A stretch of 51,086 bases of DNA from a virus: IMG/VR virus record IMGVR_UViG_3300034105_001609, positions 1 to 51,086 of that record; one strand, 5' to 3'. The notes under the pieces were generated by a model, which was given only the letters and a program-made list of their open reading frames with translations, ran no database searches and was not told the origin of the DNA. Shown in pieces: positions 1-51,086 of the stretch (within the stretch, counting starts at the first letter, position 1; each line of letters starts with the position of its first letter). The position numbers and the translations under genes were made by a program.

Positions 1-27
1 TTTACGAACTGCTGGTATGGTGTTGTA

Positions 28-588
28 TTACTCATGTGTGTATGTGTTGAAGTATGCTTTACCAAAACATCCTGACTCTGCAAGCTGAATCGTCTGACCC
101 TCCTTGCCGATCCATTGGTCAAGCTTTGCGCTTGTCAACTCAATTGGATGGCCGTCATGCGCTGGCACGTCAACCCATTCAAACAAGCGTATTGTCTTTG
201 CTGCATTTAATGCGTTTTCTATGATACGCTCAGGGTCATCTGTGTGTTGGAGGCAATTGTAAATCCAGCACTCATCGTAGCCTTCCTCATAGATGTCTTC
301 ACCGCGCACAACCAACGAATCAATGCCCTTCGCGGAATACCTGTCGTATGTCCAATCTGGATAATGCAACGGATCAACAACCAGTGAACGCGGTGCAAGG
401 TTGATCGACTTGAGCAACATCGACGTTGGCCCACCACCAATGTCAATAATCCTTGCACCTGCTACGTCAAACGAGTAGCCAACCTGCTTCAACCCCATGT
501 AGCGAGCGTAGACGTAGTGCTTCTGATCCTCGTCGAAGGTATTGCAGCAGTCTCCCCAGTATTGCGATTCAAATGTGTAGTCACTCAT
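28..588 (-). CDS. SAM-dependent methyltransferase-like protein
   Basis: A 186-residue protein with a class I methyltransferase core. Motif I is IDIGGGPTS at residues 48-56, followed by an acidic VDPLHY strand and a YNCLQHTDDPERII segment typical of small phage and sugar methyltransferases. The start at 588 was chosen because it lies one base past the stop of the upstream small gene; a start 63 nt earlier would overlap that gene. It follows a glycosyltransferase, so a sugar or glycan substrate is plausible but is inference. The family call is fairly firm and the substrate is unknown. Confidence 0.75.
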   Translation of the reverse strand: MSDYTFESQYWGDCCNTFDEDQKHYVYARYMGLKQVGYSFDVAGARIIDIGGGPTSMLLKSINLAPRSLVVDPLHYPDWTYDRYSAKGIDSLVVRGEDIYEEGYDECWIYNCLQHTDDPERIIENALNAAKTIRLFEWVDVPAHDGHPIELTSAKLDQWIGKEGQTIQLAESGCFGKAYFNTYTHE

Positions 589-589
589 G

Positions 590-820
590 TTATTCCCAAT
601 CTTCAACCGTTGTTTTAAGCTTGCGAAGCGTGCAGTCATCACCATCTGCAAGATGTCTGTTCTCTTCCAGCGTCTCTCGTATTGCAGCCTTTAGCGCATT
701 GATTTCCTCAATGGCGAATCCAAGTGATTGCTTGGCATCATCGCGTTCCTGTTTGAATTTGCCACACAGTGCAGCCCACTCTTCAACGTCTACAGCTTTA
801 ACATAATGTATGTCACTCAT
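590..820 (-). CDS. small coiled-coil protein
   Basis: A 76-residue acidic, Lys/Glu-rich protein, probably all helical, with heptad-like spacing in its second half. I recognise no family. Its ATG overlaps the TGA of the glycosyltransferase gene (ATGA), and its TAA lies one base before the methyltransferase ATG. It is therefore a translationally coupled middle gene of that three-gene set. Confidence 0.65.
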   Translation of the reverse strand: MSDIHYVKAVDVEEWAALCGKFKQERDDAKQSLGFAIEEINALKAAIRETLEENRHLADGDDCTLRKLKTTVEDWE

Positions 821-1932
821 ATAATGCTTGGGTAAAACCTTGTCATTGCGTCGATTCCGTTGCCATCAGCATACCATCCTTTGCCAGTGTAGACATCAAG
901 GACATCCTCGAAATACTTCTCATACATTGGCGCAACCTTCTCCAGTGTGAAGTTCTCACCGAACTTGCGGCAATCGTATGGGTTGATCTGGTCGATATTT
1001 GCGACCGCATCAACGAAGTCACCCATCGTGCGGCAGCGATAGCCTGTAATGCCATGCAGGTTATTCTCCGCGAATGATCCCCAATCGGTAGTTATGGTTG
1101 GTGTGCCAGATAACAGGTTCTCGATCTGAACTCCACCGAACGGTTCAACATACATCGATGGCAGGAACGATGCCTTGGCATTAGCCATGAGCTTCTTGCG
1201 TGTAGGAACATCTGCGTAGCCTACATACTCGACGTGCGAGGGTAGCTTGTAGCCTTCCTCCTTCTGTCCCGCGATGACCAGCTTGACTCCTGCTCGCTCC
1301 GTAGCCTGTATAGCGACATCAACACCTTTGCCGCTGTAGACCCTGCCGAGGTATAAGAAGTAGTCTTGCTTCGCGCTATTGTAGTCAAAGTCATCAACGT
1401 CAAAGTAGTTTGGGATCACTACGTCATACCAGTCTTGTCGGCAGCTACCAACCGATTGTAGACCGCAATACGCATGGTAGATGGCATAGCTCTCCCACAC
1501 CTTCCAACGCGCCCAGTGACCTCCTGCATACCCTATTCCCGGTTCTACAACGATTAAGTCATTGTGAGCGTCACATATCGGACGAACTCCAGACCCCCAA
1601 AATGGAAGAATAAAGTCGTTCTTTTTCTTTCTAAAACCAACTTCCCGAATGGCATTGGCATAGAACGTTTGGTAGGCATGGTCTCCAGTGTCGAACTTGA
1701 AGAACGTCTTGCGCCAATCGTGACTGCCATAGCTCTTAGCAAAATCATCGTTGGTAAGAACGCTAACGTGTTCAGTGCAGATAAGATCGGAATCCTCATG
1801 CCCGTAGTGGATAACCTCATGCCCTCGGTTGGTCATCATCTTGCCGAATTTAACTACCTTCTGCGTGTAGGCACAAGCGTTAAACTCTTTGCTTGTAACT
1901 GTGTGCGGTAATCCTAATATGTGGAATCTCAT
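817..1932 (-). CDS. GT4-type glycosyltransferase
   Basis: A 371-residue GT-B fold glycosyltransferase of the group 1/GT4 type. The C-terminal nucleotide-sugar half is clear: LYLGRVYSGKGVDVAIQA near 193-210 and the E-x7-E signature EPFGGVQIE at 263-271, followed by SGTP. The N-terminal acceptor domain is not specific enough to name a substrate. It sits downstream of the small terminase and upstream of a methyltransferase. Roles such as virion glycosylation or modification of host surface glycans are inference. Confidence 0.88.
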   Translation of the reverse strand: MRFHILGLPHTVTSKEFNACAYTQKVVKFGKMMTNRGHEVIHYGHEDSDLICTEHVSVLTNDDFAKSYGSHDWRKTFFKFDTGDHAYQTFYANAIREVGFRKKKNDFILPFWGSGVRPICDAHNDLIVVEPGIGYAGGHWARWKVWESYAIYHAYCGLQSVGSCRQDWYDVVIPNYFDVDDFDYNSAKQDYFLYLGRVYSGKGVDVAIQATERAGVKLVIAGQKEEGYKLPSHVEYVGYADVPTRKKLMANAKASFLPSMYVEPFGGVQIENLLSGTPTITTDWGSFAENNLHGITGYRCRTMGDFVDAVANIDQINPYDCRKFGENFTLEKVAPMYEKYFEDVLDVYTGKGWYADGNGIDAMTRFYPSII

Positions 1933-1933
1933 G

Positions 1934-2296
1934 TTATTTGTTTATTAGTTTTTCTCCGTCAGAGTAGTTACCTCGAAAAACCTCCTTGCCATCTTCGCAG
2001 ACGATGAACTTTGAAGGTTTGGTTGAATGATCCCATCTGGACGTAACTTTTTTTTTAGGTTTAACCTCAGTGCGGGTTAGCGCGTTATACATATCTGAAG
2101 ACGATGATCCAATGTGGAATGCAACCTTGGCATCGTAGATAGCCTCCTCCAGTGACAAAATATAACAATTGTCCTCCGTAGCATTGCGACGAAGTGCTTT
2201 AATGGTAGATTTGAGGTTGTCAATCTCGTCCTCGATTTCCATTGTATATGGTTTGCCAGCAAGTGTTTCTGCGGCAGTTTCAGTTGATAACTTCAT
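1934..2296 (-). CDS. hypothetical protein with coiled-coil segment
   Basis: A 120-residue protein with a predicted coiled-coil around residues 20-60 (IEDEIDNLKSTIKALRRN) and a basic C-terminal half containing KPKKK. No family recognised. It ends one base before the glycosyltransferase start, so the two are probably co-translated. It occupies the place directly after the small terminase where a large terminase would be expected, but it is far too short and has no ATPase motif. Confidence 0.6.
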   Translation of the reverse strand: MKLSTETAAETLAGKPYTMEIEDEIDNLKSTIKALRRNATEDNCYILSLEEAIYDAKVAFHIGSSSSDMYNALTRTEVKPKKKVTSRWDHSTKPSKFIVCEDGKEVFRGNYSDGEKLINK

Positions 2297-2320
2297 ATAA
2301 GGTAGATAATAGATAATGGA

Positions 2321-2794
2321 TCACTTCTTGCCCTGTTCCAGCGTAAGTGTCTCAGTGTTCTCCAGTTCGATAACTTCCACGTCACTGCCACGGGATGGGA
2401 TGTTGAATGATAATGTCAGGTTCTGGTTGTTGTTGGACTCAAGCTCGATCTTGTCGCCATACTTCTTTGGAGCGATTTTAGATGCAGCCCACTTAAGAGC
2501 GTCCATGCGTAGACGACCAATGCTTGCGTCATGCGAATCGAATGCTTCGTCAACAATCATCTCGGCGTAATAGTCTGCTTGCTTGACTCGCGCTTGCGTG
2601 TATTGCTGTCTAAAGCTTTCGTTACTTTCAAGCCATCGATAGATAGTTTTTTGTGCTGGCATATGATCATCGAGGATCATTTTTCTTAGTGTTTCACCAT
2701 GAGCAAGACGTTCACAAATCTCATCAACTAATACCTGAGTGTAAATTGTCGGTCTTCCACCTTTATTTTTCTCTTCTGTAACTTCTTCACTCAT
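2321..2794 (-). CDS. terS: terminase small subunit (Sf6-like)
   Basis: A 157-residue DNA-packaging recognition subunit. The N-terminus carries GRPTIYTQ and a helix-turn-helix (ICERLAHGETLRKM, then KTIYRWLESN), followed by the conserved block RLRMDALKWAASKIAPKKYGDK around residues 95-117, which is typical of the Sf6 gp1-like small terminase family. It would form a ring that binds the packaging site and loads the large terminase. The large terminase is not in this window. A strong sigma70-type promoter lies directly upstream. Confidence 0.85.
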   Translation of the reverse strand: MSEEVTEEKNKGGRPTIYTQVLVDEICERLAHGETLRKMILDDHMPAQKTIYRWLESNESFRQQYTQARVKQADYYAEMIVDEAFDSHDASIGRLRMDALKWAASKIAPKKYGDKIELESNNNQNLTLSFNIPSRGSDVEVIELENTETLTLEQGKK

Positions 2795-2800
2795 AAGTTA

Positions 2801-2829
2801 TTTATAATGCGGATAAAAGTTTTTGTCAA
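2801..2829 (-). promoter_or_regulatory. sigma70-type promoter before terS
   Basis: On the minus strand TTGACA (2829-2824) is separated by exactly 17 bases from TATAAA (2806-2801). This is a near-consensus sigma70 promoter, the best one I found. Transcription would begin about seven bases downstream, at or next to the A of the terS start codon at 2794, so the mRNA may be leaderless or nearly so. Confidence 0.7.
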
Positions 2830-2880
2830 AAAAGTCTTGACGGGTTAAGAATTATTAATTTAAAATTAGCTCCGCAGTGA

Positions 2881-3870
2881 TTAGTTGCTTGTTGTTTGTT
2901 GAAGCTGATTGTAATCAGCTATCAAATATGATTGTGGTATCTTAAATTGTATAAGTGGATCATTGGATTTACCGAATACCCTTAGTGCAAATTGCGGGTA
3001 TTGTTTTCTGAATCGTTTAATTTTAGTTTTGCTTCTTGAATCCATCCAGCCTTTGACTTCGTGATATTCTGTTGTGTTGTCGATTAAAGTTAATTCAAAA
3101 TCTGGAAGATAGGACATTGCCCCTCGTTTAATTCCTGTAAACCAGAATGTTTTTGGTTCGTGATTCCAGTCTTTTATTATTTGTTTTTCTTTAATTGATT
3201 GGAGCCAATTTGCGTGAGTTATTTCCCATGATGACCGAGCGTAGAATCTTTTGCCGCCTATTTCAGCCCATTGAGCTTTCCATGATCCTCGTTTTACATT
3301 AGGTGCGAGCGTTCCATATTTTTGAACTTTAGTTTTCATTGTTCTTTCCACTTGTTCTCTTGGAACTATTTTTCCTTTTTGCAACTTTGATAAATTATCT
3401 TTTACTTTTTGCGTGTGTGTTTTTCCGAGCATTCCTTTTGGATGACCATTTTCTTTTATGAATTGTTTTGATCTGTCGGAGATTTGTTTTTTCTGTTCTT
3501 CAGACCAAATTTGTTTTCCTTTATTTTTGTTTGGTTTTCCAATTCTTTGATCGTTTGCTTCTTTTAATTGATCTGAATATATTCCAATTCTAATTTTTGA
3601 TTGGTGTTGTTTGGCTGAATCTGATCTTGGTCTTACACCTCTTGGTGAAGTTACATTTAACTCGTTGGCTTTGCAGTGAATTGAAGCCATTGATCTTCCA
3701 ATATTATTAGCTAACACAGATATATCAAATACATTTTCTGGAGTGTTTTGATAGTAATGAATTAGCTTCTGTTTTTCTTGTTCAGACCAATGCTTTGGTT
3801 TTATGGAATATGATCCATCTGTGTTGAGTTGGTAGCCTTTAGCTGCGAGTTGATCTGGTGTCCAGTTCAT
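2881..3870 (-). CDS. homing-endonuclease-like protein, NUMOD plus PD-(D/E)XK
   Basis: A 329-residue protein of three parts. Residues 25-75 form a SANT/HTH-like DNA-binding region (HWSEQEKQKLIHYY). Residues 110-185 are basic and carry NUMOD3-like repeats (SEEQKKQISDRSK, GKTHTQKVKDNLSKLQKGK). Residues 205-300 are a nuclease domain with E216, D257 (YLPDFEL) and E271-V-K273 (EVKGW), the restriction-like catalytic pattern. The ATG at 3870 shares a base with the stop of the upstream zinc-ribbon gene (TAATG). Base use is more A/T-rich than in the replication genes. It is probably a freestanding mobile nuclease; a domesticated role is possible. Confidence 0.75.
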   Translation of the reverse strand: MNWTPDQLAAKGYQLNTDGSYSIKPKHWSEQEKQKLIHYYQNTPENVFDISVLANNIGRSMASIHCKANELNVTSPRGVRPRSDSAKQHQSKIRIGIYSDQLKEANDQRIGKPNKNKGKQIWSEEQKKQISDRSKQFIKENGHPKGMLGKTHTQKVKDNLSKLQKGKIVPREQVERTMKTKVQKYGTLAPNVKRGSWKAQWAEIGGKRFYARSSWEITHANWLQSIKEKQIIKDWNHEPKTFWFTGIKRGAMSYLPDFELTLIDNTTEYHEVKGWMDSRSKTKIKRFRKQYPQFALRVFGKSNDPLIQFKIPQSYLIADYNQLQQTTSN

Positions 3871-4025
3871 TAAAGGTAATCTTTTGGTTTTGGGTCTTCT
3901 GGTTGTTTGATTATCTTGCCGCACTTGTTGCATGAGCAGTGTCCATGGTCATCGACGTCCATTACTTCATTACAGCATTCTGGAACCTCTGGATACTCTG
4001 GCGGGTCATTCCAATAGTCGTTCAT
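3870..4025 (-). CDS. small zinc-ribbon-like protein
   Basis: A 51-residue protein read directly from the sequence. It has an acidic N-terminus (MNDYWNDPPEYPEVPE), then CC, then CSCNKCGK, a cysteine arrangement that could bind one zinc ion. Its TAA overlaps the ATG of the nuclease gene. This junction supports both starts. No family recognised. Confidence 0.6.
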   Translation of the reverse strand: MNDYWNDPPEYPEVPECCNEVMDVDDHGHCSCNKCGKIIKQPEDPKPKDYL

Positions 4026-4040
4026 ACATGATAAACTTTT

Positions 4041-4316
4041 TTAAAAATATCCACCATCATTCAACCCGTCTTCATTTTCAAATATGAACTTTTTAAGTCC
4101 TTTTTTTGCTTCTTGATGAGTTATGCGGTTTTTCTTTTTCATTTCAATTGACCACAATTCTTCAATCCAATTGAAGATATTATCTTGAATTATGTTAGTC
4201 ATAACATAATCGTAACCTTCCTTTTCAATATATTTTTTAAATTTGTCTGAATTCTTCCAATAAAATTCTCGTAAAAGGTCTAATTCATTCCAGCTTATTT
4301 TATATTCTTTCTTCAT
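4041..4316 (-). CDS. hypothetical protein, A/T-rich gene
   Basis: A 91-residue Lys/Glu/Tyr-rich, probably helical protein (MKKEYKISWNELDLLREFY). No family recognised. The ATG at 4316 was chosen because it follows the TAA of the preceding gene by four bases (TAAATATATG); in-frame starts further upstream overlap that gene. Its base composition is much more A/T-rich than the replication genes, as in the next two genes. Confidence 0.6.
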   Translation of the reverse strand: MKKEYKISWNELDLLREFYWKNSDKFKKYIEKEGYDYVMTNIIQDNIFNWIEELWSIEMKKKNRITHQEAKKGLKKFIFENEDGLNDGGYF

Positions 4317-4320
4317 ATAT

Positions 4321-4605
4321 TTATTCATCATCCCAAGTCCAAACATCATTTACATCTGTCAATTCTTCATATACTGAACTATTTTCTGAACAGGCTTTTT
4401 CAATTGCTAATTCCATAGCTTGTCGCGCAATCGCGCATTGGTCGCCTTCATGCAACATATCGCTTACCGAAATTATTGCTAAAATTCTTTGATCGGAAAA
4501 TATTTCAGAGAACATTTTCTTCATTGCATCAACATATTCGTTAGCCATGCAATTAGAAAGTTGTTCGATTAGTTCTTTTTTTTGTTGTTTTTGTTTAGTG
4601 TTCAT
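4321..4605 (-). CDS. hypothetical protein
   Basis: A 94-residue, probably helical protein with an acidic C-terminus (DVNDVWTWDDE). No family recognised. The start is preceded by the recurrent A/T-rich motif AATAAATAAATAT rather than a Shine-Dalgarno sequence, and 15-30 bases further upstream by a 7 bp hairpin (4630-4636 with 4649-4655). Confidence 0.55.
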   Translation of the reverse strand: MNTKQKQQKKELIEQLSNCMANEYVDAMKKMFSEIFSDQRILAIISVSDMLHEGDQCAIARQAMELAIEKACSENSSVYEELTDVNDVWTWDDE

Positions 4606-4738
4606 ATATTTATTTATTGTTTATGAGAGGCACAGTTTTTATGTAGTTACTGTGCTGGCACTATGATAACCAGATGTAACCCCGCCAAGGGACATCCGCT
4701 ACATTGCCACGTCATTGCTCTCAAATTCATTAAAATTG

Positions 4739-4765
4739 TGGCTGTGGTTTTTGGGGTCACAGCCA
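4739..4765 (-). terminator. hairpin after SSB-like gene, weak terminator
   Basis: An 8 bp perfect stem (4739-4746 with 4758-4765, TGGCTGTG/CACAGCCA) in the 209-base gap between the SSB-like gene and the next gene. On the minus strand it is followed by CAATTTTA, a short U-poor tail. It is probably a weak terminator or processing site. The rest of the gap holds no convincing gene. Confidence 0.35.
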
Positions 4766-4814
4766 ACCCCCTTTGCCCCTGCTTGCTGAAGAGTGTCAGT
4801 TAGCGAGGAAAGTA

Positions 4815-5090
4815 TCAGAATGGGATATCGTCTCCGTTGTCGTCTTGTTTGCGTCCTTCATACTTAGGCTTTGCTGGCGCAGATTTGACCTGTGGCGCGT
4901 TTTGTTGCTGCTTGGGCTTGACTGACAAGCTAAAGAACTTCTTGCCGTCCTTCTTTGATTCCTTGACCCATGCATTGAGGTAGTATTCTACGCCCTCGAC
5001 GTTGACGCTGCCGTTGTAATCGGCGTGACTATCTTGTTCTTTACGTTCGTTTTTGAAGAGCGATCCGCGATTAGTGTTATCGTATTCCAT
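4815..5090 (-). CDS. SSB-like single-stranded DNA-binding protein
   Basis: A 91-residue protein starting MEYDNTNRGSLFKNERK, followed by a small beta-rich region (DYNGSVNVEGVEYYLNAWV) of the DUF736/SSB-like type. A flexible Gln/Pro/Lys linker leads to an acidic tip ending DDIPF, the hallmark C-terminal partner-binding tail of bacterial SSB. It probably coats single-stranded DNA and recruits replication or recombination proteins. The ATG at 5090 follows the upstream stop by two bases (TAAATATG); an earlier in-frame start would overlap that gene. Confidence 0.7.
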   Translation of the reverse strand: MEYDNTNRGSLFKNERKEQDSHADYNGSVNVEGVEYYLNAWVKESKKDGKKFFSLSVKPKQQQNAPQVKSAPAKPKYEGRKQDDNGDDIPF

Positions 5091-5092
5091 AT

Positions 5093-5293
5093 TTATTGTT
5101 GTTCTTGTTGTTGCTTTGGTTTCTGCCATAGTTCCATTCCTTTATCGGAATTCACAAGGCAAATCTCTTTGTTGTTTGCTTCAGCGTCTTTGATGACGTT
5201 ATCAAGCATCCATTTTTCTCTTGGGAGCTTGTATCCATCCGTTAGCTGGATGAAACCATGCTCCTTTGCATATTCGTTTGTTTCAATTCTCAT
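5093..5293 (-). CDS. hypothetical protein
   Basis: A 66-residue protein (MRIETNEYAKEHGFIQL) with a mixed alpha/beta look and a Gln-rich C-terminal tail. No family recognised. It overlaps the preceding gene by 11 bases (ATGAGAATTGA), which supports coupled translation. Confidence 0.55.
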   Translation of the reverse strand: MRIETNEYAKEHGFIQLTDGYKLPREKWMLDNVIKDAEANNKEICLVNSDKGMELWQKPKQQQEQQ

Positions 5294-5480
5294 TTTCGTT
5301 GTTGGTTGATTTTGTAGGCAGGCTATGGAGCTTGCATCCTCCTGAGTAAATGTAAACGCCTTCCATACCCATGTAGCCTGCTCCGTATTCGTTATCCATG
5401 ACTGGACAAGTGCAACCTGCGTCTATTGCCGCCTTGCTGCCGGGGTTTGGATTAGTCTGACCAGCAATCAAAGCTTCCAT
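5283..5480 (-). CDS. small Cys-rich phage protein
   Basis: A 65-residue protein with the pattern NPNPGSKAAIDAGCTCPVMDNEYGAG, ending in CKLH. I recognise this as a widespread small phage protein of unknown function; the three cysteines and a histidine could bind a metal. The ATG at 5480 begins just before the conserved part. Earlier in-frame starts at 5516 and 5534 would increase the overlap with the previous gene. Confidence 0.6.
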   Translation of the reverse strand: MEALIAGQTNPNPGSKAAIDAGCTCPVMDNEYGAGYMGMEGVYIYSGGCKLHSLPTKSTNNENEN

Positions 5481-5679
5481 TGTAGATGTAGTTGTCTTCG
5501 TTCTTGGTTTCTTCATAGGAAAATGATTGTCCAACCATGCCGTGGATGCCGCATAGTTTCTTGATTGTCGATTCGTTGAGCCACTTGACTGATGTAATGC
5601 AGAAGTTCCCCCATTCGTGCGTCCCTCGGTCGTTCTTGTTTATTGATCCCTCGATGGTGATTGTATTGAGTAATTTCAT
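5452..5679 (-). CDS. hypothetical protein
   Basis: A 75-residue protein (MKLLNTITIEGSINKN), apparently beta-rich, with two cysteines and an acidic C-terminus. No family recognised. Its start is preceded by CCAATAAATATATACATC, one of the recurrent A/T-rich start motifs. Its end overlaps the next gene by 29 bases in another frame. Confidence 0.5.
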   Translation of the reverse strand: MKLLNTITIEGSINKNDRGTHEWGNFCITSVKWLNESTIKKLCGIHGMVGQSFSYEETKNEDNYIYNGSFDCWSD

Positions 5680-5727
5680 TTTGATGTATATATTTATTGG
5701 ATGTGAGAAAATGTTTTTATTAGTTGT

Positions 5728-5748
5728 GAGCGGGGATAGAACCCGCTC
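5728..5748 (-). other. 7 bp hairpin resembling a tRNA T-arm
   Basis: On the minus strand GAGCGGG-TTCTATC-CCCGCTC forms a perfect 7 bp stem with a 7-base loop beginning TTC, ten bases after the stop of the small gene at 5758. It resembles a T-arm, and short flanks (AGTTTTGA upstream, TCACAACT downstream) could pair at 7 of 8 positions like an acceptor stem. There is no D-arm or anticodon arm, so it is not a tRNA gene. It may be a 3' end stabiliser. Confidence 0.35.
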
Positions 5749-5757
5749 GTTAGTTGA

Positions 5758-5937
5758 TTAGCCATTCATCCACTCTTCAAAACTTTTTAGAGGTTCACCA
5801 TTACGGGTAATGTCTCCACCTTTCCCGTCATTTGCACATTCAAGATATGTTTTATAGCGATCATTCAATGTCCCGTTGTATCGAGTAATTGTGATTTGTG
5901 GTTGGAAGCTTCCGTCTTTGTTTATTCCTGTTTTCAT
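5758..5937 (-). CDS. small hypothetical protein, 59 residues
   Basis: Direct translation gives MKTGINKDGSFQPQITITRY..., ending KSFEEWMNG. The composition is convincing for a folded small protein, and the start follows AATAAAAAATACATACATACATC-like DNA seen before other starts. No family recognised. It fills what would otherwise be a gap between 5679 and 6006. Confidence 0.55.
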   Translation of the reverse strand: MKTGINKDGSFQPQITITRYNGTLNDRYKTYLECANDGKGGDITRNGEPLKSFEEWMNG

Positions 5938-6005
5938 TTGATGTATGTATGTATTTTTTATTCGCTCGGCATCGTGCCTTGCTTGGGAATGAATCTACAG
6001 CATCA

Positions 6006-6251
6006 TCAAAACGGGTCAACATTATTTTCAAAAAAAGCATCCCACTCGGCAACCGCATCAACACTGGGTTTCCTGTCGCATTGGTCATCTGAACCGCTTG
6101 TAGATTCGCTGAAATATTTTTCATAGATTATTCTTGCCTCTTGATAGTTTTTCTCAGCGAGCGCAAATCGAGACTGGATGCCGCTCTCCCAGATTCCAGT
6201 GCTTGTTTCGAGAAGCATTAGGCAATGCTCGTATGCGTCATCTTTATTCAT
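6006..6251 (-). CDS. hypothetical helical protein
   Basis: An 81-residue mostly helical protein (MNKDDAYEHCLMLLETS) ending in an acidic, aromatic tail (WDAFFENNVDPF). Its ATG at 6251 overlaps the last codons of the helicase gene (ATGAATAA) and has a good Shine-Dalgarno, GAGGAGAT. The position directly behind the helicase suggests a replication accessory role, which is inference only. Confidence 0.6.
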   Translation of the reverse strand: MNKDDAYEHCLMLLETSTGIWESGIQSRFALAEKNYQEARIIYEKYFSESTSGSDDQCDRKPSVDAVAEWDAFFENNVDPF

Positions 6252-7536
6252 GTATCTCCTCAAAGCGTGAGATGTCTCCACGCATTTTCACTGGAACAAA
6301 AACATCTCGTTGACCCCGGCGATTTTTGTCTATCCTGATGCGAGATGTTGGTTGTGCTGGTGCTGTCTTGCGGAAGCTTGGAGTCTCCTTCTTCTTGTCG
6401 TCTGGATGGGAGATGATGAGGAGAAAATCTGTGTGATGGCCGATTGCTCTGGACTCCCGCACTGCGCCATCGTCGTTGAGTTGCGATGCCGTCAAGACCA
6501 CGGAATTTGTTTTCAGTGCCGTCAGCTTCAGCCTGCGTGATAGCTCGCTAACCGCCTGCTCCCTGTTGTCGGCGTTAGGCATCGTCACAATTTGTAGGTA
6601 ATCGACCACAATTACCTCAGCCTTGCCAAGTGATGCGAGCCTCTGAGCCTCGGCAATGATCTCGCCAACTTCAGACAGATCATCGCGGATAGTGAGCTTC
6701 ATCTTCATCAATTGGCCGATTGCGTTTGATACGTCCTTGGCAGTGGCAACGCTGCGCCAATCGGTGACAGAACTTAGTTCGCGCATTGGAACAATTGTCT
6801 TTCCAATCAGATTGCAAGCCATTCGTTGCAGGATGGACTTCGCAGGCATTTCAAGGCTGAAGATGGTGACTGCCTTGCCATCGAGTAGTGCGTTGAGTGC
6901 AGCTTGGTAGAGAAGGATTGATTTGCCTCCACTGGTTTGCGCTCCAACAACCATCATCTCGCCACGTCTCATGCCTCCTCCAAGGAGCTTGTCAACCTTC
7001 GGAATTCCAGTCTTGAAGTTTTCGAGTGGTGCATTGTTTTCCAGATCGTCAAGGAAATCGCTCAGATGCTCCTTTACGCCTTTGCACATGGTCTCTGGCT
7101 GGATTGCATTAGCCAGCGATTCCGCGATGGCAGAGAGGTCTGCACGCATCGCGCAAACGTCATCGTGTGCATCGTCCCAAGTTTTGATGGCATCTCTGTA
7201 GCCTTTTGCCTTGAGAAGTTGTGAGCGATAGTCAGCGGCAGTCTCAACGCACATAGCACCGGGAGAGATGAACATCGTCTTGAGGATTTCAATTACTCCT
7301 TCCCTGCCTCCAGCGGCATTGAGCTTGCCAGTGGTTTCGAGGTCAGAGATTGCTCCAAGCATATTTGTTGAACCAGTGCGCTGATAAACACGTTCTAATG
7401 CGCTAAATATCAGCTTATGTTGCTCAAATGCGAATAGGTCAGAGTGCCAAGCGAGGTGCGGTAGAACCTCTGGATCGATTGCGATTAGTGATAGTGCCGC
7501 CTTTTCTGCGGTAACTGCGATAGGTAGTGATTTCAT
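6244..7536 (-). CDS. dnaB: DnaB-type replicative helicase
   Basis: A 430-residue hexameric RecA-fold helicase that would unwind the fork 5' to 3'. Residues 8-110 resemble the DnaB N-terminal domain. Walker A is GAQTSGGKS at 198-206, SLEMPAKSILQRM follows at about 227-239, and Walker B with the DnaB signature is VIVVDYLQIV at about 308-317. The length matches the family. A strong GGAGGAG ribosome site precedes the ATG, which follows the methyltransferase stop directly. With the DUF1376 protein and the SSB-like protein it forms the replication set. Confidence 0.92.
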   Translation of the reverse strand: MKSLPIAVTAEKAALSLIAIDPEVLPHLAWHSDLFAFEQHKLIFSALERVYQRTGSTNMLGAISDLETTGKLNAAGGREGVIEILKTMFISPGAMCVETAADYRSQLLKAKGYRDAIKTWDDAHDDVCAMRADLSAIAESLANAIQPETMCKGVKEHLSDFLDDLENNAPLENFKTGIPKVDKLLGGGMRRGEMMVVGAQTSGGKSILLYQAALNALLDGKAVTIFSLEMPAKSILQRMACNLIGKTIVPMRELSSVTDWRSVATAKDVSNAIGQLMKMKLTIRDDLSEVGEIIAEAQRLASLGKAEVIVVDYLQIVTMPNADNREQAVSELSRRLKLTALKTNSVVLTASQLNDDGAVRESRAIGHHTDFLLIISHPDDKKKETPSFRKTAPAQPTSRIRIDKNRRGQRDVFVPVKMRGDISRFEEIHE

Positions 7537-8330
7537 TTATTCTCCTCCAAGGATTCTCCATGCTGTTGCAGCCACAAGTGGAACTTGTCCATTTCCAATG
7601 GCTTTAAGTCTGTCCACCCTATCGGCCATCCCATTAGCCACTCTACCCAATTCGGGTTCAACGCTCCACCAACCACTTCTCCCAAATTGTATTTTCCGCG
7701 ATCCTTTTTGCTGTCTTTGTGCATGAATGCTCTTGGAGTCGGCCACATTCTTTGCCCAACAATCGTTTCTAAATTTGGATTGCGCTTCTCGTTCCAAGCC
7801 GACTCTGGAGTTATCGTCGCTGCCATTGCTGAACAACTGCGTGGAGTAGGCCAGAATCCAAATTCGTTCTCTTCTATGAGGTGCGCCGACATGGCAAGCT
7901 CTTACAACTCCCCATCGTGCATCATACCCCATCTCGGAAAGATAGCCAAGCACTCGGTCAAGTCCTCGAAGAGTAAGCATTGGTGAGTTCTCCACGAATG
8001 CGTATTTGGGTCGTATTTCGCCAATGATTCTGGCCATCTCTCTCCAAAGTCCGCTTCGTTCTCCTGTGATCCCAGCTCCCTTTCCTGCACTTGAGATGTC
8101 TTGACAGGGAAAACCCCCGCAGACGACATCGACTTTTCCCCTCCACGGAGTTCCGTCGAAGGTGGTGACATCACTCCAGATTGGGAACTTTGGCAGAATT
8201 CCATCTCGTTGCCGTTGGAGTAGGACTTTGCGGCAGTAAGGTTCAAGTTCAACAGCACAGACTGTGGTATGTCCGAGAAGCATCCCGCCGAGGATACCTC
8301 CCCCTGCTCCTGCAAATAAGTGTAGCTCAT
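7533..8330 (-). other. second open frame through the methyltransferase gene
   Basis: On the same strand, one frame away from the methyltransferase, two open stretches (7902-8330, 142 codons; 7533-7892, 119 codons) are separated by a single TAA. The translation contains KYDPNTHSWRTHQ, FPRWGMMHDGEL, FGFWPTPRS and NPNWVEWLMGWPIGW. I recall these as features of proteins annotated beside or instead of Dcm in other phages. It may be an overprinted gene now broken by a stop, or only a shadow of conserved methyltransferase codons. Confidence 0.3.
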
Positions 8331-8334
8331 TCAT
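7537..8334 (-). CDS. dcm: C5 cytosine DNA methyltransferase
   Basis: A 265-residue enzyme that would transfer a methyl group to C5 of cytosine in DNA. Motif I is LFAGAGGG at 6-13, the catalytic PCQ lies at 76-78 within GGFPCQDISSAG, ENS at 115-117 replaces the usual ENV, motif VIII RRERIW is at 154-159 and motif X AIGNGQVP at 246-252. The target recognition region is short. No restriction enzyme is nearby, so protection against host restriction is the likely role. Its TAA abuts the helicase ATG. A second open frame through the same DNA is listed separately. Confidence 0.92.
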   Translation of the reverse strand: MNELHLFAGAGGGILGGMLLGHTTVCAVELEPYCRKVLLQRQRDGILPKFPIWSDVTTFDGTPWRGKVDVVCGGFPCQDISSAGKGAGITGERSGLWREMARIIGEIRPKYAFVENSPMLTLRGLDRVLGYLSEMGYDARWGVVRACHVGAPHRRERIWILAYSTQLFSNGSDDNSRVGLEREAQSKFRNDCWAKNVADSKSIHAQRQQKGSRKIQFGRSGWWSVEPELGRVANGMADRVDRLKAIGNGQVPLVAATAWRILGGE

Positions 8335-8367
8335 TTTTTCTTTCTATTTTTTGTTTATATTTATTGT

Positions 8368-9087
8368 TTAGCAAGCCCGTGAGTATGTCATATCAGCCTG
8401 TTGCAGCTTGGGTTTGATCCAGTCAGCTTTGAATGATTGCCATCCACGGGTCACGCATTCTGTCAGTGCGTCTTGGAGTGTCAAGCCTGCAAGTTCAGAT
8501 TCTTTTTCGATCATGGCCAATGCAGTTTCTGTGAGTGGTGCGCGTTTAGCTTTTCGGACAGCAAGGAAATCATTCCATACCTGATCATCCACAGTGAATG
8601 GTTGAGCCGCTGTAGTAGTTTTCTTTTCTGTAGTAGTAGTAGAAGATGTAGAAGAAGACTGAAGAAGAAGTGTTGCCTTTTGGTTGATACCATTTGGCAA
8701 GCATTCCTCAACCACCCTTGCAAGTGTGGTTGAACCACCCTTGAGATTCTTCCTCATTTCAGCGGACTTTTTACCTCCTTCTGCACTTTTCCTTGCCCAC
8801 TCATTTTGCTTCACGATTTCCTGCTGAAGCCTTTCGTGAACCAACATCGAACCATTTTCTGGGTGTGGTTGGAACATGGTTGCAACGATGGTTGCAAGGG
8901 TAATTGAAGCACCCTTGCCAATCAAGCGTGCGATTTGTTCTGGATTGGAAGGTATGCTGCCGTGTTGCCAACAATAGCAAAGCAATCTCAAGTATGCGCC
9001 TTCTTCTTCAAGTGTCATCAATGCCACCCTCTGAGAACCTAAATAATCTGCGGGGTAGAACTGGAATGCTGGTCGTTTAATTTTCAT
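8368..9087 (-). CDS. DUF1376 replication protein
   Basis: A 239-residue protein. Residues 5-45 show the DUF1376 signature (FQFYPADYLGSQRVALM, then EEEGAYLRLLCYCW), a winged-helix-like domain of phage replication initiators. A low-complexity Ser/Thr linker near 145-160 leads to a C-terminal helical domain (WNDFLAVRKAKRAPLTETAL) ending RGWQSFKADW, common in phage replication proteins. It probably loads or recruits the DnaB helicase. The start is fixed by the domain beginning at residue 5. A strong intrinsic terminator ends only 6 nt upstream. Confidence 0.8.
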   Translation of the reverse strand: MKIKRPAFQFYPADYLGSQRVALMTLEEEGAYLRLLCYCWQHGSIPSNPEQIARLIGKGASITLATIVATMFQPHPENGSMLVHERLQQEIVKQNEWARKSAEGGKKSAEMRKNLKGGSTTLARVVEECLPNGINQKATLLLQSSSTSSTTTTEKKTTTAAQPFTVDDQVWNDFLAVRKAKRAPLTETALAMIEKESELAGLTLQDALTECVTRGWQSFKADWIKPKLQQADMTYSRAC

Positions 9088-9092
9088 AATCT

Positions 9093-9205
9093 AAAAAAAG
9101 ACCCGCCTCAAGTGATACTCCCACAAGGAATCTTATGGGCATGAGGCAGGCCAAATTTGTTTTAGTGTTTAGCGATGGTATCAAACATCGGCCTCAAATG
9201 AGGCA
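9093..9205 (-). promoter_or_regulatory. attenuator-like leader with intrinsic terminator
   Basis: On the minus strand a first hairpin (TGCCTCA 9205-9199 with TTGAGGC 9197-9191) is followed by a second, long one. In the second, CCTGCCTCA (9150-9142) pairs with TGAGGCGGG (9110-9102) around an inner 8 bp stem CCCATAAG/CTTGTGGG, then seven U residues (9099-9093). The same 7-mers occur in both hairpins, so segments can swap partners, as in antiterminator/terminator switches. The U-run ends 6 nt before the DUF1376 ATG, leaving no room for a promoter after it. Confidence 0.65.
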
Positions 9206-9213
9206 GCACTACA

Positions 9214-9513
9214 TTAAGCGTATCTTGCGCCTTTGTAAAGTGAAATTCTACGAGCGTGTGCGTTGTCACGTTTTGCCATGACATCGCCAATGCGGATAAT
9301 CAATCCCGTTTTTGCAGCTGCATTGAATACCGCTCCAAATGCGTTAGGATGGTTAGGAGGGTCTCCAACAAGTCCTCTGACATCCTCGGCATGAAATGTC
9401 ATGCCGCTGGATGCCATTGCTTTGATTATAGCCAGCGCAGCATCTTTCCAATCGTCTGGAGTGTTATCCATCACCTTGGAGCATCCTTTTTCTTTTAGCG
9501 TATAGCCGCTCAT
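9214..9513 (-). CDS. small winged-helix-like phage protein
   Basis: A 99-residue protein with DDWKDAALAIIKAM, then FHAEDVRGLVGDPPNHPNAFG and AVFNAAAKTGLIIRIG, ending in a basic segment. I recognise the pattern as a common small protein in phage replication regions that looks like a winged helix. Its ATG overlaps the preceding TGA (ATGA) and has the ribosome site AGGAGGG. It may help initiation or regulate the replication genes; this is inference. Confidence 0.6.
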   Translation of the reverse strand: MSGYTLKEKGCSKVMDNTPDDWKDAALAIIKAMASSGMTFHAEDVRGLVGDPPNHPNAFGAVFNAAAKTGLIIRIGDVMAKRDNAHARRISLYKGARYA

Positions 9514-9803
9514 TCTGCCCTCCTGACTCTTGAGATTGCGCGATCCTTGGAGTATCCGCAGAGCATCAATCCGTTGATAAGTGCCTTTGCGGGAATGTCA
9601 TCGTATGGAGGAACAAGGAATTCATCGAACTTTTCCCACCTGTCTTTTACTGGTCGTTCCGCTGCAAAATCCCACCAGATCATTCTTGCTACAAGTGCGC
9701 GAGCAAATGCTGGAACTTGTTTAATGCCGCTAATCCATTCGTCTTGAGTCTTTAGCCTGAGACTAAATCCATCAATCCATTTATTACGTTGTTTGATTAT
9801 CAT
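9510..9803 (-). CDS. hypothetical protein
   Basis: A 97-residue basic, Trp-rich protein (MIIKQRNKWIDGFSLRLK, later MIWWDFAAERPVKDRWEKF). No family recognised. The start follows a run of ATAAATAAATAAATA, the phage's recurrent start motif, and its stop overlaps the next gene's start. Confidence 0.6.
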   Translation of the reverse strand: MIIKQRNKWIDGFSLRLKTQDEWISGIKQVPAFARALVARMIWWDFAAERPVKDRWEKFDEFLVPPYDDIPAKALINGLMLCGYSKDRAISRVRRAE

Positions 9804-9826
9804 ATTTATTTATTTATTTATAAAAT

Positions 9827-10840
9827 TTACTTCTTCTTTTTTCTGTCTTGAACTAACTTTGTAAACCCATTACCTTGAACCACTCCAAATTGATAGTCGC
9901 ACTCGCGTTTATCAAGAAACTCTCTCATGTCTGATGACTTAACTTTATCTCCGAGGAACTTAACAACTTCTTGCATTGTTGCACCGCATACTGTAAATGA
10001 TTTGGCTACCTCGGTTGGATCGATGTAATCGGTTCCCTTAACCTTCTGGAGCTTGTATCCCGGTATTTCCTCACCATCGGCAAGTTTTGTTTTTACCAAA
10101 TCCTTTGCCCAATCGACAAGCTCATCATTGAAAATTGCCGCTTTGGAAAGAAATGCTCCAAGAGTTTCTGGCGAGTCTGCGAGATACGTCTTCAATTGCG
10201 CGAGGTTGGCGTTTAAATCGCTATCAACGATTTCCAGTGTCTCGGATGCTGCCTTGCCAAGTGCAGAACAATTGTCCTTCAATGAACACCAGCCACAATA
10301 TTCAGAAGGAGTTGGTTTTTTGTTTGGATTAGCAACCTCTGCGAGAATTCCTTCTACAAGCGATTTTGCCTGCTCGTATGTAAACGTATGTGTCACCACA
10401 CGTCTTTGGTCGCAGAATAACAAGTGGCACGTCCAATCAGGAGCAAACTCACGTTCCATGTTGCCATACGAGTAAGCCGCCATTTGCAAAAAATAATCCC
10501 TGATCTGACCTGACTTTAGGTCAAGGCTCATCCGCTTGTCTGGAATGCGAGAATCTTCTGTGCCGATATGTTCAATGCCGGGAGTCTCAACCTTCAGCAA
10601 TTCTTCATCGCTGATAATCGTTGCACCCTCGGCGCGTTGCTTAACTTCGTTGACTGCCCACACAACTGAATCCCTGTCATCTTCATTCTCGATTGCCATC
10701 AGCTTAGAATGATCTCCAGCGAGCATGAAACGGAATGCCTCGTCCATTTGCGTTCCTCTTGCTGCCGCAGGGGATGTTCCCCCTGCGGATTCGTAGCAAG
10801 CGCACTGAGCTAACTTAGGTAGCGATGAGTGACGAATCAT
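9827..10840 (-). CDS. PD-(D/E)XK nuclease, Cas4/RecB-like
   Basis: A 337-residue nuclease, probably the exonuclease partner of RecT. The N-terminal HSSLPKLAQCACYE and ARGTQMDEAF match phage RecB-family exonucleases. Catalytic candidates are D96 (GTED) and D107-L-K109 (SLDLKSGQ), followed by QMAAYSYG. C182, C185 and C191 (YCGWCSLKDNC), together with C13 or C15, could hold an iron-sulfur cluster as in Cas4 and AddB. It overlaps the RecT gene by four bases. It would resect double-stranded ends for RecT-mediated annealing. Confidence 0.82.
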   Translation of the reverse strand: MIRHSSLPKLAQCACYESAGGTSPAAARGTQMDEAFRFMLAGDHSKLMAIENEDDRDSVVWAVNEVKQRAEGATIISDEELLKVETPGIEHIGTEDSRIPDKRMSLDLKSGQIRDYFLQMAAYSYGNMEREFAPDWTCHLLFCDQRRVVTHTFTYEQAKSLVEGILAEVANPNKKPTPSEYCGWCSLKDNCSALGKAASETLEIVDSDLNANLAQLKTYLADSPETLGAFLSKAAIFNDELVDWAKDLVKTKLADGEEIPGYKLQKVKGTDYIDPTEVAKSFTVCGATMQEVVKFLGDKVKSSDMREFLDKRECDYQFGVVQGNGFTKLVQDRKKKK

Positions 10841-11667
10841 TTGAATGCCTCCAGAGCAGCAATAAACTTATCGGTTGCTTCAATAATGCGCTTGCGGTAT
10901 GGGCCTTCACCGAGATCAGTCCAAGATTGACCTTCTGTAAGTTGTCCTTTCGCGGCAAGGAAACGAGTTGCGGCATCTGCAACAGGGTCAATCTGTGCCT
11001 TGATGGAATCATACCAGTTTTCAACTTCCCACTCGATTGCTGGAGCGTCTTCCAAACGTTCTGGAAATGTTTTCAAAACCTCTGCATTTTTGAATGGTTC
11101 AACCAACGCTGAATGCTCTGCGTCATTTTTGATCGAGTGCTGAACATAAACTTGTGTCGCGCTAACCTTCGCTGGCCTGCTATCGAAGTCTTGCACTTCT
11201 TCTGCGAGGTAAACTCCGTTAAGGCAGGCAGGAAATACAGCACGGACACCTTCAGCGACAACGCGAGCAGAAAGCATCTGGTCTGGATACTGCCGCCATG
11301 TTGCTTTGCCAGTCAATCCAGCGGCATTTGCGCGTTCCATTGTCCATGTGATCTCAAGTTCTCCACCTTGAGCGTGAGCGAACTTCGCGGAGCATTTGCT
11401 TGGGCCTCGGCTTGTCCATTGAATCTTGCCGCCTGCCGCTTGGAAACGAGCGAGTGCCGCTTGACTCTTGAGTGCGGGTCTGCCTTGGATGATGTCAAAC
11501 TCGCTGGCTACGCTGGCAGGATGCCTGCCTTCAGATTGAGCGACGAGCATCAATGCTACCGCTTGCTCAGGAGATTTGATTCCAAACAGGCCAGACTTGG
11601 TAATGGCTTTTGCCATTGTTTCGATGTCCGATACGGACTGGTTGTGAACTACGATTTGGTTACTCAT
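10837..11667 (-). CDS. recT: RecT-family single-strand annealing protein
   Basis: A 276-residue recombinase. The family pattern is clear: AKAITKSGLFGIKSPEQAVAL, then LVAQSEGRHPASVASEFDII, GRPALKSQAALARFQAAGG near 62-80, and LSARVVAEGVRAVFPACLNG near 131-150. It would anneal complementary single strands produced by the adjacent nuclease, supporting recombination, repair or concatemer formation. The ATG follows AACAAATAAATACAT, and its end overlaps the nuclease start (ATGA). Confidence 0.9.
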   Translation of the reverse strand: MSNQIVVHNQSVSDIETMAKAITKSGLFGIKSPEQAVALMLVAQSEGRHPASVASEFDIIQGRPALKSQAALARFQAAGGKIQWTSRGPSKCSAKFAHAQGGELEITWTMERANAAGLTGKATWRQYPDQMLSARVVAEGVRAVFPACLNGVYLAEEVQDFDSRPAKVSATQVYVQHSIKNDAEHSALVEPFKNAEVLKTFPERLEDAPAIEWEVENWYDSIKAQIDPVADAATRFLAAKGQLTEGQSWTDLGEGPYRKRIIEATDKFIAALEAFK

Positions 11668-11673
11668 ATGTAT

Positions 11674-11808
11674 TTATTTGTTGGTTGTTTCGTCTTGGGA
11701 GGAATCTTTGTTTTGTTTGTGGATTGCGTTTTCTTGTCCTAATCGGAAGCAAGCATAGCAGCTCCCAAAACAGATCAAGAATAAAGTTACGGCAAATTCG
11801 GCACTCAT
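11674..11808 (-). CDS. 44-residue single-pass membrane protein
   Basis: Direct translation gives MSAEFAVTLFLICFGSCYA followed by a short polar, charged tail. The hydrophobic stretch at residues 5-19 is one membrane segment. Its ATG overlaps the TGA of the upstream small gene, and its TAA lies 6 nt before the recT ATG. Function unknown. Confidence 0.5.
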   Translation of the reverse strand: MSAEFAVTLFLICFGSCYACFRLGQENAIHKQNKDSSQDETTNK

Positions 11809-12020
11809 TTTGCGGACATCTGAACTGTTGCCCAGTTGTGAAAGATTCTCGCTGGATGCGATTCTTTGCTGACTCGCTCATGGTGCTTGGCAATACGGAT
11901 GGCATTGCAGAACGATTTGGCGCGAGGCACTGTGATGCGGATTTCGTCCAGATCGTGACGTTGAGCCTGCTTGATTTGGAATGCGAACAGATCGTGGATT
12001 TCGGTGAGTAGTGGATTCAT
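11805..12020 (-). CDS. small basic hypothetical protein
   Basis: A 71-residue basic protein (MNPLLTEIHDLFAFQIKQAQ) with two predicted helices. No family recognised. The ATG at 12020 was chosen because the upstream extension to 12197 translates into repeat-rich, unlikely sequence, and because AATAAATAAATACATACATACA precedes it closely. It is the first gene after a 241-base intergenic region and may open the recombination/replication transcript. Confidence 0.55.
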   Translation of the reverse strand: MNPLLTEIHDLFAFQIKQAQRHDLDEIRITVPRAKSFCNAIRIAKHHERVSKESHPARIFHNWATVQMSAK

Positions 12021-12101
12021 TGTATGTATGTATTTATTTATTGCGCTTCTGGCGTTGTGCCGTCTGCTTGAAAACAAAACTACAGCACGGCATTTCGATG
12101 T

Positions 12102-12184
12102 AAAGTTTTTTTTAAACTTTTTTTCATGCTCGCAGAACCGCATGGAATCTACATCTGCGGACATCGATGCTCGAAGAACCGCAT
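12102..12184. repeat. direct repeats and A/T palindrome in intergenic region
   Basis: Two 18-base direct repeats with one mismatch (ATGCTCG[C/A]AGAACCGCAT) lie at 12126-12143 and 12167-12184, 41 bases apart. Next to them is an A/T palindrome AAAGTTT-5-AAACTTT (12102-12120). A 10-mer TGCGGACATC occurs at 12156-12165 and 11811-11820, with a one-mismatch copy at 12270-12279. A CTACGC/GCGTAG inverted repeat lies near 12191-12216. The region upstream of the recombination genes holds no gene and could be an origin or operator. Confidence 0.45.
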
Positions 12185-12261
12185 AAACACTACGCAAGAA
12201 ATTTTTTCAGCGTAGAAAAATAATTCTCTAAATATATTGACACACGCAGATGCCGATATAA

Positions 12262-12456
12262 TCAAGCTCTGCGGTCATCGTCATAAACAAATGGTCTGAT
12301 CGTCTCAGTTGACTCAGATGCAATTTGAATATTTTTTCGATGTGCTGACCAATCGATCTCGTCAAAATTTGAGCGAAACTTTCTGCGGTCAACTGGTCTT
12401 TCGGCATCGCCTTTTCCTGCTCCGTGATGCCAGTCTGATTGCTTCATGGATTGCAT
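12262..12456 (-). CDS. small basic phage protein
   Basis: A 64-residue protein with SDWHHGAGKGDAERPVDRRK near its N-terminus, a pattern I recognise from small phage proteins of unknown function (GKGD...RP.D..K). The ATG at 12456 has AAGGAG seven bases upstream, one of the few strong Shine-Dalgarno sites here, and lies one base after the previous stop. Confidence 0.6.
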   Translation of the reverse strand: MQSMKQSDWHHGAGKGDAERPVDRRKFRSNFDEIDWSAHRKNIQIASESTETIRPFVYDDDRRA

Positions 12457-12457
12457 A

Positions 12458-12703
12458 TCAAAACTCCTTCAAGATGATTTCCGCATCTTCAATTGTGTCG
12501 AAATATGACTCCATCTCGCCAATGTCGCGTGAGTAGTCTGGTTGCTCTATGTAGTGAAGCAAATCCGTGATGATGCGCTTGCATTCTTGGATTCTTTCAC
12601 AGAGCGATGTTGGGCCTCGATGGTCTATCCACTCAGTGCCGCAAGCTGAACACTTATGGGTAAGGTTGTGTGTGTCGGATGCGCTATCAGATATAATGCT
12701 CAT
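12458..12703 (-). CDS. hypothetical protein with CxxC motif
   Basis: An 81-residue acidic protein with CSACGTEW near residues 18-25 and two more cysteines (CERIQEC), a possible zinc knuckle, followed by an acidic helical half. No family recognised. Its start overlaps the upstream stop (ATGA). Confidence 0.6.
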   Translation of the reverse strand: MSIISDSASDTHNLTHKCSACGTEWIDHRGPTSLCERIQECKRIITDLLHYIEQPDYSRDIGEMESYFDTIEDAEIILKEF

Positions 12704-12891
12704 GGTTCTTGGCGTGTTGACAACATATGGTTTCGGACAAGGAAGGACTTTATTTTACCACGTCCAACCTCACCAGTTTCTCCACTCATTCCTTTTTTGG
12801 CAGCCTTGCCTGCATGGGAGCGCGAGGATTGGACTCGCTCGCTCCCTGCAATTTTAGCTGATACTCTATTGTATTTATTCTGGCTTTTCAT
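12700..12891 (-). CDS. small highly basic protein
   Basis: A 63-residue Lys/Arg/Ser/Gly-rich protein (MKSQNKYNRVSAKIAGSERV) with no clear hydrophobic core. It may bind nucleic acid, by composition only. It starts inside the last 17 bases of the upstream gene and ends in an ATGA overlap with the next, so it fits the operon's coupling pattern. Confidence 0.5.
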   Translation of the reverse strand: MKSQNKYNRVSAKIAGSERVQSSRSHAGKAAKKGMSGETGEVGRGKIKSFLVRNHMLSTRQEP

Positions 12892-13129
12892 CGCCTGCTA
12901 CTGGCGTTCCTGACTCCGCATTGGCCATGTCAAGAATGGTTTTTTTTTCGAGAAGATAAAGCGCAACTGTCATTTCAAAGTTGAAACGCTTCAGACGATT
13001 GATGACATCAAGGAACACTTCATCCTTTGTCACTTCATTGATATCAATGTCCTTCAAGACGTGTTCGATTGCTTGAACTTGATCGTCGCTGAATCCCGCT
13101 GATGTTTCTGGTGTTTGTGCCTCGCTCAT
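12875..13129 (-). CDS. small acidic hypothetical protein
   Basis: An 84-residue acidic, helical protein (MSEAQTPETSAGFSDDQVQA). No family recognised. The start follows ATCAATAAAAAA with no Shine-Dalgarno. Confidence 0.6.
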   Translation of the reverse strand: MSEAQTPETSAGFSDDQVQAIEHVLKDIDINEVTKDEVFLDVINRLKRFNFEMTVALYLLEKKTILDMANAESGTPVAGDEKPE

Positions 13130-13266
13130 TTTTTTATTGATTTTAGTTTATTTGTTTTTTTCGGTGTTTTGGCTACCGCAACATTCATGTTCGATAGTTT
13201 CTTCTTTGATTGACCATTGGAAATTACCATTGGCCCACCAAATTTTAGTGTTGCTGATGTTGACAT
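13126..13266 (-). CDS. possible 46-residue basic protein
   Basis: The frame begins ATG three bases after the preceding TGA (MSTSATLKFGGPMVISNG), is Lys-rich at its end, and stops in an ATGA overlap with the next gene. That junction is the evidence for it. A second frame over the same bases, without a normal start codon, reads IWWANGNFQW and HECCGSQ and looks more protein-like. Which frame is used cannot be settled from the sequence. Confidence 0.35.
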   Translation of the reverse strand: MSTSATLKFGGPMVISNGQSKKKLSNMNVAVAKTPKKTNKLKSIKK

Positions 13267-13269
13267 AAA

Positions 13270-13503
13270 TCAGTTCTCCCTCTCTTCAAGCATTGCGTCT
13301 GCGAACTTGTATGCAAGTTGTGCGATTTCATCTGCTGGAGCTTCCATAGCTTTTTCGTCAGGATTTGCAAGGATGCCTTCTAAGGCACGTCCAGCAAACC
13401 AATCTCGCATCCCCATTCCAGAGTTAGGTCGAACTTTTGGTGTGTGCTGGTCTCCAGCGTATGCCTGCACAGGAAATGCAGGATGGTTGTTTACTTTCGG
13501 CAT
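13270..13503 (-). CDS. conserved small phage protein
   Basis: A 77-residue protein with PAFPVQAYAGD, GMGMRDWFAGRALEGIL and a C-terminal AYKFADAMLEERE. I recognise this layout (AFP..., GMTLRDYFA..A, ADAMLAERE) from many phage genomes; its function is unknown. The start shows the AATAAATATG junction with the upstream stop. Confidence 0.7.
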   Translation of the reverse strand: MPKVNNHPAFPVQAYAGDQHTPKVRPNSGMGMRDWFAGRALEGILANPDEKAMEAPADEIAQLAYKFADAMLEEREN

Positions 13504-13505
13504 AT

Positions 13506-13718
13506 TTATTGTCTGTTATTGTTGTATGGATTTGATTTGTAATATTGGGCGTTGAGACTGCGACGTTCTTCTGTTTTTGTCCAGAAGTTATCGCAAGCTC
13601 GTGCCACCTCGGATGCGAGCTTGATTAACCACGCATCTGCCTTTTCTTCCATGCCAGAGGTTTCACATGATCCTTTGGCAGAAAAACTTTTAAGTCGTTG
13701 TCCTCTATGTTTAGTCAT
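13506..13718 (-). CDS. hypothetical protein
   Basis: A 70-residue basic protein (MTKHRGQRLKSFSAKG) with a central helix WLIKLASEVARACDNFW and an Asn/Tyr-rich tail. No family recognised. It starts inside the last eight bases of the small membrane-protein gene upstream. Confidence 0.5.
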   Translation of the reverse strand: MTKHRGQRLKSFSAKGSCETSGMEEKADAWLIKLASEVARACDNFWTKTEERRSLNAQYYKSNPYNNNRQ

Positions 13719-13842
13719 TTTGAGTGAGGAGGAATGTTAGACCAGCAAGCAGTGCGATTGGTGACAAGAAAATGAATGCCTGCCAGCAATGCTGGAGAGT
13801 TACAAGAATTGGTATTTGGGTAAATGTATCGATTAGGTTCAT
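13711..13842 (-). CDS. 43-residue membrane protein
   Basis: Direct translation gives MNLIDTFTQIPILVTLQ, then a hydrophobic helix FIFLSPIALLAGLTFLL and a short polar end. One membrane segment. It starts two bases after the upstream TAA (AAATAAATATG) and overlaps the next start by eight bases. Function unknown. Confidence 0.5.
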   Translation of the reverse strand: MNLIDTFTQIPILVTLQHCWQAFIFLSPIALLAGLTFLLTQND

Positions 13843-13844
13843 AT

Positions 13845-14105
13845 TTATTTTGTTGATTGTTCACTTACGGAAATAAGGATGTCTTGGATTTGTATTTTCA
13901 AGTCATGCAGGTTGCGGAATTGTTGCTCGCGTTGTTTGAGAGCTTTCTCCCATGCTCCATCTACAGGGTAGTAATCCCGTGCGTTGAATTCTACTTTGGC
14001 AAGGCTTTCGATGGCCGCATCAACTGCATAGTAAACGTTCTCGTAGTCATTGAGGAGCATCTTTGCTGATGTTCCGTTCATGTGGATTGTGGGCGTGATT
14101 GTCAT
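13845..14105 (-). CDS. conserved small phage protein
   Basis: An 86-residue protein with HMNGTSAKMLLNDYE, then ARDYYPVDGAW and a helical end. I recognise the pattern NGTS...L...RDYY from many phages; no function is known. The start is preceded by GCAATAAATATAT, and the 72-base gap upstream contains two palindromes. Confidence 0.7.
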   Translation of the reverse strand: MTITPTIHMNGTSAKMLLNDYENVYYAVDAAIESLAKVEFNARDYYPVDGAWEKALKQREQQFRNLHDLKIQIQDILISVSEQSTK

Positions 14106-14121
14106 ATATATTTATTGCGTG

Positions 14122-14171
14122 TCGTCAGTGACGATGCCGCGAATCTATAAGGCCATTCTTGCATTGCAAGA
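14122..14171. promoter_or_regulatory. two short palindromes, possible operator
   Basis: TCGTCA-G-TGACGA (14122-14134) and TCTTGCA-T-TGCAAGA (14157-14171) lie in the 72-base gap between two genes. Each is perfect around a single central base, like repressor half-sites. No matching regulator is recognised in the window. Confidence 0.3.
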
Positions 14172-14177
14172 TTTATT

Positions 14178-14861
14178 TTAGAAGTGCCTTTGCATCCACA
14201 ATTCTTTCGCGTTCTCAATATCCATCGTTGGCTTGCCAATCCGCATATTTACTGCGTTGTGCAGGTCAATGCCCCACTCAAAAAAACGATTCCAGTCAGG
14301 AGGATTTTCACTCATCCACTCGTCAAGATGCTCTTTGCACGGACATCCATTGAATGGAAGTGAATCACGCCAATCGTTCAGCCACCCAGTCATGTTTTTA
14401 CCAATCCTGTGACGCAAACCAAGGAGGTGTAGTTCAGCCCAAAACCTTGGGCCATTGAGAAGGATTGATGGAACCTCATCATTTTGCTTTTCCTCAACCT
14501 GATCTCCTGCTCGTTGCACCCAGTCATTGTGTGCCTGCCAATCAATCGACATTGCCTCACAGACAATCTTTTCTACCTCGGTGGCTACTTTGTGCTGTTT
14601 GTGATATGGAGCGTTCTCAGAGTCTCCGGGTTCTTTCAAATCACAATTTGTGATATCAAAATTACTGACTTGATCTTCGCGGATTCCAGCCTTGTTGCAC
14701 AACCATGCCTCAACCAATTCGTGCAGGTTGACAAGAAATGCGCCATCTGGATTTCCATATTCAGCAACCGAGCATTGGAGGTGACCATTCGGCAACCATT
14801 CCCAATCGCCAGTTGTGACATACCGCATTGCAATTGGATCAATATTTTTAAGCGTGATCAT
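14178..14861 (-). CDS. phage conserved domain fused to an Erv1/ALR-like domain
   Basis: A 227-residue protein of two parts. Residues 1-125 match a conserved phage protein of unknown role (MRYVTTGDWEW, LVNLHELVEAWLCNKAGI, EPGDSENAPYH). Residues 136-222 resemble an Erv1/ALR FAD-dependent thiol oxidase: GPRFWAELHLLG, CPCKEH, then FFEWGIDLHNAVNMRIGKP. The usual CxxC pair appears as C173-P-C175, so catalysis is uncertain. In other phages I recall these parts as separate proteins. It may affect disulfide formation, but this is inference. Confidence 0.65.
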   Translation of the reverse strand: MITLKNIDPIAMRYVTTGDWEWLPNGHLQCSVAEYGNPDGAFLVNLHELVEAWLCNKAGIREDQVSNFDITNCDLKEPGDSENAPYHKQHKVATEVEKIVCEAMSIDWQAHNDWVQRAGDQVEEKQNDEVPSILLNGPRFWAELHLLGLRHRIGKNMTGWLNDWRDSLPFNGCPCKEHLDEWMSENPPDWNRFFEWGIDLHNAVNMRIGKPTMDIENAKELWMQRHF

Positions 14862-14914
14862 TTTTTGATAGGAGGATTCTTCTTCGGTTCTGGATCGTAT
14901 GGTTTACTTGTCAT
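14858..14914 (-). CDS. possible 18-residue Pro/Lys-rich peptide
   Basis: The frame MTSKPYDPEPKKNPPIKK starts within the last bases of the small membrane-protein gene and ends in an ATGA overlap with the Erv-like gene. The two tight junctions are the only evidence; it may serve just to couple translation. Confidence 0.3.
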   Translation of the reverse strand: MTSKPYDPEPKKNPPIKK

Positions 14915-15002
14915 CCCACCAACAGGCGGCAGCTATGCAAAAGCCGCCACCAATAAACGCCAACACTGCAAGCACCAAAACTGTCCATGTATGAATTGTC
15001 AT
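14904..15002 (-). CDS. 32-residue single-pass membrane protein
   Basis: Direct translation gives MTIHTWTVLVLAVLAFIGGG, then a Cys/Ala/Trp-rich end. It is essentially one membrane helix. Its ATG shares a base with the stop of the ATP-grasp gene (TAATG), so it is translationally coupled to it. Function unknown. Confidence 0.45.
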   Translation of the reverse strand: MTIHTWTVLVLAVLAFIGGGFCIAAACWWDDK

Positions 15003-16288
15003 TAATTGAAATAGTTCAATCCCAACTTATCCATTTTCTCGATTGTCTCAAGTGCCTTGTCTGTGGCTGCTGTTGGCATCTCCAGATAGTATCCAGACAC
15101 GCCATCACAATGCTCAATTGCATTCTTGATGGCATCCTCAATCGAAACATCAGACATACCGATTACTGCGCCAATCTCAGGCAATTTATCGCCCATTGGA
15201 GAAATGTATTCACGTCCATCAATCTTCATGCAATTGCGAAGTTTCACGAATTCACGGATGTCTGGATCGATGTCTACTGGTTGCCAGTTGTCGGATGCCC
15301 ATGAACTATGGATTAAAACTTCTGCACCATATTTAGCAGTTGGTTCTGGATCGACAACAATACCGTTTGCGCCATACCACACGATGTCGGCAAAGTTGCT
15401 GTAAAGTTCCTGCCAAAGCTCATTGGGAGGGCTTGGAGAGCGCATACAACCATCAATCATATATGGTTTCATATCCTTGCCAATGCGAACCTCAGTAGAC
15501 ATCCAACCACGATAGTTATAAGCGGCAAACACTGGTTTCATGCGGTCGTTGAAACGACGAATCGGTTCTGGAATGTCAAGGTATTCGGTGAATACGCCAA
15601 CGTATGCCAAGTCTTTAATCTCTAAACCTGACATTAGCTTTGTTGGATACTCGCCATCGATGACATATCCATCAGTCCCCCCCTCAAACATATTTGGTTC
15701 TTCGATTTGGTCTTCAACGCAAAATTCAATGATATGCTTCAATGGCCCAAGCTTGTATTCGATCTCGTCAAGCTTTGGTTCTACTTGCTGATAACTTGCA
15801 CTGTGGAATGTCTCGAAAGTTCCACGCCATTTGTTGGTCTTGACATAGACGTTTTTCTTTTCCTTCAAATATGCGCGGAGGTTTTCCATGCCTTTAACGT
15901 GAGTATATTTTCCAACTGGCAAATCAAGCGCAGTCAAGATTTCCTTCATTCCCTCACGATCAAGCTCCAAGCACTCTCCAAGGCGCGATCCCCACACAGT
16001 CTTGCCTTGCTCAACCAAGTATTGTTGCAATGGCCCATGGTTGATGTCTGGAAATACAAACAAATCGATCTCCTCAAAATGTGAGCCAAAAATAGAGTCA
16101 ACAAGCTCGATGTCCTCGTAGCCATAGCCAATCATGCTGGTCATGCGAGGGAATGCAGATTCCCACGGAGTGTAGGAATAAACCTTCTTGAATGTCTCTG
16201 CGAGCTTCAGTGCCTGCGAGATGAACAAACCATGATCAATGAACAATGCCGTGACCTCACTTGGGTCTTTCAAATCTTCAATTTCCAT
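15002..16288 (-). CDS. ATP-grasp enzyme (carboxylate-amine ligase-like)
   Basis: A 428-residue protein resembling phage proteins annotated as phosphoribosylamine-glycine ligase-like. Features are an N-terminal pre-grasp region (WESAFPRMTSMIGYGYED), NVYVKTNKWRGTFETF near 146-161, IEFCVEDQI near 187-195, and the metal-binding region STEVRIGK, YMIDGCMRSPSPPNE. It would activate a carboxylate with ATP and join it to an amine or thiol; the substrates are unknown. The ATG at 16288 follows the upstream 46-residue gene by one base. The first 16 residues of the longest frame overlap that gene and are discarded. Confidence 0.75.
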   Translation of the reverse strand: MEIEDLKDPSEVTALFIDHGLFISQALKLAETFKKVYSYTPWESAFPRMTSMIGYGYEDIELVDSIFGSHFEEIDLFVFPDINHGPLQQYLVEQGKTVWGSRLGECLELDREGMKEILTALDLPVGKYTHVKGMENLRAYLKEKKNVYVKTNKWRGTFETFHSASYQQVEPKLDEIEYKLGPLKHIIEFCVEDQIEEPNMFEGGTDGYVIDGEYPTKLMSGLEIKDLAYVGVFTEYLDIPEPIRRFNDRMKPVFAAYNYRGWMSTEVRIGKDMKPYMIDGCMRSPSPPNELWQELYSNFADIVWYGANGIVVDPEPTAKYGAEVLIHSSWASDNWQPVDIDPDIREFVKLRNCMKIDGREYISPMGDKLPEIGAVIGMSDVSIEDAIKNAIEHCDGVSGYYLEMPTAATDKALETIEKMDKLGLNYFN

Positions 16289-16289
16289 A

Positions 16290-16430
16290 TTACTTTTTCT
16301 TCTTGGATTTCGCTTTGCGTTGGACGCTATAGGCAATGGCTAAACTTTGCTTCAAAGGTTTGCCGGACTTCAGTTCAGTTTTTAGATTGCGTTCAAAGCA
16401 ATTCTGTGAGGCGCATTTTCGTAGTGGCAT
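16290..16430 (-). CDS. conserved 46-residue basic phage protein
   Basis: Direct translation gives MPLRKCASQNCFERNL, then KSGKPLKQSLAIAYSVQRK and a poly-Lys end. I recognise the pattern MPL.KG.S...N...L...G.P..QA.AIA from many phage genomes; its function is unknown. It sits between the ATP-grasp gene and the small gene at 16435 with gaps of one and four bases. Confidence 0.65.
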   Translation of the reverse strand: MPLRKCASQNCFERNLKTELKSGKPLKQSLAIAYSVQRKAKSKKKK

Positions 16431-16434
16431 AATT

Positions 16435-16638
16435 TTATTCTTTTTCTATTTCAGCGATTGACTCTGGATCGCCTTGGCTGGCTCCACTGGCTAAAAAGTG
16501 GGATTCTTCTGGAGCATATGGAGAAACTGCATAGTATGTTCCATCTCCGTTAGGATATACTGTTTCACCAATTTCTTTCGACAATTTTGATGGTCTATCT
16601 TTTTCTTCCCAGTATGAGATTCCTGTGTATTTATTCAT
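16435..16638 (-). CDS. small acidic hypothetical protein
   Basis: A 67-residue acidic protein (MNKYTGISYWEEKDRPSKL). No family recognised. The ATG at 16638 lies four bases after the giant gene's stop; longer versions would overlap that gene. Confidence 0.55.
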   Translation of the reverse strand: MNKYTGISYWEEKDRPSKLSKEIGETVYPNGDGTYYAVSPYAPEESHFLASGASQGDPESIAEIEKE

Positions 16639-16642
16639 GGCT

Positions 16643-19600
16643 TTATTTTTTACCAGAAATTGCAGGCATTGCAAGAGGCATTTGTGTGTTGTCTCTCATT
16701 GCACCCATTAATGTCGTTTCATTTCCTTCAAGTATTTTTTGTTTTTTACCAGCATCTTCTTGAATGTTTGCATACGCTTCTTGAAAATCAGGAAAATATT
16801 CCAAATGTGTTTTTGGATTTGAATTCAAAAAATTGTTTCCATCAACTGGGCCAAGCATTACCCATGAGTATGCTTCATGCGGCACAAAATCAGGATCAGC
16901 TTTCAATTGCGATGCCGCTTTTGCTTCTTGAGCAGTCATTCGTTTTGCTTGTTTAGGATCATCTCCCAAATACACTGCCATCAAATCTGGATTTCTTGAA
17001 AGTTCAACACTTCCTACAATGTGATTAGTCCTTCCATTTTTGAAATCCATTGTTTGATCAAGAACATTATCTACATTAAAATCATCAATTGTAAGTCCTA
17101 ATATTTGAGCAATAGACGCTTTTCTTCCTTTAAATGTATCGTCAAGGCTTATAAGTTGTTTATTTTTAATTATTTTTAATAAATTTTTAAATGATTTTGT
17201 TTTCTTAAATTCATCCAATGCGGTTTTATTTTTAATAAAAGTATTTTCACTTCCAGTCCCACCTTTGAATCTTGTATAAGCGGTTTTATATTTTGTTATT
17301 ACAGGTTTAATTAATTCCTCATCTGAGGTTTCAAGAAATCGATCATATTTTAATTTTGCTAATTCTATATCTTTTTCTTTTAATTTTATTTCATTATTTA
17401 ATTTTTTAATTTCTTCTTTATCAGAAGATTCTTTAATAAGTTTTTTTGTTTCTTCAATATAATCGTTTGCAGATTTTATATTTTTTTGTTGATCCGCTCT
17501 TTTTTGTTTTTTAACTCCAATATTAGCAAGTATTAAAAACAAATCTTTTTGTTCTCTTGAAATTTTTGCATTTTCGATCTCGTTTGAAATATTTCTTACT
17601 TCCCTTGCATTTGAAGCATGAGCATCTGGCCCCATTAAATATGTTAATAGATTAAATGCATTAAAATTAATATTTTTATTTCTCATGGAAAGCACTGGTT
17701 TCCATTCATTATTTGCCCATACTGCTCTATAATTTATTCCATCGTTTCCAGCAACAATTGCGTTGGCATTTGATTTCAACCACGGGAAGATAATTCCACC
17801 CATGTCTCCACCAGTTGCTGTTTGTCTGTCTGCCATTGCAAGCTGAACATTTTTGCCAGCGTGTTCTATTGCTGCATCTTTAAAAACAGGTTTTCCAATC
17901 AGTTCTGGATCAAATTTAAACGATACAGGTTTATTTTCGTGTTGATAAAATACAACTTCTGCTGGTCTTGTATAATCAAACAAATCTTTTTCAACTTCCT
18001 CTATTATCGGAATTCGTTGCGACAACAATGGAAGTGCTTCATCTGGGCGAATTGGTCTGGTTAGCGCAACTCTGCCATCTGTTCCGCTTGCTAACGCTTG
18101 ATCCAAATAACTGTAATCATATCCAGTTTGAGTTTTGCCAACTGGACGCTCTGGCATAAATTGCAATTGACCACCTTTGACTTTGCCTGCCATTTCTGGA
18201 GTGATGTTGACGCGCCAGATTGGTGTTGGTTTTAAATTTAATTCTTGTTCTGCTTCTTCTATAAAACGATTTCTGTCTCTTCCAGTTAACCATTCCAAAG
18301 ACTCTTCATCTGGAAGTATTCCGTTTTCGCGAGCTAATTCTTCGGCTTTTTTTTCTATATTTTCTTGTGTTGATTTTGCAATTTCAGACTTCTCAACCTT
18401 GCCACCCATCTTGGCAACATACTTGCCAATTTCTTTAGGCAGGATTTGATCGTAAAAACCTTTCATGCCTTCGCCGCCTACTTTTAGGTCAAGACCAGCA
18501 AGGGAACGGAATTCAATTCCATCATCATTTTCTTTCTTCTTGCCTTTGTTGGATTGCATTTTTTCAGCAATTTCTTTTCCAAATGTTGCTTCTACTTCAG
18601 GAATTTCCATTCCTTCTTTTGAAAATACTTCTGATTTTCCTTTGATTGCAGAAGCTGAAAAAAGACCATCTTCGTCTACAGAATAATCAATGCGATCAAT
18701 CTGCTTACTCAAATCATAGCGTTCAGCCTGCGTATCTCCAGTAGTCCAACCGATCCATTCTTTTCCAGAATCTACTGCATCACGCAATGCGCGTTTGAAG
18801 AGTTGAACAGACCAATCTTTGCGGAATGGTGCGTCTGGAACCTGCATTTTTGCGCCAGATAAACCTGCGTTCATTCGTGCCGCCTGAATCGCATCTACTT
18901 CTGTTTCTTTACTTCCAAGTGAATTGCCTTTAGGATCAAAAACAAGAAAACCTTTTATTGGGCTTTTTTCAATTTTATAGCCATTAGGTATTTCTAATTT
19001 ATCTCCTATATATCCAACATCCCTTCCCGCCTGATGCCTGTCAGACTGCAATTCCTCGATGAATAATCCATCGTTGCCTTCAGCGTCAGTGCGTTCGTTA
19101 AGACGCATATGCGCTACATAGTTCGGAACATCAGGGAAATGGGAAGAGGTGTATTGTTCAGAACCCTTCCCGACAACTGAATATCCTTTATTTTCTGGAT
19201 ATTGATATTTCAAATCAGATATTTGTTTGCCAGTTGGAGTTATTTCATTGTCTTCCCAAACAACTTTTCCATCTTTTAAAATTTGAACTCCTTTTTGAGA
19301 TGGCATCGCCATCACAACTTCACGATAGTTTTCACCACTGGGAAGTTGGTATTGTCCAAATTTAGGTTTTAAATATGTATTTAATTCATCTTGCAATTCT
19401 TCTGGCAAATTTTCAAATTCAATAAATTTACCCTTGTAATTCTGAATCATTGTTGAATCATATTTATCATTAATAATTAATTCGTATTTTTTAGCTATTT
19501 CTTTAGCTTTATCTAATCCAGATGTGACCTCTTTAAACTTAACAGCACCTTCATTGCGAAGATACTCCATAACCTTGTCTTTTGGAACTTTGCCTTGGTT

Positions 19601-22600
19601 CTCTGCTGCAAGACGATCAATTTCACCAAGCACTCCAGACCATTTTAGTTCTTCTGCTTTGACATTCTGTGGATTGCTAACAATAGCCTTGATTTGATCT
19701 GGTGATGCAAATTTACCTTGCACCTTCTGATCGATTGTTTGTTGCAATCCAGAATAGAATCCACGCTCTGAAGTTGGGAAACGTTCTGCTGGTCGCTCTG
19801 GCATGAATGCAAAATTAGCCTTGTCTCCATACACAGGATTTTTAACAAAAACAGTATTGCCAACAGATATTGCCTCATCTCCAGATAGCACTGGTTCATC
19901 GTTGCGCTTGTCGTAGAAATAAGAATGCTCCCGTGGATTATATCCAACAGGTGTCCATTCATTGATGTCTTCTGGAATTTCTCTTGAAGAGTTAAATTGA
20001 CCTTCAACTGTTGCAACTGGGAATTTATTTGCTTCTCCAGATTTTATTTTTTTAGCACCAACTTCGTTAGAGAAGAAAACAGGATTATCTACTTTTGCAA
20101 TTGTGTCATATCCAATTCTTTCTCCAACTTGTCCTTTTTCTCCACCTTTTTTCTTTTCGTGGACAGTTACTACATATACTCCTTTTGATGTAAATGCAGG
20201 AATATCAATTCTTATTCCAACAGGATAACCATCGTCTAAATCTCGATGCGCTCCAAAATACTGACGTTTGTTTGAGCTTAATGCTTCAACTGCGTCTTTT
20301 TCCAATGCAGGATTTGCAAATCTTATATTTTCATCAATTTGTCGTATTTCCTGCGTTGGAGCTTCACCTTCCATGCGTTCTGGCATGAAGTTGATTTTTG
20401 CGAATCCGTAGTTTACTGGTAACTTGGTAGCGTTTTCGTTTGCAAGCAATTCCGCAATGTGATCAACGCGAATTGACATAATCGTGTGGTTAAGATCTTT
20501 CCCGCGAGGATCACCTTTTCTGCGAGGGACAGTTGTTCTGTCAACATTGGTGTATTCCGTTGCGGCATCATAAAGGCTCAAAAGATCATTTAAGATATTT
20601 TTTTTCTGCAATGCAATTTGAGGATCGGCATCAAGTCCAGTTTCGCCCGGTTTGCCTTGTTGCCAGTTATTCAAATACTTTGAGAAATCATCAAATGTGC
20701 GCTCAAGGTTGTTGTCCCAAAAACGCAAACGCCCCGGCATACGCTCGTTCCACAAACGCATTTTATTAAATATGCGACCAACGGAAATTGTGGTTACAAG
20801 GAAATTGCCTTTGCTTGATAAATGCATTCCGATTGGCACAAGATCATACATCTTTGGCGAGAATGCTTGATACTTGCCCTTGTCGTTCATTACCGCTGCA
20901 TAATCCACGATGAACCTTGTTCCGTCTCCACGAACAATAGCATCATTAACTTTCAGCATATTCTCCTTGAGCGTTTTTGGAACAAGACTCTCTGGCATAT
21001 CCTTGATTGCTTGAATCTGAAGCGGAGTGAATGTGCCTCGATATGTTTCAGACCCTTCCTTAACTGGTTCAAATCGATTAGGTGTCCCGTAATCATCAGT
21101 ATCCAATGCTTCTGTAATCAGTTTTTTGCGGTCTGCATCAGCTTTTTTAGCTTCATTTCCTTCATACATGACAGGGGTTACCCCATCTGGTTGCATCACC
21201 AAATCACGCGCCACAACAAGCGTTCCACCATCTGGAACCTGCATTCCTTGCGCTTCAACTGGAATGTCGCCATATCCAGATAGCTTTTTAAATCCAACAT
21301 CTGTGCTTTGGAATGTTCCTTCCCGTGGATTTGGCGTTGTAACTGGCATTGATTCGCCAATTTGATTGCCGTCCTTGTCGAATATCTTGACTTTAAATTC
21401 AGATTTGAAAAGCGGAGAGTCTTTGCCAAACCGATTAAGCAAAGCAGAATTCTTCATCATCTGTGCCTTGCTGATAGCAGGCATATCAGCTTCTTGCGCT
21501 GGAGGCGAAATCTCAGCGTTTAAAGCAACGATCTGGCGCATTGCATCTCTTGCTGCCGCCATCGCTTCTGGAGGGAATTCTGCGCGTGTATTAGCGGCAG
21601 TAACAATGTCTCCACGCCCACCAAATCCATAGAAACGATCAATGGCACGATCCAACAGGTTTTTCTTTGCCTTGATCCTTGCACGATCCCACATGGCAAG
21701 CGTAGCGGAATCCAAGTCTTTTTCAAGGTGTCTGCTCGATACTTCTCCAAGCAAATCTGCCATCAGTTCGCTTTTCATGTAGTTCGCTACTTTGTTTTCA
21801 TCCAACTGGCCACGGGATTCATCCCAAAGTTTATTCAGTTTAGTGAAAGCTTCTTTGCCTTGAGGGTCTAAATGACGAAGGTATCCATCATTAAAAAGTT
21901 CAACGAGTTTTGCCTTAGAAAAAAGACCCGAAGTTGTTGCTTTGATGTTTCCAGCGGCATCGCGGATTTCGTTTTGGAAAAGCATTGAACGCACTGGAGC
22001 CAATGCTTCTTGAAACTCTGGCACAAGATCACGAAAATGAGCGTCCTCGTGACGCAATGCTTCAGTGGGTGATTCACCAAACAACTTGATGCGTTCACGG
22101 ATTGAATCTGCATTGATAACAATTGATGGTTTTCTACGATCAAATGCAATCTCTTGTTGTGCGGGATTTGAGTAAAATCCAGCTTGGCTTGCCATCTGTG
22201 CAAGATCAGCGTCTGGAACATTGTTGTTTACTGGATCATTGCGCAACTTTTGATAGATTTGATCAGTTGTAAGAATATGATATCCAACATTATTTTGACC
22301 AGTTCTCAAAACGCCATTGGTGCTATCCTGCAAGTTTGCGTAAGTCTTCAAAAACTCCCTGCCAAACTCATTTCGCGTTTGCACATTGGCGCGTTTAACG
22401 TGATCAAGTGCCATCTTGTTTGCCTCAACCATTGATTGAGCAAGTTTGATTTTTTGGGCATCTTCTCCTGATCCTTTGTAAGATGCCATTAGGTTGGCAA
22501 GGTCAGATTCACTTTCAGCAAGTTTTGTTTGTCTTGCAGAAATGGCATTATCGAAGTCAGAAATTTGATCCAAATTTGCTTGGGTTTCTGGATCGGATTC

Positions 22601-24415
22601 TTGGTAACGACGATGAATTCTGGAGTCATCTGAAATGCGTTCGCGTTGAGCAATGATAGGATCACCACCCATCATCTTTCCCTTAATGTGTTGCAATGCT
22701 CGTCCTCCAAGTGTGATTGCAAGCCCGTCTGCAAGCATCTGCTTCATCTCCTCTGGATCAGCGGATTCTAACGCTCCAGTGGCGAGAGCAAGCGTTGTTC
22801 CGTGGATTCCTGACCTTGCATACTCAACGGAGTTTGAAAGAATGTTGTCAATCGTCTTGCCTCCACGGGATAGGATTTTTGCTTTGAGTGCCGAGCCTTC
22901 CGCAGTCTTGCCAAGAGTCTCAAATGTTTTTCCAAGTGGTGCAACTTTGCGAGCTTCTGCAACCTCACGCACAAATGTTGGAATTTGCAATCCAAGCTTT
23001 GTTCCCTTGAACAAACTTCTTGCTGCCGTTCCACCCAATGCACCTGTCAAAATACCAGTCACTGGCGATTCTCCAGAAACTGAATATCCAGCAAGCCCAC
23101 CCAATATAGGAGGTGCAACTTTTCCGAGGATTCCAGTTGCTTTCTCTGTGATTGGCTTGAACCTCTGCATTACCTCTTCAACCTTTGCTGCACCACGCGC
23201 AACGGATTCCGCTCGCTGAGTGCGTTTCTGCATCATCTCCGCAAATCGTGTTTTTTGTAGTGTCTGTGCAGCTTTGTTGATCTCCGCAATTTCATCAGCG
23301 GATTTACCAATGTATTTTAACCCTTGAGCAATCGCTTTTGTTCCTTTGAACCCAATACTAACAGCACCCATTGTTCCCATGCCAACCTCGCCGGGAAGCA
23401 AAAACTCGCCAGCGGTTCTTACACGAATATTTTCTTCTGGCAATTCAGACTCCATCTCAGAAGTCAACTGATCAACTTGTTGACGCGCCATCGCATCCTG
23501 CTGCGATCTTGCTTCCTCAACAGAGACATTGGTTCGTTTAGCCAGTTCTTCTGGCGATTCCATTTGTGTTTTTGCAATGTATGAAAGTGCGTCTTTAGCA
23601 AGTGGGCTATCAAGCAACCTACCATAAATAGTCGGATGTTCACGGAAGTATTCAGCTTGCGCTTGAGATACCAATCTGCGTCCCTTCCAATTCTCAAATC
23701 GATCTTCTGGACTGACCAAACCAAGTTTTTCACCAGCGGCATCTGCCCATCCGAAACCACCCTCTTTTGCTTTTTCAGTTGCCCACAATACGTTTTCTGG
23801 AATCTCAAATGCTGGAGACATGAAAGAATAAAATGAACTTTTAGCTCTCTTTAAATTCTTATCAAATTCCTCATCGCTAACCTGCATATCGCTGGCTTTA
23901 ACGACATCCCTGCCAAATTCAGCAGCACCAAGACCAACTTTTACACCCAATTTAGAAACATTCTTAACAACGTCAAACGCATCTCCACCGAGGTTATACC
24001 AATCTTCCCAAGACGTTGGAGCGGATGGCATCTTTGACTTTTCAACTTCAAATATGCGCCTTGCTTGAGCGTCATCAAGAGGAATGTCTTTGCGGGCTTG
24101 AGCTACTTTGTATTGATCTTCATCACCCAACGCGTTAAAGAATTCTTTATCGCTTTCGTCTATTTCTCCCGCTCGTTTGCTTGATACTAAACCAAGAAAA
24201 ATATCAGCATTTGATTTTTGTGCTGGTGCAGCAGGTTCTAAAAACTTTTCAGCAGATACAAAAAAATCTTCAGTAGGTTCGGTTGGTGTTTGTTGAAGTT
24301 CTGTCTCAACTTCTTGCTCAACTTCTTGAAGAACGCTTTTTGGCTTTTCTTCTTTTGGTTGTTGAAATAATTCTAATTCTACTTCCGCATTGATTTCATC
24401 AAGAATGCTTGCCAT
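16643..24415 (-). CDS. giant polyvalent virion protein with zincin motif
   Basis: A 2590-residue protein, the largest product here. Residues ~330-640 hold Gly/Ala-rich hydrophobic stretches (ILGGLAGYSVSGESPVTGIL) that could enter membranes. A HExxH zincin motif (LRHEDAHFRD) lies near 788. Residues ~1780-2085 match a module of phage polyvalent proteins (EELQSDRHQAGRDVGY, WTTGDTQAERYDLSKQ, WRVNITPEMAGKVKGG). FMPER recurs near 1343, 1540 and 2086. Residues ~2290-2440 are Lys-rich and encoded by very A/T-rich DNA. It is probably packaged and ejected, by analogy with N4 and T7 internal proteins. The ATG at 24415 was preferred because 24436 overlaps the upstream gene. Confidence 0.75.
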   Translation of the reverse strand: MASILDEINAEVELELFQQPKEEKPKSVLQEVEQEVETELQQTPTEPTEDFFVSAEKFLEPAAPAQKSNADIFLGLVSSKRAGEIDESDKEFFNALGDEDQYKVAQARKDIPLDDAQARRIFEVEKSKMPSAPTSWEDWYNLGGDAFDVVKNVSKLGVKVGLGAAEFGRDVVKASDMQVSDEEFDKNLKRAKSSFYSFMSPAFEIPENVLWATEKAKEGGFGWADAAGEKLGLVSPEDRFENWKGRRLVSQAQAEYFREHPTIYGRLLDSPLAKDALSYIAKTQMESPEELAKRTNVSVEEARSQQDAMARQQVDQLTSEMESELPEENIRVRTAGEFLLPGEVGMGTMGAVSIGFKGTKAIAQGLKYIGKSADEIAEINKAAQTLQKTRFAEMMQKRTQRAESVARGAAKVEEVMQRFKPITEKATGILGKVAPPILGGLAGYSVSGESPVTGILTGALGGTAARSLFKGTKLGLQIPTFVREVAEARKVAPLGKTFETLGKTAEGSALKAKILSRGGKTIDNILSNSVEYARSGIHGTTLALATGALESADPEEMKQMLADGLAITLGGRALQHIKGKMMGGDPIIAQRERISDDSRIHRRYQESDPETQANLDQISDFDNAISARQTKLAESESDLANLMASYKGSGEDAQKIKLAQSMVEANKMALDHVKRANVQTRNEFGREFLKTYANLQDSTNGVLRTGQNNVGYHILTTDQIYQKLRNDPVNNNVPDADLAQMASQAGFYSNPAQQEIAFDRRKPSIVINADSIRERIKLFGESPTEALRHEDAHFRDLVPEFQEALAPVRSMLFQNEIRDAAGNIKATTSGLFSKAKLVELFNDGYLRHLDPQGKEAFTKLNKLWDESRGQLDENKVANYMKSELMADLLGEVSSRHLEKDLDSATLAMWDRARIKAKKNLLDRAIDRFYGFGGRGDIVTAANTRAEFPPEAMAAARDAMRQIVALNAEISPPAQEADMPAISKAQMMKNSALLNRFGKDSPLFKSEFKVKIFDKDGNQIGESMPVTTPNPREGTFQSTDVGFKKLSGYGDIPVEAQGMQVPDGGTLVVARDLVMQPDGVTPVMYEGNEAKKADADRKKLITEALDTDDYGTPNRFEPVKEGSETYRGTFTPLQIQAIKDMPESLVPKTLKENMLKVNDAIVRGDGTRFIVDYAAVMNDKGKYQAFSPKMYDLVPIGMHLSSKGNFLVTTISVGRIFNKMRLWNERMPGRLRFWDNNLERTFDDFSKYLNNWQQGKPGETGLDADPQIALQKKNILNDLLSLYDAATEYTNVDRTTVPRRKGDPRGKDLNHTIMSIRVDHIAELLANENATKLPVNYGFAKINFMPERMEGEAPTQEIRQIDENIRFANPALEKDAVEALSSNKRQYFGAHRDLDDGYPVGIRIDIPAFTSKGVYVVTVHEKKKGGEKGQVGERIGYDTIAKVDNPVFFSNEVGAKKIKSGEANKFPVATVEGQFNSSREIPEDINEWTPVGYNPREHSYFYDKRNDEPVLSGDEAISVGNTVFVKNPVYGDKANFAFMPERPAERFPTSERGFYSGLQQTIDQKVQGKFASPDQIKAIVSNPQNVKAEELKWSGVLGEIDRLAAENQGKVPKDKVMEYLRNEGAVKFKEVTSGLDKAKEIAKKYELIINDKYDSTMIQNYKGKFIEFENLPEELQDELNTYLKPKFGQYQLPSGENYREVVMAMPSQKGVQILKDGKVVWEDNEITPTGKQISDLKYQYPENKGYSVVGKGSEQYTSSHFPDVPNYVAHMRLNERTDAEGNDGLFIEELQSDRHQAGRDVGYIGDKLEIPNGYKIEKSPIKGFLVFDPKGNSLGSKETEVDAIQAARMNAGLSGAKMQVPDAPFRKDWSVQLFKRALRDAVDSGKEWIGWTTGDTQAERYDLSKQIDRIDYSVDEDGLFSASAIKGKSEVFSKEGMEIPEVEATFGKEIAEKMQSNKGKKKENDDGIEFRSLAGLDLKVGGEGMKGFYDQILPKEIGKYVAKMGGKVEKSEIAKSTQENIEKKAEELARENGILPDEESLEWLTGRDRNRFIEEAEQELNLKPTPIWRVNITPEMAGKVKGGQLQFMPERPVGKTQTGYDYSYLDQALASGTDGRVALTRPIRPDEALPLLSQRIPIIEEVEKDLFDYTRPAEVVFYQHENKPVSFKFDPELIGKPVFKDAAIEHAGKNVQLAMADRQTATGGDMGGIIFPWLKSNANAIVAGNDGINYRAVWANNEWKPVLSMRNKNINFNAFNLLTYLMGPDAHASNAREVRNISNEIENAKISREQKDLFLILANIGVKKQKRADQQKNIKSANDYIEETKKLIKESSDKEEIKKLNNEIKLKEKDIELAKLKYDRFLETSDEELIKPVITKYKTAYTRFKGGTGSENTFIKNKTALDEFKKTKSFKNLLKIIKNKQLISLDDTFKGRKASIAQILGLTIDDFNVDNVLDQTMDFKNGRTNHIVGSVELSRNPDLMAVYLGDDPKQAKRMTAQEAKAASQLKADPDFVPHEAYSWVMLGPVDGNNFLNSNPKTHLEYFPDFQEAYANIQEDAGKKQKILEGNETTLMGAMRDNTQMPLAMPAISGKK

Positions 24416-24423
24416 GTTATTTA

Positions 24424-26106
24424 TTATTGATCCCAAGATTCAATTGATTCTTCATATTTAGGCATTTGCCTTGGAACTGCTGGTTGGAATACAGGTTTAG
24501 TAACTGTTGGTTTTACCGCTTGTGGTTGCTGTGCTTTTTTCTCTTGAAGAATTATTTCTTTAAGCTGATTTTTCATTGCTTGATATTCTGGGGTTCCTTT
24601 TTTATCTGCCATTGCATCAAGTTGAGCCACCAATGATTGTTTTTGATCTTGTTGCACTGCTTCTTTCGGAACCTCAATCTCAAACGGCATTGCAATTAAA
24701 TCTGGATCAATTCCAGTTTTTTCAGTTAGTTTTCTGAATTTTTTAATTGGCCCCTCGTTGGCTTTTTCCATTTGAATTCTGGCAAGTTCTTTTGTAAGTA
24801 ACCGCATTTTTTCACGATCTTCTGGAGGCAATTTATCTCCAGCTGTAAATTTTTTCGCAATAAATGTAGGATTATATTTACTAATAAATGCTTGAGCGGA
24901 TTGTATAAGTGCAACGTCACCTTCTCTAACAGCAACGCCGGGATCGATTAATCTTTGGAACGCATTAATTGCTGCGATGTCTGAAAAACCATCTTCTTTT
25001 GAAAGAGAAGTAAAAATAATATCCCTTGAATCTCTTGATTCTAATGCTTTTGAATACGTTTTATCAGATTCAAGTTTTCCAATTTGAGACATCAAAATAG
25101 CATTTTGCTCTTTTGACATTTCTGGAGCAGTCAAAGCAGATTTTTCTTCAGCTATTTCTTTTTGAGATTTTGGTTTCCTTGGCAATACAAGGAAGTGCGG
25201 AACACCTCGAATCATTTGAACATTTTTAGGATCGATTTCAGCTTTTTGCCATCCAGAAATTTCTCTTCCAGCTTCAGCTTCAGCTTGCGCTATTGGTCGC
25301 CATCCCGGTTGTTGAGGTTGTTCTTTAACAGCTTTTGGAGGTTGAATTCCAGAAAGTGTTTGGCGAAGTTCTTTCCTTGTATCAAGAGTTTCTTGAGCTT
25401 GCTCTGGAGAAATTGCAGTTACTTTAAGACCTTCAAGAGACATTATTGGTGCTGCTTGAATTGGCGCAACTGCTCCTCCTTCAGTGCCAGCAGTAAGGTA
25501 TTCTGGAGACAATCCCTCCAATTGTTTTGCCTGTTCTGCAATTTGACCTTGCATTTGCTCTGCTGGAGTTAATGAACTGAATAAACTTGTTCCATCAACA
25601 GATGTTTCAGAAAGTGGTGTTTCAAGATCAGGAAGTTCTTCATCAATTGGAACATTTTCGGTAACTGGTTCTTCGGTTGTTTCTCCATCCATGTAAACTG
25701 GATAGTTTGCTCCCAATGAACCTTCTAATCTTTTTTTAGTATCCTTATCAAGCTTGTAATCATACAAAGCTTTTTGCCTTGTCAAAGTGTCATCGTAACC
25801 ACTTGCTTTAATATTAGCCACTTGAATTTCATGCGCTCTTTCAGTGGTTTTTTCTTCCTTTGCCTGCTCTGACTTGTATTTGGCAGTAATGCCTTCTGTA
25901 ATGCCTCCTACAGCGGCAAGGATACCTTTTGAAAAACCTTCAGATACAAGTTCTGGACGTGAAGATGGAATTTCAGCGTAAGTTAGTGGACGTGTTTCAA
26001 ATTGTGCGCGACGAGTTACATCAAGCGGTTGCAACCCTTGCAATGCGCCAAGATTTGCGAACTGAGGTTGGAATTTGTAGCCCTCGCCAGAATATGAAAT
26101 TGCCAT
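24424..26106 (-). CDS. putative internal virion/ejection protein
   Basis: A 560-residue protein with a Gly-rich amphipathic segment (SKGILAAVGGITEGITAKY) near 58-77, then a long Lys/Glu/Gln helical region, an acidic low-complexity section and a Gln/Pro/Lys-rich C-terminus. No enzyme motif. It sits between Gln-rich internal proteins and the giant protein, with two-base spacing, so a core or ejection protein is the likely role. Confidence 0.6.
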   Translation of the reverse strand: MAISYSGEGYKFQPQFANLGALQGLQPLDVTRRAQFETRPLTYAEIPSSRPELVSEGFSKGILAAVGGITEGITAKYKSEQAKEEKTTERAHEIQVANIKASGYDDTLTRQKALYDYKLDKDTKKRLEGSLGANYPVYMDGETTEEPVTENVPIDEELPDLETPLSETSVDGTSLFSSLTPAEQMQGQIAEQAKQLEGLSPEYLTAGTEGGAVAPIQAAPIMSLEGLKVTAISPEQAQETLDTRKELRQTLSGIQPPKAVKEQPQQPGWRPIAQAEAEAGREISGWQKAEIDPKNVQMIRGVPHFLVLPRKPKSQKEIAEEKSALTAPEMSKEQNAILMSQIGKLESDKTYSKALESRDSRDIIFTSLSKEDGFSDIAAINAFQRLIDPGVAVREGDVALIQSAQAFISKYNPTFIAKKFTAGDKLPPEDREKMRLLTKELARIQMEKANEGPIKKFRKLTEKTGIDPDLIAMPFEIEVPKEAVQQDQKQSLVAQLDAMADKKGTPEYQAMKNQLKEIILQEKKAQQPQAVKPTVTKPVFQPAVPRQMPKYEESIESWDQ

Positions 26107-26108
26107 AA

Positions 26109-26702
26109 TTAAACACCACCAAATTTAAGGTCAGATGAGGATGGAAGTGAAAACATATTTGCTTTTTTTGCCGCCGCTCCAGAACCTTGATTCACAAGAT
26201 TTGAAAGTGCAGGGTTCACTGTTGTTGCAGGAATGTTAGATGTGGTAGTTGGAAGCATTCCAGAAACCGCGCCAAGATTAGCAAGTGCTTCTTCGCGGGA
26301 ACGATTAAAATCAAATCCACCACCAGTTGCCTGCTGTCCAGCAATAGCTTGTGCTTGTTGCGCTGCAAGGAGCGCATTTGCATCACGAATTGATTGCATT
26401 GATCCTGCTGTGGCTAATTGTTGCTGTGCGGCTTGCTCTGATTGTTGTTCACGTTGAGTGCCAGCAGTCATCTGCGATTGTATCAAAGCTTGTCTTTGAG
26501 CTTCTTCTGCGGCTTTAGCTTGAGCCGCTTGTTGCGCTTGCATTTGAGCCAAAAAGTCTAAAGTTGGATCACTTGGAGTTCCACCGCCGCCTTTGCCTTT
26601 ACTATTAGTTTTTGTTCCAAAAATAGCTTGCCTTCCATAATGCCCTAATGGATTCCAAATTCTTTCGGATGATTTTTTTGAAACTTTTAATGCTCCACCC
26701 AT
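26109..26702 (-). CDS. Ala/Gln-rich putative internal virion protein
   Basis: A 197-residue protein. It starts MGGALKVSKK, has a long Gln/Ala/Glu helical region (residues ~50-125) and ends ANMFSLPSSSDLKFGGV. The N-terminal MGG and the C-terminal ANMF..PS...L.FGG are shared with the upstream neighbour, so the two are probably paralogues or carry the same docking tag. A T7 gp14-like internal protein role is inferred from position and composition. Confidence 0.6.
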   Translation of the reverse strand: MGGALKVSKKSSERIWNPLGHYGRQAIFGTKTNSKGKGGGGTPSDPTLDFLAQMQAQQAAQAKAAEEAQRQALIQSQMTAGTQREQQSEQAAQQQLATAGSMQSIRDANALLAAQQAQAIAGQQATGGGFDFNRSREEALANLGAVSGMLPTTTSNIPATTVNPALSNLVNQGSGAAAKKANMFSLPSSSDLKFGGV

Positions 26703-26703
26703 A

Positions 26704-27186
26704 TTATGCTCCTCCGAAAGTTAAACCACCAACTGATGGGGCTTGAAACATATTTGCGCGTTGTTGTGTTCCACCTGCACCAATATTTGCAGCTTGAGAA
26801 ACAGCAGAACCCATTCCTTGTTGAACTGGAGTTGCTGCGGTTCCTGCCCCCATTTGTTGCAAAGATGATTGACGAGCAGCACCAACATCCATTCCCGCTC
26901 CCATACCATATGATTTTTGATTTGAAAGCGCAGCTTGATCTTGCGCTTGTTGACCAACATTCATATTGTTAAGTGATTGCATTGCAGCTTGTTGACCCTG
27001 TTGTTGCAATTGCTGTCCAGATTGTTGTTGCGCTTGAATTTGCGCTTGACGTTGACGTTCAGCATCGGCGGCAGCTTGAGCGGCTTGTTGTTGTTGCTGT
27101 TGAGCCATAAACATAATCATTGGATCAACTCCAGATGGTTGCTGTTGCTGTTGCTGTTGTTTTGGTTGTGATCGACTTCCACCCAT
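26704..27186 (-). CDS. Gln-rich putative internal virion protein
   Basis: A 160-residue protein with poly-Gln runs near residues 9-15 and 31-36 (CAA/CAG repeats at 27060-27165), a Gln/Ala helical middle and the C-terminus RANMFQAPSVGGLTFGGA. It shares its MGG start and C-terminal pattern with the next gene. No enzyme motif. It ends one base before that gene's start region. Confidence 0.6.
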   Translation of the reverse strand: MGGSRSQPKQQQQQQQPSGVDPMIMFMAQQQQQQAAQAAADAERQRQAQIQAQQQSGQQLQQQGQQAAMQSLNNMNVGQQAQDQAALSNQKSYGMGAGMDVGAARQSSLQQMGAGTAATPVQQGMGSAVSQAANIGAGGTQQRANMFQAPSVGGLTFGGA

Positions 27187-27221
27187 AAATTAAAAGATTT
27201 GATTGTTGGTTAGCATTAAAT

Positions 27222-27518
27222 TTAACTTTGTTCAAGAACTTTTTTACGAGCTTCTTTGCACAATTCACTTCCGGGTTCAAATTGTCTGCAAGAATTTGGT
27301 CTGTCATTGTAAACCTTACAACAAACAGATTTCCCAACTTTTCCATCAAGTGCTATGCACCTGTTATCAATTGTTTTCATTAACGGATAATCAGTTCTTA
27401 CCATTTCTTTCGGAATATTTACAGCATCTAACCTGCTACGAAGTAAAACTGGCCATGACCATTTGAAAGCGCAACAAGCACCGCAAGATTTGCAGTCAAA
27501 TTCATTTATTTGTTCCAT
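27222..27518 (-). CDS. CxxCxxCC family protein (YkgJ-like)
   Basis: A 98-residue protein with CKSCGACC at residues 9-16, then RCIALDG, VCCKVYNDRPNSCRQF and a further Cys. This is the layout of the YkgJ family (PF03692), thought to bind zinc or an iron-sulfur cluster. It overlaps the end of the PAPS-reductase-like gene by 13 bases, so the two are coupled and probably act together. The biochemical role of the family is not settled. Confidence 0.75.
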   Translation of the reverse strand: MEQINEFDCKSCGACCAFKWSWPVLLRSRLDAVNIPKEMVRTDYPLMKTIDNRCIALDGKVGKSVCCKVYNDRPNSCRQFEPGSELCKEARKKVLEQS

Positions 27519-28342
27519 GTTACAGGTCGGAATCCAAGGTCTTCACTTACCAAATCTTCGTATGGAGCAAGGTGAGAAATGTTAGATATTTTTGCTTTTA
27601 ACTTTGGACAATTAACATACTTTCCTTCGTGCCGATTTACGCAGTTAAAACAAATGGGATAAAAGTCAGCATTCAATGATTTGTCAGGATTGTTCTTCCA
27701 TTTGTAATAATCTTTCACATATCTTGTAGGGTCAGGTTGAACCCCGCTATCTTCCAAGTATTGAAAAATATCATCATCTGTCCAATCGCGCATTGGATAC
27801 AATGACATTGGCGAATCGTCTGCATACCGAATGTCAACAGCAAGTGGCACATGACCTTTAATCAAATCTGTGTCGCTATATTTCGTTCCAATATACACTG
27901 CCCCCCAAGGCCAATTAAAAGTCCCTGTAGGACGCTGTAGAACGTCTGTTACGCCACACAGGAATTCTTCATTTTCTTTTGGACGCTCAGTTCCGAGTGA
28001 AAGACAAACCGCAGTTTGTTTACCCCATTGGTAGTATTTAATAAAATCAAATCGCAACTCTCCAGTTTCAACGTCAGGCCCATCAGCAATTGCTATTTTA
28101 CTCGGAGCATAATCGTAAACTTCAAGTTTCCATTCTTTGATTAATTTGTCGGAATACGCATATCTCTCGCGCAATTTTGGTTCTCGGTATTGAATAACTG
28201 GCAAATCAATTCCCGCCCCAAACTTAATCAAATGAAGCAATGCCGTGGAATCTTTACCTCCACTCCACAAAACTACTGCCCTTGGCCATCTTTTGTTCCA
28301 CTCTTTGATTTTATGTATTGTTGTATCTATTAGTTGTTTCAT
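27506..28342 (-). CDS. PAPS reductase-like (adenylyl-sulfate/DndC-type) protein
   Basis: A 278-residue PP-loop nucleotide-binding enzyme. SGGKDS lies at 27-32 (VVLWSGGKDSTALLHL), with MRDWTDDDIFQYLE in the later part and CFNCVNRHEGKYVNCPKLK near the C-terminus. Relatives reduce PAPS or act in sulfur transfer, including DndC in DNA phosphorothioation; no other Dnd gene is visible. Its ATG shares a base with the stop of a structural gene (TAATG), so it is expressed with virion proteins. Confidence 0.8.
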   Translation of the reverse strand: MKQLIDTTIHKIKEWNKRWPRAVVLWSGGKDSTALLHLIKFGAGIDLPVIQYREPKLRERYAYSDKLIKEWKLEVYDYAPSKIAIADGPDVETGELRFDFIKYYQWGKQTAVCLSLGTERPKENEEFLCGVTDVLQRPTGTFNWPWGAVYIGTKYSDTDLIKGHVPLAVDIRYADDSPMSLYPMRDWTDDDIFQYLEDSGVQPDPTRYVKDYYKWKNNPDKSLNADFYPICFNCVNRHEGKYVNCPKLKAKISNISHLAPYEDLVSEDLGFRPVTWNK

Positions 28343-29127
28343 TAAATAATAATTGCACCCATTAATACCGCTCCAGCAACAGCACCTCCAGTGCCTATCA
28401 TTTGTCCTTGTTGCGCGTTTGCACTGGCAGCATTTTGTTGAGCGTTTTGAAGCATCATTTGTTCGTAGTTACGTTTGCTTTCTTGCTCCGATTGTGAAAT
28501 TTTTTGAAGTTGCCCAATATTAGAATTAATCCAATCGGTTGTTGATTGTCCTAATTGTTGTGCGCCCTGCATTACATTGCCTTGATATTGTTGCATTGAA
28601 GCAAGGTTTTGTGCTTTTGCAGCTTGTTCAGCGGCAATAATAGAAGCTGGATCAAGCCCTCCAATTGGAGCGGGAGTTTGAGCTAAATACCCTTGCTGTA
28701 TAGCCAAATTTTGCAATCTTGCCTGCCTGCCTGCCTCTGTAGCCTGATCAAATACAGCAGAACGCCCAATAAGACTATCGGTTCCAAGTCCAGATGTTAA
28801 ACCTTTCTTGACAGACCAATTATTCATCCATTCTTTTGTAGCATCAAGATTTGTAGCTTCTGCAACTTTAGAACCAAGTTCTTCGCGCATTTTAGCTATT
28901 TCTGGATTTGTCAATCGCTCAAATTCTTTCGAGCGTTGAAGGTTGTCCATTCCAAATTCAGCGGCTTGTTGCGATGTTTTTGTCGCATCAAAACTTTGCA
29001 TGATTGGAGCTTGAGATGCGTAAGATTTAAGCAACTCAGCTTGATTTTGAAGCATTGCAAGTTGTCCTTGCGATCCAATTTGCAAACCTCCATAACTCGC
29101 TCTGTAATCTGGTTTAGGATATGCCAT
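28342..29127 (-). CDS. putative internal virion protein, paralogue of the 29136-30065 product
   Basis: A 261-residue Ala/Gln-rich helical protein. Conserved segments shared with its neighbour include GMDNLQRSKEFERL, KEWMNNWSVKKGL, QNLAIQQ and GGLDPASIIAAEQAAKAQNL. The C-terminus is a glycine-zipper membrane-like helix (GTGGAVAGAVLMGAIII). A role as an ejected protein that inserts into the membrane is inferred from this tail and the genomic position. Confidence 0.6.
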   Translation of the reverse strand: MAYPKPDYRASYGGLQIGSQGQLAMLQNQAELLKSYASQAPIMQSFDATKTSQQAAEFGMDNLQRSKEFERLTNPEIAKMREELGSKVAEATNLDATKEWMNNWSVKKGLTSGLGTDSLIGRSAVFDQATEAGRQARLQNLAIQQGYLAQTPAPIGGLDPASIIAAEQAAKAQNLASMQQYQGNVMQGAQQLGQSTTDWINSNIGQLQKISQSEQESKRNYEQMMLQNAQQNAASANAQQGQMIGTGGAVAGAVLMGAIII

Positions 29128-29135
29128 ATTAATAT

Positions 29136-30065
29136 TTAAATTTGCCCGCTAATTGGAGCATAATACTGTCCTCCAGTTGCAGATGTTTTAGGGACATATT
29201 GTTGACCTCCATATCCACCAATTCCTCCAGCACCTTTTGCTGCCATTGATCCATATCCCTGTGCTGCACTGCTGGCAACATTTCCAGCGGCTTGAACATA
29301 TGCTCCAGTCATTGCACGATCTGAAGCAAGATTCTGCGCTTGTTGACCCAATAACGCTCCCTGATAGTTCAATTTATTTTGTTGTCCAGTTTGTTGTATA
29401 TTTTGAAAGTTTGCCATTTGATTGGCCATTTGATCAGCTACAGATTGATTGTAACCACCAATATTTCCATACATGGAATTTTGCCAATTTTGCATAGCTT
29501 GCAAATTTGCTGCTTTTGCTGCTTCTTGCGCTGAAACTGAAGTTGATGGATCAATTCCTCCCATCGGAGCTTGCATTTGACGAAGAATCTCTTGTTGCAG
29601 TGCAAGATTTTGTTGGTCGTAATTTGCTTTAGCTTTTAATGCGGCATCATAAGTTGCAGCTTGTCCAATCGTAGAATCTGCAAGACCAGTTGTGTAATTT
29701 GCAATAAGCCCTTGATTTTTAGCCCACTCGTTCATGTAACGGGTTGCATTCTCCATACTTGAAAGACGAGCAAGTTCAGCACCTTGCGCTTGACGCATTT
29801 GTGCCGCTTCTGGAGATACCATTTGCTCCATTTCCCTTGAACGCTGAAGATTAGCCATTCCCAATTCCCCAAGCCTTTTAGATTCTTGAAGCGGATCGTA
29901 TTCTTGTTGTGCTGGGGCCATTTTAGCGTAGGCATCAAGCATTTTTGCTTGTGAAGCTTGTTGTTGCGCTTGCGCCTGCATCATTGCCATCTGAATAGCC
30001 AAATCGCGTGTTTGATCTGGCTTAGTCAGATATTTTTTTGCATCAACTTTTTTTGATCCTCCCAT
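29136..30065 (-). CDS. putative internal virion protein, paralogue of the 28342-29127 product
   Basis: A 309-residue Ala/Gln-rich protein starting MGGSKKVDAKK, with GMANLQRSREMEQMVSPE, TRYMNEWAKNQGLI, LALQQEILRQMQAP and GGIDPSTSVSAQEAAKAANL, all aligned with the next gene. The Gly/Tyr-rich C-terminus (GAGGIGGYGGQQYV) differs from that of the paralogue. No enzyme motif. Probably an internal or tail-associated protein. Confidence 0.6.
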   Translation of the reverse strand: MGGSKKVDAKKYLTKPDQTRDLAIQMAMMQAQAQQQASQAKMLDAYAKMAPAQQEYDPLQESKRLGELGMANLQRSREMEQMVSPEAAQMRQAQGAELARLSSMENATRYMNEWAKNQGLIANYTTGLADSTIGQAATYDAALKAKANYDQQNLALQQEILRQMQAPMGGIDPSTSVSAQEAAKAANLQAMQNWQNSMYGNIGGYNQSVADQMANQMANFQNIQQTGQQNKLNYQGALLGQQAQNLASDRAMTGAYVQAAGNVASSAAQGYGSMAAKGAGGIGGYGGQQYVPKTSATGGQYYAPISGQI

Positions 30066-30067
30066 AA

Positions 30068-30454
30068 TTAAAAATTAGTCATAGAGTAAACTTCTCTATC
30101 CATTTTAGTCAAACCTATTTTTTTCATAACTTCATTGCTAAAGTTAGGTCGATCATTGATTAGCGGAACTCCAATGAATCCCGGTTGTCCAGAAAGTTGA
30201 GCGTGAGCTTTCCAATCACTCATTACTTGGATCACATCTTGCGGTCTTGTGTGTTGTGGGTGAAAGGCAGGATAGACGACAGGAAGAAATACATGATCAG
30301 AATATCCAAATAACTTGCCGTTAGAATAATGCGCGTAAACATTAACATTGGGATGTTCGATAATTTCATGGTCAAATTCTTGAGCGAAATCTTGCAATTC
30401 ATAGAATTCGTTTGTTCCGTGTCTTGCCAATTTGTATTCAATTCGTGTTTTCAT
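30068..30454 (-). CDS. hypothetical protein, possibly GNAT-like
   Basis: A 128-residue protein with alternating strands and helices: NVNVYAHYSNGKLFGYSD, VVYPAFHPQHTRPQDVIQVM, NFSNEVMKKIGLTKMDRE. The layout hints at a degenerate GNAT acetyltransferase fold, but the acetyl-CoA loop is not clear. It sits among tail genes. Start motif TTAATAAATATG. Confidence 0.45.
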   Translation of the reverse strand: MKTRIEYKLARHGTNEFYELQDFAQEFDHEIIEHPNVNVYAHYSNGKLFGYSDHVFLPVVYPAFHPQHTRPQDVIQVMSDWKAHAQLSGQPGFIGVPLINDRPNFSNEVMKKIGLTKMDREVYSMTNF

Positions 30455-30459
30455 ATTTA

Positions 30460-30714
30460 TTAATTTGTTCCAACAATAACCTCGTTTCCACTTAGTTCAG
30501 TCGGTATGTATCCTTTGAATCTTTCTGCCTGTTGCTGAATAACTTTATTTCGCGTGGCAAAATTCCCACAAACAACGCAAGGAAGACAATTTTCAGCATC
30601 GATTGGAATTGGAACAGAAGAATAAAGTGGAACAACTGGATCATCTCCGAATGGCGATACAAATCGGTTTGGAAAATTGGTAACTTTTACGGAAGCGTCA
30701 ATTATCGATGGCAT
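30460..30714 (-). CDS. small putative virion-associated protein
   Basis: An 84-residue protein (MPSIIDASVKVTNFPNRF) with CLPCVVCGN in the middle and a beta-rich look. No family recognised. It follows the tail-tube-like gene with a one-base gap. Confidence 0.5.
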   Translation of the reverse strand: MPSIIDASVKVTNFPNRFVSPFGDDPVVPLYSSVPIPIDAENCLPCVVCGNFATRNKVIQQQAERFKGYIPTELSGNEVIVGTN

Positions 30715-30715
30715 A

Positions 30716-32818
30716 TTAGCAAGGATTTTGTATTCGATATTGTTGTGCTGCTGCGTTTGCAGCTTGTTGAGCTAAAATTCCAGCTTGTTCTTCGGCATGG
30801 GTAAAAGAAACGCTTGACAGAAACGATGCTGCTGCCGTTGCAGAGATAGAAGACAATGAAGGACAAGTTAGAGTCACAGTGCGATAAACTTTAGCATACC
30901 AAGATTGTTGATCTGTTTTAGGAAGCTCATATGGACTTGGAAGCAGTTCAAGAGTCAAAGTTGATCCATCTTGCGCCAACAAGCAAGATTTAGTTTCGTC
31001 AGATTGTGGAACACCTGTGGAACGCTCGCTCCATGGGTCTTGAAACATCCTGATAGTCTCAACACCAAATTCTCCGCACCATTCAACCAACATTGAGAAT
31101 CCCTTGTCAATATCAGTAGTAAGATATGATTCGCAAGTTTCCGCAGTTGCGTTTCGAGATGCGGATTCAGTGATCAGACGACGATATTGAGAATTCAAAA
31201 ATCCAAACTTTTCAATCTCTGTTGCAAATGGTGTATCCTGCCATTGGTAATCTTCTGTTACTGCCAAAATGCGCGTGTCAAGAATATTTTGATATTGTCC
31301 TTTACTGCCGCGATACGATGCCTTGATATCTACAGTGCCTCCAATTTCGCAACACTCCAGTTCTGCGTAGACAAACTGCTTGTAGTCCATCCCATCACCC
31401 AAAAGACCAGTTTCTACTTGCGAGTAAATTCGATTGAATAAATCGGTTGTTGAACCATCGGCATTGATACTCAAATAAGAATCAACCTTATTTGGCATGA
31501 ATGATTCCCAAAGTGAAATATATGAACCGTCATTTGTCGCGGAATAATCAACGCTGAAATGAAAACAACGAGGTTGACCATTTACCACTCCTGTTGTCCA
31601 CTCAACTGGACGTGTTCCAGTCCACACGCCACACCATGCAGGAATGCGCTGAGAGCCGTTTTCAGCGGCAATTGCCCAATCCATAACCATTGTGGCTGAA
31701 TTTAGCGGTTCAAGGTATGGGATGGAATACATCAAATAGTTTTCAAACGATGCCGCACAAATGCCAGTTTGATTTCCTGCCATGTATGCTTTTGCTCGCA
31801 CCATTTCAACGTCTTTGTAAAGCACCTGAGATGACAAATAAGCGTTTCCAGCAACGTCAGCAGAAACCAATCCACCTTGCGAAAACCACCACATTTGACC
31901 TGCTTGAAATGCAATTGATTTGCCAGCAATGCAACCAACATTTGGGAAAAGAATGGTTTGAAAATTAGCAGTAGTTGTCCATGTGGTTCTGTCGTAAATT
32001 CCGCTTGCAAGAGCGTATGTTTCCCTGTCTGTAAAAACATACAATTTTTGATCGTTGTTTTGACCAACATAGTTTACCAATGCCGTTACTGGTCGAGTAA
32101 AAGAAAAGTCTCCACGCCCCGATCCTGTTGTGCGCTCCTGCCAACTTGTAGGATCACCAAGATCAGATGCAAGCACGATGTTTTTATTTGCAACCCAAAG
32201 TCGATTGCCAGAATACGCCATCCAAAATCCAATTGGAATTTCTGCGTCTTGAACACCAGCGGTATTTGATCCGTCCCAATACGCCGGAGAATTTACGCCA
32301 TCTTGAATAAACAATACACGATGCGATGGTGTTATAGAAACATCACCGCCAGTTGAAATGTTTGCTGATTTGGTTGCCAGCGTAAAACAAAATTGTGAAA
32401 CATTTGGATCAAGCGAAACATTTGTTAGTTGGAATGGTTTCCAATCTTTTGGTTGCGTAAGTGGGAATGGACTCCAATACACCTTTCCGTTTACAGCAAA
32501 AACAATGTATGGCAACTCGTCTTCCTCAACACCCTCGCCATTTGTTCCGTAAATTTGCGTTGAAGTTGTTGCATCTGCTGCTTTGAATTGTTTATTTGCA
32601 AGAAAAAGTATGCCACCTTGGAAGTTTCCCGGAGGCAATGAAAGCCGCATTGATTGTCCGGGTCTTGTTTGTGCAATGCCACCTCTAAATTGCGAGTTGA
32701 CTGCCCACTTAACTTGATTCTCTGGCAATGCCCACGGATTACGGACGGAATTTATGCCCTGCGTCCATCCAGCAGTTGTTTTTACCTGCCTTCCTTGTGT
32801 GATTTGTTCGGATTTCAT
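30716..32818 (-). CDS. tail-tube/stabilisation-like beta-propeller protein
   Basis: A 700-residue beta-rich protein with repeated strand motifs around YWDGSNTAG, LWVANKNIVLASDLGDPTSW, LYVFTDRETYAL and MWWFSQGGLVSADV. This fits the beta-propeller tail proteins of podoviruses (T7 gp12 or P22 gp10-type). It follows the adaptor-like gene by three bases, the same order as in those phages. The C-terminus is helical and Ala/Gln-rich. The identification rests on gene order and repeat style, not a specific motif. Confidence 0.65.
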   Translation of the reverse strand: MKSEQITQGRQVKTTAGWTQGINSVRNPWALPENQVKWAVNSQFRGGIAQTRPGQSMRLSLPPGNFQGGILFLANKQFKAADATTSTQIYGTNGEGVEEDELPYIVFAVNGKVYWSPFPLTQPKDWKPFQLTNVSLDPNVSQFCFTLATKSANISTGGDVSITPSHRVLFIQDGVNSPAYWDGSNTAGVQDAEIPIGFWMAYSGNRLWVANKNIVLASDLGDPTSWQERTTGSGRGDFSFTRPVTALVNYVGQNNDQKLYVFTDRETYALASGIYDRTTWTTTANFQTILFPNVGCIAGKSIAFQAGQMWWFSQGGLVSADVAGNAYLSSQVLYKDVEMVRAKAYMAGNQTGICAASFENYLMYSIPYLEPLNSATMVMDWAIAAENGSQRIPAWCGVWTGTRPVEWTTGVVNGQPRCFHFSVDYSATNDGSYISLWESFMPNKVDSYLSINADGSTTDLFNRIYSQVETGLLGDGMDYKQFVYAELECCEIGGTVDIKASYRGSKGQYQNILDTRILAVTEDYQWQDTPFATEIEKFGFLNSQYRRLITESASRNATAETCESYLTTDIDKGFSMLVEWCGEFGVETIRMFQDPWSERSTGVPQSDETKSCLLAQDGSTLTLELLPSPYELPKTDQQSWYAKVYRTVTLTCPSLSSISATAAASFLSSVSFTHAEEQAGILAQQAANAAAQQYRIQNPC

Positions 32819-32821
32819 GTG

Positions 32822-35800
32822 TTACCACATTACAGGATCAGCACCATCTCCTTCAGCATAGCAAATAGAATTTATCTGCGGTGGAGACATAGCGTGACCA
32901 TCAATTGATTCTTGTTGGTTTTTAAGGTATCCAAATGAAATTTGCCAATAGCGCATCGCTTGATCCGCAAAATCTTTGTCTTCCAAATCAACTGCATGAA
33001 CAGCGGCAATAATTGCGCGTTCTTGTTCAAGCGGAATATAATCATAGACGCTTGTAATGCTTGGATTGGTAACCTTGTAAATAATCCTTGCCCACGCGCA
33101 AGGTTTTCCAATGCGAATTCTCCGATAGCTTGGATTAACTTCTGTTGGATGATACTGCCCAATCAACGTCATGTCATTGTTGCGTCCGTAATCCCAAGCA
33201 TATAGAGAAACAAAACCATCTGTTAGCGGTTTCTCAATATGAGCAACATTTTTAACAAAGATTGGATCGGAAATTGCATCAACGTAGAATGTAGATGACA
33301 CAGAATTACCAGTCGTTGTGTATGTTTTGCGTCCAGTTGTGGATGTCAAGTCACGCGCATGAGAAAGCGTGTCGTAAAGCTCGAAAGAGTTATTATCAAT
33401 ACGACGAACATAGTAATTTGTGTTTGGAAGCAATCCAGTTGGCAAGGTGTCACCTTCTTTTGCGCGAGTTACAAGCAATGCTCCCGTCTCGTAAAGCGAT
33501 GAATCAGCAACAATGTTGTTGGATGGTTGCACTGTAACATCGCGGATAATATCAAGGCTCAACTGACCACTTCCGGTGCTTGTCAATACAACGGGAGTAA
33601 TTCCGCTATATGCACGGATAGAATCACCAATAATTTTGATCGTGTAATCTGTTCCAGCAATCAATGGAATCGGCAAGGTTCCAGATGTGCTAAATCGAAC
33701 AACTTCATCTTCAGTTAAAAATGCAGTATTTACTGGTTTGATCAAATTTGAATCAACTGAAGGAGAAACTTGTGTGCGAATTGCATAGTATGTTTGTCCT
33801 GTTCCAAATGAATCAATGTTAACAAGTGTTGTTAATCCAACGTTTGCGTATACTTTTGCAAGAGTATTTGATGCTACATTCAAATAAAACGGAGTTACGC
33901 TATTGTCAATTGAAGGAGAAGTTGTTGGAAGAATATAATCTGTTCCAAAATAAATTTTCTGACCATTTACAAGTGTTGTAAAATCTCCAAGCCAGTTATT
34001 TGTAAAATCAATGCCAAATGAACGTGATAAAACAACATAAAACGTTCCAGTTCCTCCAGATGTAATATTTACATCACTGAAATCTGTGTTTTGAACAGTA
34101 AATGTTTTATTAATTACATCTGGCGATTCTGCTCTATATGCTGTTCCTGATGTTAATGGTGATGGTAAAACGCCAGTTGAAGAAAAGTTTACAAATACAC
34201 CAGTAGATGGAGCTATTGCAACATCTGGAGTTGTAGTATATCCACTTCCAGAAGTAATTACATTTAAACTGGTAACAACTCCAGAATTAACGTTTGCAGT
34301 TGCGGTTGCCCCATTTCCAGAACCACCTGTTATTTTAACTTGAGGGGTTTCTGTATATCCAGAACCTCCATTATTAACAACTCCTTTTGATACAAATGAT
34401 GTGGTTATTGTTGCTGTTGCTGTTGCTTGTGATCCAGAAATTTTTTGAGATGTTATATTGTCACTTGTATCTACTGGTTGACCAGCAACTCCGCAATTAT
34501 ATCTAAATGTCCAAGGAGATACTGTAGAAACATTTGTGATTGTAAATATTCCATTATACGCAGGGACGATTGATCCACTTATGTTAATTTTATTATTATT
34601 TGCATATGATGGATTTTCTGAAACTGTTGCTTGAACTGTTGTGCCAGATATTGTTGTTAAATCTGTTATTGTAAAAATTTGCTGACTTGGTTCTGATATT
34701 GTTATTGTTGGCGCAGATGAATATCCAAACCCCGGATCAGTAATTACAACATTTATAACTTTATTATTTATTGTATCTCTAATTGCATATCCAGTTGCAG
34801 TTTTAGCTTTTCCTTCAAGTGGCCCATCAACTAAATCATTTGGATTAGGTGCTGAAAATATAATATCTGGATCGGAAACATATTCACTACCTTGAGATAC
34901 AATACGAGTAGATGTTACTGATCCAACAGTAATTAAAGAGCAACTTGCACCTCCTCCAGATGGTGTTGATATATTTAATCCTGTTGCCGTAATTTGATTT
35001 TCTTTTCCTGCCACAGCCGTTGCTTGTAGCAATTTTACAAGAGAATTTGTTCCTGCTCCAGCAGTAGTGATTTTAATCGGATTTACAAAATTTGTAGGAG
35101 TTGACGCAATGGCATCAGCTTGATTTTCGTGAAGAGAAACTGAAGTGTCATTAATTACATTTACAAAATAATTTTGATTTTCAATTAAAGGTTGGGGCAA
35201 TGTTCCACCATTAGTTGTGGCTTGAACTTGATCTCCGTCATTAAAATAATGCCTTACATTAAAAACAAACTTTGTTTCTGGAACAATTGCCTTCCGAATA
35301 TCAATGTCAATTGGCGACATTGCACCAGTTGTGTAAATTGGATTGCTATTACTCTTCGCATCAGAAAGTGAACTAAAGATGTTCAAATGCGTCGAATCTA
35401 TCGGTTGTGCAAAGTATGTTTTCTTTTGTTCTAATGGCGCAGGAAGCGGCAACGTAGGAAAAACAACCTCGTTAGGCGAGTCAATTGCAAACGATGGAGC
35501 GGATGCAAATTCCAGCGAAGTTACAACTTGAGCATTACGCTGATCGCGTAATTGCATTGAACCAAATCCAACGATACTTGAAAGAGCAATAGGATATTGC
35601 AGTGCTTCAGCATTCAGCGAGTCTCCAAACAATTGCACTGTAAATGCGTCAATTACTCCAACGTAATAAGTTTGACCATCGTTTAGTGGAACTGGAATTG
35701 TGCCTGTAAGCACCCTTGCAGACATTCCTTGACCAGAAGTCAAGCCATGCGGCGTTGTTGTCGTAAAGTCTGTGATAGGATCAATAGCAACGTCACGGGT

Positions 35801-36340
35801 TGCAATTGTTGCTCCATCTGGAGTAATAATTCCGTATTGAAAATCTTGCTGAGAGTGAATTGGAATCAAAAGACCATCAACGCCAGCACCATTCGGCATT
35901 TGCGAACGGAGAATGCGGTTGTTTTGATCGATTCCAAGAACGCGAAGTTTTTTTCCAACGTCATTATTGCTTTCGGCAACTGCAACAAGCTGAGAAGGCT
36001 GAATGATGTCTATTAATGTTGCTACATAGCCTCGGTCATCCCATGCCCACTCAACGGAATTATACATCCCGCCCTTGTTTACATGGTATTGAAATAGACG
36101 ATTGCGGAAGTATGTTGGAGAACCATCAATGTTGACGGCAAGCGGAACATCGATTCCACGAGGAAGCGCAAGGCTACAACGATCCCATCCAGTGCAGACA
36201 TCAACTTCCGCTGTGGTATGCGTCCAGTGTCCAGACTCCATCAGGGTCTGAACCGCTTGCTGAATTTTTCTGAATACCTTTTTGGTATCCGTTGTTCCTA
36301 AAATTTCAGCGCATTCATCGAAGATTTCCGATACAAACAT
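32822..36340 (-). CDS. head-to-tail adaptor-like protein with a very large repeat insertion
   Basis: An 1172-residue protein. Residues 1-165 (FDECAEILGTTDTKKVFRKI, SLALPRGIDVPLAVNIDG) and about 1035-1172 (YRRIRIGKPCAWARIIYK, IPLEQERAIIAAVHAVDLED) look like the two halves of a podovirus adaptor (T7 gp11/P22 gp4 type, under 250 residues). Between them lie at least six copies of a module LP.PL..G..YYV..ID....L......A, and Gly-rich GSGYTETPQVKITGG-type repeats. The insertion probably decorates the neck or binds a surface. Confidence 0.65.
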   Translation of the reverse strand: MFVSEIFDECAEILGTTDTKKVFRKIQQAVQTLMESGHWTHTTAEVDVCTGWDRCSLALPRGIDVPLAVNIDGSPTYFRNRLFQYHVNKGGMYNSVEWAWDDRGYVATLIDIIQPSQLVAVAESNNDVGKKLRVLGIDQNNRILRSQMPNGAGVDGLLIPIHSQQDFQYGIITPDGATIATRDVAIDPITDFTTTTPHGLTSGQGMSARVLTGTIPVPLNDGQTYYVGVIDAFTVQLFGDSLNAEALQYPIALSSIVGFGSMQLRDQRNAQVVTSLEFASAPSFAIDSPNEVVFPTLPLPAPLEQKKTYFAQPIDSTHLNIFSSLSDAKSNSNPIYTTGAMSPIDIDIRKAIVPETKFVFNVRHYFNDGDQVQATTNGGTLPQPLIENQNYFVNVINDTSVSLHENQADAIASTPTNFVNPIKITTAGAGTNSLVKLLQATAVAGKENQITATGLNISTPSGGGASCSLITVGSVTSTRIVSQGSEYVSDPDIIFSAPNPNDLVDGPLEGKAKTATGYAIRDTINNKVINVVITDPGFGYSSAPTITISEPSQQIFTITDLTTISGTTVQATVSENPSYANNNKINISGSIVPAYNGIFTITNVSTVSPWTFRYNCGVAGQPVDTSDNITSQKISGSQATATATITTSFVSKGVVNNGGSGYTETPQVKITGGSGNGATATANVNSGVVTSLNVITSGSGYTTTPDVAIAPSTGVFVNFSSTGVLPSPLTSGTAYRAESPDVINKTFTVQNTDFSDVNITSGGTGTFYVVLSRSFGIDFTNNWLGDFTTLVNGQKIYFGTDYILPTTSPSIDNSVTPFYLNVASNTLAKVYANVGLTTLVNIDSFGTGQTYYAIRTQVSPSVDSNLIKPVNTAFLTEDEVVRFSTSGTLPIPLIAGTDYTIKIIGDSIRAYSGITPVVLTSTGSGQLSLDIIRDVTVQPSNNIVADSSLYETGALLVTRAKEGDTLPTGLLPNTNYYVRRIDNNSFELYDTLSHARDLTSTTGRKTYTTTGNSVSSTFYVDAISDPIFVKNVAHIEKPLTDGFVSLYAWDYGRNNDMTLIGQYHPTEVNPSYRRIRIGKPCAWARIIYKVTNPSITSVYDYIPLEQERAIIAAVHAVDLEDKDFADQAMRYWQISFGYLKNQQESIDGHAMSPPQINSICYAEGDGADPVMW

Positions 36341-36349
36341 GGCGCGAAA

Positions 36350-36670
36350 TTATCGCATCGAGCCTTCTTGTGCAAGAGAATTAAGGAATGCCTCATCCTC
36401 GCTTGCAGAAGCTTCTGGAGGCATCATTTCTCCTTCTGGAGCAATTGCGCCACCTTTTTGAGCGTCAACCTCTGCCTTGAGCGATTCAAGGCCAGTGGCA
36501 AGCTGTGTAACGAGCGTGTAGATGGCATCAAATGCATCAGAGGGCATTTCCACCATTACTTGACCGCCAGCAGGAGCAGCCATGTCAGGAGTTGGTGCGG
36601 CCATTTCCCCCGGCATCGCGTCTGGTGTTGGTGTTGGTGCTTCGGTTGGAAGCGTGTTTTTTGGAGGCAT
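36350..36670 (-). CDS. small acidic Pro/Ala-rich head-region protein
   Basis: A 106-residue protein. A Pro/Thr/Met-rich N-terminus (PTEAPTPTPDAMPGEM) is followed by a helix (FDAIYTLVTQLATGLESLKAEV) and an acidic C-terminus. It resembles small assembly or scaffold-like helper proteins, but no family is recognised. Confidence 0.5.
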   Translation of the reverse strand: MPPKNTLPTEAPTPTPDAMPGEMAAPTPDMAAPAGGQVMVEMPSDAFDAIYTLVTQLATGLESLKAEVDAQKGGAIAPEGEMMPPEASASEDEAFLNSLAQEGSMR

Positions 36671-36674
36671 AAAA

Positions 36675-37103
36675 TTAATCTTCGTCTTCTTCGGTTTCGT
36701 TTTCTTCTTCGTTTTCTTCGGATTCGCCAGCGGCAGCTTTTAAACCCATTTCAATAGCGTCTTCAGTATCTTCTTTCTCTTCCATCTCTGGCATATCTTC
36801 GCAACATTCTGGTTTGATACCGCAAATTTGAAGCTCAACAGAATGACGTTTTTCATTTTTGCCATTGCGAGTAATATCTTCAGTTCGTTCCATTACTTTT
36901 TTGTAATGGATCACTGCCATGCCTTCTTTACCGAGTTTTTCAAGGCCTTTTACATTGTCAAAATAAAGCGAAGGATAATGATATTTTGGCGATTCATCAG
37001 ATTCTTTGGAACCCATTGAGATTGTCATTCCACCAGACTTCAGTTCTTCTCCAAGATCAATAAAATCGGATTTTAGTTTAGCTTTTTTGTTAGCGTATGG
37101 CAT
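36675..37103 (-). CDS. putative capsid accessory protein with acidic tail
   Basis: A 142-residue protein with YHYPSLYFDNVKGLEKLG, then a beta-rich part (RHSVELQICGIKPE) and a C-terminal run of Glu/Asp. The YPSLYF...EL...I layout recalls phage head decoration or capsid-staple proteins. This is a family impression, not certain. Confidence 0.45.
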   Translation of the reverse strand: MPYANKKAKLKSDFIDLGEELKSGGMTISMGSKESDESPKYHYPSLYFDNVKGLEKLGKEGMAVIHYKKVMERTEDITRNGKNEKRHSVELQICGIKPECCEDMPEMEEKEDTEDAIEMGLKAAAGESEENEEENETEEDED

Positions 37104-37395
37104 ATTTTAAAATGAATGAAATAATTAAAACAATTACAGAAGGAATTGTCAAGTCTGCAAAGAATGCTTTAAATGTCCAGTATTTCGGATTGAAACCACC
37201 AAACATACTCATGTCTTTTCTCAATTTGCTTGGAGATGCTTCGATGTTTCGATACTCAGCTTGAGCAATTTCCCTGCCAGCAAAGAAGAAGATTCCCGCA
37301 ATAGCACCGATAAACGGATTCTTTGTCAAAGCATATCCGATGCCTTGGAGTGCAAGGCAGATTAGGATATGAGATATGTTGATGTAGTTTTTCAA
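37090..37395 (-). CDS. membrane protein, 2-3 transmembrane segments
   Basis: A 101-residue protein with hydrophobic segments near residues 5-22, 27-42 and 83-97 and a polar middle (GREIAQAEYRNIEASPSK). It could be a holin or an inner-membrane accessory protein. The frame opens with TTG at 37395. A well placed ATG at 37418 (MSANIKAF) sits four bases after the tail-spike stop but is in another frame and ends at TGA overlapping this TTG, so a frameshift or an alternative start is involved. Confidence 0.55.
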   Translation of the reverse strand: MKNYINISHILICLALQGIGYALTKNPFIGAIAGIFFFAGREIAQAEYRNIEASPSKLRKDMSMFGGFNPKYWTFKAFFADLTIPSVIVLIISFILKYAIR

Positions 37396-37421
37396 AACGC
37401 TTTAATGTTTGCGCTCATGAT

Positions 37422-39179
37422 TTAATTTTTATATGTAAATACTTTTAAATAGCTTGATCCATTGCGAACAGTTGTTGGTTCAAGTGATGATGCAGTATCC
37501 TGCGCCCATTGTAATTGAAGAGAACCATTTTCACCAGTTCCACATTCAATATATCCTGCAACCATTATTGCTTGCCTGCTTTCAGTAGAAGAATATCCAA
37601 ATGAAATTGCACTTCCAGATGTTGTTACTTGACCTTGAACTACAATTGAACCAGTTGGATCAACTTTCAATCCGTTAATTGGCCCCCATCGTAGTATTGC
37701 TCCAGTTGGAACTGTAAATGCAAGTTTGATTTCTGAGGTTGTTCCTGCTGTAAATTCAATATTTGCAACAAAGTAATATGAATTAAATTGATATACTGGA
37801 TAATATAAGTGGTTATCATCTACTAATGTAGTGCTATTAGTAACAACTTGATCAGTTGTTTTTTTAATATATTGCTCAACCGATTCAATTTGAGTTCCGG
37901 GTATATTAGGAGTAATCAAAGATGTTATATCTGTATTTACCCAGTTTAAAACTCTTACATTTATCGCTCCAGCATTAACAACAACCGCTGGGTTCATATT
38001 TGGAAGAACACTATTAATACAGGTAATTCCTTCTACATTTATTCCTTGTGTTTGAAGTTTTGCATTGTATCCGACATTTACTGCAAACACGCATTCAAGA
38101 TACCTGTTATTTGTAAACCATTGATTTCTTCCTATACAATATATTCCACCGCCATTACTTCCCGTTGGAGGAAGTAATACCGATGCTCTTACTTCGTGAT
38201 TTGTTCCATCCAAATATATTTGTGTATTAGAAAATCTTATTGCTGCATCAGATGCGTTTTGTGAAAACTCACAATTATCTACTATAATTCTAACCGCTGC
38301 ATTTCCTTGTGTTTCTGATGGGTTTCCAACAGCAACACCATTTCCGAGGTTGAAATAAAACAAACAAGTGTCAATCGTCATACAACCACTTGTAAGTGCA
38401 AGGTTAATTCTTCCACTAAGCTGCCCTCTGTCTTGAACAAAACCATGTCCTCGGTTTGCATTAGCATAGCAAGATTGCATCACGCTTCCTTGGTTTGCAG
38501 GGCCAACCCAATAAAATGCGGTTCCGGGTTGATTTTGGACAGATACATTTTCGCAAACACAGGCTTGCATCCTTATCGTTGTGCTATCAAGAACATCTTC
38601 ACATTCAAATTGAACACCAAACCCAGTTGGATTAGTAGCAGCAGCCCTTGATCCAGAAGATATAATAGCTATATTCTTGATATTGCTCAACCTTCTTGTG
38701 AATCTAATAACTGCACCAGTTGTATGAGTTGCTGATATAGTTGATACTCCTGCCGAGTCACCAATAATTGATGCTCCTATTTTATCACATAAAAGCGTTG
38801 CTGAAGTAAGGTAAGTTCCTTTTGGTAAAAATACTGTTCCACCATTTGCAACGGTAATGGCATCTTGAATAGCGGCAGTTGAATCAAATGTTTCATATCC
38901 AGATTCAGTAATAGAATGCGCCCCAAAATCCAATACATTGACTGCATCAGCAAAACGATTTTCTAATGTCCTTGCCGTAGTCGATCCTGTTGCAAGAACA
39001 GTAGCACTTGATGCGTTGCCAGAAAATGTTCCTGCGCCAGTTATGTTTCCAGTTATGTTTCCTACAACGTTTCCGACAATTGGACTACTAAATGTTTTAG
39101 CCCCTGTAATTGTTTGCGTTGTATCTGTTGTGCAAATATTTGTTTTAATTACATTTTGCGTCGCTTTAGTAATAGCCAT
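37422..39179 (-). CDS. tail spike with pectate-lyase-like beta-helix
   Basis: A 585-residue protein. The N-terminus (TQTITGAKTFSSPIVGNV) is a fibre-type repeat region. From about residue 85 a pectate-lyase-superfamily beta-helix begins (NVLDFGAHSI, FDSTAAIQDAITVANGGTVF, PKGTYLTSATLL), with stacked strand motifs to about 420 and a beta-rich C-terminal domain. It probably recognises, and may degrade, a host surface polysaccharide. The catalytic residues cannot be picked out by eye. Confidence 0.75.
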   Translation of the reverse strand: MAITKATQNVIKTNICTTDTTQTITGAKTFSSPIVGNVVGNITGNITGAGTFSGNASSATVLATGSTTARTLENRFADAVNVLDFGAHSITESGYETFDSTAAIQDAITVANGGTVFLPKGTYLTSATLLCDKIGASIIGDSAGVSTISATHTTGAVIRFTRRLSNIKNIAIISSGSRAAATNPTGFGVQFECEDVLDSTTIRMQACVCENVSVQNQPGTAFYWVGPANQGSVMQSCYANANRGHGFVQDRGQLSGRINLALTSGCMTIDTCLFYFNLGNGVAVGNPSETQGNAAVRIIVDNCEFSQNASDAAIRFSNTQIYLDGTNHEVRASVLLPPTGSNGGGIYCIGRNQWFTNNRYLECVFAVNVGYNAKLQTQGINVEGITCINSVLPNMNPAVVVNAGAINVRVLNWVNTDITSLITPNIPGTQIESVEQYIKKTTDQVVTNSTTLVDDNHLYYPVYQFNSYYFVANIEFTAGTTSEIKLAFTVPTGAILRWGPINGLKVDPTGSIVVQGQVTTSGSAISFGYSSTESRQAIMVAGYIECGTGENGSLQLQWAQDTASSLEPTTVRNGSSYLKVFTYKN

Positions 39180-39185
39180 AATATT

Positions 39186-39857
39186 TTATTTGGAAACCCA
39201 ACCCGTGTTTGTTTCTATTCCTGATTCTTTGACCCAAAAAGTTGTTCCCGCTCCACCTTGTGTGTTTGTATAAATGCTTCCAATGTTTGCTGTAGTTATA
39301 CCTTCTGGAGAACCAGAACCAACATACCATCCTGCAATGGTTGTGTTTATTTGAACAACAACAATAATCGACTGGTCAGGTGTTGGCGATGTTATTTCAA
39401 TGGCATAACTTGGACTTGTTGAAATGGTATAATCAATTGTTGGGTTTTGAGTTATTCCATCAATGACTACAATGTAAGCTGATGGGTTTGCATTTGCAGC
39501 ACCAATAAGAGGAAACGATGTTTGAATTCCATTTCCTGTAAATTGCCATCTTAAATTTCCAAGCGGTGATCCGATTTGAAGTTGACCAGATATTTGTGTA
39601 AATACTCTAATTAAATAACAAAGCAACCCTTCACCTGTTTCTCTTGGTATTTGAGGAATGGATGCTGGGTCTGCACTTGGATCACATGGAATATTCCAAA
39701 CAACTCTTCCATTTATAACTGATTTTGTAATTGTCCCATAAAGAGCGTAAACAAGATTATCGATCAGCGAAGGAACGCTTTCATGCGAAACTTGTGGATA
39801 TGGAGTATCAGGGCAACAAGTGCTGGAGTAAGTTGAGTTATTTGATCCGCAAGACAT
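39186..39857 (-). CDS. tail fibre/baseplate-like protein
   Basis: A 223-residue protein. A Cys-rich N-terminus (MSCGSNNSTYSSTCCPD) is followed by a helical part and a beta domain with SAYIVVIDGITQNPTIDYTI, a short pattern common in phage fibre and neck proteins. The last 45 residues (IGSIYTNTQGGAGTTFWVKE) match the ends of many fibre proteins. Probably part of the tail-spike complex. Confidence 0.6.
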   Translation of the reverse strand: MSCGSNNSTYSSTCCPDTPYPQVSHESVPSLIDNLVYALYGTITKSVINGRVVWNIPCDPSADPASIPQIPRETGEGLLCYLIRVFTQISGQLQIGSPLGNLRWQFTGNGIQTSFPLIGAANANPSAYIVVIDGITQNPTIDYTISTSPSYAIEITSPTPDQSIIVVVQINTTIAGWYVGSGSPEGITTANIGSIYTNTQGGAGTTFWVKESGIETNTGWVSK

Positions 39858-39869
39858 AATTCGTGTTTT

Positions 39870-40166
39870 CTACTTTGTTGTTTTCTTTTTGTCAAAAGAA
39901 AGTTTTAATACTTGCCAATAAACCTCGTCAATCAGTGTTCCAAGTTCTTCTACTGCGTCTTCTTGCAGATCAGATAATCTTGCATGGATTAGTTCATGCG
40001 ACAAAACATTAAGAAGGTTACTTTGCGAGTTAGGATTAATGGTAATCAAGCGTTTTTCATAATCACAACAACCATCGTCTGTGACACCAGCAGTTTTTCC
40101 GGGATGTCCAAACTTAATAGTCCACAAGTGACCATTAATTCTTGCTTTTACGCTTTTTTTCGTCAT
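39870..40166 (-). CDS. SprT-like/HExxH putative metallopeptidase
   Basis: A 98-residue protein. Residues 15-50 contain a small beta region with CC, and LNVLSHELIHARL provides a zincin HExxH motif, followed by ED..EE which may give the third ligand. The ATG at 40166 was chosen because the 26-residue extension lies wholly in the previous gene's frame. Its role is unknown: processing of a virion protein or a host target are both possible. Confidence 0.6.
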   Translation of the reverse strand: MTKKSVKARINGHLWTIKFGHPGKTAGVTDDGCCDYEKRLITINPNSQSNLLNVLSHELIHARLSDLQEDAVEELGTLIDEVYWQVLKLSFDKKKTTK

Positions 40167-40398
40167 GGAAGAAATAATGTGGAGTCTTGTGCATTGTCTT
40201 GTTTTTTTTCGGCAAGAAATAATATTTCTTCTCAATAATTCCAAGTTTTACTCCAGCATTTAATCGTTTATTTGTTGCGCTTGCAGTAATATTCCACAAC
40301 TTGCACAAATCTTTGGATGAATACCAACCTTTAGGAACGGATTCGTATTGTTTATAGATACTATCTTGAATGATTTTTAGAAAGTCGTTAGGTGTCAT
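40135..40398 (-). CDS. small winged-helix-like DNA-binding protein
   Basis: An 87-residue protein with WYSSKDLCKLWNITASATNK, then LNAGVKLGIIEKKYYFL, a helix-turn-helix with a short beta-wing, and a Lys/His-rich basic tail. The ATG at 40398 overlaps the phosphoesterase stop (ATGA). It may be a late transcription regulator or a structural accessory. Confidence 0.55.
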   Translation of the reverse strand: MTPNDFLKIIQDSIYKQYESVPKGWYSSKDLCKLWNITASATNKRLNAGVKLGIIEKKYYFLPKKNKTMHKTPHYFFHDEKKRKSKN

Positions 40399-41141
40399 GG
40401 AAGTCTCCAAGGTTGCCCATGTTCGCGGCTTGTAATGTGAATGCAGGATTGTTTTAGCTCTTCGCAATATTCACCCCAAAGGAATGCCTGAGTCCACGCA
40501 AGTGTCGCCCTGCGACATTTAGCGTAATCCATAGACGAACGCTTTGTAAGCGTCCCAATATTATATCCCATGCCACCAACAAGGTTCCTTCCGGGTTGCA
40601 TTGATACCTTATGCGAATGCCCAAAGACAATTTTACGCCTCACACTATTGCAGAATGCTTCTGCGGTGTCTCTCGCGGCCATCTCGTTGAAAAGAACACC
40701 ATGCTGGAATCCTATGTCAGCAAGGTCAAACATCTGAAACACTCCATCCCACGGAAGTAATGGTGCGCGTAGTTTTTTACAACATTCTTCAATAGCTTCA
40801 ACAATTTTGTGGGCGGCATGAGCTACGACGGCATTATTGCTTGATCGTAGCCTCCATGCTCTATCTTCATGGTTTCCACAAAGGACAACATTTGCACCAA
40901 GCATTTTGAGGTGCATCAATCCAGTGTCAATGTCTGGAATTAGCGGTTCTGCTTCACTCGATCCTTTTGCGCCTGCCATCAAAGCGGTTAAATCAACGAA
41001 ATCTCCGAGGTGAATTGTTGTATGTGGTTTAAAGTCATTTTTGAACCGCATCACACTATCCAAAGCTTCCTTGTCGCAGTATTTTGCATGACTGCATGAA
41101 ACTGCCAACACCTTCTTCCATTTGTGTGTTATATTAGCCAT
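40395..41141 (-). CDS. calcineurin-like metallophosphoesterase
   Basis: A 248-residue enzyme. GDFVD lies at 46-50, GNHE at 89-92, HG near 147-148 and GHSH at 174-177, the standard metallophosphoesterase set. The first metal motif DxH reads C16-S-H18, so the usual Asp is missing, which may alter metal binding. It sits two bases after the endolysin. The substrate (nucleotide, DNA end or phospho-sugar) is unknown. Confidence 0.8.
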   Translation of the reverse strand: MANITHKWKKVLAVSCSHAKYCDKEALDSVMRFKNDFKPHTTIHLGDFVDLTALMAGAKGSSEAEPLIPDIDTGLMHLKMLGANVVLCGNHEDRAWRLRSSNNAVVAHAAHKIVEAIEECCKKLRAPLLPWDGVFQMFDLADIGFQHGVLFNEMAARDTAEAFCNSVRRKIVFGHSHKVSMQPGRNLVGGMGYNIGTLTKRSSMDYAKCRRATLAWTQAFLWGEYCEELKQSCIHITSREHGQPWRLP

Positions 41142-41143
41142 AT

Positions 41144-41659
41144 TTATTTCTTTGATGGATGTATGCGAATCAAATCTTTTACAAGTGATTTTTTTCTAAT
41201 CTTTCTCCAGACACCATCTCCACTTGTTGAGTCACGATCACCTTTTCCATTGGTATTTCCTTCAAGAGTTACAATTTCAGAACCGCAATCTTTAATAACA
41301 AATCCAACGTGAGAAAAATCAAATGTTACGATATCTCCCATTTGCGCTTTATGCGTTTCATTGAAGATGTCAGTGGTATTTGGACGTTGCAAAGCCCAAG
41401 ATTTCAAACCATATGCAAGTGCTGTTTTTGGTCTCCATTCTTCTGGACTTCTGCGTTGTAAATTAAGCCAAGTTACAACTTGTGGAATCTCAATCCATTC
41501 ACGGATACACCAGTCAACATAAGCGGCACACCAAGGCCAAGCTCCGGGGTCAAGTTCTGTTGCGGATTGATATTCTTTAATTCGCGCACCACGATTATTT
41601 CCGCCTTCTTCTCTTACACCAACTTCCGCAGAAGCAATGGCAATAAGCCTGTGAAGCAT
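41144..41659 (-). CDS. endolysin, CHAP/NlpC-type peptidase
   Basis: A 171-residue peptidoglycan hydrolase of the TIGR02594/CHAP type. The catalytic Cys is C44 (WPWCAAYVDW), His is H117 (FSHVGFV) and Asn/Glu lie at 133-135 (LEGNTNG). The Gly-rich N-terminus and the length fit the family. It would cleave cell-wall peptide bonds at lysis. Four small membrane or lipid-anchored genes lie around it. Confidence 0.82.
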   Translation of the reverse strand: MLHRLIAIASAEVGVREEGGNNRGARIKEYQSATELDPGAWPWCAAYVDWCIREWIEIPQVVTWLNLQRRSPEEWRPKTALAYGLKSWALQRPNTTDIFNETHKAQMGDIVTFDFSHVGFVIKDCGSEIVTLEGNTNGKGDRDSTSGDGVWRKIRKKSLVKDLIRIHPSKK

Positions 41660-41662
41660 TTA

Positions 41663-41836
41663 TTATTTTTGTTTGCGGAATACGTTTATTGCGCCAATAA
41701 CTGCCATGCCAGCGGCAGCAATAGCATTTGCTTTGCTTGGATCAATAACAATACCAGCAGCGGATGCAATAAATACAATTCCGCGCCATGTGGAGTTTTC
41801 CGTGAGTCTGTCAAGGATATAATTTACGATTTTCAT
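41663..41836 (-). CDS. 57-residue membrane protein beside endolysin
   Basis: Direct translation gives MKIVNYILDRLTENSTWRG, then a hydrophobic stretch (IVFIASAAGIVIDP, IAAAGMAVIGAINVF) and a basic end. I recognise the layout from small phage membrane proteins next to lysis genes, sometimes called holins. Its ATG overlaps the upstream lipoprotein stop (ATGA). Confidence 0.6.
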   Translation of the reverse strand: MKIVNYILDRLTENSTWRGIVFIASAAGIVIDPSKANAIAAAGMAVIGAINVFRKQK

Positions 41837-42036
41837 TTATCTTTATATAGGTTTGGTTGTGGGATAATTGGATTAAACCAATCTATTTCTTGTTCTGGAG
41901 GGAGATATTTTACATTAACTGAAATTCTTAACTTTCCGTAGTCTCCAATATTGTTTCCGATTGGAGGAATTGGAACTGAAATGCAACTTGTAAATGCAAA
42001 GCACACAAGCAGCATTAATGAAAATTTAAAAAACAT
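41833..42036 (-). CDS. small lipoprotein, possible outer-membrane spanin
   Basis: A 67-residue protein with a lipoprotein signal (MFFKFSLMLLVCFAFTSC); the acylated cysteine is C18. The mature part is Pro-rich (PIPPIG, LPPEQE). Position between the holin candidate and the endolysin suggests an Rz1-like spanin, but no inner-membrane partner is clear. The ATG at 42036 was preferred to the TTG one codon upstream. Confidence 0.55.
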   Translation of the reverse strand: MFFKFSLMLLVCFAFTSCISVPIPPIGNNIGDYGKLRISVNVKYLPPEQEIDWFNPIIPQPNLYKDK

Positions 42037-42075
42037 CAAGATTTATTTTTATGTTTAAATGCAATTTTTCTGGTT

Positions 42076-42252
42076 TCATTGTTTACGAATTTTGTTGAAC
42101 ATATAAACTATCGTCATAATTCCTGCAATTAAAGAAACAAATAATCCTCCAAGCCGTAAACCAGCTTCAATGTGCGGCATTAAACTAATCATAAACCCAG
42201 TAAAACTGGTAGTTGTTCCAATAATTCCAGTGAATGTTGTGTTGTCGTTCAT
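42076..42252 (-). CDS. 58-residue holin-like membrane protein
   Basis: Direct translation gives MNDNTTFTGIIGTTTSFTGF, then hydrophobic helices (MISLM, LFVSLIAGIMTIVYMF) and a basic tail NKIRKQ. Size, charge pattern and position upstream of the endolysin fit a class II/III holin. No specific family is recognised. Confidence 0.55.
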   Translation of the reverse strand: MNDNTTFTGIIGTTTSFTGFMISLMPHIEAGLRLGGLFVSLIAGIMTIVYMFNKIRKQ

Positions 42253-42256
42253 CTGT

Positions 42257-42502
42257 TTAGAATGTTATTAATTTCCACTTTACTTCTACCCTATCATCAA
42301 ACCACTCAAGGTAACTTTCCCATTCTGTTTCTGGGCCGGGAGGTTCTGCCTTAATTAGTTCTACAAGCGTTGGATCAACCCAATCTTCTGGCACTGGATA
42401 TGGTCGAATGGTGTCAATGCGAGGATTACCTTCATCGTCCAGAACAACACTGGAGAGATATTTTTCTCCGTTTGGAAATATGAGTCCGTATGTTTTAAGC
42501 AT
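42257..42502 (-). CDS. small tail-fibre-associated protein
   Basis: An 81-residue acidic protein (MLKTYGLIFPNGEKYLSS) rich in Trp, Pro and Glu. It follows a fibre gene by four bases and may be a fibre assembly chaperone, by position only. Confidence 0.45.
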   Translation of the reverse strand: MLKTYGLIFPNGEKYLSSVVLDDEGNPRIDTIRPYPVPEDWVDPTLVELIKAEPPGPETEWESYLEWFDDRVEVKWKLITF

Positions 42503-42506
42503 AATA

Positions 42507-43880
42507 TTAAGTTCCGTAAGCTACTTCTACTGCGTCAACCGAGGCTACCCACCGCCATGTTTCAGCAGCGATACCTGTAACCAATATGCGAAGTGTGTCA
42601 TCAGTGTTATTTGCAGAAAGCGCAATCGTTGTTCCTGCGGCGTTATCTGTTCCAATAGTAACTGGAGCGTAAACCTGTGAAGAAGTTCCACCAACATTCT
42701 TCACGCAGTATTGGCGCAAGTAGTGAGCTACGGCAGTTCCATCTGATTTTGTTCCAGTAATGTTAATTGTGCAGGCGATGATTTTTCCAGATGGGATTCC
42801 AAGATAGGTTGTGGCTCCGTCCAATGCCATCTCAACTCCAGTATTGGTAGTTGTCTTGCAACGAAGGACGAAGCGGGCGCGTTGGGCGTCGCCATTTGCG
42901 GCAAATTGGCCGCCCGCATGGGCTTGCATCATCGTTCGGTCTGCTCTTGAATCTCTTCCTGTTGCAAGTCCACCAATAGCTGTTGCTTGAACAGCCCATC
43001 CGATTGCAAATGAAAATGTGGTAGAGGCTGTTGAGCCTCCAAATGCAATTGATGATATTCCAGAAGCAGTCGAGTTATTTCCAAAAGCCAAGGCTCTTTG
43101 ACCAGACGCTACATTGCCATCACCTATGCATGTCGCCGAAATTCCCGAAGCGATGTTTCCATTTCCTCCACCAATAAATGCATATTGACCGCTGGCTACT
43201 TGAGTGGCCGCGCTCCTATTGTTTTGCAAATCAACCGCATTCGCACCCCTTGCATTTCCGCCAGTTGTCGTTCCATCTGGCTTTGGCCCTAAAATAAAAG
43301 CACCTGTGCCTTTTGGCTTGAGAACTAAATCGGAATTTGTTGCTGTGGTATTCTCGGAAAGAGTTACATTTGCAGATACACTATGACCATTTACAAGCGT
43401 TCCTGCGGTAATATTGGTCGTGAAATTAATTGCTCCTCCACCAATGCTGGTTTCGAGCTTAAAGGTAGCTCCAGAAACATCACGGACGAAATAGTTGGTA
43501 GTAGTATTGAGTCCAGTTCCACCTGTGAGCGCAGTGAATCGAACAGGTTGCCCATTGGCAAACGCAGAACCTGTAGCGGTAATAACATCTGTTAGAGCAT
43601 CACCAGTTATTCCAGTAATTGAAACAATAGCGTCTTCGACAATAAGACCAGAGTTTTGCAAAGTAGCTCCAGAGGTTCCATCTGCACGAAGGATAGAATT
43701 ATCAACTGGGCCTGTGGTAATACTTCCACCAGCAAAGTTCCATACAACACCAGTTCCCGGATGTCTAAAATAAATCTTTTGATCTGTATGGTTTATTGCG
43801 CCTTCACCCAAGGCAAGATTTGCAGTCGTAGGAATATTCCCAGCAACAATTGATTTTTTTAATTTTATGACATTGGCCAT
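42507..43880 (-). CDS. tail fibre with YadA-head-like repeats
   Basis: A 457-residue protein. The N-terminus is a phage fibre start (VIKLKKSIVAGNIPTTANLA, GEGAINHTDQKIYF). Residues ~125-170 contain the module LNTTTNYFVRDVSGATFKLE, also seen in the adaptor-like protein. Residues ~235-310 have ASG....IGGG/AFG repeats as in trimeric autotransporter heads (ATQVASGQYAFIGGGNGN, NVASGQRALAFGNN). The C-terminus is a beta-sandwich (TWRWVASVDAVEVAYGT). Probably trimeric. Confidence 0.7.
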   Translation of the reverse strand: MANVIKLKKSIVAGNIPTTANLALGEGAINHTDQKIYFRHPGTGVVWNFAGGSITTGPVDNSILRADGTSGATLQNSGLIVEDAIVSITGITGDALTDVITATGSAFANGQPVRFTALTGGTGLNTTTNYFVRDVSGATFKLETSIGGGAINFTTNITAGTLVNGHSVSANVTLSENTTATNSDLVLKPKGTGAFILGPKPDGTTTGGNARGANAVDLQNNRSAATQVASGQYAFIGGGNGNIASGISATCIGDGNVASGQRALAFGNNSTASGISSIAFGGSTASTTFSFAIGWAVQATAIGGLATGRDSRADRTMMQAHAGGQFAANGDAQRARFVLRCKTTTNTGVEMALDGATTYLGIPSGKIIACTINITGTKSDGTAVAHYLRQYCVKNVGGTSSQVYAPVTIGTDNAAGTTIALSANNTDDTLRILVTGIAAETWRWVASVDAVEVAYGT

Positions 43881-43895
43881 GATTTTAGGTGAGTT

Positions 43896-43929
43896 ATAAG
43901 GAGGCGAGGTATTGACCACGCCTCCTTAT
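43896..43929 (-). other. strong intercistronic hairpin with SD-like arm
   Basis: A perfect 11 bp stem (ATAAGGAGGCG with CGCCTCCTTAT, arms 43896-43906 and 43919-43929) with a 12-base loop, between two fibre genes. On the minus strand no U-run follows it; on the plus strand TTTTGTTTG follows. One arm holds TAAGGAGG, the full Shine-Dalgarno consensus, sealed by its complement. Possible RNA stabiliser or plus-strand terminator. Confidence 0.5.
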
Positions 43930-43940
43930 TTTGTTTGTTT

Positions 43941-44858
43941 TTAGTAAGTTCCGCCATCAATAACCGACTCAAGAGCGGCGATGCGGGATTCGTGATCCGC
44001 AACATCAGACTCAAGATCAGTTAGACGTGCGCTAACTCCAACAGTTTCCAAGGTCGTGATACGATTGGAAAGGCTGGTGTCGGCAGTAGAACGAGTGCTT
44101 GCCTCTGCATCAATGTTGTCTTGGAGGACACCATCAGCAAGTTCCAAAGCGGCAACGGCAGTTGCGCGAGCGGAAGCTTCTGCGGAAACAGCGGCGATAC
44201 GAGCAGTCTCTTCAGCAGAGATGTCGCTTTCGGCTGCGGTCACACGCGAGGCCAAGGCTGTCGCTGAAGTAACTACACCATCAATGCGGATACCGAGAGC
44301 GGTGTCAGCGTTGGTGCGGTTGGTGACTTCGTCTGCGAGAGCAGCATTGTTCGACGTAACGTATCCAGCAAAAGCTGTGTCGCTCGTTGTATCAATCGAG
44401 TTGATAAGTGTAACGATCTCGGCAAAGCTGTCTTTGTCTGCATCAGAGGCAGAAAGGATTGCAGAAACGTCACCTTCAACAGAGGTCACACGCACGTCGA
44501 GTGCCGAATCAGCAGCTTCCAGCGTGGACTGGGCAGCAGCGATAGCAATGCCACGGGCGGTTGCTTCAGCGGAGATGTCGTCAGCGAGGTCGCTCTCAGC
44601 ACCTTGGGCGCGAGTTACTTCAGCACTGATGCTGTTAGTGAGCGTTGTGTCAGCGGATTCACGGGCCGAAGTCTCGGTCGCAACTGCGCTGGAAACAAAT
44701 GTTTTCTTAGCGAAAACGTGTTCGCCACCGACTGCCAATACTCCTTCGGCTGTGCCGACGAAGAGTGACTTGTTAAGCACGTCCATTGCCAACTCGCCAG
44801 TCTGAAGACTAACGGGTGCGCCTGAACCGCGTTTGATTTTAATGATTGGATTACTCAT
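43941..44858 (-). CDS. coiled-coil fibre protein
   Basis: A 305-residue protein. The N-terminus (PIIKIKRGSGAPVSLQTGEL, AMDVLNKSLFVGTAEGV) is typical of phage fibre proteins. From about residue 55 it becomes a long Ala/Ser/Thr/Asp-rich helical repeat with ADT.L..RI or AE.SAR units and ends SRIAALESVIDGGTY, resembling trimeric coiled-coil whiskers. Its G/C content is visibly higher than in neighbouring fibre genes. Confidence 0.65.
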   Translation of the reverse strand: MSNPIIKIKRGSGAPVSLQTGELAMDVLNKSLFVGTAEGVLAVGGEHVFAKKTFVSSAVATETSARESADTTLTNSISAEVTRAQGAESDLADDISAEATARGIAIAAAQSTLEAADSALDVRVTSVEGDVSAILSASDADKDSFAEIVTLINSIDTTSDTAFAGYVTSNNAALADEVTNRTNADTALGIRIDGVVTSATALASRVTAAESDISAEETARIAAVSAEASARATAVAALELADGVLQDNIDAEASTRSTADTSLSNRITTLETVGVSARLTDLESDVADHESRIAALESVIDGGTY

Positions 44859-44859
44859 G

Positions 44860-44899
44860 TTTTATTTTTTATTTTTTGTTTGTTGTTGTTGTTGTTTGT
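44860..44899 (-). promoter_or_regulatory. unstructured CAA/A-rich leader
   Basis: Directly upstream of the coiled-coil fibre gene the minus strand carries several CAA repeats followed by A-rich DNA (AAAAAATAAAAAATAAAAC) up to the ATG, and no Shine-Dalgarno. Such unpaired A-rich leaders can enhance ribosome entry. Its effect here is inference. Confidence 0.35.
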
Positions 44900-44900
44900 T

Positions 44901-45152
44901 TTACTCAAATTCGCCAGCATCTATAATTGAAATTAATAACGCATACGATTGAGAGTCTATTGACCACCGCCATGGGAGTCCCGTATCAAGGGCGATGTAA
45001 AGCCTATTATTACGACCAGTAGTTGGAAATGATCCTCTATTTGGATATTCAACTATGCTGTCGTTAGGTAAAAGTAAATTAGGCGGGAGTATGATCTGCT
45101 TAGATGTAAAATCTAAGGTGTCAGAAAGTTGATTTGATGTGAGTCTTGTCAT
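44901..45152 (-). CDS. small fibre-region protein
   Basis: An 83-residue beta-rich protein (MTRLTSNQLSDTLDFTSKQI) ending SLLISIIDAGEFE-like. Its ATG shares a base with the preceding stop (TAATG). No family recognised; probably a tail-fibre component, by position. Confidence 0.5.
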   Translation of the reverse strand: MTRLTSNQLSDTLDFTSKQIILPPNLLLPNDSIVEYPNRGSFPTTGRNNRLYIALDTGLPWRWSIDSQSYALLISIIDAGEFE

Positions 45153-45517
45153 TAGAAACTACCTCCATCTACTTCGCTTGAATTTGTCAATGCTCCAATT
45201 TGTTCTGCTGTAAATGTTACAGACGATGGAAGTAAGATCAGTCTCGTAATGACGATTTTATCGCCAATCGGTAGTGCTGCATTCAATACCACTTTATTAT
45301 TTGGTATGTCAAGTGTATAATCGCTGCCCGGTTCTTGTGATACACCATTGATATAAACAAAAACACTACTTGGGCCATCAGATGAAGTTAGTGTTCCGGG
45401 CGCAATAAATTCAGTCTGGATGTCATCTCCATCGTATCTGGTTGTCTGAAAATTTATCAGACCAGTCGAAGGAGCAATATCCAGCTTACCTGTAAATGGA
45501 TTGAATTTTAATGCCAT
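45152..45517 (-). CDS. short fibre protein with FNPFTGKLD start
   Basis: A 121-residue protein starting MALKFNPFTGKLDIAP, then a beta domain containing VFVYINGVSQEPGSDYTLD, the same class of fibre motif as in the 39186 gene. FNPFTGKLD is also the start of the larger fibre gene next door, so both probably dock to the same partner. Confidence 0.6.
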   Translation of the reverse strand: MALKFNPFTGKLDIAPSTGLINFQTTRYDGDDIQTEFIAPGTLTSSDGPSSVFVYINGVSQEPGSDYTLDIPNNKVVLNAALPIGDKIVITRLILLPSSVTFTAEQIGALTNSSEVDGGSF

Positions 45518-45525
45518 ATTATACT

Positions 45526-45615
45526 TTAGAGTATTCCATTTCTGGATTTTTTGGCAATGTTTTTTAGTCGATTTATGACTTTAACTTTGCTGTTATTGTT
45601 TATAATAATTGCCAT
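45526..45615 (-). CDS. possible 29-residue basic peptide
   Basis: A frame reading MAIIINNNSKVKVINRL, then NIAKKSRNGIL, in the gap between two fibre genes, starting 16 bases after a stop. Its only support is a proper ATG and a basic composition. It may be non-coding spacer. Confidence 0.25.
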   Translation of the reverse strand: MAIIINNNSKVKVINRLKNIAKKSRNGIL

Positions 45616-45631
45616 GGAAATACGTTAAAAA

Positions 45632-47134
45632 TTAAGAGATAAATCTCCATGAAAACCAAGTATTAAGATCAAATGTATTCGTTAACGGCCTCGCAAAAGG
45701 AATGGCGGTTGCATAATTTCCTTGAGCGCGAAGATTTATTATATCTCCAGCAACAAGATAAAATGATGAACTTACGCTCTGTATATAATCTGTTGTTGTT
45801 GAAACAACTGCAGTTTGTGCTATGGTTGCTTGTTCGGCTTCTGGTGAACGGGTAATGTCAATTGATGCCACTTTATTTGTGCCAACATTCCAAGTTGCAC
45901 CATTTGCTGTTACGGATATGTTAAAATCTAATTGATATAGTCCCGTTTGAACTACAACAAAATCAGCAGAGCCTGCTGTATGTGTGATATATCCATTGCT
46001 ATTATTCCACGATCCATCAGCATCAAAAGTAATATCTGTGCTGCCGCTTACAAGATTTTGCTGTGTTGTTTTATAGTAAGTTGATTGATATACTTGCGAT
46101 GCTATATAAGCTGTAGTTTGGATAGTTCCATTACCAAATTTAATTCCGCTTGTATCAACTGATAGAGCAACAGTTGCATCTGGAGTAACACCAACTCCTA
46201 CTCTCCCAAGATTTGAAATAACAAAAGCAGTCGAGTCAGGAGATGTTTCATCCTCAACTCGCAAAGCCTCTCCTGCGCCTCGTTGAGTAACGCGCAATGC
46301 CGTTGTTGCACTTGAGACATCAACTGCTTGCGGTTGATTAAAAGTATTCTGTAAGTTTGTTTGTGCGGTGTTATAAACTGTGGAATTTGATCTGTATGCC
46401 AATCTATTTCCGCTTGTTATCCATACGTCTCCATTTGTTGTTGTCGTTGGACTCGTTCCCGTAATAGCATTTCCGATATTTAATTTGGAAGCGGTATCAT
46501 CTGCCGCAGCAACTAACTTCCCCGCCATCGTGTCGCCAGACTTTAAAACATAAGCAGAAAGGTCTACAGAAGGAAGGGAAGTAGTAACTTGAGCAACATT
46601 TGCATCCTCAAAGTGCATTGTCATTGTTCTACCGCCAAGATTAAGCGCGTAAAATTTAACTACAATTCGATCTGTAGCTAAAATATTTGTCGCTGGGACT
46701 GGAATGCTCCACAAATACAATTCATTTACAGTTCCATCTGTAATTGTATGTGGATTAGAAATATTTGTTGCAATTAGCGTTTCTGTTCCAGCAAGATTAC
46801 GCGAATAAATTTCACCATAAATTTCAGGTGTCCCACCGTTGGAATTCATTGAAACATAATTCTCAAAATTCCAGTTACCTGATGGGATTGTTGTAACATT
46901 TGGATTATTTAAAACTGTTGCAAATGAACCTACTAATTGTGTTCCTGCGCCAGTAGCCGTTAGCGTAGTCCCTGCACCAATTACTAAATTTTTAGACATC
47001 TCATAGTATCCAGAGATACTTGATGCATTTGAGCGATTGAAGTAATATATTGCCCCAAAAGCACCGCCGCCACCGCCACCACCTGTTCCAGTAAAATCAA
47101 GTTTGCCAGTAAATGGATTAAAGGCAAATGCCAT
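45632..47134 (-). CDS. tail fibre with C1q-like C-terminal domain
   Basis: A 500-residue protein. It starts MAFAFNPFTGKLDFTG, followed by a poly-Gly linker (residues 17-24), beta-rich fibre sections (MAGKLVAAADDTASKLNIGN, NLGRVGVGVTPDATVALSV) and a C-terminal jelly-roll-like domain (GLYQLDFNISVTANGATWNV, SSSFYLVAGDIINLRAQGN) resembling C1q/TNF heads of receptor-binding fibres. It probably forms trimers and binds the host. Confidence 0.7.
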   Translation of the reverse strand: MAFAFNPFTGKLDFTGTGGGGGGGAFGAIYYFNRSNASSISGYYEMSKNLVIGAGTTLTATGAGTQLVGSFATVLNNPNVTTIPSGNWNFENYVSMNSNGGTPEIYGEIYSRNLAGTETLIATNISNPHTITDGTVNELYLWSIPVPATNILATDRIVVKFYALNLGGRTMTMHFEDANVAQVTTSLPSVDLSAYVLKSGDTMAGKLVAAADDTASKLNIGNAITGTSPTTTTNGDVWITSGNRLAYRSNSTVYNTAQTNLQNTFNQPQAVDVSSATTALRVTQRGAGEALRVEDETSPDSTAFVISNLGRVGVGVTPDATVALSVDTSGIKFGNGTIQTTAYIASQVYQSTYYKTTQQNLVSGSTDITFDADGSWNNSNGYITHTAGSADFVVVQTGLYQLDFNISVTANGATWNVGTNKVASIDITRSPEAEQATIAQTAVVSTTTDYIQSVSSSFYLVAGDIINLRAQGNYATAIPFARPLTNTFDLNTWFSWRFIS

Positions 47135-47135
47135 A

Positions 47136-47408
47136 TTAAGAAATTACTACTTTTACCAAATTAGCATCATTAACAATTGGTGGTTGCACTGAATATGTCA
47201 ATGTAAGAGTAGCAACAACGGCAGATGCTTTGTTATATACAACAGTAGCAATGTTATTTGTAGCTCCATAATATGTCAACGCAAGCTCATCGTATTCTGG
47301 AATTTGAAATCCTTGAATGTCTGCAAGAGATGTTTCAATTGAACTAACTCCATCCAAAACAAGATGGCGATATTTTGCTGTGTCGAGAATCGAGGGAATG
47401 TTATCCAT
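47136..47408 (-). CDS. small head/fibre-region protein
   Basis: A 90-residue beta-rich protein (MDNIPSILDTAKYRHLVLDG) directly after the capsid gene. No family recognised. It could be a decoration or fibre-attachment protein, by position only. Confidence 0.5.
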   Translation of the reverse strand: MDNIPSILDTAKYRHLVLDGVSSIETSLADIQGFQIPEYDELALTYYGATNNIATVVYNKASAVVATLTLTYSVQPPIVNDANLVKVVIS

Positions 47409-47426
47409 AATAATTTAAGCTGATGA

Positions 47427-47454
47427 GGCGGGAGAAGAATTAACCTCTCCCGCC
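47427..47454 (-). other. 9 bp hairpin after the capsid gene
   Basis: GGCGGGAGA (47427-47435) pairs perfectly with TCTCCCGCC (47446-47454) around a 10-base loop, starting 15 bases after the capsid stop. No U-run follows on either strand. It probably stabilises or delimits the capsid mRNA, or partly stops transcription. Confidence 0.5.
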
Positions 47455-47468
47455 GATATCAACTTATC

Positions 47469-48659
47469 TTACACCGCGCAAGGGGTAGGATTGCCATCAA
47501 AAGCGCAACGCTTGTAGACAATAGCGCACACGTTCTGTGGGCGAATTGGCTGAATAGCACGTTGGATTTGATAGATATGCTGACCAAAGTCGCCATATAA
47601 GTTACAATCATTGTCCCGAAAATAAGTCCATTCCAATTCACCCATAGCAAGTTGCGGAGCGAAACGGAAGGTTCCTTCTCCAACATACTGTTCGGGAACG
47701 AGACGCTTAAAAGCCTCGCCAGCAACGACGAACATGACTTCGTATGGCGCGGAAACCCATGCAGGGTTGCGGCGTTGAGCGAAACCATTCGTGACGGCAG
47801 TGCTGACGATTGGGTTTACCAGTGTAAGAACACCAGCAACGTTTGCGGTGGCGCGGAGAGGCTGTTGGTCGATACCAAAAGCAAAACCACGATAGCCCAT
47901 GAACTGATAGCCACTGATGGACTCTTCACCGAGCTTGAAGCTGCCAGCGGAGAGATAGAGAAGGTCTTCCTTAACGTCTGCGTCATTGCGGAAGTTCTCG
48001 ATCTGATCAGCACTGGCAAGAACTTGGAAGAATTCACCATCTTTGGTGGCGAAAGGTTCGGCAAGCATCTCTTCACGCAGGAAAGTTCCGATGCGATAGA
48101 GGGTCTTGAAGTTCATTGGCGCGTCAGGCACTTTAGCGGCAAACAAGGTGTTGATCTGCTGCATATCGCCAGTGAGGTTACTGGTGAAGGCGGCAGTCGA
48201 ATCAACAACATACTTGATGCCAGACTGGATCAGGTATTGATAACGAATGTCGGCGTTGATGATCTGAAGGATCGTCTTCTCAAGCGAAACCTGAGCTTGG
48301 AGATAAGAACCCTTGAATGCTGTGCGAGCCTGCTTAACACAGACGCGAGGGCCAGCACCACGGAGGGTCTGAAGTTGGAACTGATACTCGGTCGAACCAA
48401 CCTGATCGGGAGTTGCACCAATACCACAAAGGGTGGTGTCATTCACGAAGGTAGGAGCGGCGAGACTTGCGGCAGGAACTGCCATTTCCTCAACCACGCT
48501 ACGGACAACGTCCGACACGTTAGGAAGAGTGCCACCATCAATCGAATTGATATAAGGCGATTTGCGAGCAAGCACACGGCCAATCTGACCGATGATGCGG
48601 TTTACGTCCTTAGAAGCGAAGTTCTGGACTGTTGCGAGCGGGATACATTCTTGAGCCAT
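47469..48659 (-). CDS. major capsid protein
   Basis: A 396-residue protein whose C-terminal part (RRNPAWVSAPYEVMFVVAGE, FRFAPQLAMGELEWTYFRDN, YGDFGQHIYQIQRAIQPIRP) matches a class of podovirus capsid proteins with the HK97 fold. Length, a central position among virion genes and richer codon choice than neighbouring genes support this. No leader peptide or protease is apparent. A flanking hairpin and a promoter candidate upstream fit high expression. Confidence 0.75.
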   Translation of the reverse strand: MAQECIPLATVQNFASKDVNRIIGQIGRVLARKSPYINSIDGGTLPNVSDVVRSVVEEMAVPAASLAAPTFVNDTTLCGIGATPDQVGSTEYQFQLQTLRGAGPRVCVKQARTAFKGSYLQAQVSLEKTILQIINADIRYQYLIQSGIKYVVDSTAAFTSNLTGDMQQINTLFAAKVPDAPMNFKTLYRIGTFLREEMLAEPFATKDGEFFQVLASADQIENFRNDADVKEDLLYLSAGSFKLGEESISGYQFMGYRGFAFGIDQQPLRATANVAGVLTLVNPIVSTAVTNGFAQRRNPAWVSAPYEVMFVVAGEAFKRLVPEQYVGEGTFRFAPQLAMGELEWTYFRDNDCNLYGDFGQHIYQIQRAIQPIRPQNVCAIVYKRCAFDGNPTPCAV

Positions 48660-48676
48660 AATAGTAGTTTTTTAAT

Positions 48677-48916
48677 TTAAGTTTTGTTTGGGTTTTGTTC
48701 TGCTTGAACCGACCCGTTGTTTAAAAAACTTCGGGCGACATTCAAGTCGCATAGACCCGCATACGCAGTTCTAAGCTTTGTTTCTTGTTTGTTCGCCCCG
48801 GCACGCTGGGCTTGTTGTGCGGCCTGTAGTGTGGATTCTTTGACTTCCACGGAGTCGTTCTTATACGGAAAGAATTCGCCGAGATGAGATGGGACTACGA
48901 TATTTTCTAAATGTTG
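48677..48916 (-). pseudogene. 5'-truncated reading frame upstream of the capsid gene
   Basis: A 79-codon open frame without an ATG translates to convincing protein sequence (IVVPSHLGEFFPYKNDSVEV, KLRTAYAGLCDLNVARSFLN) and stops 17 bases before the capsid ATG. Upstream it meets TGA at 48917-48919. The only ordinary start inside is GTG in SVEV, which would remove a third of it. It looks like the C-terminal remnant of a gene that preceded the capsid gene, or a gene with an unusual start (ATC or GTA). Confidence 0.5.
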
Positions 48917-48932
48917 TCAACAAATATTTCAA
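48904..48932 (-). promoter_or_regulatory. promoter candidate for capsid operon
   Basis: TTGAAA (48932-48927) is 17 bases from TAGAAA (48909-48904) on the minus strand, matching the sigma70 pattern at five and four of six positions. Transcription would start near 48897. A TTGACA lies inside the spacer but has no matching -10 box. Confidence 0.4.
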
Positions 48933-48942
48933 TGTTTGTTCC

Positions 48943-48969
48943 GTGACAGATTAAAAATATTTTTGTCAC
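48943..48969. promoter_or_regulatory. inverted repeat upstream of capsid promoter
   Basis: GTGACA (48943-48948) and TGTCAC (48964-48969) flank an A/T palindrome AAAAATATTTTT (48953-48964). The element lies 11 bases upstream of the -35 box candidate, the usual place for an operator or activator site. Confidence 0.35.
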
Positions 48970-49024
48970 AGAAGAAAAAAAGTTTGACGTGGTGAAAAAA
49001 CGATGCAATATTTTCAACATCTAC

Positions 49025-49109
49025 TTGAATTTTCACAGGATTCAAAACGATTACATTTTCCTCTGGCAAAATACCCGTCTTGATACTGTGAATATCAAGG
49101 CGGGTTTTT
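49025..49109 (+). ncRNA. candidate structured RNA with terminator, complementary loops
   Basis: On the plus strand, hairpin 1 (TTGAAT/ATTCAA, 49025-49030 with 49040-49045) has loop TTTCACAGG. Hairpin 2 (49073-49085 with 49093-49105, 13 bp with one G-U) has loop CTGTGAA and is followed by TTTTT. The loops are complementary over seven bases. A weak plus promoter (TTGACG at 48984) precedes. The same DNA could end minus-strand transcription from the glycosyltransferases (ATTTT follows). The terminator is firm; the RNA is conjecture. Confidence 0.45.
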
Positions 49110-49432
49110 CCTTTTGTATGAAGCCTCGGCAGTTCCCAAAAGTAGCCTGTAACGATGCTATATCGATGAGCGAAATATGATCGAGACAATGGCGACGAAA
49201 CATTGATTGCACTCGCCAAGCAACGCACAGACTGGAATGATGAAGCCATGCCAACCAGTCACAATTATCATATCGTTGGTTTCAACAATATGATCTTTGA
49301 ATACACGCCATAGAGATATGGGCGAAGGTGCTATTGAGGGTAAATGTTGAGTGTTGGTGCGGCCCGATAAAGACAATAGCATTAATGTCGAAATGCCATA
49401 CTGCCGATTCCTATACGGAATGAGTATTGTTT

Positions 49433-49467
49433 GAGACACTTCATCACCATAACAGGCGAAGTGTCTC
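49433..49467 (-). terminator. 10 bp hairpin after glycosyltransferase genes
   Basis: GAGACACTTC (49433-49442) pairs perfectly with GAAGTGTCTC (49458-49467) around a 15-base loop, about 37 bases after the glycosyltransferase stop. On the minus strand CAAACAATAC follows, with no U-run, so it may be a processing or stabilising hairpin rather than a full terminator. Confidence 0.4.
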
Positions 49468-49503
49468 TTGCCGCCAACCTCAAGCCTTCCAGAATGAGTA
49501 TGG

Positions 49504-50079
49504 TTACAGCAGTGATGCCATCAGTTCAGACTTCGGCTTATCACCTTTTTTGACATGATGAACTTTATCTGCTAAGTCGCTCCACTTGTCTTTTATTCCA
49601 AGGATATCACATTCAAAACGCAACTTCTCATCAGCAAAAAAATCTTCTTGAATAAATTTGTTGATTGAGGCAGCGCAATGTTCGCGTGTCGCAAAGAACA
49701 AATAACATGGTTGTTCGCAAATCATGCTTAGTGTGGACTCGTATCGTGACGCATATGTGGAATCAAAATCAATATTGACAACATCGTAATCACTCATCCA
49801 ACCACCGCCAGCCGCATGGAGAGCCGACCAGCGGGAATATCGAGCGGCAATCTGAGGAAAGAAATGTTGAGCTTCCATTGGCATCGCAAAAGAAACTTTC
49901 ATTAGTTTTGCCATGAGTTTCTGGTGCAGGCTACTTCCTTGCGCGTGTGAGCGATTAAGCATCACGCACTCCCAATTATTTCTTTCCCATGACTGCTTCC
50001 AAATATTCGCGCAAGCAAATTGTTCTCCTTGCGGCAAAATTTGAATGCTCTCGTAATACCCGTAAATTTTGGTCTTCAT
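49504..50079 (-). CDS. DXD-type glycosyltransferase (GT32-like)
   Basis: A 191-residue GT-A fold enzyme with IAARYSRWSALHAAGGGWMS and the metal-binding DXD as D97-Y-D99 (SDYDVVN), the signature of the Gly_transf_sug/GT32-like group. The ATG at 50079 shares a base with the upstream stop (TAATG); a 28-residue extension overlaps the neighbour and is discarded. It probably transfers a sugar from a nucleotide donor; the acceptor is unknown. Confidence 0.8.
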   Translation of the reverse strand: MKTKIYGYYESIQILPQGEQFACANIWKQSWERNNWECVMLNRSHAQGSSLHQKLMAKLMKVSFAMPMEAQHFFPQIAARYSRWSALHAAGGGWMSDYDVVNIDFDSTYASRYESTLSMICEQPCYLFFATREHCAASINKFIQEDFFADEKLRFECDILGIKDKWSDLADKVHHVKKGDKPKSELMASLL

Positions 50080-51068
50080 TAGAACGCTTTCACGCCAACA
50101 TTGAAAACAGGAATTCCGAGATCGATGTGCGCTTGATGTCCTGCGTCCTTTGCTTTTTTGCAAAACGAAATGTCATCAGGATAAAAAATCCCATGTTTCA
50201 TGTCGGAAAACTTGGCCAAGATATCCGTCAAAACCCTGCGGTGAATGAGGAGACATCCAGAACCAACCCAATCGACCTGTTCGATGGAGTCTGGATACGA
50301 TTTTGCCTTGCTTCCAAGTTCTTTGTTAGAACAAACGATGGACGATGCTTCCGTATTGGCGAAATAAGCTCCCCCAACAAGCGTTTTGCCGCTACCTATC
50401 AGGCGATGGATAATATGACGCTGTAAAGCCAAATCCTGCACGTTACGAGCCGCCCCAATGTGAGATTTAGACCAAGATGGACGGCCAATTGATGGAATAA
50501 TGTCATTATCAATCAAAACAAGCCATTTCGCGTCTGTTTCAAGAAACTTTTTGGCAAGCGTATTGCGAGATTGATAAAAATTGTCTTCGTCATTGGAAAA
50601 ATCAAATCGAATCTTGTCCTTCCCAAAATCCAAAGCAATATTCCACAGCGCAAATGCTGTAACTGGGTTTGTTGCCTTGCGGGATGAGAATCCAATGAAG
50701 ATATCCTTGCCTGCAAACTCTGTTCGGTAACTTGGCAACCCTTCAGTTGATCTGGACTCTACAATTGGTTGCTCTACAGGCAATGTTTTGTATGGTTGCT
50801 CTTCAGTTTTGTCAGAAACCTGTATGCTTTCTTCCGACATAACCGCATTTTCGATGGTTTCCAGAGGTTTTGTCTCGTTCTGTGTGCCAATATCAACATT
50901 ACGATGCTCTTTTTCGGTAGTTTCCTCTTCTTTTGGCTTGCGTCCGGGTTTTTTTGCAACTTTTGGTTGATTTAGTGGTTGCGTAGGCACTCCGTTTCTG
51001 GCAAATGGGTCTGAGTTTTCAAGTGCATTCATTGTAATGCGTTCATCTGGAGATATTTTTGTGTTCAT
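50079..51068 (-). CDS. GT-A glycosyltransferase with basic disordered N-terminus
   Basis: A 329-residue protein. Residues 1-115 are low-complexity, charged and probably disordered, with an AT-hook-like KKPGRKPKEE. Residues 120-329 form a GT2-like domain: DIFIGFSSRK, WLVLIDNDIIPS near 182-193 (metal-binding Asp), VGGAYFAN, VDWVGSGCLLIHRRV and FYPDDISFCKKAKDAG. A start at M13 or M77 is possible. It is coupled to the next glycosyltransferase. Confidence 0.75.
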   Translation of the reverse strand: MNTKISPDERITMNALENSDPFARNGVPTQPLNQPKVAKKPGRKPKEEETTEKEHRNVDIGTQNETKPLETIENAVMSEESIQVSDKTEEQPYKTLPVEQPIVESRSTEGLPSYRTEFAGKDIFIGFSSRKATNPVTAFALWNIALDFGKDKIRFDFSNDEDNFYQSRNTLAKKFLETDAKWLVLIDNDIIPSIGRPSWSKSHIGAARNVQDLALQRHIIHRLIGSGKTLVGGAYFANTEASSIVCSNKELGSKAKSYPDSIEQVDWVGSGCLLIHRRVLTDILAKFSDMKHGIFYPDDISFCKKAKDAGHQAHIDLGIPVFNVGVKAF

Positions 51069-51086
51069 ATTGTTGATTTATAGTAA

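Follow-up and report, generated by a model that had tools for sequence, protein, structure and literature searches.

How does a phage replication initiator gene come to be expressed when a hairpin and a run of U, resembling an intrinsic terminator, stand directly before its start codon? The question is raised by an IMG/VR virus record of 51,086 bases, analysed here over its whole length (the window), whose minus strand encodes at 8368–9087 a 239-aa replication initiator with a DUF1376 domain (Pfam PF07120) and matches to PHROGs 678, 6451 and 9327, families annotated as O-like replication initiation and primosomal proteins. On the same strand, two small genes, an exonuclease-like gene and a RecT-like gene lie 5′ of the initiator, and genes for a cytosine DNA methyltransferase and a DnaB-type helicase lie 3′ of it. 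An earlier note, made from the sequence by itself, had proposed an attenuator-like leader with a terminator-like hairpin just before the initiator start codon, and this proposal is borne out by our analysis, with the paired segments kept by covariation in relatives. Within the initiator gene, direct and inverted repeats of AACCACCCTTG (window positions 8686–8918) are possibly the iterons of an origin, by analogy with lambda O. Elsewhere in the window, many gene starts lack a Shine-Dalgarno sequence and are preceded by A/T-rich stretches such as AATAAATATG, which suggests that initiation without Shine-Dalgarno is frequent among these genes. Two adjacent genes at 28–1932, one of them for a glycosyltransferase, share 62–74% identity with genes of Synechococcus T4-like phages, which hints at either a picocyanobacterial host or a transferred cassette.

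Three hairpins (H1, H2 and H3) were found within 9206–9085 of the minus strand. The four 7-mers on which the earlier note had been built (TGCCTCA at 9199–9205 and 9142–9148, TTGAGGC at 9191–9197 and 9105–9111, all on the minus strand) are located where it had placed them, as are the small hairpin, the long hairpin, the seven U and the downstream ATG; neither 7-mer is enriched in the window (8 found versus 8.1 expected, and 5 versus 7.1). The small hairpin, H1 (9191–9204, minus strand), consists of GCCTC-ATTT-GAGGC, with 5 bp and a 4-nt loop. H2 (9173–9190), overlooked before, lies between H1 and the long hairpin and also has 5 bp (CGATG-TTTGATAC-CATCG, with TTTGATAC as its loop). An A-rich linker at 9153–9172, delimited in alignments A4 and A5 and capable in the fold of weak pairing with the U-run, leads to H3 (9100–9152; −29.2 kcal/mol), which has an AUUC loop and the 8-bp inner stem previously described, whereas its base comprises 11 bp in the minimum-energy fold rather than the nine first reported. 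Base and inner stem are separated by an asymmetric internal loop, in which UG (9141–9140) faces nine nucleotides, AGUAUCACU (9119–9111). The U-run of seven (9093–9099), with a predicted RNA 3′ end at about 9093, is followed by AGATT (9092–9088, 5 nt) and by the initiator ATG at 9087–9085. Folding of 9214–9087, which had been suggested as a check, proved better than chance (z = −4.6), and that of 9205–9085 more so (z = −5.9); none of 200 shuffles folded as well as the leader region, and the opposite strand folded less well (z = −2.6). No Rfam family, riboswitches included, was matched at gathering score by the window or by relatives L003, L006, L014 and L025, just as the earlier note had been unable to assign the leader to a known riboswitch class, and in a permissive Rfam search the sole hit, to a miRNA on the other strand, was a chance match.

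Relatives were collected from IMG/VR by way of the initiator protein, leader patterns and the upstream protein; the pattern scans also returned many chance matches without the structure, and 26 distinct leaders were obtained, from which a covariance model (R1) was built. R1 found five members outside its training set, L322 at 100 bits and L329, L369, L355 and L346 at 92–97 bits. These five loci had been pre-selected with an H2 pattern, so that the R1 search was blind to H1 and H3 and not to H2. In the alignment of all 31 distinct leaders, which was made to R1 and is hence biased towards the structure by construction, 98.3% of cells are paired and compensatory double changes occur in 21 of the 28 pairs; the covariation score is 0.604, versus 0.221 after shuffling and at most 0.085 with slid partners. 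A plain MAFFT alignment of 16 leaders gave 96.6% of cells paired and 14 pairs changed on both sides. Each hairpin contributes to this signal in the 31 leaders. H1 occurs with 10 stem sequences, and has 98.7% of its cells paired and double changes in all five pairs; H2 has two stem versions (CGATG/CATCG and CATCG/CGATG), is paired in 100% of cells, shows double changes in three of five pairs and has a partly conserved loop; H3 shows double changes in 13 of 18 modelled pairs and has 13 different outer stems. The internal loop of H3, with UG on its 5′ side and nine positions ending in ACU on its 3′ side, is invariant in 31 of 31 leaders, and UG/ACU is kept even in L133, where the flanking H3 stem is largely replaced. 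This invariant loop and the conserved loop of H2 suggest a binding site, predicted here from their conservation.

Since G-U cells greatly outnumber A-C cells (57 versus 6 in the 26-leader alignment) and the other strand folds more weakly, we conclude that the leader acts as RNA of the gene strand, and a hairpin or cruciform at the DNA level was rejected on the same two grounds. Other candidates that were considered fared no better. A closing helix, TAGTG/CACTA, that surrounds H1 and H2 in the computed fold was discarded, CACTA being lost in L036, L041 and L039 with TAGTG kept, and TAGTG overlapping the predicted −10 and start region described below. So was a leader peptide read from the AUG in H2, the peptide not being conserved: the mini-ORF MFDTIAKH (window 9188–9162, minus strand) has similar counterparts in leaders sharing that H2 version, and the other H2 version has a start–stop (AUG-UAA), other frames or run-through instead. 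The leader is present in one copy per whole virus record, and a search for second copies in the same genomes gave none that was convincing, the match in the L133 record being weak (13.5 bits, E = 1.7). BLASTN of the leader region against isolated phages gave nothing, and a search in 300 bacterial genomes of the order of G001 (Achromobacter), which had no positive control and therefore shows little, also found none.

A promoter signature precedes the hairpins at a fixed distance. In the window, it comprises a predicted −35 element, TTTACA (9234–9239, minus strand), and, after a 17-nt spacer, a predicted −10 element, TAATGT (9211–9216), which overlaps the stop codon of the gene upstream of the leader (9214–9216). 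Both elements keep their position in the 26 leaders across four unrelated upstream contexts, namely the window type (TTTACA-17-TAATGT and variants), the L007 type (TTGACG-16-TATTTT and variants), L175 with L322, and L136. In all 26 except L136 (5–6 nt), the modelled leader follows 4 nt after the end of the sigma-70-like −10; in alignment A5, this −10 has invariant columns at its second and sixth bases, and conserved T columns mark the −35. A simple consensus scan missed the promoter at 9239–9211 because the −10 hexamer is a weak match, so that the assignment rests on conservation. Several members have a better-scoring promoter match more than 70 nt upstream, but positional constancy across contexts was observed only for the proximal site. 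Given a fixed promoter before H1, transcription is expected to begin with the first base of H1, at about 9204 (predicted start region 9202–9206, placed from the −10 position), and the leader RNA should be about 112 nt long. At the level of sequence, these comparisons establish the structure, strand, position and promoter signature of the leader, as well as its nature as RNA.

At its other end, H3 with its seven U has the sequence features of an intrinsic (Rho-independent) terminator, that is, a G+C-rich hairpin directly before a U-run. Scored as a hairpin plus T-run by a formula that reportedly comes from d'Aubenton Carafa and co-workers (threshold 0), 25 of the 26 leaders were positive, with 25.6 for the window and a slightly negative value for L136. 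In the fetched loci, which hold 2721 ORFs, 28 hairpin-plus-T-run sites with an energy of −23 kcal/mol or lower were counted just 5′ of an ATG; of these 28 strongest sites, 24 precede replication initiators, many of them relatives and so not independent. (A strong hairpin with a T-run was also seen at about 863–915 in L053, where it stands 5 nt ahead of a gene whose product begins MIMNRETLQYC; this gene was not identified as an initiator.) The distance from the U-run to the initiator ATG is about 0–10 nt in all members. No promoter fits between the U-run and the ATG; moreover, an in-frame TAG lies 6 nt 5′ of the ATG in the window, which also led us to reject a translation start further upstream inside the leader. 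For these two reasons, and in line with the earlier note, expression of the initiator has to depend on read-through. Both termination at 9093 and read-through of H3 are predictions from the sequence. Upstream of the leader the genes are not the same from one lineage to the next, which makes the earlier suggestion of a coupling between read-through and translation of the gene there an unlikely one.

The leader is not tied to one kind of initiator. In every member it ends at a replication-initiator ATG, and at least four N-terminal types of initiator are found behind it: DUF1376 (the window and L133), a second type (L025, L104 and L155), the L117 type, which has a DnaD-like part, and the types of L136 and L329; every one that was scanned matched the O-like family phrog_678. 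In isolated phages that have O-like homologues, no such leader precedes the gene, which directly adjoins or overlaps its neighbour, and in L138 the initiator overlaps the stop codon of the upstream gene; the leader is therefore a cassette of a phage group and not general to O-like genes. Other structured leaders were found in the same place. The int-alpA RNA (RF02996) lies directly before a DUF1376-type gene in distant phages (L050, 2847–2920; L055, 4271–4338), with a match just below the cut-off, again before a DUF1376-type gene, in L071 (4266–4340), and sequence similar to it is visible before the gene in many of L043–L081. It resembles our leader in being a structured RNA (its length is about 70 nt) that immediately precedes DUF1376-type genes, but the window and its close relatives do not match RF02996 and have another fold and sequence. 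In L028 and L031–L035, which belong to another phage lineage, the last 75 nt before the initiator ATG (about 5925–6000 in L031–L035) contain a long hairpin of another sort (GCCAGUCAGA...UCUGGCUGGC), whose internal loop is likewise asymmetric and long on the 3′ side, and a T-run a few nt before the DUF1376 ATG. The int-alpA RNA and this L031-type hairpin could be either distant relatives of our leader or independent solutions. Possibly a third type of leader is represented in L029 and L030 (about 5850–5997, before the initiator), where a long GAACGCCAGCAAGAC hairpin without a U-run follows TTGACT-17-TAATGT and smaller hairpins.

The reading that we favour, with moderate confidence, is that of a self-contained promoter and attenuator module for the replication initiator. 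RNA polymerase would start at about 9204 from the sigma-70-type promoter, transcribe H1, H2 and the A-rich linker and then meet the intrinsic terminator formed by H3 and U7. The initiator, and probably also the methyltransferase and DnaB helicase genes, would be transcribed by those polymerases that pass H3, whether these had begun at the leader promoter or further upstream, within the recombination genes. The loop of H2 and the internal loop of H3 would be a putative recognition site, bound by RNA polymerase itself or by a factor from the phage or its host, and this partner would set the level of read-through and hence the time or the dose of replication. We infer both that read-through is regulated and that a factor is responsible. 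Against a regulated switch stands a scan of all alignment column pairs, which found no conserved helix competing with H3, and against the module stand the weak consensus match of the −10 and the slightly negative terminator score of L136. A search of the larger ORFs against PHROGs gave no match to an antiterminator protein family.

Arrangements of this general kind are known. At lambda pR′–tR′ (6S RNA), a promoter and a short leader RNA are followed by a terminator that has to be passed for phage gene expression, and read-through to the late genes, which this site controls, needs Q bound at the DNA near the promoter. Here too, as judged by sequence, a promoter directly precedes a leader and a terminator, but the lambda leader is longer, the gene controlled here is a replication initiator, the RNA forms a covarying family and no Q-like factor was seen among the larger ORFs. 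In plasmids pT181 (repC) and pIP501 (repR), a terminator in the leader before the replication initiator gene limits expression and is switched by an antisense RNA. Our leader differs in this respect, as an antisense promoter, considered as a candidate and rejected, gave no match at a conserved place opposite the leader in 15 members. Replication genes of satellite phage P4 are gated by termination in a leader with which the P4 CI RNA pairs, whereas a counterpart of CI RNA was not seen here.

Several other explanations have to be weighed against the module. H3 might simply be an ordinary strong terminator between the recombination and the replication genes, a constitutive brake or insulator with a fixed, low and unregulated read-through. 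Its strong terminator features, the lack of an alternative fold and its site between two gene blocks all agree with this, but a plain terminator needs neither H1 and H2 nor a promoter of its own, and it does not need an internal loop that stays invariant through the stem replacement in L133; we consider the explanation unlikely, though not far-fetched. It is likewise improbable, in our estimate, that the end product is the short RNA itself, which would work in trans or at the origin as a phage small RNA; its 3′ end would normally be formed at the terminator, and the initiator would owe its expression to leakage. The promoter of its own, the compact fold and the terminator would suit a small RNA, and int-alpA RNA, which is a small RNA according to Rfam, occupies the same place in other phages; against this, in no member is the U-run more than about 10 nt away from the initiator ATG, and a free small RNA would not need to be so placed.

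The two 5′ hairpins invite comparison with the put RNAs of phage HK022, which are about 70 nt long with two stem-loops, putL being located just downstream of a promoter (PMC9378689). In both cases two stem-loops lie near the start of a phage transcript, right at the predicted start in ours, with terminators downstream (putL; PMC9378689), and H1 and H2 could by analogy bring about a cis modification of the polymerase that lets it pass H3 and the terminators after it. However, H1 and H2 together span only about 32 nt, as opposed to about 70 nt, and the stem and loop of H1 vary freely; no sequence match or detailed structural match to put was established, and a terminator that is always overridden would not be so closely conserved. 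Membership in the put group is not claimed because of this difference in length, and we regard a put-like action as very doubtful. Slimmer still are the chances of control at the level of translation, in which H3 and pairing of the linker with the U-run would hold the start site in the read-through mRNA. The linker can indeed pair with the U-run, the spacing to the ATG is short in all members and a Shine-Dalgarno sequence is lacking, but the pairing would consist of A-U pairs only and the T-run that is kept is of the terminator type. The switch proposed in the earlier note, with the second 7-mer pairing with the third as an antiterminator, is hardly credible: although this pairing is complete (6 of 6 pairs) in the window, L003, L004 and L027, it is so only there; over the alignment, 67.7% of cells are paired, with no double change and a score not above the shuffled control, and the 7-mer identity between H1 and H3 is not kept in relatives, where their stem sequences do not track each other.

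With the promoter and attenuator module as the preferred reading, the leader is probably a real and as yet undescribed brake or switch on phage replication. The RNA family appears to be new, although its general kind is known; it is set apart by comparison with Rfam and a brief literature search, and it may already have been described under another name. More tentatively, and with some doubt on our part, this undescribed family may be a portable cassette with loops to which a specific factor or RNA polymerase binds; the bound partner would control read-through and thereby the time at which replication starts, and the cassette would be kept while the initiator behind it is exchanged. According to our findings, a group of uncultivated phages has an RNA element that is absent from Rfam at the head of the replication genes. 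Moreover, structured leaders of apparently unrelated kinds, namely the one described here, int-alpA RNA and the L031-type hairpin, recur directly before DUF1376 and O-like initiators. If controlled read-through does gate initiator expression, the leader would constitute a simple RNA timer for phage replication.
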